Below are positions 1 through 36,018 of a DNA stretch of 36,018 nucleotides, in pieces. Made by a program: the position numbers and the translations under genes. Each line of letters starts with the position of its first letter. The first letter of the stretch is position 1. This DNA comes from Saprospirales bacterium (lineage in GTDB: Bacteria; Bacteroidota; Bacteroidia; Chitinophagales; CAMDFR01): the NCBI GenBank assembly GCA_947464015.1, contig CANHVE010000005.1, forward strand, positions 1-36,018, given 5' to 3'. The notes below the pieces were generated by a model. It was not told the DNA's origin. It saw only the letters and a program-made list of their open reading frames with translations, and did not search any database.

Positions 1-500
1 GGTCCATTTTGATTGTATTGATTATCGATATACTGATCGTCATACGTTGATTTATTCCAATCTATACTTCTATAACCACCACCACCAATAATAGCAAAAG
101 ATAATGTACTAGTAGCATATTTATTCAATTGAATATGATATGCTAAAGCTAATTCTAATTTATGCGTTGCAAAATTGATATCACCACTTACATCAGTAAA
201 ATAATTTAATCCGAATCCAAAAAAGTTTTTATACCTATAACCTCTACTAATACTCATATCAAACGACACATTCGCTGTTTTATAAACGAAAGGAAAATTA
301 GATGAATTCGCATATTGAAATTTAGTATTCGCATTTAATCTAAATCTACAAGTATTTAAACCTGCTAGAGCTGGATTTAAATTCAAAGGTGATGCATTAT
401 ATTGCGTTAAATGTATATCTGGCCCACCTTGTGCAAATCCTACTTTTTGTGCAGATAAGAAGATAAGTATGCTCAGTATTATTTTAAAATTATTTTTCAT
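1..500 (-). CDS. PorP/SprF family type IX secretion system membrane protein (C-terminal part beyond window edge)
   Basis: Reverse-strand translation from ATG at 500: MKNNFKIILSILIFLSAQKVGFAQGGPDIHLTQYNASPLNLNPALAGLNTCRFRLNANTKFQYANSSNFPFVYKTANVSFDMSISRGYRYKNFFGFGLNYF...; signal peptide plus the PorP/SprF N-terminal pattern (HxxQYxxSPLxLNPAxAG). Not in the ORF track because it is truncated. Confidence 0.88.
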   Translation of the reverse strand, partial: MKNNFKIILSILIFLSAQKVGFAQGGPDIHLTQYNASPLNLNPALAGLNTCRFRLNANTKFQYANSSNFPFVYKTANVSFDMSISRGYRYKNFFGFGLNYFTDVSGDINFATHKLELALAYHIQLNKYATSTLSFAIIGGGGYRSIDWNKSTYDDQYIDNQYNQNG

Positions 501-516
501 TTTATTGAATATCATT

Positions 517-3500
517 TTATCTGATTAAAGTTACATTTCCTGAGAAGCTAATTTTATCATCATTGGTACAAGTAGCCTCAATATAAAATACATATACACC
601 AGGATTCAAATCTTTAGTACCGTTTTTATCCATCCCTAACCAACCAACATTCTTATCATTCGCTTTAATATTAGTTCGTTCATGTACTAAATTACCCCAT
701 CTATCAAATATTCTAAACACCATAATGTCTTTCACTCCATATCCTCTAGGGTAGAAGATATCATTTTGTCCGTCACCATTTGGAGTAAAGGTATTTGGCA
801 TATAGAATATCTCTTTAGGACATTGATCATAAACGGTTACTGTTACAGTATCAGATGTATTACAATAAGCGTCTAATAAGCTGTAATAAACAGTAGCAAT
901 ATAAGTGGTTGTAACAGGTGGTTCAGATATTGGATCAATACAATCATCACATGTTATAGTTGCATTAGGTGTCCATCTAATACTATCAATCGAACCTGCA
1001 GGGAATGCCGTTAATTGAGAAACAGAACCTAGAATAATTACAGCAGGATCTGCTGTAGTTTCTAAAGGCATTGCTGGTAATACTTGAACAGTAATTTGTT
1101 GCGTAGTTGGAGGACAGGCTCTATAAGGTCCATAACCATTAACAGTATAATTAAGTGAAGTGTTTGGAGTAGAAACTACATAAGCTGTATCATCTCTATC
1201 TAAGTATAATGGAGGTACCCATTCATATATAACTGCACCTTCCCCATGTAAAATCACTGAATTTCCTTGACAAACAGAGGTATCTGAATAAGCAGACACA
1301 TTACTTTGCCAATCTACTAATACCGTTTGTATGGCTGTATCTCTACATCCATTATCATCCTGAATCATTAAAATAACTTGATAAGAACCAGAATCTGCAT
1401 AAGTATGAGTTGGATTTTGAATAACATCTCCACTAAAATCTCCAAAGCTCCAGTTCCAATCATTGATAATTCCTGATCCTGCAACTGATAAGTCGGTAAA
1501 TACCATTGGAGTATTTTCACAAGTTGTATCCCAACTAAAATTAGCTACTGGAGGTTGATTGATTCGTACCATGATACTTGCAGTATCTTGACATCCTCCT
1601 GAATCAACAACTGTTAACGTAACTCTATATACTCCAGCAGTTGTATAAGTATGACAAATACTAGGACTAGTATAATCTGTCAATAAATCTCCATTGATAT
1701 CCCAAGCCCATGAACGGATTGGAGTTGTAACAAATGTTGAGAAATCCGTAAAACAGATTGGAATGCCTAAACATACTTCTATATCTGGGCTATATGTAAA
1801 TCGTGCATCTGGAATAACAGCTGGCGTTACTGGTTTAATAATGGAATCAATACAACCTCTAATATCCGTTACTACAAACAACACGTTATGTGTACTCGAA
1901 TCAGAATATGAGTGTGAAGGACTAGAGATTGTAGATGTTACTCCCCCATCATCAAAATTCCAGAAGTAGCCATTAATTGCTCCTCCCGAGCCTGCTAATG
2001 ATGTATTAGAGAAGTTTACAGGTAAAGTACCACAACCTCCACCATACGTAAAGTTAGCCGTTGGTAATGTGAAGGTATTGACTACAAAAGTAGTATCATC
2101 TTTACAACCAAAAGCATCTGTTACATATAAAGTAACAGGATGTAATCCACCTGTAGGATATAAATAACTAGTAGAGGATCCAGTAGCAGAATCGGAAGCA
2201 GTTAAATCCCAATTATAAGAAACTATTGGGAATGTAAATGCAGTTGAAACGGAAGTCAAATGATTTGAATCGCCCAAACATACTGAATCAGCTACAAATC
2301 TTGCAATTGGATTAGCAAATACATATACTGTTCTGCTTGTATCATCTGTACAGCCAAATGAAGAAGTGACTCTTAAATTAACGGTACGTGAACCAGCAGT
2401 TGAGTATAAATAACTTGGATTTTGTAAAGTAGATGTTGGAGGTGAACTAAAGTTCCATGACCAAGATGCTACTGTACCAGAGAATGGTACGCTTAAATCG
2501 ACAAAATGCATACTATCTCCTAAACAAACTGAATCCATTCTGAAATTAGCTAAAATAGGTGCTTGTACAATTACAGATATTACTGTATCATCTACACAAC
2601 CATATCTTGAATAAGTTGTTAAGCGAACATTATAGGTACCTGGTGTAAAATAAGCGAATCTTGGATTTCTTATATTAGATGTATCAGTTGTTATAGTGAT
2701 ATCTCCAAAATCCCAATGCCATCTATTGATAGAACCCACCGCATTAGTTGATAAATCAGTAAATGAAATGGTATCTCCTGGGCATAAAGTATCTCCTCTA
2801 AATATTGCTATTGGTAAAGGAACGATAGTAGCTGTTCTAAAGGTATCATCCGAACAACCATTTGAATCTGTTACCACTAATCTAGTTGAATAATTGATTG
2901 GTGCAACACTTGGGAATGTATACGTAGGGTTTCTGAGTATAGATGTATCTGTTGTAGATGGGTCACCAAAATTCCATTGCCAGTTTCTAATTCCTCTTGT
3001 AGAAGTAGACAAATCTGTAAAAGCTACTCCACTATAAATACAAGTTGTATCTACTCTGAAGTTTGCAGTTGGTCTACCTAATACTGTAATTGGTATAATT
3101 GTATCTTTACTACAACCTTGATTTCTAACAGTGAGACGAACATTATAAGTTCCTACAGCTGAAAACACCCAACTTGGATTTTGAAGGTTAGAAGTATCTA
3201 ATGGACCAGTTTCACCAAAACTCCATGCCCATTCGATAATACTTCCAGCACTTGTACTTGATAAATCTGTAAATCTAGTTGTATCTCGAACACAAGCTGT
3301 TGTTGCGCTGAAATTACTTCTTGGAGATTGTAATAATGGTACTAGAATAGTTGTATCATCGGTACATCCAAAACTATTAGTTGTAACTAATCTAACTGAA
3401 AATGAAGTAATACTTGTAAATACGTGCGTTGGATTGGCTAATGTAGAAGTATTCGCAACCCCAGAAGGTACATCTCCAAAATTCCAAGAGTAGCCTGTTA

Positions 3501-6500
3501 ATGTTCCTACGTTAGTAGTACTTGTATTTGTAAAGGTAGTATTAGCACCTAGACAAACAGTATCATTTCTAAAACTAGTAAATACTCTAGAAACTGAAAT
3601 TATAACAGTATCAACATCTGTACAACCAGCACTATCAGTAGCTGTTAAAATATAGGTTGTAGTAGAATCTGGTGTACATAATGGATTACTAATATTAGTA
3701 GCACTTAAGAATGTAGAAGGGCTCCAAGAGTAGGTACGACCTCCACTTCCATTTAATCTGGTGCTTGAACCAAAACATATGGTTGTATCTCTTCCCGCAT
3801 TTGCAATTGGATCTGCAAGTACCACAATAGACTTACTTATTGAATCAGTACATCCTAATGAATCAGTTACGGTTAATAATACATTAAATGTTCCAGCAGT
3901 TGTAAAATCAAAAGTAGGGTTCTGTAAAGAAGACGTGGATGCTAATGGTCTAAATTGCCAGTTCCATCTCGTAATTTGTGTATCTCCTCGAACACTTAAA
4001 TCTGTAAATGATACTAAAGGATCGCTTACACATTGTAAAGAATCGCTACGTGAGAAATTAGCTCTAGGTTTTGTTGGAATTCGTAATATAAATACACTTG
4101 AATCACCACAACCACCAATAGGATTGTTTACATATAATCGTACTCGATAATTTCCAGGTCCATTATATCTATGACAAGGATTAGAAATGGCAGCATGTGC
4201 TGAACCATCACCAAAATCCCAATCGAAGATCGTTGGACGAATTCGACGTACTAAATACATTGAACTATCGTAGAAACAAATAGTGGCTGTATCACACATA
4301 TTTAATCTAGTAAATCCGAATTTCACAGCTAAGGTATCTACAGTTACTGATAAGCCAGGACTATAAGGGATATTACATCCAGTAGTATCAGCTAATAATA
4401 ATTGAGGGTAAAAAATTCCTGTATCACCATACACATAATTAATTGTGTCAAATACTAATGAATCTAGAGGTATGGTAGATGGATGTGTTAATGAAATTAA
4501 ATTATCTCCAGTCAAATAGAATATCTGAGAAGCATTTCTACTTTGTATAATTGTTCTAATAGAGTTGTTTACACATACAAGATTAGGTGCAAAAGAGAAT
4601 GAACCACTAGGACCTTTGATGATAATATAATTTGGACGAAGTAATGTATCGTAACAACCATCGCATGATTGAACTATTAAAGTAATATCGTAATGTCCAG
4701 GTTGAGCATAAATATGAGATGGATTCTGTAAAGTTGAGCCAGTTCCATCTCCAAAATCCCAATTCCATGAACAAATATTGGTATAAGATGAGTCATAGAA
4801 TGTTATCAATCCTGCGTCGCACACAAAGTATGAATCAGCTACCCCAAAATTTGCAATTGGTTCGTAAATTCGAACTTGTTTACTCATAGATGAATCGCAT
4901 CCAAAAGAATCCGTCACTGTAAGCGTAATTGTATAAAGGCCAGGTACACTATAATTAACAGGAGTTGGATTTTGTAAGGTAGATGTCGATGGAACTCCAC
5001 CAGGGAATGTCCAACTATAGGAAGGCCTTGTACCTGTTGCAAATGAAGTAATAGTTAACGGGCCATTATTTACACAATGAAGCGTATCTACGTTAAAATT
5101 AGCAATCGGATTAAATACAGATACTCTTATTACATTGGATACCGCCGAACATTTATTATCAAAAACAGTGGCTACCACGTTATATACCCCTGCATTTGTA
5201 TAGGTATAACATGGCTGGCTTAAATTAGAAGTATCGGCTGTAGTGGTAGGGTCACCAAAATCCCAATGTACATATTTTGTACCAGCACAAATCAATCTAC
5301 TTGCAGTATCTGAAAAACATGCCGTTAGTGGTGCACAACCTACAGTATCTCTAGCATTAATCTTAGCAGTAACGCTTCTAATATTGATAAAGTTGGGTTT
5401 TGTTACTGTATCTCTACAACCATCTGCAGCTATATTAATCATTCTGACCGTATCTAAACAAGTTCTTGTGTAGGTTCTATTTTGGGCTGGGACTGAAAAA
5501 CTACCCCAAACACCCATCGTATAAAATCTAGTACTTGATGGGCCTGAACGAATGCTAGACGAAATATTTGTAAATCGTATAAGACTACCTAAACAAGTAT
5601 CTACTGAACTAGCTGTAAAATCTATTACTGGCCTTCTTATACAAATATTCCTAGTAACATCATGATCACATCCCGTGACCCTACTCCAAACATGCAAATT
5701 CACACTATAACATCCTGTATCGGGAAATATGAAACTTGGATTGGGCTGATTGGAAGTATCAGTAGTGGAACTTAGTACCCCAAAATCCCAAAAGACACTA
5801 TCGCCTGCCAACATATTTATACCTTCAGATGTACCTATAAAAAATCGTTGAAACCTATTCCCACAAAATGTAGAATCTCTAAAACTAGCAATGGGATATA
5901 AGATGACAACCGTATCAGATGTTATCAAAGGGGAAGCACAACCTCTTACATAGGCATACATAGAAGGATAAAATATCCCTGTATCCGTGTATAAATGTAA
6001 TACCGTATCATCAGTAAAAGTTCTAAATGGTCCATCACCAAAAGCATATCTAGTTGAATCAAGTAATAATGGAGGAGAAACAACAAACATTACCATTGAA
6101 TCACCGAAGCACATAGTATCTGGAATTGCCGTGAATGTAACACGAGGAGTATCAGCAACACAAATAATTGAATCCGTTATTAATGTATCTCTACAACCTA
6201 AACGGGTAGTAGTAATCAATTGAATAGGATAACATCCTGGAGTACTAAATGTCATTACTGGATCTCTTAAAGTAGAAGTACCAGCAGTACCAAAAGTCCA
6301 AGCTCGGGTTAATACAGAGTCGCATGAATTGACTGTAGTAATATCGTTAAATGGCACTGTCAATGGAATACAACCACTTCTAACTGCTCCAATAATAATA
6401 TTATTTGTATAATCAGAGATTCTAATTTGACCAGGAGCTGTATAGGTTACAGAGCATCCTCTTGAATCTGTTATAGTAAGTGTAGCAAAATTAAATGCTC

Positions 6501-7824
6501 CGAAATTGTTATAATAGACGGTATGTGGCCCAACCCCTGTTCTGGTGGTTGGTGCAGCTGCTCCTGGGAAATTCCATGAATAGGTACAAGGACCAGATGG
6601 ACAAGTTAAACCAGTAGCGGTATATGTTATGGTATCTGAAGGTCTACATCTTTCATGACAAGTACCTGTATACGAATATGAACCGGTAGGTAATGGGAAA
6701 ACAGTGATCGTGAATGTTCGAGTTCGAGTAGCGGTACATCCACCTGGAAGAGTTTGTGTTACAGTAACCGTATAAGTAGTTGTAGCAGTAATTGTAGTTG
6801 TAAAATCATAAGCACTACCCGAAGATGGAGATGCCCCACCACCCGGAGTAATAGTCCAACTATATGAACCTACTTCAGGAGTTGTTGGTCTAAACGTTAC
6901 AACGGTATTTCCACATAAGGTTGAAGTTGTAACTAATGTAAAATCGATGGTTGGTGTAGTAGAAACGATTACATAAGAAGGGACTGTGATACTATCTCTA
7001 CAACCTGCTGCATTGATTGCTACTAAAGTGATATCATATGTTCCTGAAGGAAATGAGAATGTAGGGTTGGCAGCTGTTGAAAATACAGTTAAAGGACCAG
7101 CAGTTGGTGCTGTACGCTGATATCGCCATATATAACTTGTTGCTCCAACTGAAGTATTGGTAAAACCTACAGACAATGAGGTACCACAACCCACAGAAGG
7201 CCCACTCGTAAAGCTGGCCGTTGGTGTTGGCATATAATGAATTGTATCAGTAAGTGCAACCGTAGTAGCACAACCACAAGAGTTGGCAACCCGCACAGTC
7301 ATTGAATAATCTCCAAATGTAGTATAGTGAAAGCATTGACGAGACGCCGACGTTAATGAAACCAATCCTTCCGTAGAGCCTGGTGCGTCATATATTACTG
7401 AAGTAATTGTACAGCCAGCACCTGGATTTGATAAGTTATTGATACAAACTAATCCAGTACAGTTAGATGCCGAATCTATATCTAAACTGATAATTGGATT
7501 AGCAAAAATTTGGACACAAGGACTTGCCCTAAAAGTATCTCTCTCCCCTAAGGTGTTTGTAACCACTAATATTGGACAGAATACTCCTACTCCGTATAAG
7601 TGTGTTGCAAAAACTGAAGTAGAAAGTCCATCGCCATAAAATAAAGTGGACGAGGTAAATGGGGCAGAACTGGTTGAAGTATTTGTAAAACTTACTAGTG
7701 AGGCTCCACATCTGCTTGAGGATAGATAACTATAGGTAAATCCAGCATTAATAGTTGCATACATACTCCAACTTAAGAGCATGAAGACGACTAAAGATAT
7801 TAGTCTTTGGTACATTTGTTTCAT
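517..7824 (-). CDS. Giant secreted PKD-repeat protein with T9SS type B (gliding-motility-associated) C-terminal sorting domain
   Basis: 2435 aa; N-terminal signal-like MKQMYQRLISLVVFMLLSWSMYATINA; many repeats of the PKD type (WxFGDG..ST.QNPxHxYxxxGxYxVxLxVTDxxGC); C-terminus MPNTFTPNGDGQNDIFYPRGYGVKDIMVFRIFDRWGNLVHERT...GVYVFYIEATCTNDDKISFSGNVTLIR. Confidence 0.95.
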   Translation of the reverse strand: MKQMYQRLISLVVFMLLSWSMYATINAGFTYSYLSSSRCGASLVSFTNTSTSSAPFTSSTLFYGDGLSTSVFATHLYGVGVFCPILVVTNTLGERDTFRASPCVQIFANPIISLDIDSASNCTGLVCINNLSNPGAGCTITSVIYDAPGSTEGLVSLTSASRQCFHYTTFGDYSMTVRVANSCGCATTVALTDTIHYMPTPTASFTSGPSVGCGTSLSVGFTNTSVGATSYIWRYQRTAPTAGPLTVFSTAANPTFSFPSGTYDITLVAINAAGCRDSITVPSYVIVSTTPTIDFTLVTTSTLCGNTVVTFRPTTPEVGSYSWTITPGGGASPSSGSAYDFTTTITATTTYTVTVTQTLPGGCTATRTRTFTITVFPLPTGSYSYTGTCHERCRPSDTITYTATGLTCPSGPCTYSWNFPGAAAPTTRTGVGPHTVYYNNFGAFNFATLTITDSRGCSVTYTAPGQIRISDYTNNIIIGAVRSGCIPLTVPFNDITTVNSCDSVLTRAWTFGTAGTSTLRDPVMTFSTPGCYPIQLITTTRLGCRDTLITDSIICVADTPRVTFTAIPDTMCFGDSMVMFVVSPPLLLDSTRYAFGDGPFRTFTDDTVLHLYTDTGIFYPSMYAYVRGCASPLITSDTVVILYPIASFRDSTFCGNRFQRFFIGTSEGINMLAGDSVFWDFGVLSSTTDTSNQPNPSFIFPDTGCYSVNLHVWSRVTGCDHDVTRNICIRRPVIDFTASSVDTCLGSLIRFTNISSSIRSGPSSTRFYTMGVWGSFSVPAQNRTYTRTCLDTVRMINIAADGCRDTVTKPNFINIRSVTAKINARDTVGCAPLTACFSDTASRLICAGTKYVHWDFGDPTTTADTSNLSQPCYTYTNAGVYNVVATVFDNKCSAVSNVIRVSVFNPIANFNVDTLHCVNNGPLTITSFATGTRPSYSWTFPGGVPSTSTLQNPTPVNYSVPGLYTITLTVTDSFGCDSSMSKQVRIYEPIANFGVADSYFVCDAGLITFYDSSYTNICSWNWDFGDGTGSTLQNPSHIYAQPGHYDITLIVQSCDGCYDTLLRPNYIIIKGPSGSFSFAPNLVCVNNSIRTIIQSRNASQIFYLTGDNLISLTHPSTIPLDSLVFDTINYVYGDTGIFYPQLLLADTTGCNIPYSPGLSVTVDTLAVKFGFTRLNMCDTATICFYDSSMYLVRRIRPTIFDWDFGDGSAHAAISNPCHRYNGPGNYRVRLYVNNPIGGCGDSSVFILRIPTKPRANFSRSDSLQCVSDPLVSFTDLSVRGDTQITRWNWQFRPLASTSSLQNPTFDFTTAGTFNVLLTVTDSLGCTDSISKSIVVLADPIANAGRDTTICFGSSTRLNGSGGRTYSWSPSTFLSATNISNPLCTPDSTTTYILTATDSAGCTDVDTVIISVSRVFTSFRNDTVCLGANTTFTNTSTTNVGTLTGYSWNFGDVPSGVANTSTLANPTHVFTSITSFSVRLVTTNSFGCTDDTTILVPLLQSPRSNFSATTACVRDTTRFTDLSSTSAGSIIEWAWSFGETGPLDTSNLQNPSWVFSAVGTYNVRLTVRNQGCSKDTIIPITVLGRPTANFRVDTTCIYSGVAFTDLSTSTRGIRNWQWNFGDPSTTDTSILRNPTYTFPSVAPINYSTRLVVTDSNGCSDDTFRTATIVPLPIAIFRGDTLCPGDTISFTDLSTNAVGSINRWHWDFGDITITTDTSNIRNPRFAYFTPGTYNVRLTTYSRYGCVDDTVISVIVQAPILANFRMDSVCLGDSMHFVDLSVPFSGTVASWSWNFSSPPTSTLQNPSYLYSTAGSRTVNLRVTSSFGCTDDTSRTVYVFANPIARFVADSVCLGDSNHLTSVSTAFTFPIVSYNWDLTASDSATGSSTSYLYPTGGLHPVTLYVTDAFGCKDDTTFVVNTFTLPTANFTYGGGCGTLPVNFSNTSLAGSGGAINGYFWNFDDGGVTSTISSPSHSYSDSSTHNVLFVVTDIRGCIDSIIKPVTPAVIPDARFTYSPDIEVCLGIPICFTDFSTFVTTPIRSWAWDINGDLLTDYTSPSICHTYTTAGVYRVTLTVVDSGGCQDTASIMVRINQPPVANFSWDTTCENTPMVFTDLSVAGSGIINDWNWSFGDFSGDVIQNPTHTYADSGSYQVILMIQDDNGCRDTAIQTVLVDWQSNVSAYSDTSVCQGNSVILHGEGAVIYEWVPPLYLDRDDTAYVVSTPNTSLNYTVNGYGPYRACPPTTQQITVQVLPAMPLETTADPAVIILGSVSQLTAFPAGSIDSIRWTPNATITCDDCIDPISEPPVTTTYIATVYYSLLDAYCNTSDTVTVTVYDQCPKEIFYMPNTFTPNGDGQNDIFYPRGYGVKDIMVFRIFDRWGNLVHERTNIKANDKNVGWLGMDKNGTKDLNPGVYVFYIEATCTNDDKISFSGNVTLIR

Positions 7825-7978
7825 ATAATTATTGGCTTTATTAATTAAAAAACATATTAAAGATAATACAAAAATTCATATTTAAAAATTTTTAACTCGT
7901 AAAAATATAATAAAATATTGACAAATTAATAGTTACATTCTGTAAAACGAGCAAAATGTTAAAAAATTTGTAAGAATG

Positions 7979-8974
7979 TTAAAATTTAGGACAGATTAAT
8001 CCTTTCGATTTTTTTTGGCAATTAGCCGGTATAATATATTGAGCTGAAGCTTCAAATGCACCTCTACCCGAACTAGCATTTTTAAGGTCTGAAACGTTTA
8101 TATCATAGGTTAATCCAATAAGCACATTTTTGATATCTGCTCGAGCACCCACAATGAATGCATCGGTAACTGGACGAGAAAATCGCCCCCAAGCACCCAA
8201 TGCTACTGCAGTTTCACTAAATAAATCATCTCCAATAATAAACTGAACATACGTACCTACCATTCCTTGCATAGATTGGCCTTGTTTGGCAAATAAAGCA
8301 GATGGAATGAGGTTCCATTTATTACCTAATTCAACTAAAGCACCTGCACTTGCCACATATTTGATGGGCAATTTCGAATTTTTATCTTTAAAAAATGAAT
8401 TGTAAGGTTGATTGATATGCAATACAGATACCCCAGCGTACATATTAAGTCGGTCAGCCAACTGTGCATGCCAAAGCAAACCTGCTCCAACATCTATCAT
8501 AAAAAAAGAATTATTAATCGATGCCGATTCATCAATATTATCGGGATAAATAGCATTCGTTAAATTGATTCCTCTTAGATAAAAATTGCCTTGAAAACCT
8601 ACAGCTATCGAATGCTTAACTCTACTTCCAAATCCTTTTGCATAAGCAAAAGAAAGCCCCATATGAGTTGTTTTCATAGCTAAATCGCCTGCTTTATCTC
8701 CTGCAAAAACTAATCCTACACCAAAATAATCTCTACGCCATTTACATTTCATAAAATTCATATCAAATGCACCCGAATAGGTTTCATATTTCGATTTAAT
8801 TGATCCCCATTGATTTCTATAGTTGGCTCCTATTCTATACTTCCCTAACATAAAACCTGTCATAGCAGGATTCAAAGTGAGTGGAGAGCTATGAAATTGA
8901 GAAAAATGATAGTCTTGTGAGTAGCTTAAACTTAAGCTAATACATAAACCCAATATGACAATTAGTTTTTTCAT
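7979..8974 (-). CDS. PorP/SprF family type IX secretion system membrane protein
   Basis: MKKLIVILGLCISLSLSYSQDYHFSQFHSSPLTLNPAMTGFMLGKYRIGANYRNQWGSI...; PorP/SprF pattern; abuts the upstream adhesin gene. Confidence 0.92.
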   Translation of the reverse strand: MKKLIVILGLCISLSLSYSQDYHFSQFHSSPLTLNPAMTGFMLGKYRIGANYRNQWGSIKSKYETYSGAFDMNFMKCKWRRDYFGVGLVFAGDKAGDLAMKTTHMGLSFAYAKGFGSRVKHSIAVGFQGNFYLRGINLTNAIYPDNIDESASINNSFFMIDVGAGLLWHAQLADRLNMYAGVSVLHINQPYNSFFKDKNSKLPIKYVASAGALVELGNKWNLIPSALFAKQGQSMQGMVGTYVQFIIGDDLFSETAVALGAWGRFSRPVTDAFIVGARADIKNVLIGLTYDINVSDLKNASSGRGAFEASAQYIIPANCQKKSKGLICPKF

Positions 8975-10732
8975 TTATCTAATTAATGAAATATTTCCTT
9001 CTTTAATAATTCGATCTTTATTTACAAAGGTATCAATATAAATAAAGTAAGTATATACCCCTGTTTCACATAATTTATGTGTGTATTTATGCATACCGTC
9101 CCAAAATTCTTCTTTACTGTAACTATCAAATACATTATTTCCCCATCTATCATAGATATGAAGTTCTATATTTCGAATCGCTTCATTGCATTGAATTTTT
9201 AATAAATCATTTATCCCATCTGCATTGGGTGTAAAAATATTAGGTATTCGAATTTCTATAGGGATCGAATCTACTTGCACCAACACACTATCATCCAAAT
9301 AACAACCATTCTCTAAACGAATATATTCATGATAGATTGTAGTTCGCATAGGAAATACACTGGCATTGGTTTGCAAAGCCACTAAATTATAATTCGGCAA
9401 CCAATAAACTGAATCAACAAATGGATAATCTAGTAAGGCTGTTAATAATGCACTTTGTCCTTGTAGAATAGTAGTATCTCCAATCAATTCATAATAGGGT
9501 GTAAAATAATTAGCCACTTCAATATTAAGTATGGTATCACAACCAATATTATTCGAAACACTCACTGTGTATGTACCAGCTGCCAAATGATTCACAAAAT
9601 TGCTATCGATACTAGCATCGTGACTCCAAGTGAAGTGATTGGGTCTATCACGAGAAGTTACTTTTATACGAATAGCCCCATTACTAAAACCAGCACAAGT
9701 CGAATCGAGTAAAATGACTTGTGCACTGGGTCCGCCTGAATTTCCAATATTTACTTCCAAACTATCTGTACAACCTTTATTATCTAGCACATAAAAGCCA
9801 TACATTCCAGCATTTAAAGAATCTAATCGACCTGAAAAGCTAGTCCCATCTGCCAAAAAATAGGACATACTAGGAGTTCCTCCAGTGGCTGATAAAAGAA
9901 TATTCCCTACTTTTCTATAACAGGTATCATTGGTAAAACTCGCATTTAAAACCAAGGTATCTGAAGGTCCTTTCACTTCAAATCGATATACTCGATTGGT
10001 AGTTGGACATAAAGAATCTGTAATATTTACCGTATAGATTCCTTGACCTAAATTCGATATAAAGGAATCAATATCTGTACTCCCTGTCCACACAAAACGA
10101 TAAGGTCGAAGTCCACCAGTAAGTGTGATAGAGATAGAACCTGTAGTATCGTCGAAACAATTGATATCGATAATATCGGTGTCTTGCAATCTAAAATAGC
10201 CTCCCGTATCGCGCAAAATCACGGATATAGAATCGGAATTACACCCAGTTACATTATCAAATGCAACTACTTGAAACAACCCTGATGGTAGATTCACTCC
10301 TCCTGGATAATTGGTTCCGCCATTAATGGTATAAAAGGTGTAGGCTCCACTCCCACCCGTAATGGATGATAAGATAGCCCCGTTATTCGCCCCACAAGTT
10401 GGATTACGCGTACCAAATATACTGATAGAGACACTTGAGAATGTTATTGTAGCAGTATCTATTAAGGAGTCGATAAACACTCCTAAAGTATCGAAATGAG
10501 AGACGGTAACATAATAAACGCCCGGACTCAGATTCATGATGGAATCGATGCTTGCACCTGTACTCCATCTATAGGTATAAGAACCTGTAAGTACATCGGG
10601 TATGACACGAGCGGTTCCATTTAAAGTATCACAATCTGATTTTTTAATATTCATCGAAGTATGAAAAGACTGTGCATTTACTTCTATAACTAGTAATAAA
10701 ATACAATAAATAAGAAGTACACATTTTTTCAT
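8975..10732 (-). CDS. SprB-like repeat protein with T9SS type B (gliding-motility) C-terminal domain
   Basis: ORF opens at 10897, but the likely start is the internal ATG at 10732 (MKKCVLLIYCILLLVIEVNAQSF, signal peptide). Repeats of type 'ITLTGGLRPYRFVWTGSTDIDSFISNLGQGIYTVNITD'; C-terminus IPNIFTPNADGINDLLKIQ...IYDRWGNNVF...GVYTYFIYI...EGNISLIR. Confidence 0.9.
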   Translation of the reverse strand: MKKCVLLIYCILLLVIEVNAQSFHTSMNIKKSDCDTLNGTARVIPDVLTGSYTYRWSTGASIDSIMNLSPGVYYVTVSHFDTLGVFIDSLIDTATITFSSVSISIFGTRNPTCGANNGAILSSITGGSGAYTFYTINGGTNYPGGVNLPSGLFQVVAFDNVTGCNSDSISVILRDTGGYFRLQDTDIIDINCFDDTTGSISITLTGGLRPYRFVWTGSTDIDSFISNLGQGIYTVNITDSLCPTTNRVYRFEVKGPSDTLVLNASFTNDTCYRKVGNILLSATGGTPSMSYFLADGTSFSGRLDSLNAGMYGFYVLDNKGCTDSLEVNIGNSGGPSAQVILLDSTCAGFSNGAIRIKVTSRDRPNHFTWSHDASIDSNFVNHLAAGTYTVSVSNNIGCDTILNIEVANYFTPYYELIGDTTILQGQSALLTALLDYPFVDSVYWLPNYNLVALQTNASVFPMRTTIYHEYIRLENGCYLDDSVLVQVDSIPIEIRIPNIFTPNADGINDLLKIQCNEAIRNIELHIYDRWGNNVFDSYSKEEFWDGMHKYTHKLCETGVYTYFIYIDTFVNKDRIIKEGNISLIR

Positions 10733-10924
10733 TAATAACTCAAAAGGATAAAATAGTTGAAATGATGATATTAGCATCACAAAATTAGTCAAAAAGTTTA
10801 GATTCATTCTAAAAGCTTTTTTGATAACAAATAAATTATATGAAATACCCATGTTTGCCCAAACACAAAACAAATAATGATAAACTAGGTATAGCATATG
10901 ACAAAAAAAACAAATTATCGATAG

Positions 10925-11701
10925 ATGAATATAGCAATAGCAAAAGTTAGTATCATTCCCTTACGTAAAGAATCATCTGATAAAAGTGAAATGGTCAGTC
11001 AGGTTTTATTTGGCGAATGTATTGAAATTCTAAAAAAAGAGAAGCAATGGTTGCATGTAAAATGTTTGTGGGATGGATATACAGGTTGGTTAGATGAAAA
11101 ACAAGTGCAACACGTAAGTGTAAAATATTATGAGCAATATAAATCACAAATACATACTTGTAGTTCTGATATCTCTTATGCTATTATAAAAGAAGATATC
11201 GGATTCCCCATTGTGATGGGAAGTACCTTACCTTTTTATGATGGCTTATGTTGTAAAGTGGAGAAAGAAAAATATATTTTTAATGGATCTGTATTGCATG
11301 TAAATGATATCAAAGATGTAGAAACAGCCGTAGAAAAAATTGCTTTAAAATATTTACATAGCCCCTATTTATGGGGTGGTCGATCACCCTTCGGAATAGA
11401 CTGTTCGGGCTTTACACAAATCGTATTTAAATTATTAGGAAAGTATTTGAATAGAGATGCCTATGAACAAATTGAGCATGGAACTAATGTAGATTTTGTA
11501 GAAACTTCTAGACCTGGTGATTTAGCATTTTTTCATAATAAGGAAGGAAAGATTATACATGTAGGTATCATTTTAAAAAATCAGCAAATCATTCACGCCT
11601 CTGGTTTTGTGCGGATAGATAAATTAGATAATCATGGAATATTTAATTCGGAAACGAAAAAATATAGTCACAATCTAAAATTGATTAAGCGGATTTTATG
11701 A
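10925..11701 (+). CDS. NlpC/P60 family peptidoglycan hydrolase with N-terminal SH3-like domain
   Basis: SH3-like segment (IPLRKESSDKSEMVSQVLFGECIEILKKEKQWLHVKCLWDGYTGWLDEKQV), then YLHSPYLWGGRSPFGIDCSGFTQIVFKLLG ... GDLAFFHNKEGKIIHVGIIL (NlpC/P60 Cys and His motifs). Confidence 0.93.
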   Translation: MNIAIAKVSIIPLRKESSDKSEMVSQVLFGECIEILKKEKQWLHVKCLWDGYTGWLDEKQVQHVSVKYYEQYKSQIHTCSSDISYAIIKEDIGFPIVMGSTLPFYDGLCCKVEKEKYIFNGSVLHVNDIKDVETAVEKIALKYLHSPYLWGGRSPFGIDCSGFTQIVFKLLGKYLNRDAYEQIEHGTNVDFVETSRPGDLAFFHNKEGKIIHVGIILKNQQIIHASGFVRIDKLDNHGIFNSETKKYSHNLKLIKRIL

Positions 11702-12745
11702 GGCTTTTTTGATAAACTTTCCGAAGTCAATATTCACTGAAAAATGATGTGAGGTATAGCCTTTAGCAAATACTTGAATACCGTATGATACATCAATTTG
11801 TTTTACATGTACGCCTAACCCAAAAGAAAAACCTGCTAAACTCTTTTTATTTTCAAAAGCATGTTCGGCTCTATTCATATGATTGTAGGCAAAATTGATA
11901 CGCACAACTTTTTTAATACTGATTTCTGTACCGATAATAAAATGGCGTGCAATTTTATCAAAGATATATTTCTTAGGTTTTTTGATTTCGGAAGAGTCGC
12001 CAAATACTGTAGTATTATCCACTATTCTTGGATCATCATAACGAATATTCCATCTAAATAAATTATGTGCAATTAAACTAAATCGAAAAGGTAAAAATTT
12101 TGGTTTATAGGAAAATCCCAGTTGAATATCGAAAGGCAATGGTTCACGTTTTTGTCCTTTTACATAGGGATTAAACTGAACACCGATATCTTTGATAAAT
12201 AAAGTAGCGCAAAAATTCTTGGCTGTATCTAAATAAGAAGCTGCTACATCGAGAGCCATTCCACCACTATGATATTGTTCGATATTAGAAGAGATAAATT
12301 TTAGATTGGCTCCAAGATGATATTTAGGTGCTATTTGACGACCAGCACCGATTTGAATAGCCCAATCATTGGGACGAAAGCTGCCAATTTGATTCCCCGC
12401 TTCGTCTGTTTTAGCCATCTTGCCATAATTGACATACTGGAGTGAAACAGCAAAGGTGGCAATTTTTTTTACATCATATGCATAAGCGGCATGACCATAA
12501 ATCACATTGCCATAAAATATATTCGTTCCAATATTGAAATTTTTATGCATACTGCTATGTAAGCCAGCAGGATTTTGAATCGCTAAACTTAAATCGTGAT
12601 CTATATTAGAAATATAGCTTCCACCCATGGCAGTAATACGTCCACTTTTAGGTAGACTTAAAAATTCGAAAGTATTTTCACCTCCTATCTGCGCATAAGT
12701 AAGGGTGCTTATAAAAAGAAAAATAGAAGTAAATATTTTTTTCAC
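11696..12745 (-). CDS. porQ: Type IX secretion system protein PorQ
   Basis: MKKIFTSIFLFISTLTYAQIGGENTFEFLSLPKSGRITAMGGSYISNIDHDLSLAIQNPAGL...; PorQ-like beta-barrel pattern; GTG start with an in-frame stop just upstream. Confidence 0.83.
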   Translation of the reverse strand: MKKIFTSIFLFISTLTYAQIGGENTFEFLSLPKSGRITAMGGSYISNIDHDLSLAIQNPAGLHSSMHKNFNIGTNIFYGNVIYGHAAYAYDVKKIATFAVSLQYVNYGKMAKTDEAGNQIGSFRPNDWAIQIGAGRQIAPKYHLGANLKFISSNIEQYHSGGMALDVAASYLDTAKNFCATLFIKDIGVQFNPYVKGQKREPLPFDIQLGFSYKPKFLPFRFSLIAHNLFRWNIRYDDPRIVDNTTVFGDSSEIKKPKKYIFDKIARHFIIGTEISIKKVVRINFAYNHMNRAEHAFENKKSLAGFSFGLGVHVKQIDVSYGIQVFAKGYTSHHFSVNIDFGKFIKKAS

Positions 12746-12775
12746 GATATACTGCTAAACGAACGAATGAATAAG

Positions 12776-14695
12776 TTATTGTTTGATAAAATTATAGATA
12801 AAAACTTCTTTTGCGCTATAAATTTTTATATGATAGGCACCAGCTTGTAAAAAATCTAGATTTAAATTAGTATTCAACCTGTCTCCTTTCTGCTGATATA
12901 GCAGTTGATTCAAATTATTATATAGTTGAATTTCTTCAATAGGCATAGTAGATTCGATATATAAATTTTTCGTAACTGGATTAGGATATAAATGAATTTT
13001 ATTTTTATGATTTGGGTTTATGGCATTTCCTTGTGTATTTATTTCTACAGAAATTGAATCTATACAATTCAATTTATTAAACACATATAAAGTGGCGATA
13101 TAATTTGCACTTGTTGGATATGTATGAATGGGATTATTTATATATGCTGTATCTCCATCACCAAATGTCCAAAATAATGAATCGGCATAGCTGGATGAAC
13201 TAAAGAAATAGACAGTATTATTACTACTAGCACTAAATGTAAAATGAGCCGTTGGACATTTATAGACTTGAATTGTTTTTATAAAAGTATCATTGCAAGA
13301 ACCATTACTAACGATCAGCATTACCTCATAGCTTCCGGTATCGGCATATAGATGTGCAGGAGAAATTGTATTGATTGAAGTACCATCTCCAAAAACCCAT
13401 TGGGCAGTAGTTGAAGCGATAGAAGTATTAGTAAAACGAACATTTAATTCTTGAATCGTATCTATAAAATCTGCTACTGGATTTGCTAAAACATTTATCT
13501 GAATACCGATAGAATCGCCCGCACAATACAATTGATTCGTTTCACGTACGGCAATTGTATTTGAACCTGTGCTTGTAAAATATACCCGAATATGATTTCC
13601 ATTGTCGCTAATTAAAGTGGTGTTGGTATCGATCGACCAACAATAAGTAGATTGATTATTCCATGGCACAGAGAAATCGACTGTATCTTTTTGACATACT
13701 GTAGAAGGACCTGATATAGCTGCTGTGTGTGGTTTCAGTATATGATATAAGAAAGGCGTGGTATATAAAAATATAGTATCATCCCATCGAGGTTCTAGTA
13801 GTTCAGGTTCATGACCAGCACCTACAAGCGGTACTAATCGATTGTAAATATTTAAATGATTCAAACGATTATGAATCAAAGAGCTGCCCATCACAGAAGG
13901 AAAGACTGGAAAAGAGAATGGATTGCCTGATACATAAGGAACAGCAGGATCGGCTGTACCATGAAAGGAAATCATAGGCACTGCATCTAATGGGGTATTC
14001 GTGATATAAGAGGTATCTAAAATAGCTCCCCATCGATTAATAATACCAGCAGGTTTAGGCACTCGTTGACCATAAAAAGTATTGCCACTGCAATCGACAC
14101 ATCCCATATCATCGGGCTCTAATAAAACAGCTCCTGCATAAGTGTATGATGGACGATCGGCATCGGTCATATAAGAAGCATGAATGCCTGAAATACAACC
14201 CGCACTACTACCCGTATAAAAAATATAATTCGTATCTATTTTGTAAAGCGATTGATTTTCGCACATATAACGAACAGCCGCTCGTAAATCTTGAATCCCT
14301 CTATACACTGCACGTATAGCGCTACCTGTGCTAATGGTATTAAATCCAATTCGGTAATCAATGGATATAACCGTGTACCCTTGTCGAGCAAAATGATTGC
14401 AAACTGTAGGAATATCCGGTTGACGTTTATCGCCAATTAAATACGCTCCACCAAATGCATATACAATCAAAGGTCGATGTGTACAGGAATCGCCAATTGG
14501 TTCATAAAAATCTAAACGTAAATCTTGTGAAGTTGAAATCCCATAAGGGTCAGCATTGCCAAACAAAATATCTTGAGTTACTTGTGCATTAAATATTTCT
14601 TGTTGGTATCGTTGACTGTTACATAATTGAGCAGTAGCACTAAAACTTACACTCAAAAAAACAACAAGATAAATATTGTGTTTGATTTTATTCAT
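12776..14695 (-). CDS. Secreted alpha/beta hydrolase (carboxylesterase-like) with PKD-like domains and T9SS type A sorting domain
   Basis: RPLIVYAFGGAYLIGDKRQ (oxyanion-hole region), nucleophile GSSAGC, SFHGTADPAVPY (acid), GAGHEPELL (His); PKD-like segments (WVFGDGTSINTISPAHLYADTGSYEVMLIV); C-terminal IHLYPNPVTKNLYIES...GAYHIKIYSAKEVFIYNFIKQ. Confidence 0.88.
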   Translation of the reverse strand: MNKIKHNIYLVVFLSVSFSATAQLCNSQRYQQEIFNAQVTQDILFGNADPYGISTSQDLRLDFYEPIGDSCTHRPLIVYAFGGAYLIGDKRQPDIPTVCNHFARQGYTVISIDYRIGFNTISTGSAIRAVYRGIQDLRAAVRYMCENQSLYKIDTNYIFYTGSSAGCISGIHASYMTDADRPSYTYAGAVLLEPDDMGCVDCSGNTFYGQRVPKPAGIINRWGAILDTSYITNTPLDAVPMISFHGTADPAVPYVSGNPFSFPVFPSVMGSSLIHNRLNHLNIYNRLVPLVGAGHEPELLEPRWDDTIFLYTTPFLYHILKPHTAAISGPSTVCQKDTVDFSVPWNNQSTYCWSIDTNTTLISDNGNHIRVYFTSTGSNTIAVRETNQLYCAGDSIGIQINVLANPVADFIDTIQELNVRFTNTSIASTTAQWVFGDGTSINTISPAHLYADTGSYEVMLIVSNGSCNDTFIKTIQVYKCPTAHFTFSASSNNTVYFFSSSSYADSLFWTFGDGDTAYINNPIHTYPTSANYIATLYVFNKLNCIDSISVEINTQGNAINPNHKNKIHLYPNPVTKNLYIESTMPIEEIQLYNNLNQLLYQQKGDRLNTNLNLDFLQAGAYHIKIYSAKEVFIYNFIKQ

Positions 14696-14775
14696 ATTCC
14701 TATAAACAAATTTACAGAAGTTTTTTGTAATAGAAATAAATTCATTGAAAGCGATTAAATAAGTATCTTTAAATT

Positions 14776-16734
14776 ATGAATTTGATTAAGATAATTATAC
14801 TTCAATGCCTATGTGTACTATGCGTACACGCTCAAATAGAAACTGATATTGATAAGATAGTAAGCAGTGAAAAAAATGCATTTAAAAATCATCAAGCATT
14901 TGTATCGAGTACTATTAATAATTATGGTTACGATATTATTTATCATCAATTAGAGGTATCTATTGATCCCAGCGTATATGCCATAGAAGGAGCGGTTACA
15001 AGTATCATTCAAATCGATGCCTCTTATGATTCGGTTGTTCGATTTGATTGTTCGGATCGCTTACAAATTGATAGTATAAAAAGAGGAGCACAACATTTAG
15101 TTTACCAAACCAATGATACGGATATACTAAGCATCCATTTATTCAAAAGCTTGAATGTTGGTGATTATGATACATTTACTATTTTTTATCATGGGATTCC
15201 TTTAGCCAATGGATTTGGTTCTTTTTCGCAAACCTTTCACGATAGCATACCCAATATATGGACTTTGTCTGAGCCTTATGGGGCAAGAGATTGGTGGCCA
15301 TACAAACAAAGCTTAAGTGACAAAATAGATTCGATAGATATTTATATTCGTTGCCCTAAAGGACAAGTAGCAGCCTCGAATGGTTTATTAGTAGCTATTG
15401 ATTCTACCGAACTTACTACTACTATTTTTCATTGGAAACATCGCTATCCAATTGCGACTTATTTAGTGGCTGTATCTGTCACTAATTATGAGATCATTCC
15501 TTTACATATTTCTTTTGATAGCGATAGTTTAGTCTATATGAATTTTGTCTATCCCGAAAATTATATCAATGCCTTAGATGGTATATTAGAAAATATACAA
15601 GTGATGCATTTGTATGATAGTTTATTTCATCCGTATCCCTTTATGCGAGAGAAATATGGACATGCACAATTTGGTTGGGGAGGTGGCATGGAACATCAAA
15701 CCATGACTTTTGTAAGTGAATTTAGTTTTGAATTATTAGCACATGAATTGGCACATCAGTGGTTTGGTGATAAGATCACCTGTGGCAATTGGCAAGACAT
15801 CTGGCTGAATGAAGGTTTTGCAACATATTTAAGTGGCTTATGTTATGAGCATTTATTGAACGGCTATTATTGGCCTTTATTTAAAAAGATTCATATTGAA
15901 AAAGTATGCAGTCAACCGAATGGTTCGGTCTATATCAAAGACAATGAAGAGTTGAGCGTGGCTAGAATTTTTAGCAGTAGATTATCCTATTCAAAAGGAG
16001 CTATGTTTTTGCATATGCTTCGATGGAAGATGGGCGACGAAGCCTTTTTTACTGGTATTAATGCTTATTTAATAGATCCAGATTATGCTTATGATTTTTG
16101 TGTCTCCTCGCAATTTCAAGCGAAGATGGAGGAAGCAGCAGGAGCAGATTTAACTGAGTTTTTCAATGATTGGCTGTATGGAGAAGGTTATCCGAGTTAT
16201 ACGATTCATTGGCGACAAAATTTGAATAGTAGTCAAACTCAAATCAAAATAGATCAAGCTACTTCAGATGCCAGTGTTTCTTTTTTTGAAATGCCAGTGC
16301 CTATACGATTTTATAATTCCACGCAAGATACCACCATCATTTTCAATCATACCGAGAATCATCAAGTATTTACAATTGATTTGCCTTTTAAAGCGGATAG
16401 TGCCGAATTAGATCCGATGCGATGGATTTTGCAAAGTGGAAGTTCTATTACTAATTTATCTAAAGATTTATTAGCAGATAATTTAACTATACGAGTAAGT
16501 AGTACCGATATAAGTAATGCATTCAGTTTCGAAGTATCGAGTGAAAAAGCGGCAAAAATTGAAATGTATGTGCTGAACTTAAATGGTCAAAAAGTACTAC
16601 AAGAAAAATTTGATATTGGATTTGAAAAGATACAAAAAAGTTATGCGACTAATGCATTAGCTAAAGGAATTTATATACTATATATCAAAGCAGGGAACGA
16701 AGAACACAGTTATAAATTAATTAAGTCACGCTAA
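14776..16734 (+). CDS. M1 family aminopeptidase with T9SS type A sorting domain
   Basis: GGGMEHQTM and HELAHQWFGDKITCGNWQDIWLNEGFATYLSGL (HExxH-18x-E); C-terminal NLNGQKVLQEKF...GIYILYIKAGNEEHSYKLIKSR. Confidence 0.93.
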   Translation: MNLIKIIILQCLCVLCVHAQIETDIDKIVSSEKNAFKNHQAFVSSTINNYGYDIIYHQLEVSIDPSVYAIEGAVTSIIQIDASYDSVVRFDCSDRLQIDSIKRGAQHLVYQTNDTDILSIHLFKSLNVGDYDTFTIFYHGIPLANGFGSFSQTFHDSIPNIWTLSEPYGARDWWPYKQSLSDKIDSIDIYIRCPKGQVAASNGLLVAIDSTELTTTIFHWKHRYPIATYLVAVSVTNYEIIPLHISFDSDSLVYMNFVYPENYINALDGILENIQVMHLYDSLFHPYPFMREKYGHAQFGWGGGMEHQTMTFVSEFSFELLAHELAHQWFGDKITCGNWQDIWLNEGFATYLSGLCYEHLLNGYYWPLFKKIHIEKVCSQPNGSVYIKDNEELSVARIFSSRLSYSKGAMFLHMLRWKMGDEAFFTGINAYLIDPDYAYDFCVSSQFQAKMEEAAGADLTEFFNDWLYGEGYPSYTIHWRQNLNSSQTQIKIDQATSDASVSFFEMPVPIRFYNSTQDTTIIFNHTENHQVFTIDLPFKADSAELDPMRWILQSGSSITNLSKDLLADNLTIRVSSTDISNAFSFEVSSEKAAKIEMYVLNLNGQKVLQEKFDIGFEKIQKSYATNALAKGIYILYIKAGNEEHSYKLIKSR

Positions 16735-16735
16735 G

Positions 16736-16897
16736 GAGTTAAAGGATTAAGATTTAAGTATTAAGATTTAAGTATTAATAATTACGTCAAGCTAGGGCGT
16801 GAAAGTATTAAAAACTCAACATTAAGCATTAAATCACGCCTTGGCGTGAAAGCATTAAACATTAAACACTAAACATTAAGCATTAAACACTAAGCAT
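16736..16897. repeat. Heptameric TTAA/CTAA-containing tandem array with embedded palindromes (TCACGCCTTGGCGTGA)
   Basis: Read directly: GATTTAA GTATTAA GATTTAA GTATTAA ... GGGCGTGAAAG ... CATTAAG CATTAAA TCACGCCTTGGCGTGAAAG CATTAAA CATTAAA CACTAAA CATTAAG CATTAAA CACTAAG CATT. Confidence 0.9.
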
Positions 16898-17270
16898 TCT
16901 TAAAGTGATTTTTTACGATATCAAATTTTTCAATATCACTTATCTTATCTGTCGACATTAATTCCATTTTAATATCTTTAAAATGAGCATCTTTATTCAT
17001 GTAGTTATGCAGTTCATCTTTGGCGTCTGTTGGTCCGAATAAGAGCACCTGATCATATTTCACAACTTCATCAGCAATCTTTTTATAAAAAGCTTCTTGC
17101 ATTTGATGTTCTTTGTTGTGCATAATATTTTCACTTCTACTTAAAGCATCTTCTTTAGTATGTGAATCAAATTTAGAAACAATAGAGTGATTGTTTATTT
17201 TATCGTTTAAGTCGATTAATTGAGCAGATGCATGATCGAGCCATACACCTAAATTTTTAGTTGTTTGCAT
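16890..17270 (-). CDS. eRF1 domain 3 / host-attachment-protein-like hypothetical protein
   Basis: 126 aa: KNLGVWLDHASAQLIDL ... EAFYKKIADEVVKYDQVLLFGPTDAKDELHNYMNKDAHFKDIKMELMSTDKISDIEKFDIVKNHF; resembles the eRF1_3-type fold in small proteins near Dps genes. Confidence 0.6.
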   Translation of the reverse strand: MQTTKNLGVWLDHASAQLIDLNDKINNHSIVSKFDSHTKEDALSRSENIMHNKEHQMQEAFYKKIADEVVKYDQVLLFGPTDAKDELHNYMNKDAHFKDIKMELMSTDKISDIEKFDIVKNHFKNA

Positions 17271-17297
17271 ATATATTTTTTTTGATGTGAGATAAAA

Positions 17298-17513
17298 TTA
17301 ATGTTCCAGATTATTTTTCATTTCTTGGAATTCTTCTTTATTGATTTGTCCAGCGGCATAACGTTTTTTTAAAATATCGAGTGGTGTATTTTTTTTATTT
17401 CGTTGTCCGGGTATATCATAAGGAATTATAAAAATCCAAATAAGTACAATTCCCCATACGAACCACCAAAAGAGATGCATCCCTAAAAAGTGATAATTAT
17501 CAAAATTCATCAT
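17298..17513 (-). CDS. SHOCT domain-containing small membrane protein
   Basis: One hydrophobic segment (FWWFVWGIVLIWIFIIPY) then C-terminal PLDILKKRYAAGQINKEEFQEMKNNL (SHOCT motif). Confidence 0.85.
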   Translation of the reverse strand: MMNFDNYHFLGMHLFWWFVWGIVLIWIFIIPYDIPGQRNKKNTPLDILKKRYAAGQINKEEFQEMKNNLEH

Positions 17514-17994
17514 GATTTAATTTTTTTAAATGTGAACGTAAAAACCAAGCCATTTTCTCATGTGTTTCCATAATCCCAGTAATAAAATCGCTAGTACCTA
17601 CATCTTTAAAATCTACTGAAAACATTTTTATATGACTACGTAAATGCATTATAATACTTTCATGATCAATTAAGAGTTCTTTCATAAAACCCTGGCTATT
17701 ATTTTTTTTACTACTCGATTCTGTCAATTGAGTAAGGCTCAAATACGACTTTAAAGTGGCAGGTGCATAATGACCAATGGTACGAATACGCTCGGCTATA
17801 GAATCTATTAAATCTTCTAATTGTTCGATTTGAGATTCAAAAAACTTATGTTTATCAAAAAAATCAGCTCCTTCAATATTCCAATGTGCGTTTTTTGTTT
17901 TAACATAAAGTACATTTTCATCGGCTAGTAATTTAGCTAGTTCTTTACTGATTGCAATCAGGTTACTTTGTGTAATTCCAATAGTTGTTTTCAT
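17500..17994 (-). CDS. dps: Dps family DNA-binding/ferritin-like protein
   Basis: KELAKLLADENVLYVKTKNAHWNIEGADFFDKHKFFESQIEQLEDLIDSIAERIRTIGHYAPATLKSYL (Dps ferroxidase pattern). Confidence 0.93.
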   Translation of the reverse strand: MKTTIGITQSNLIAISKELAKLLADENVLYVKTKNAHWNIEGADFFDKHKFFESQIEQLEDLIDSIAERIRTIGHYAPATLKSYLSLTQLTESSSKKNNSQGFMKELLIDHESIIMHLRSHIKMFSVDFKDVGTSDFITGIMETHEKMAWFLRSHLKKLNHDEF

Positions 17995-18052
17995 ATATTT
18001 TTATTTAAGGTTATTTTGTATTTAATTCAATTATATAATTTCAAAAAGACTA

Positions 18053-18580
18053 TTATCCATTATCTTCTTCCAGCTCATTATGATTATCTCCACCTAAACT
18101 GTAATAATTATTTTCTTCATCTTCCCTTCCTAATTGTTCTTCCAAATTATCTAATTCGCTGCCTGGAATATCTAAATCATCGCCCGACATATCCTCACTA
18201 AATTCAAGCTCTTTCAAAAGCGCATCTTCATTATTAATACTATTGAATAATGAGATATTTTCAGGGTCAAGATGTGTTTCATTTTTAGATACCTGATAGA
18301 TATCTTCTGATGCAGGATAAAGTGGATATCCATCTTTATCGAGTAATGCATTCTTATTTGTTATTGTTTTATGTGGCATATATGTTTGTGCGTATTTGTT
18401 TACAAGGTTTACTAATGAACTATAATACTCTTTAAATGGGATATAATAGATATTCAAATTATCTGAATGTATCGAAGTATTGGGCATCTCATCCATATAC
18501 TTTGAAAGCTCTGGATAATCACGATTTATTCGTAAAAGCATCGTCATTATCTTTTCTTCAATAGAAACCAGTTTTAGCAT
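18053..18580 (-). CDS. Hypothetical protein with acidic low-complexity C-terminus
   Basis: 175-aa ORF in line with the neighbouring operon genes; C-terminal half strongly acidic (SEDMSGDDLDIPGSELDNLEEQLGREDEENN...NELEEDNG). Confidence 0.65.
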   Translation of the reverse strand: MLKLVSIEEKIMTMLLRINRDYPELSKYMDEMPNTSIHSDNLNIYYIPFKEYYSSLVNLVNKYAQTYMPHKTITNKNALLDKDGYPLYPASEDIYQVSKNETHLDPENISLFNSINNEDALLKELEFSEDMSGDDLDIPGSELDNLEEQLGREDEENNYYSLGGDNHNELEEDNG

Positions 18581-18621
18581 GATGATAGTTTGTTTAATAT
18601 TTATTCATGCATATAACTAAT

Positions 18622-19233
18622 TTAATTGGCTCCTATAAAATCATTTTCATTCACTGCAACAATAATTTCATTTCTTCTACCAAAAATTTGATACGGTGGA
18701 TTATATCCTAACAGTCTAAAATTTCCATGATACATGATGCCTTTAGCTTCCAATGCCTTTTCGAGTATTGCTTGATGTGTAGCGATATTCTTAGTTGTTG
18801 CAAAACCTCCAAAGCGAATTGCTGCTACAAATTCGGGAGCTACTGTTTGTATTTGAATAGCTGGATTAGTGGGTTTTGGTAAATTATTGATAGAATAAAC
18901 TGCGGGCATAACAAAAGCCATCGTTGAAATAGAATCGCCAATTTCCATATGTACTGGAGCCGTCATAGCAATTTGTTTTTTTTCACTATTCCCTCCAAAA
19001 ATAAACTTCGCTAACTTAGCAAATCCTGTATTCCCCAAATCGCGATAAGATTTAGAATCAGAGTTCATCTTTGCCATTAAAGTTGCCGGATAATATCTGA
19101 TTTCAAATGCTTCTTCTACTTTAATGACTTTATACGCTTGTGTTTCAGTGTTGTTAGTCGACATAGTTATATATACTTGAATGATAATAAATAGAAGTAA
19201 AATAAAACCTAGAATGATGAATGTAATTTTCAT
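18622..19233 (-). CDS. SOUL family heme-binding protein
   Basis: YKVIKVEEAFEIRYYPATLMAKM...KIAMTAPVHMEI (KIAMTxPV type motif) ...FGGFATTKN...ILEKALEAKGI...YNPPYQIFGRRNEI. Confidence 0.9.
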   Translation of the reverse strand: MKITFIILGFILLLFIIIQVYITMSTNNTETQAYKVIKVEEAFEIRYYPATLMAKMNSDSKSYRDLGNTGFAKLAKFIFGGNSEKKQIAMTAPVHMEIGDSISTMAFVMPAVYSINNLPKPTNPAIQIQTVAPEFVAAIRFGGFATTKNIATHQAILEKALEAKGIMYHGNFRLLGYNPPYQIFGRRNEIIVAVNENDFIGAN

Positions 19234-19285
19234 ATGATATAGTAAATAAATGATTCTTAATAAATAGTTAATTCAATAAACTAAA

Positions 19286-19606
19286 TTACATATTTGATAC
19301 CTCTTCACAAATAGTAGCACATTCGGAACAAGCTTCGGCACACATTTTACAAGAATCGTGGTGTGAAGCATGTTTGATACACTCTAAGGCACAAGCCTTA
19401 CAAATGATTGCACAAAGATTATGTAACTGTTTGCTATAGGCAGATCCTCGAGCATCAAAACGAGCACATAAGGCGCAAATATCAGCACAATCACGACATA
19501 ACTTGATACATTCTTTATTCCCAGATTCGATACAATCAGTGATACAAGCCTCACAAGTAGCGACACATGCTAGACATGCATCCACAAAATTTATTTCATT
19601 TTCCAT
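19286..19606 (-). CDS. Cys-rich four-helix-bundle copper-binding protein (Csp/DUF326-like)
   Basis: CLACVATCEACITDCIESGNKECIKLCRDCADICALCARFDARGS...LCAIICKACALECIKHASHHDSCKMCAEACSECATICEEV. Confidence 0.92.
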   Translation of the reverse strand: MENEINFVDACLACVATCEACITDCIESGNKECIKLCRDCADICALCARFDARGSAYSKQLHNLCAIICKACALECIKHASHHDSCKMCAEACSECATICEEVSNM

Positions 19607-19721
19607 AGTTTATTTTATAATGAATATATGTTCTTTCATTATATACAAAGTTACTGATATCTGGCTGTTATACTTTATATAATTATATATTAGAGTTGTA
19701 TTATTCACTGATTGGGTTGGA

Positions 19722-19852
19722 ATAAGAATTAAGATTTAAGGTTTAAGATTTAAGTCACGCCGAGGCGTGAAAGATTTAAGTCACTTCATGGCGTGAAAGA
19801 ATTAATTGAGCATTTAATTGTGAAAGATTTAAGTCATACAGTAAGTGAAAGA
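19722..19852. repeat. Second heptamer/palindrome array (GATTTAA units plus GTCACGCCGAGGCGTGAAA units)
   Basis: Read directly: GAATTAA GATTTAA GGTTTAA GATTTAA GTCACGCCGAGGCGTGAAA GATTTAA GTCACTTCATGGCGTGAAA GAATTAA ... GTGAAA GATTTAA GTCATACAGTAAGTGAAA GAATT. Confidence 0.88.
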
Positions 19853-19893
19853 ATTCCAATTGAAGGCTAAAAAAATAGTTGTAACTAGATATT

Positions 19894-20478
19894 CTACTTT
19901 TTCTGATATTGGTAATGACCTATGATTTTATAAGAGAATAAGCAATCTTCTAGTACTTGTCCCGCGCCAATATTATGGACCATCAGATAGCGTTTGCCAT
20001 CGGCCGATTTTTTATTCACTACGAGTCCGATATGTGTTACAGCACCTCCTAAATTCCAACAGACAATATCACCCGGTGCATAATCGCTTGCATTCGTAGA
20101 GATGCTTTTGACAATTCCTTTGCGACTAAAGAAAGTCATTAAATTCGGAACTCGTCGATGATCGATATTCGCATCGGTGCTTTTCATTCCCCATGTTTTG
20201 GGATATTTAGCAAAATTAGCTTTCATATCTTCATGCACTTCTTTTTGTAAATCGATACCCATTTTTCGATACGCGCGAATCACCACATCGGTGCATACTC
20301 CCCTATCGGCTGGTACATCGCCGTTTGGATACTTGAGTTTGAAATACGTGGGATCGTATTTTACTTTTTGTTTGGTGAGTGTGAGTGTAGAGTCGGCCAA
20401 CTTTTCATAAAATGTTTTTTGACTGACTACAGGAGTCATCAAACAAAAAAGAAATAAGAATAAAAGTGTTTTTTGCAT
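19894..20478 (-). CDS. DUF1287 domain-containing protein (putative secreted NlpC/P60-related)
   Basis: Signal peptide; KYDPTYFKLKYPNGDVPADRGVCTDVVIRAYRKMGIDLQKEVHEDMKANFAKYPKTWGMKSTDANIDHRRVPNLMTFF...DYAPGDIVCWNLGGAVTHIGLVV. Confidence 0.92.
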   Translation of the reverse strand: MQKTLLFLFLFCLMTPVVSQKTFYEKLADSTLTLTKQKVKYDPTYFKLKYPNGDVPADRGVCTDVVIRAYRKMGIDLQKEVHEDMKANFAKYPKTWGMKSTDANIDHRRVPNLMTFFSRKGIVKSISTNASDYAPGDIVCWNLGGAVTHIGLVVNKKSADGKRYLMVHNIGAGQVLEDCLFSYKIIGHYQYQKK

Positions 20479-20587
20479 GTGTATTTGAAAGGAATAAAAA
20501 ATTATATTCTCTAGTAATAACGTATCTTTTTATAAAAGATTGCATCCGGCAACAACAATTTACTTGCCTCTTGATGGTTCTATGTTT

Positions 20588-20808
20588 TTAAGATTTTAGA
20601 TTACTGCTCTTTATTTTTTTAATAAAGCCCCAATAAAAAGTGAGCAAAAACAAGGCGAAATGCAGCAAGCCTCGAAAGGCTAAAAATTGATGCGACATGC
20701 TGCCTCCCATAAATGGAAGATCTACTTTATAATAGGCAAAGTACCAACTGCTCCTGCTGTTACGAAGAAGGCTCCTGATAAAAATTTACAGATTTCTTTC
20801 CAATTCAT
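20588..20808 (-). pseudogene. Frameshifted small membrane protein gene (approx. 74 codons if one nucleotide is restored)
   Basis: Minus strand from ATG at 20808: MNWKEICKFLSGAFFVTAGA, then a frame change at GCA/GTTGG, then WYFAYYKVDLPFMGGSMSHQFLAFRGLLHFALFLLTFYWGFIKKIKSSNLKS stop. Span 221 nt = 74 codons minus one nt. Not in the ORF track. Confidence 0.75.
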
Positions 20809-21084
20809 TTGGTGATATGTTTTACAAAGTTAACGGTTTGCGGGCTTGCGAAGGTGGCGAATATACCACAAATGTTTAATGGATGAGAAATCAAATATAA
20901 TTTATAAAAATTAATTTTGGTATGGGGGTGGGTTTTTAGTGCTGAATGTTTGGGAGAAACACGCTTAATAAGAGAGACTGAGTTGGTAACAATAGAAGAT
21001 TCCTTCTGAAGGACGGTGCGGGAAAGTGAATTGTTAGATGAAAATAAAATCTGTATTGAATAAAAAAAATCTACAAACTTGCAT

Positions 21085-21155
21085 GTCATTCAGAAGGAAA
21101 CTACCATAATAAGAGAGACTGAGTTAGTAATAAGGGTAGTTGCCTTCTGCATGAC
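21085..21155. repeat. Long imperfect inverted repeat/hairpin element (21-nt arms, 29-nt spacer)
   Basis: Left arm gtcattcagaaggaaactacc (21085-21105), right arm ggtagttgccttctgcatgac (21135-21155); 19/21 complementary. Confidence 0.85.
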
Positions 21156-21249
21156 GGTGGTGGTGGTGTGTGTGTAGCGTGACAAGCCTTTCTGCATGAC
21201 GTGGGGGGCGGAGTGTCCTTCTGTCTCGAGTGTCTTATAACCCGATTTT

Positions 21250-21320
21250 CCTTCAGAAGGAATCTACCATCATAATGAAGACTGAGTTAGTAATAAGGGT
21301 AGTTGCCTTCTGCATGAAGG
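21250..21320. repeat. Second copy of the hairpin element, partly diverged arms
   Basis: ccttcagaaggaatctaccatcataatgaagactgagttagtaataagggtagttgccttctgcatgaagg; shares GACTGAGTTAGTAATAAGGGTAGTTGCCTTCTGCATGA with the 21085-21155 copy. Confidence 0.85.
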
Positions 21321-21386
21321 TGGGGGGGGTGTGATAGAGGCGTGAGAAGCCTGATGAAGGACGGTGTGGGAGAGTGATTTTTAAAT

Positions 21387-21420
21387 AAAAAAAGCTTAGT
21401 ATTTCTACTAAGCTTTTTTT
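21387..21420. terminator. Perfect hairpin with A/T tracts (bidirectional Rho-independent terminator-like)
   Basis: AAAAAAAGCTTAGTA TTTC TACTAAGCTTTTTTT: 15-bp perfect inverted repeat, 4-nt loop, T7 run on either strand. Confidence 0.88.
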
Positions 21421-21500
21421 GCGGACCGTCTCGTCAATATTATAATTGACGAGATCGAACCCGTCTCGTCTACTCCAAAGAGTTGACGAGATGACAGGGC
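21421..21500 (-). other. Degenerate tRNA-Asp 3'-half-like segment with two inserted TCTCGTC/GACGAGA hairpins
   Basis: Minus strand: GCCCTGTCA-TCTCGTCAACTCTTTGGAGTAGACGAGAC-GGGTTCGATCTCGTC-AATTATAATATTGACGAGA-CGGTCCGC, then AAAAA; GCCCTGTCA, GGGTTCGA and CGGTCCGCAAAAA also occur in the same order in the intact tRNA-Asp at 21807-21880. Confidence 0.7.
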
Positions 21501-21745
21501 TAGCTTTCGCTTATTAATTTTACTAAGGATCTTCTATTTAATTTTTTTATTCTTTTCTCTTCAATAATCGCATCTCGTTTACTTGGCATTTCTTTCTGAA
21601 ACACCAATTTCCATGGTCTTTTTGTAGATGTAAATTTAGAATCACCAGCGTTATGTTCTTCTAATCGACGTAAAACATTTTCAGTGATGCCTTTATAGTA
21701 ATCACCATCTAATTCGCTTCTTAATATGTAAATAAACCAAGCCAT
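21500..21745 (-). CDS. GIY-YIG family endonuclease (small single-domain)
   Basis: MAWFIYILRSELDGDYYKGITENVLRRLEEHNAGDSKFTSTKRPWKLVFQKEMPSKRDAIIEEKRIKKLNRRSLVKLI; YIL..YKG and E/N.G...T...PW.LV pattern. Confidence 0.95.
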   Translation of the reverse strand: MAWFIYILRSELDGDYYKGITENVLRRLEEHNAGDSKFTSTKRPWKLVFQKEMPSKRDAIIEEKRIKKLNRRSLVKLISES

Positions 21746-21762
21746 TTCAATCTATATATAAT

Positions 21763-21795
21763 AAAAAAACCTCGTAAATCTTTCGACTTACGAGG
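21763..21795 (-). terminator. Rho-independent terminator downstream of tRNA-Asp
   Basis: Minus strand: CCTCGTAA GTCGAAAGAT TTACGAGG TTTTTTT. Confidence 0.85.
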
Positions 21796-21806
21796 CTTCA
21801 TTTTTG

Positions 21807-21880
21807 CGGACCGGACGGGACTCGAACCCGCGACCTCCGCCGTGACAGGGCGGCATTCTAACCAACTGAACTACCGATCC
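21807..21880 (-). tRNA. tRNA-Asp (anticodon GTC)
   Basis: Minus strand GGATCGGTAGTTCAGTTGGTTAGAATGCCGCCCTGTCACGGCGGAGGTCGCGGGTTCGAGTCCCGTCCGGTCCG; acceptor, anticodon (CCGCC CTGTCAC GGCGG) and T stem pair; CCA not encoded. Confidence 0.97.
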
Positions 21881-21980
21881 AAAATCTATTTTTCAAGATT
21901 TAGGACTGCAAAGGTAAATATTTTTTTTCAAAATCATACTTTTTTTTCAAGAAAATTAATTTTACAAGATTAGTCGCCCT

Positions 21981-23375
21981 TTATCTCGCTAAAAAATTGT
22001 CTAATACATTCTTGGTCACTAAACTCAACTTCTTATCTTGCATCAAAGCTCCATTAAAACTGATCGAACCTACACTAAATACCGCTCCTCCAGCCGGATG
22101 CTCATAAATACTCATCTCCGCTCCTCCACTCCCATAATCAGTCGTATCGCGCTTACTCGCATTCCATCCTTTGGCTAATACTATCGTATTTACTGGTGAT
22201 AATGCCGTTCGCTTATCTGTCTCATGTCCACTGGCTCCTATCCCCAAACGACCCGTCAACGATGTAACGCCCACCGTATCGCCATTCATTAATCCCGTTC
22301 CTCTAAATACCCAATGATCGCTCTGCACGATTTGATAAGGGGCATAAGTACCCAATCCTTCTTTCGAAAATTCAACCCCTAAAATACCCGATTCTGCTCT
22401 TCCTAAATCACGCCACTTCCCTCCTAAATCCGCATTCAAAGTATGCGAATCACCAAACTTCATACATTCTAATTGGGTAGCTGTCTTTACTACTTTCCAA
22501 CACACTTGATTCGCCCCCATCGACAATACGCTTCCTCCCCTATTGACAAAAGCTTCTAAATGATTATACATCTCGCTAGTCCAGTACTCACTATGTGAAT
22601 TTAATACCACTACTTTATAGTGATTCAATATCGAACTATCCGCATCAAATTCCTCATCACTAATAATATCATAGCCATATTGATGGGCATCTAGCCAATT
22701 TAAGAACAAACGCTCCGAGCTGACTAAATGAGATTCAGGGTATTTGTTTATAGGGTTTATATTATTGGGACGTTGAGTAGAAACTAAAGTAGCAATTTTT
22801 AATTGACAAGAATTGTCAATCAAAAATTTATAGAAAGAAGCTCCACCCCACTCGTTATAGGCTGTCCAGGTATTGGTTGAAGCAATAACTAAAAGTTTAT
22901 GTTGCGCTTTTGTTGAATAGATCACAATAGGAATCGTAAATGATTTTTTATTACTCATCAATTTGAAATAATATAAACCCGGTGTCAAGTCCTCACTCAG
23001 CTTGAAATACAGACTTGGCTGCCAATTACAACCATACATAAAAGAGCAATTGGTATAATTCTGTTGTTGAGCACATACACGAGGAATCCCTTTCAATATT
23101 GTATCTACTTGTGCCATTTTATTGAAGCTGACTGTGAGGCGAGCAAATTTAGTATGCGCAAATATTTTTACAATTTCCCCTGGTGCATAACTGTATTTAT
23201 CGCTATAACCCTCTACCGCATGGTCGTTGATAATGACTTGCTCATTTTGACAAGCACAATTGGAAGAAACGATATCCATGCTGGTATATTCTTGCATAGC
23301 ACTAGCCATCGCATTTTGTGCAATTATAGGTTGTATCGCGCCTATACATAAAAAAAATAAAAGTACTCGAAACAT
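21981..23375 (-). CDS. Secreted N,N-dimethylformamidase beta-subunit-like protein
   Basis: Signal peptide; YSAPGEIVKIFAHTKFARLTVSF-like N-terminal region, LVIASTNTWTAYNEWGGASFY, VVVLNSHSEYWTSEMYNHLEAFVNRGGSVLSMGANQVCW. Confidence 0.8.
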   Translation of the reverse strand: MFRVLLFFLCIGAIQPIIAQNAMASAMQEYTSMDIVSSNCACQNEQVIINDHAVEGYSDKYSYAPGEIVKIFAHTKFARLTVSFNKMAQVDTILKGIPRVCAQQQNYTNCSFMYGCNWQPSLYFKLSEDLTPGLYYFKLMSNKKSFTIPIVIYSTKAQHKLLVIASTNTWTAYNEWGGASFYKFLIDNSCQLKIATLVSTQRPNNINPINKYPESHLVSSERLFLNWLDAHQYGYDIISDEEFDADSSILNHYKVVVLNSHSEYWTSEMYNHLEAFVNRGGSVLSMGANQVCWKVVKTATQLECMKFGDSHTLNADLGGKWRDLGRAESGILGVEFSKEGLGTYAPYQIVQSDHWVFRGTGLMNGDTVGVTSLTGRLGIGASGHETDKRTALSPVNTIVLAKGWNASKRDTTDYGSGGAEMSIYEHPAGGAVFSVGSISFNGALMQDKKLSLVTKNVLDNFLAR

Positions 23376-23507
23376 GAAAAGAGTCGTTTAGATAGAACTA
23401 CATTAAGCCACAAAAATAGGGATAAATACAAGCCAAAGTAGTATTTGGTTCATAACATGTAGAAAAAAAAGTAGAGGCTAAAAAAAGAAACTACTTACAT
23501 TTGCCCT

Positions 23508-24653
23508 ATGAGTAATTTTATTGTTTCAGCCCGTAAATATAGACCAGCTAAATTTGTTGATGTAGTGGGGCAAGAGCATATTACCAATACCTTAAAAAAT
23601 GCTTTAAAAAACAATCACCTTGCTCATTCATTCTTATTTTGTGGTCCACGTGGGGTAGGTAAAACTACTTGCGCTCGTATCTTAGCGAAAACCATCAATT
23701 GTACGAATATTACCCCCGATTTTGAGGCTTGTAACGAATGTGAATCTTGTACTTCTTTTAATAGCAATAGCTCTTTTAATATTCATGAATTAGATGCTGC
23801 ATCGAATAACTCCGTAGAAGATATTCGTGCTTTAATTGATCAAGTACGTTTTGCACCACAATCCGGAAAATATAAAATCTATATCATAGATGAGGTTCAT
23901 ATGTTGAGCCCTGCGGCTTTTAACGCGTTTCTTAAAACCCTAGAAGAGCCACCTCACTATGCGATATTCATTTTAGCTACCACCGAAAAACATAAAATTA
24001 TTCCAACGATTTTATCTCGTTGTCAGATATTCGATTTCAGACGCATTGCCATTGATACCATCGTATCGCATCTCGAAGCGATTTGTACTACTGAAGGTAT
24101 TACTGCAGAAACCAATGGATTGCATATCATTGCTCAAAAAGCTGATGGTGGATTGCGGGATGCATTAAGTATGTTTGATCGATTGGTCAGTTTTGCAGGT
24201 AAAAACATGACCTACAATGATGTGGTAACGAACCTGAATGTATTAGATCATGATTATTTTTTCAAAGTGACGGAAGCATTGCTGACGCAAAATATAGCAG
24301 AGGCTTTACTTACATTTGATCAAATACAAAAAAATGGTTTTGATGGAGATGATTTTATTTTAGGTTTAGGCGAGCATTTTAGAAATTTATTTGTTGCCAA
24401 AGAACCCAATACAGCTAAGTTGTTGGAGGTAAGTGGTGATTTAAAAGATCGATATATCACTCAAGCATCTATTGCACCCATAGGATTTTTAGTGAATGCT
24501 TTAAAACTAAGTAACGAATGTGATATTCATTATCGAATGTCGAAAAACAAACGACTTACTGTAGAAATTGCACTGACCAAAATGTGCTTTATAAAAGATG
24601 CTATATCCATAAGCACTTCGCCAGTTTCAAGTGGGGAAGCAAAAAAAAAATAA
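23508..24653 (+). CDS. dnaX: DNA polymerase III subunit gamma (dnaX zero-frame product)
   Basis: FIVSARKYRPAKFVDVVGQEHITNTLKNALKNNHLAHSFLFCGPRGVGKTTCARILAKTINC (Walker A), C4 zinc site CNECESC, YIIDEVHMLS; ends ...GEAKKK-stop right after an A10 run. Confidence 0.96.
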   Translation: MSNFIVSARKYRPAKFVDVVGQEHITNTLKNALKNNHLAHSFLFCGPRGVGKTTCARILAKTINCTNITPDFEACNECESCTSFNSNSSFNIHELDAASNNSVEDIRALIDQVRFAPQSGKYKIYIIDEVHMLSPAAFNAFLKTLEEPPHYAIFILATTEKHKIIPTILSRCQIFDFRRIAIDTIVSHLEAICTTEGITAETNGLHIIAQKADGGLRDALSMFDRLVSFAGKNMTYNDVVTNLNVLDHDYFFKVTEALLTQNIAEALLTFDQIQKNGFDGDDFILGLGEHFRNLFVAKEPNTAKLLEVSGDLKDRYITQASIAPIGFLVNALKLSNECDIHYRMSKNKRLTVEIALTKMCFIKDAISISTSPVSSGEAKKK

Positions 24654-25293
24654 GGATATAAATACCACCATACTAGAGAAAGAAGATGCTCATCGTATCG
24701 ATAAAATTGATACTCCCATAAATCCGGTTCTCTCTCCAACACCAACAAGTACTAGTGCTGCGACCACTACCAGCAAAGCAGAAACGCCTGTTAAAGCACC
24801 TATCATTACACCTATTCTTAAAACTAAAAAATTAAGTTTAGACAGTGTAGATGAAAATTTAAAACAAAAAGCGGCAGCTAATGCGCATACTACGAGTCAT
24901 ACCATTTTGAAAGAGCCAATAGCTATTGATGTGGAACTATTCGAACAAAAATGGAAAGAATTGGTGGAGTTAGTAAAAACCAAACATGAGAATTTAGGTT
25001 TAGCGATGTCCTTAGAACAAGCCACTTACGAGATAGATAAACATATCTTACACTTACAAGTAAACAGCGAAACCACTAAAGAATTGGTGGAGAAAGATAA
25101 GAGTATGTTGATTGAATTTATTAGTAAAGAATTGAAAAACGATACCATTCAATTCATGATTCAAGTTAGTGAGAAAGCCTTTGAAATCAATAAAAAATCT
25201 TTATCTCCCAATGATAAATTAAAAGTGATGATTGAGAATAATCCTGCGGTAGCAGAGTTAATCAAGCTTTTAAATTTAGAAATTGACTATTAA
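24631..25293 (+). CDS. dnaX: Tau-specific C-terminal part of DnaX in a shifted frame (probably not a stand-alone gene)
   Basis: Open from the A10 run onward in another frame; KKLSLDSVDENLKQKAAANAH...FEQKWKELVELVKTKHENLGLAMSLEQATYEIDKHILHLQVNSETTKELVEKD is the usual DnaX C-terminal pattern. Removing one A (or adding two) joins both ORFs into a 594-aa protein. Confidence 0.85.
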   Translation: MGKQKKNKDINTTILEKEDAHRIDKIDTPINPVLSPTPTSTSAATTTSKAETPVKAPIITPILKTKKLSLDSVDENLKQKAAANAHTTSHTILKEPIAIDVELFEQKWKELVELVKTKHENLGLAMSLEQATYEIDKHILHLQVNSETTKELVEKDKSMLIEFISKELKNDTIQFMIQVSEKAFEINKKSLSPNDKLKVMIENNPAVAELIKLLNLEIDY

Positions 25294-25324
25294 GATTTTT
25301 GAAAAAAATAAATTATACGTGAAC

Positions 25325-28234
25325 ATGAAAACCAAATTATTTATTTCTGTATTAACCCTACTAATGACTATGACTGAACTAAGCACAGCTAAAACATATA
25401 CCTACGAAACCTATCCGAATGATCCATTAAAGGCACGTATTTATACGCTTGACAATGGATTGAAAGTCTATTTAACTGTATACAAAGACAAACCAAGAAT
25501 ACAAACCTATATCGCTGTGAAAGCAGGTTCGAAATTCGATCCGAAAGAAACCACAGGTTTAGCGCATTACCTTGAACATATGATGTTTAAAGGCACTCCG
25601 AATTTCGGCACCAAAGATTGGGAAAAAGAAAAAGTGATTTTAGCTACTTTATCTCAATTATTTGAAGCACATAAAAATGCTACCACTAAAGAAGAAAAAG
25701 AAGAACTATATCGAAAAATAGATAGTGTTTCGTATGAAGCTAGTAAGTATGCTGTTCCAAATGAATATGATAAAATGACTAGTAGTATTGGAGCGAAAGG
25801 TACCAATGCTTATACTTCCAATGATCAAACCGTTTATGTGAATGATATACCTAGTAATGAAATTCAAAAATGGTGTATGATTGAAGGAGAGCGCTTCCAA
25901 CATTTAGTATTGCGTTTATTTCATACCGAATTAGAAACTGTTTATGAAGAATTTAATCGCAGTCAAGATAACGATGCCCGCTGGTGTTATGCCAAAGTAT
26001 GGGAATCTTTATTGCCGAATCATCCCTATGGCACACAGACCACTATTGGGGTTGGCGAGCATTTGAAAAATCCATCGATGATTAATATTCATAATTATTT
26101 CAATACCTATTATGTGCCTAATAATGTGGCAATCTGTATGAGTGGCGATTTTGATTTTGATAATACGATTGCTATGATTGATCAATATTTTGGAGGATGG
26201 AAAGCAGGTACATTACCTGAATTACATTTTGAAGAGGCAAAAGAATTAACACAACCGGTATATAGAGAAACCTATGGACAACAAGCAGAAAATTTATTTA
26301 TAGGTTATTTATTTGCAGGTAGAAATACGCAAGATGAAAAATATTTACAAATGCTCGATATGTTATTAAGTAATGGTAAAACAGGTTTAATTGATGTCAA
26401 TATTAATCAAAAACAAAAAACATTAGAAGCGAGTTGTTTTCCTCAAGTATTAAATGATTATTCGGTATTGATGTTGTCTGGCAAACCTAAAGCTGGTCAA
26501 ACTTTAGAAGAAGTTAGAGATATTTTATTGGCAGAAATTGAGCATTTAAAGCAAGGTAAATTTACGCAAGAAGATATGAATGCGGTAGTTACTAATTTTA
26601 AATTGCAAGAAATTAAATCGTACGAAAACAATTCAAGTAGAGCCAATAAATTTGTGGGGATCTTTACAGGCAATACCGACTATAAACAATCCTTAACTTT
26701 TATGGATGAATTAGCCGCTATCAAAAAAGAAGATTTATTGAAATTCATCAATGAGAAATTAAAAAATAATTATGTTGTTTCATATAAACGTAAAGGAGAA
26801 GATAAAGAGCGACATAAAGTAGATAAACCTAAAATTACTCCAGTAGTTTTAAATAGAGATGTGACTTCTACATTTGCTCAAAACTTTGGAAACACCACGT
26901 CTAAAGAGATTCAACCAGTATTTTTAGATTTCAAAAAAGAAATTCAAGAAAGCAACTTACATACAGGCATTAATATCGAATATATTCCGAATCAGTTAAA
27001 CAAGACATTCAACTTGCAATATATCTTCGATATGGGCACTACGAATGATAAAGAATTAAGTTATGCGATTGGTTATTTTAAATTATTAGGAACGGATAAA
27101 TATTCGATTGAACAAATCAAAAACGATTTATTTAAATATGGTTTAGATTTTAATATCAGTATTGATGCACGTAAAATGGTGATTAGTTTAAGTGGATTAG
27201 AAGAGAATATTACTCCGGGTATTGAAATGCTTGAACATCTGATTGCGCACGTAAAATCTGATACAGCGGTTTATAATGAATATGCAAGTAAAATTATTAA
27301 ATCTAGACAGAATCAAAAATCAGATAAAGGATATATTTTACAATATTTGATGAGCGATTATGCGAAATATGATGGACATGAAATTCCTTCTTTAGATATT
27401 TATACAGCGGCTCAAATCAAAGCATTAGACCCTGAAAAATTATTGAATAAAATTCGTACTATCTTTAATTACAAACATAGTATTTTCTATTATGGTCAAC
27501 TTCCATTGAATGATATCAAGAAAAAATTAGATCAAGCGCATCATACACCAAAAACATTACTTGATTATCCAACGAGAAAAGAATATACCTATAACGATTT
27601 CAAAGAGCCAAGAGTTTATTTCTATAATTACGATATGGTTCAAGCGGAAATGATTTTCTTAGCTAAAGATGAAAAATACAATAAAAGTTTTTCCCCTTAT
27701 ATTAGTTTAATCAATGAATATTTTGGTAGTGGTTTATCGTCTATTGTGTTTCAAGAAATCAGAGAACAGAAAGCCTTAGCGTATGCATCCTCTTGTGTAT
27801 TCACTGCACCTATTTATCAAGATGAATGTCATTTTGTACAAGGTTATATAGGCACACAAGCAGATAAAATTAAAGATGCTATTCCAACCTTACAAGGATT
27901 GATACATAGCTTACCTCATATTGAAAAGCAATTTCAGAATGCGAAAGAATCGAGTTTATCTCAAATAGAATCGGATAGAACTACGCGTACCGATATTTTT
28001 AATTTAAAAGAATTATTACGCTATAGAGGCATCGATTATGATATTCGTAAGGATAATTATGCGGCTATCCAACAAATGAATTTTGAGCAATTAAATAGCT
28101 TTTTTGACACGCATTTTTCGAAGAACACTTATACCATATTAATCATTGGTAATAAGGATAAGTTGGATATGAATTATGTAAAGAGCTTAGGTACGTATAA
28201 AGAACTGAGTGAAAAAGATTTATTTGTCGACTAA
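25325..28234 (+). CDS. M16 family zinc metallopeptidase (insulinase-like)
   Basis: Signal-like start MKTKLFISVLTLLMTM at 25325 (ORF opens at 25283); TGLAHYLEHMMFKGT (HxxEH) and ETVYEEFNRSQDND region; duplicated M16 architecture. Confidence 0.95.
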   Translation: MKTKLFISVLTLLMTMTELSTAKTYTYETYPNDPLKARIYTLDNGLKVYLTVYKDKPRIQTYIAVKAGSKFDPKETTGLAHYLEHMMFKGTPNFGTKDWEKEKVILATLSQLFEAHKNATTKEEKEELYRKIDSVSYEASKYAVPNEYDKMTSSIGAKGTNAYTSNDQTVYVNDIPSNEIQKWCMIEGERFQHLVLRLFHTELETVYEEFNRSQDNDARWCYAKVWESLLPNHPYGTQTTIGVGEHLKNPSMINIHNYFNTYYVPNNVAICMSGDFDFDNTIAMIDQYFGGWKAGTLPELHFEEAKELTQPVYRETYGQQAENLFIGYLFAGRNTQDEKYLQMLDMLLSNGKTGLIDVNINQKQKTLEASCFPQVLNDYSVLMLSGKPKAGQTLEEVRDILLAEIEHLKQGKFTQEDMNAVVTNFKLQEIKSYENNSSRANKFVGIFTGNTDYKQSLTFMDELAAIKKEDLLKFINEKLKNNYVVSYKRKGEDKERHKVDKPKITPVVLNRDVTSTFAQNFGNTTSKEIQPVFLDFKKEIQESNLHTGINIEYIPNQLNKTFNLQYIFDMGTTNDKELSYAIGYFKLLGTDKYSIEQIKNDLFKYGLDFNISIDARKMVISLSGLEENITPGIEMLEHLIAHVKSDTAVYNEYASKIIKSRQNQKSDKGYILQYLMSDYAKYDGHEIPSLDIYTAAQIKALDPEKLLNKIRTIFNYKHSIFYYGQLPLNDIKKKLDQAHHTPKTLLDYPTRKEYTYNDFKEPRVYFYNYDMVQAEMIFLAKDEKYNKSFSPYISLINEYFGSGLSSIVFQEIREQKALAYASSCVFTAPIYQDECHFVQGYIGTQADKIKDAIPTLQGLIHSLPHIEKQFQNAKESSLSQIESDRTTRTDIFNLKELLRYRGIDYDIRKDNYAAIQQMNFEQLNSFFDTHFSKNTYTILIIGNKDKLDMNYVKSLGTYKELSEKDLFVD

Positions 28235-28235
28235 G

Positions 28236-29018
28236 CTATAGCGCTCTCTGGCGAATAGCTTCATACACACAAATCGCTACTGAATTAGAAACATTGAGTG
28301 AATCGTTTTTACCAAGCATTGGTATTTTAATGATTTCATCTGCTTGTGTTAACCAAAAATTGGATAGCCCAGTCGCTTCTGTTCCAAATATAAAAGCAAC
28401 TGCTTGCTGATAATCACTTTGGTAATGATAATGATCTGTTGTTATAGCGGTTGCAAAGGAGCGAATCTGATGTGTTTTCAAAAAGCTTTGTAATTCTTCA
28501 TTGGTACAAACTGCTATTTGTTTATTAAAAAAAGTACCCACGCTATTGCGTATGCAGTTAGGATTATAAATATCTGTATTAGGTTCGCATACAATCACTG
28601 CATCGGCACCAGAGGCATCGGCAGTACGAATCACTGCCCCTAAATTACCAGGTTTTTCAATACCTTCGAGGACAATCAAAAGAGGTTTTTCACTTAGTAG
28701 TAAATCTGCTAATGCATGTATTTTTGTTTGAGCCACTGCAACAACAGCACTAGTGGATTCGCGATAAGATATTTTATCAAAAACTTTTTCACTTACTAGA
28801 TAAGTAGGCTTTTTAGTTTGGCGGATAAAATCAGGAAGCGTAGTACATTTTTCATGAATATAATATTCTACTATTTCATAAGTAGAATGATACAACATCT
28901 CAACTTCTTTCAAACCTTCTACAACAAATAAGCCCGCACTTTTTCGTTCCTTAGATTTCTCAATAAGAGTAACTATATTTTTAATTTTTTGATTTTGTAA
29001 ACTTGAAATGATTTCCAT
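28236..29018 (-). CDS. TrmH/SpoU family RNA 2'-O-methyltransferase
   Basis: [92 protein letters not shown]. Confidence 0.95.
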   Translation of the reverse strand: [260 protein letters not shown]

Positions 29019-29031
29019 CTAATGAAACAAT

Positions 29032-31002
29032 TTATTTAGGTTCGAGAATGAGAACAATCTTATTAAAATCTGCTGCAGCATTAATAACGCTTTTAAATGA
29101 ATCATAAGAAGAAATAGGTAAATCTAATATCCTATAACTTTCTTCATTCGAGATATTTAGCATATTCTTTTCTGTTTGATCGTTCGTTACAAACTGACAT
29201 GCAATTTGATTGTCTAAAGTACAAACTTTATTAATATTTATTTTATCTGTATTTTTTAATACATAGCCTTCTGGTATTTGCATTCGTATGATTCTATAAT
29301 ACACGTGGCTGTATGGAATACTGATGACTGTTTGACGACTCCCCTGCTGATACATCTCTTCTTGCTTGCCAATTAAATCACCGAGTTTAAATAAATAAGT
29401 ATCTCCCACTTTTTCCATTAAATTTTGATTCGTAGTGGTGCAACTCGCTTTAAATGAGACTTTACCAAAGTATTCAATGCCTTCATTACTTGTTTTGACG
29501 CTTACATTGGTTAAGTCGCCTGTAAAACCTGAGAGTAATTCTTTACGCAATTTTTCTTTTTCTTTTTCTTCTACCAATTGCATATACGGTTGGATTCGTT
29601 CGGCTATATAACCTGACCAGGAGACTTCATAGCTGACAGATGGTTTGCTCATATCAGTTGTAAAATCAATATTTATAATCATTGTATCTATAGAAGCTGA
29701 ATAATCTAACGCAGGTATTTTTTTAATTTCACCAATCCCAGTAAATACATTTTCAATTCGTAATGGTTTAATAAATAATGCATAATTATCGGTGTATTGA
29801 TAAGGGATATATGGATATCGACTCAGCAATTCTGTAGGTGCGATATATTTATAACTAGGGAAATACATCAAATAATTATTTAAATGATTTTGATTTTCAA
29901 AAGTAGAATCGAATTTCTCTTCAAAGCGATCGGTTGTCAAAACTTCTTGATGATCGATTCCTAAATAATTATAGATACAGCAGAATAATTTAACCATCCC
30001 AAAATAATCTGTTACTTTATTCTTAAAAATAGTGGCTAAATCCCTATTAACAATAGTTACATCTTCGCCACAAAGTATATTGGATTTTACATAAGATTCC
30101 ACTTCGCGTATTTTATCTTCTTCATTTGTAATTGAATTGATATTACTTGCAGCTAAAAATTTAGAAATGAGTTTTAAATCTGATTTAGATAAAACAGGAT
30201 TCATGATTGGATATATCTTTTGTACCACTTGACTATAACTAAATAAATCCATGATACCTGTTCGATGATTCCCTGTCATTTTATAAGCAATCGATTTCAA
30301 GCTAGCATTATAATTACTATATTTTTCTTCTTGCAATGCTGCTACATTTTCTAATTGAATGTATTGTCTAGTTTTTTCGCTATCACTTGAATCTATGATA
30401 AATTGTTGCTCACGTATATTGTATGTTTTGGTTTGAAATACTAAATAAGAAGGATAAATCAATTCAAATTGTTGCCATTTGGATGGATAATCACTTTGTA
30501 AATCCAAACTCATTCCCGTTACTTGAGGAATCATTTTACGTAAGACGATTCGTTCGATCAATGCACCTATAACAAGTCCTTTAACTGCATAATATTGGTA
30601 CTTCTTGGCTTCTTTTTCATCTTGAGCTTCTTTGATATCCTCGTTTGTTAATTCGATTATTTTACCATCAGGTAATATCACACGTAGTTTATTAATCAAT
30701 AATTCGGTATTCTCAGAAAATGGAATTCGTATGGTATTATTGCGTTCGATAGCATCACTTGAATTTAATAAAGTGATATTATGCCATAAATAATATTGAT
30801 AAGCACCTTTGTCTTCTATTGTAAATTCCACTGCTTTTTTTTCTTCAATACAAATCTCTCCATACTTTGCATCTTCTTCACTTAATACATATTTGGGAAT
30901 TTGGGTTGCCCATGTATAATTCTTAAATGGATAGTCTTGCGCTTGTGCCGCAAATTGAATAAGCATAAGGCATAGGACTACTAGCTTTATTTTTGAATTC
31001 AT
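29032..31002 (-). CDS. DUF3857 domain protein, transglutaminase-like fold with apparently degenerate active site
   Basis: 656 aa with signal peptide; DUF3857-like N-terminus; aligns in layout with the upstream gene but lacks the GDCKD cysteine motif (ATIFKNKVTDYFGMVKLFCCIYNYLG). Confidence 0.75.
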   Translation of the reverse strand: MNSKIKLVVLCLMLIQFAAQAQDYPFKNYTWATQIPKYVLSEEDAKYGEICIEEKKAVEFTIEDKGAYQYYLWHNITLLNSSDAIERNNTIRIPFSENTELLINKLRVILPDGKIIELTNEDIKEAQDEKEAKKYQYYAVKGLVIGALIERIVLRKMIPQVTGMSLDLQSDYPSKWQQFELIYPSYLVFQTKTYNIREQQFIIDSSDSEKTRQYIQLENVAALQEEKYSNYNASLKSIAYKMTGNHRTGIMDLFSYSQVVQKIYPIMNPVLSKSDLKLISKFLAASNINSITNEEDKIREVESYVKSNILCGEDVTIVNRDLATIFKNKVTDYFGMVKLFCCIYNYLGIDHQEVLTTDRFEEKFDSTFENQNHLNNYLMYFPSYKYIAPTELLSRYPYIPYQYTDNYALFIKPLRIENVFTGIGEIKKIPALDYSASIDTMIINIDFTTDMSKPSVSYEVSWSGYIAERIQPYMQLVEEKEKEKLRKELLSGFTGDLTNVSVKTSNEGIEYFGKVSFKASCTTTNQNLMEKVGDTYLFKLGDLIGKQEEMYQQGSRQTVISIPYSHVYYRIIRMQIPEGYVLKNTDKININKVCTLDNQIACQFVTNDQTEKNMLNISNEESYRILDLPISSYDSFKSVINAAADFNKIVLILEPK

Positions 31003-32936
31003 AGTTTAGATTTTTTTAAGGCTATATTTTCAGAAAGTATTTTATTCAGTTGCATCAAGGTTGAATTCCATAAAACGAAATATTCCTTTTTTATTTGCAT
31101 CTTTTTAAGTGTGATTGTATAGTTTAGAATGACCTGATTCGTGCTTTTTACAAAATGGCTTGAAAACTGAAGCAAATCATTATCTAAGAGCATATCTTTA
31201 GGCAGATAACTTACTACATAATCTTTAGGAATATCTAAGGTGATTTGATATGTATGCGTATCGGCATATCTAAAATATTTATCAATTTTTCGTGTAGTAT
31301 CTATTTTACTATTTTCTAAATATTTATTAAAAAACAAATTGATATATTTTTTATCCTCCACATTTATAGCATAGTTGGCTAATTCAAAATCATAGTTAAC
31401 AATATAATGTTCATCTCGATTATTGGCATTTTGCTCCTGATAATTTTTAAGAAAGAATTTATTGTTTCCTAATTCTAGATAGGGTTTAATTTCTTTCATT
31501 CTTTTTTCACCTGAATAATCAGATAGCATTTCTAACATATAGTCTTTATAATAACCAAAGGTATTTAAAGAGCCATGTCCTTTTATGATATCGCCATCCA
31601 ATTGTATATTCGTTTCAACTAGATAAGTATTTAATGCTGCATCTACTGGTGGTACGCGCACTATCTCATAATGATTGCTATCTATATGCACCATCGCTTC
31701 TTTATTCTGAATAAATTCAGAAGGGAAAACCCAAGGAGTATATTTACTTGTAGCATCTAAGAAGATATATTTTCCTTCTTTTTTATAAGTGGCAATCATA
31801 TGATTGTCTATGGCTGTAGTAGGGATATCTTCATAATCGTAGGGCAAATCATTACTACCAATCCAACTGATATACACGTTTGGAATTTTTTCAATTTGAA
31901 TTAAAGCCACTAGTAAGTTGGCCATATCTTTACAATCACCAAATTTTTTATCGCATACTTCAACGGCACTTCTTGGAATAAATCCGCCAAATCCTTCTTC
32001 AAACGCCACATAGCGAATATGATCTTTGACCCAATAATATATTTTTTTAATTTTTTCTTCGTCTGTTGTAGCACCTGTAATAATAGAATCGGCAATCATC
32101 TTAAGTGCTTGATCATTATTCGACTGATTATTCGCGCTGATAAATTTATAATAATAAGCATGTAAATCATCTAAATTGGCAAGTACATTTTGTTGCTTGC
32201 CATTATTCATATACGATTTGATATTATAAATGATATGAGGAATATAATAACGGATACTATATACATCCTCTATCTGATCGAGTTTTGCACTATTCTGATA
32301 TTGCCATGTAAATACTTTTCTATTTTTAATGCTACTGCTTGTATATTCAATAGGATAATCGGCTGTATTAAATAATTTATAGCCTAAATCGATATCTTCA
32401 TCCACGGTAATGGTGAGTCTAGAGTTATTACAAAAGATGCTAGATGCAAAGAAAAAACCATCTAATAATTCAGGTTGTGTAAATTCTTGTTTATAGTGTA
32501 ATACTTTTTTAGTGCCTACCGCCAAATCGCTATAAGAAAAAACTCGTTCACTGATATCATTATGAAAAATCATATCATCAAAAACATGTCTATCTTTAAA
32601 CTCTTTTACATCAATTCGCTTATAATTATTTTTGTTAGGCACGAGTGTATAGGCTTCTAAAAAAGTTAGTTTATAAAAATCAGAAAATTGAACAGACTCT
32701 TGATCATTTAATACTGCGAGATTTTTAAGAATAAATGTTTCTTCATAAACATCAGAAGTGATTAATAATTTTCCATCTTTATGTGAAATATCGATATCGC
32801 TGCTTCGTTGAGTATAGATGATAAAATCATCTGGATGTTTGCTTTGCTCAGCAACTAATTCCACATTCGGTTGTGCCGATAAAAAAGAAAGAGTAAAAAC
32901 AAGAAAGAAGAAACTGGATAAAAGTTTATAATTCAT
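30999..32936 (-). CDS. DUF3857 and transglutaminase-like domain-containing protein
   Basis: Likely start MNYKLLSSFFFLVFTLSFLSAQ at 32936 (ORF opens at 32969); YYWVKDHIRYVAFEEGFGGFIPRSAVEVCDKKFGDCKDMANLLVALI ... DNHMIATYKKEGKYIFLDAT (Cys-His-Asp). Confidence 0.9.
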   Translation of the reverse strand: MNYKLLSSFFFLVFTLSFLSAQPNVELVAEQSKHPDDFIIYTQRSSDIDISHKDGKLLITSDVYEETFILKNLAVLNDQESVQFSDFYKLTFLEAYTLVPNKNNYKRIDVKEFKDRHVFDDMIFHNDISERVFSYSDLAVGTKKVLHYKQEFTQPELLDGFFFASSIFCNNSRLTITVDEDIDLGYKLFNTADYPIEYTSSSIKNRKVFTWQYQNSAKLDQIEDVYSIRYYIPHIIYNIKSYMNNGKQQNVLANLDDLHAYYYKFISANNQSNNDQALKMIADSIITGATTDEEKIKKIYYWVKDHIRYVAFEEGFGGFIPRSAVEVCDKKFGDCKDMANLLVALIQIEKIPNVYISWIGSNDLPYDYEDIPTTAIDNHMIATYKKEGKYIFLDATSKYTPWVFPSEFIQNKEAMVHIDSNHYEIVRVPPVDAALNTYLVETNIQLDGDIIKGHGSLNTFGYYKDYMLEMLSDYSGEKRMKEIKPYLELGNNKFFLKNYQEQNANNRDEHYIVNYDFELANYAINVEDKKYINLFFNKYLENSKIDTTRKIDKYFRYADTHTYQITLDIPKDYVVSYLPKDMLLDNDLLQFSSHFVKSTNQVILNYTITLKKMQIKKEYFVLWNSTLMQLNKILSENIALKKSKL

Positions 32937-33163
32937 ATAATGAAGTTCAAGTAAAATTAATACATTCAAAATACTTTGCTAATTTATATATATTCAACGT
33001 GTCAGTAGCTTAAAAAATTGTTTATTAAAATAATTATAACGCATTATAAACATTGATTTTATCCACTAATTTCAAACAAAGAATAATACTCTATGTAAAT
33101 CTAAGATTTTGGCAAACATTTTAAATCTAAAAATGGTTAATAAGCTATAATTTTGTAAAAAAT

Positions 33164-34837
33164 ATGAATGCAATGAATACATTGAATAAAATTCCTAAAA
33201 CACCAGTAGGCAATACCATCTCTTGTAAAGGTTGGGTACAAGAAGCAGCATTACGTATGTTATTAAACAATTTAGATGCTGATGTAGCTGAAAGACCAGA
33301 AGATTTGATTGTTTATGGAGGAAGAGGAAAAGCAGCTAGAAATTGGGAGAGTTTTGAATTAATTATAAAAGCTTTGAAAGATATTGAAGAAGATGAAACT
33401 TTGATTGTACAAAGCGGTAAGCCTGTAGGTATATTACGTTCACATAAAGATGCCCCTCGTGTATTAATCGCTAATTCAAACTTAGTGGGAAAATGGGCTA
33501 ATTGGGATCATTTTGATGAGTTAGAAAAAAAGGGATTGATGATGTATGGTCAGATGACCGCTGGATCGTGGATTTATATTGGCTCACAAGGCATCGTACA
33601 AGGCACCTATGAAACTTATTTGGAATTAGCTAATCAACATTTTAATGGTAGTTTAGCTGGCACGTTAAATGTTACAGCTGGTTTAGGTGGTATGGGAGGT
33701 GCTCAACCACTTGCTATTACTATGAATGAAGGCGTTTGTTTAGCTGCAGATATGGAAGAATGGCGAATACAAAAGCGTTTAGATACCCGATATATTGATG
33801 AGTTATATCATGATATTGATGAAGCGATAGACAAAGCATTACATTATAAAGCGACGAAAGAAGCGAAATCGATAGGGGTTGTATGTAATGCAGTTGATTT
33901 ATTACAACGATTGATAGATCGTAATATCACTCCAGATACATTAACCGATCAAACCTCTGCGCATGATGAATTGATAGGTTATTTCCCAGAAGGGATGAGT
34001 GTTGCAGAAGCAAATACCCTTCGTGAGGCAGATCCAGAATTATATAGAAATAAAAGTTGGGATACCATGGCTAAGCATGTCAAACAAATGTTAGAATTGC
34101 AAAAACGTGGTGCCATCACTTTTGATTATGGAAATAATATCAGAGGACAAGCCAAAGATAAACGTCAGGTGATGAATGCATTTGATTTTCCTGGATTTGT
34201 ACCAGCTTATATTCGTCCATTGTTTTGTAAAGGAAGTGGACCATTTCGTTTTGTAGCACTGAGTGGCGACCCACAAGATATAGCAGTATGTGATGCTAAG
34301 TTAAAAGAATTATTTCCTGAAAATAAAGGATTGATTCGTTGGTTGGATATGGCTAAGGAGCGTATTGCCTTTCAAGGATTACCAGCACGAATTTGTTGGT
34401 TGGAAATGGGTGCAAGAGAAAAGGCTGCATTAGCATTTAACGATTTAGTAAAAGAAGGAAAAGTGAAAGCCCCTATCGTTATTGGTAGAGATCATTTAGA
34501 TACGGGTTCGGTGGCTTCTCCCAATAGAGAAACAGAAGCGATGAAAGATGGCAGCGATGCAGTGGCTGATTGGCCAATCTTAAATGCCTTAATCAATACA
34601 GCTGGTGGTGCGAGTTGGGTGAGTTTTCATCATGGAGGTGGTGTAGGTATGGGCTATTCTTTACATGCAGGGATGGTGATAGTAGCAGATGGTACAGAAG
34701 ATGCGAAAAGAAGATTGACACGTGTTTTACATAATGATCCAGCTATGGGGGTAATTCGTCATGCAGATGCTGGCTATGATATAGCGCTTGATACTGCACG
34801 TAAAAATAACTTGGATATTAAAGAACGATTGAAGTAA
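33164..34837 (+). CDS. hutU: Urocanate hydratase
   Basis: [55 protein letters not shown] ... [27 protein letters not shown] ... [19 protein letters not shown] ... [59 protein letters not shown]. Confidence 0.98.
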
Positions 34838-34838
34838 C

Positions 34839-35294
34839 ATGTTTACTGAAAAACAATATTTCTATCAGAATAAAATAGTATGGATACTACCCATACTTTT
34901 TATTTTAATATTATTTACTACAGGATTAAATACGGGATTTAAATTAGTGAGTCTAATGCCTTCCTTAGCTTTCTTTATACTCCTGATACTTTTATTTTTC
35001 ATGCATCTTGAAACAAAAATAGATGAAGTGGGAATTCATTATAAATACCTTCCTTTTATATACAAACAAAAAACAATACAATGGACCGATATTGAACAGG
35101 TTTCTGTAATAGAATATAATCCTTTGAGAGATTTTGGTGGATGGGGCATCAGAGGTTGGGGCAAAAGAAGAGCCTTAAATGTTTATGGAAATAAAGGCAT
35201 ACAAATCATTTTTAAAAATGGTGATTTACTTCTATTAGGGACGAATCAAATGGAAGAAGCAAGCAGTATTATTGCACATTTTTATATGAATTAA
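34839..35294 (+). CDS. Small membrane protein with PH-like C-terminal region, function unknown
   Basis: Two hydrophobic segments then IDEVGIHYKYLPFIYKQKTIQWTDIEQVSVIEYNPLRDFGGWGIRGWGKRRALNVYGNKGIQIIFKNGDLLLLGT. Confidence 0.75.
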   Translation: MFTEKQYFYQNKIVWILPILFILILFTTGLNTGFKLVSLMPSLAFFILLILLFFMHLETKIDEVGIHYKYLPFIYKQKTIQWTDIEQVSVIEYNPLRDFGGWGIRGWGKRRALNVYGNKGIQIIFKNGDLLLLGTNQMEEASSIIAHFYMN

Positions 35295-35335
35295 AATGAA
35301 AAAGTTTTCTTGTATAAAGCTTATTTTATTATGCT

Positions 35336-36013
35336 TTAATCATTACTTCTTCTAGTACTATTCATGCGTAATACAAAATAAAGTAACTGGGCAATGGATG
35401 CTAAAGCAGCAACAAAATAAGTTAAACCAGCCCATTTAAGCGCATCTTTTGCGCCATTATATTCTTCGTCAGATTTGATAATACCACTTTCTTGAATAAA
35501 TACTAATCCTCTTTTAGAGGCATCGAACTCAACAGGTAAAGTAATGATAGAAAATAAGGTTACTATAGCTTGTAAAACGATAATCGCTAAAAGCACATAA
35601 TAATTGCTTTGCATCACATAAAATCCAATACCAAAAATAAATACCCAACGCATAATATTAGAACTAACATTTACTATAGGAACTAATCGGGAACGAAGCA
35701 TCAACATACTATATGCAGTGGCATGTTGTACGGCATGTCCGCATTCATGTGCTGCAATAGCTGCAGAAGCTATACTTCTACCTTCATATACCTCTGGACT
35801 TAAATTCACAGTTTTATCTAAAGGATTATAATGATCGGTCAACTCGCCAGGAATATTGGTAATTTGCACATCATAAATGCCATTGAATTTCAACATTCGT
35901 TCGGCTACTTCTTTTCCAGATAACCTAGATGTTAAAGGGATTCGACTATAGGTAGAAAATTTATTTTTGAGTACTGTACTAACTAACATTGATATTAGTC
36001 CAAATACAATCAT
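35336..36013 (-). CDS. Membrane zinc metallopeptidase (YugP family; true start may lie just beyond window edge)
   Basis: LSGKEVAERMLKFNGIYDVQITNIPGELTDHYNPLDKTVNLSPEVYEGRSIASAAIAAHECGHAVQHATAY (HExxH-type HECGH) with several TM segments. Confidence 0.93.
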   Translation of the reverse strand: MIVFGLISMLVSTVLKNKFSTYSRIPLTSRLSGKEVAERMLKFNGIYDVQITNIPGELTDHYNPLDKTVNLSPEVYEGRSIASAAIAAHECGHAVQHATAYSMLMLRSRLVPIVNVSSNIMRWVFIFGIGFYVMQSNYYVLLAIIVLQAIVTLFSIITLPVEFDASKRGLVFIQESGIIKSDEEYNGAKDALKWAGLTYFVAALASIAQLLYFVLRMNSTRRSND

Positions 36014-36018
36014 TATAA

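Follow-up and report, generated by a model that had tools for sequence, protein, structure and literature searches.

A GIY-YIG nuclease gene between an intact tRNA-Asp and a palindrome-bearing tRNA fragment: a candidate minimal homing-type element of tRNA genes in Bacteroidota

Integrative elements and prophages that attach at tRNA genes restore the tRNA 3' end on insertion and leave a partial copy of the tRNA at their far end. We know of no tRNA association for the GIY-YIG proteins of the UPF0213/YazA/YhbQ class. In T-even phages, the free-standing GIY-YIG homing endonuclease SegB is encoded beside tRNA genes (PMC13096335). SegB cuts within tRNA genes at the motif RAWTSGAAC, drives tandem amplification of a unit of tRNA-Tyr and segB, and has microhomology between the tRNA 5' end and the segB 3' end (PMC13096335). 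We read the motif as the complement of the tRNA T-loop. The mORFs of fungal mitochondria, first reported for Allomyces atp6, combine an endonuclease ORF with a substitute for the C-terminal part of the host gene, whose native 3' part ends up downstream; in one case, Glomus atp9, the endonuclease is of the GIY-YIG type (PMC3630166).

The locus described here lies in a 36,018-nucleotide stretch of DNA from a Saprospirales bacterium (hereafter the window) and reads on the minus strand. A putative promoter motif of the Bacteroidota type, TAccTTTG (21909-21916), recognized from the sequence and from motif statistics over relatives, precedes an intact tRNA-Asp(GTC) (21806-21880; ARAGORN; Rfam RF00005, 68 bits). 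A first terminator hairpin (21763-21795) follows, and then the gene for an 81-residue, single-domain, UPF0213/SLX1-like GIY-YIG nuclease (21500-21745; Pfam PF01541). This gene has no promoter motif of its own, and the final base of its TAG stop codon is the first base of a tRNA fragment. The fragment consists of three collinear tRNA-Asp pieces split by two inverted-repeat inserts of 26-28 nt. The piece GCCCTGTCA from the anticodon region (21492-21500) is followed by palindrome 1, TCTCGTC AACTCTTTGGAGTA GACGAGA (21464-21491), which replaces tRNA bases ~39-50; the T-arm piece CGGGTTCGA (21455-21463) is followed by palindrome 2, with inverted-repeat arms TCTCGTC AATTATAATATT GACGAGA (21429-21454). 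The 3' end piece CGGTCCGCAAAAA, that is CGGTCCGC plus AAAAA (21416-21428), runs into a second terminator hairpin (21387-21420).

The GIY-YIG gene is the sole ORF between the two tRNA copies, and the ORF list contains no tyrosine recombinase gene there. We rejected a group I intron carrying a homing nuclease, because Rfam at the gathering threshold gave only the tRNA and no intron RNA around the ORF. The intergenic DNA past the element (20960-21380) holds dispersed-looking repeats, with TCATGCAGAAGGCAACTACCCTTATTACTAACTCAGTC present twice (about 21320 and 21155) and parts of CCTTCTGAA inverted.

The likeness of the window fragment to the tRNA is well beyond chance. When the tRNA plus 5 nt is compared with the segment, collinear exact matches of at least 8 nt total 30 nt, against 17 nt for the best of 2000 dinucleotide shuffles and 16 nt for the best of 2351 other window segments. 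The three collinear pieces also dispose of the idea that the GTCA match belongs to a common intergenic repeat. Likewise, the palindromes are not chance hits of an abundant dispersed repeat: the arms TCTCGTC/GACGAGA, common to both, have no other copy in the 2.66-Mb assembly. For comparison, CCTGYCTGCCGRCAGRCAGG occurs in 14 of 100 genomes at 1-16 copies, and TCCCG..CGGGA ranges from 0 to 188 per genome. The original prediction, made from these letters alone, had given the same order of tRNA, terminator, nuclease gene, tRNA fragment and second terminator; ARAGORN, Rfam, PF01541 and the shuffles bear it out. Its description of the fragment as a tRNA 3' half holds for the match to tRNA-Asp and has to be amended for the two palindromes that cut the half into three.

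The encoded protein belongs to the GIY-YIG superfamily (PF01541, E 2.4e-16) and has the catalytic Tyr, Gly, Arg and Glu of the domain. Eight positions are invariant among 28 relatives, including Y6, Y17, G19, R27, H31, E63 and K67. The best PDB matches of the profile are the UPF0213 proteins 1zg2 and 1ywl, then SLX1, with I-TevI weak. Structure prediction from the single sequence was of poor quality (pLDDT 60, all helix).

The layout recurs widely. Used as a query, the window protein has matches in 59 of 100 related genomes and in 238 of 396 sampled Bacteroidota genomes. An intact same-strand tRNA lies at most 100 nt upstream of 54 of the 134 GIY domains in the related genomes, and an opposite-strand one upstream of none; downstream, the corresponding numbers are 12 and 0. 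Among the 69 domains with an upstream tRNA within 600 nt, the downstream match to the same tRNA exceeds all 100 shuffles in 50 and every other-isotype control in 42. The expectation that small GIY-YIG genes elsewhere would sit beside tRNAs with a partial copy of the same tRNA is thus upheld. Host isotypes include at least Asp, Asn, Met, Pro, Arg, Ser, Val, Phe, Leu, Ala, Glu and Lys. The layout is also present in Patescibacteria: at L035 (Peribacteria) it involves tRNA-His, and the nuclease is followed by a 3' fragment of 21 nt; at L036 the nuclease lies between inverted repeats. Locus L011 has a series of several degenerate tRNA-Asn copies around its two GIY-YIG genes, and in some of them only the anticodon-loop bases are missing.

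Phage, plasmid and viral collections gave no support for a vehicle of these kinds. The layout of nuclease near tRNA was not found in the collections searched, no viral contig with the nuclease was found in the viral ones, and phage and plasmid relatives of the nuclease are less than 43% identical (the plasmid hits include yazA).

The nuclease clades are isotype-specific across bacterial families. On a tree of 184 domains (72 columns, many forks without resolution), isotype changes 39 times, compared with 97.4 times for shuffled labels (minimum 92), and changes of family number 87. In 91 of 136 cases a protein has the same isotype as its closest relative outside the family (14.9 with shuffled labels, maximum 26). 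The window protein groups with Asp-associated proteins of families f18, f21, f22, f25 and f28 and with one fragment assigned to Ser. These patterns are indirect evidence that the nuclease lineage is site-specific.

A sister clade of 34 GIY-YIG proteins is without tRNA association; the tree requires 10 changes between tRNA and none, compared with 41 when shuffled, and outside this clade about nine in ten proteins sit at a tRNA gene or fragment. In stretches reaching 500 nt to either side of the nuclease gene (L045, L051, L046, L054, L050, L069, L030, L095 and L101), long inverted copies of dispersed intergenic repeats, for example GTCATCCTGAGCCTGTCGAAGGGTGCGCGC, enclose many members of this clade. 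These flanks suggest a link between GIY-YIG nucleases and the palindromic repeats of Bacteroidota.

The element comes in two mirror forms. In form A, as in the window, the intact tRNA comes first, then the nuclease and then a 3' tRNA fragment; in form B a 5' tRNA fragment is followed by the nuclease and then the intact tRNA. Form A fragments nearly always run to the tRNA 3' end, and most form B fragments begin at tRNA base 0 or close to it. The nuclease stop codon falls in or at the fragment in 69 of 100 form A units, and inside the intact tRNA in 12 of 18 form B units, six of these being a TAG at tRNA position 21 in the D loop. Across loci the fragment begins anywhere from tRNA base 0 to about base 60. 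This spread, together with the mirror form that displaces a 5' half, contradicts the earlier proposal of insertion fixed at the anticodon loop. Six loci (L203, upstream of its tRNA-Asn, and L201, L202, L204, L040 and L043) carry a palindrome-bearing 5' tRNA fragment between promoter and intact tRNA; in L201, L202 and L204 its palindrome has the position and, exactly or nearly, the sequence of that in the 3' fragment.

The promoter motif is placed to serve the whole unit. The 90 nt before the intact tRNA contain TAnnTTTG in 35 of 74 form A loci, and those before the 5' fragment contain it in 8 of 18 form B loci. It is rare elsewhere: 2 of 74 between tRNA and nuclease in form A, 2 of 18 before the intact tRNA in form B, and 31 of 625 at random positions. 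Because the motif sits only upstream of the unit, the promoter of the tRNA seems to serve all of it, which supports nuclease expression by read-through from that promoter, as first proposed.

Palindromes are a regular part of the fragments. Inserts of at least 8 nt interrupt 82 of 125 distinct tRNA fragments, and 42 of the 82 inserts contain a mismatch-free stem of at least 6 bp (3% from shuffles); 31 of the remaining 43 fragments also contain a palindrome of the same kind. Often a palindrome replaces a tRNA arm exactly, at bases 27-44 or 50-58. Within an isotype and across families, related nucleases have their palindromes at similar positions: none of 1000 permutations gave a correlation as high as the one observed, and the median difference is 1 nt for close nuclease pairs and 11 nt for far ones. 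The palindrome is at tRNA-Asp bases 38-50 in the window's group (L010, L029, L123), at 50-59 in other Asp elements, and at 25-35 or 35-47 in tRNA-Asn. Palindrome sequences are alike within a lineage (TCCGCC..GGCGGA for Met, TCCCGATTTATAATCGGGA for Val) and widely different between lineages. Val palindromes keep their pairing through two-sided change (TTCCGA/TCGGAA versus TCCCGA/TCGGGA). The stem excess and the clade-tracking position lead us to regard the palindrome as part of the element; passive decay of the fragment, as the original prediction had it, is rejected on the same grounds.

Some of these fragments pass for genes. ARAGORN scores palindrome-bearing fragments as tRNA-Ala(cgc) at L123 (1278-1352) and as a second tRNA-Phe at L191 (1388-1460), so that tRNA annotation counts may be inflated by such stumps.

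Some relatives have the site without the element. In congener G003, an orthologous upstream gene (53% identity), tRNA-Asp and a terminator occur with neither nuclease nor fragment, which supplies the empty site that had been looked for. In another genus, three species have the element at a tRNA-Asn locus beside a PfkB-type kinase gene and one has the locus empty; a further species has only a palindrome-bearing 5' fragment upstream of tRNA-Asn, without any nuclease (L203). The same locus is empty in a related genus. The element is therefore found at its presumed target, with homologous sites lacking the gene in relatives. A remnant without nuclease, counted from the outset as evidence against homing, exists in this one case; it reads as a relic or a partial insertion because true empty and occupied sites are present in the same genus. 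A search of the window's genome for the reciprocal empty site at tRNA-Phe gave short matches only.

The terminators fit a replacement part that was carried in. The first terminator of the window differs from that of the congener and probably arrived with the element; the second is probably the displaced native one, since its flanks AAAAAAAGCT...AGCTTTTTTTAT are those of the empty site L121. More generally, the terminator of the last unit is similar to the first in 36 of 70 cases and unrelated in 33, the latter (the window among them) as expected if the native terminator was displaced. That the first terminator is so often unlike the one after the displaced fragment accords with the original view that a terminator came in with the replacement tRNA part. 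Plain tandem duplication contributes as well, because many last terminators resemble the first. Near-identical units of ~320 nt form arrays, among them one of five units at tRNA-Asp (L181) and one of four at tRNA-Pro (L170), and array-internal units have a terminator similar to the first in 25 of 28 cases.

The fragments match their own hosts. Their last 16 nt agree with the host's own tRNA at 15.0 positions and with same-isotype tRNAs of other families at 8.75 (p 4e-12), in a test partly biased by the anchoring of fragments on the own tRNA. The fragment is thus the host's own tRNA end, or gene conversion keeps the likeness. Nor is the tRNA sequence left of the palindrome foreign, since both sides fit the own tRNA better. 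A nuclease lineage common to several families coexists with a fragment that matches each host.

We propose that these loci are minimal homing-type mobile elements that parasitise tRNA genes, keeping an intact tRNA and displacing the native end, and we put the probability of this reading at roughly 0.7. A free-standing Slx1/UPF0213-like nuclease specific for one isotype would cut the empty tRNA gene, and recombinational repair from an occupied copy would insert a replacement tRNA part, a terminator and the nuclease gene. The intact tRNA would stay by its promoter, and the native other part (here the 3' end with its terminator) would be pushed beyond the nuclease gene, itself expressed by read-through. 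The hairpins would ruin the displaced copy as a tRNA and might remove the cut site; they may shield that copy from cutting, or may be recognized by the Slx1-like enzyme. Tandem stacking would reflect repeated events or recombination between copies. Some observations count against homing. The protein has no separate DNA-binding domain as a source of isotype specificity. Moreover, the window tRNA-Asp and that of the empty site in G003 are the same across 75 nt, so that the former has no immunity mutation, and the donor should be cut too if its intact tRNA keeps the target.

The principal alternative is duplication by the host, in which unequal crossing-over copies a tRNA plus GIY-YIG unit, surplus tRNAs decay and the nuclease is a repair passenger. 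Its premise is that tRNA genes are recombination hot spots, and it would account readily for arrays of identical units, for fragments that match the host's tRNA and for the many last terminators equal to the first. However, isotype-specific nuclease clades across many families, and a sister clade of the same nuclease without tRNA, speak against it; random decay is not expected to give clade-specific palindrome positions; and single-copy loci with an unrelated second terminator, together with empty sites, require insertion rather than duplication alone. We consider it improbable.

Two further readings concern what the protein recognizes. It might act on the tRNA itself, as a toxin or processing enzyme, with the palindrome-bearing, tRNA-like transcript as decoy or antitoxin. 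The isotype specificity, expression from a tRNA promoter and a conserved stump with strong hairpins (the predicted RNA in the window, terminator included, reaches -52 kcal/mol) agree with this. Yet GIY-YIG enzymes are, to our knowledge, DNA nucleases, and the nearest solved relatives include SLX1 and I-TevI; 5'-stump mirror forms, tandem arrays and presence or absence at orthologous tRNAs point to mobility, and palindrome sequences vary widely between lineages, so that we hold a role at the RNA level to be very unlikely. Slightly less likely still is an element directed by hairpins, whose Slx1-like nuclease recognizes the palindrome as a cruciform or single-stranded hairpin and targets tRNA arms as hairpins too. 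In its favour, UPF0213 apart, the closest relatives of known structure are the structure-specific SLX1 endonucleases; palindromes often take the exact place of a tRNA arm; Val palindromes keep pairing; and members of the sister clade without tRNA often have inverted repeats at their flanks. Nevertheless, structure alone would not explain isotype specificity.

If homing at tRNA genes is correct, one of the commonest small proteins annotated 'GIY-YIG nuclease family protein' in Bacteroidota (238 of 396 genomes) is a tRNA-gene parasite that spares the host gene. A large unexplained gene family would become testable as homing elements, compact isotype-specific nucleases would be available for study, and many pseudo-tRNAs and tRNA-adjacent repeats would be explained. 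It would also raise the questions of how a domain of 80 residues selects a single tRNA and what function the conserved palindromes have. A broader version, which we regard as speculative and rather doubtful, is that selfish elements of ~320 nt are spread across the phylum, with the Slx1-like nuclease and palindromic tRNA stump forming a single unit that homes to one isotype, leaves the tRNA functional and employs its hairpins as address or protection; the sister clade would do likewise with dispersed palindromic repeats, whose missing mobiliser would be the GIY-YIG protein.

How does the element compare with the described systems? As in tRNA-integrating islands and prophages, an intact tRNA is left with a partial copy at the far end, but those use a tyrosine recombinase and the ~320-nt unit holds only a GIY-YIG gene. 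The protein resembles UPF0213/YazA/YhbQ in its single domain, its size (81 residues, in a class of about 80-110) and its best PDB matches, and differs in that about nine in ten proteins outside one sister clade are at a tRNA gene or fragment. Like segB, the GIY-YIG gene adjoins tRNA genes and its units are tandemly amplified; unlike it, the gene is found on chromosomal contigs, in isotype-specific lineages across a bacterial phylum, rather than in a phage tRNA gene cluster, and the unit holds a disrupted tRNA stump with palindromes instead of a tRNA gene. As with mORFs, a replacement gene part appears with the native one displaced, on the evidence of two terminators, the own-tRNA match and the empty-site comparison. 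Theirs are mitochondrial protein genes with neither tRNA nor palindrome, whereas here the host is a bacterial tRNA gene; and the part that mORFs bring in is of foreign, diverged sequence, in contrast to the displaced part here, which matches the host. In the open-licence PMC literature (no preprints) we found no published description of this element class, and the combination of bacterial tRNA genes, isotype lineages and palindromes would appear to be new to that literature. If homing is right, the element would parallel, in bacteria, the gene-part-replacing elements known from fungal mitochondria. By analogy, each part of the proposed mechanism has a precedent: SegB for cutting and amplification, and mORFs for the replacement of a gene part.
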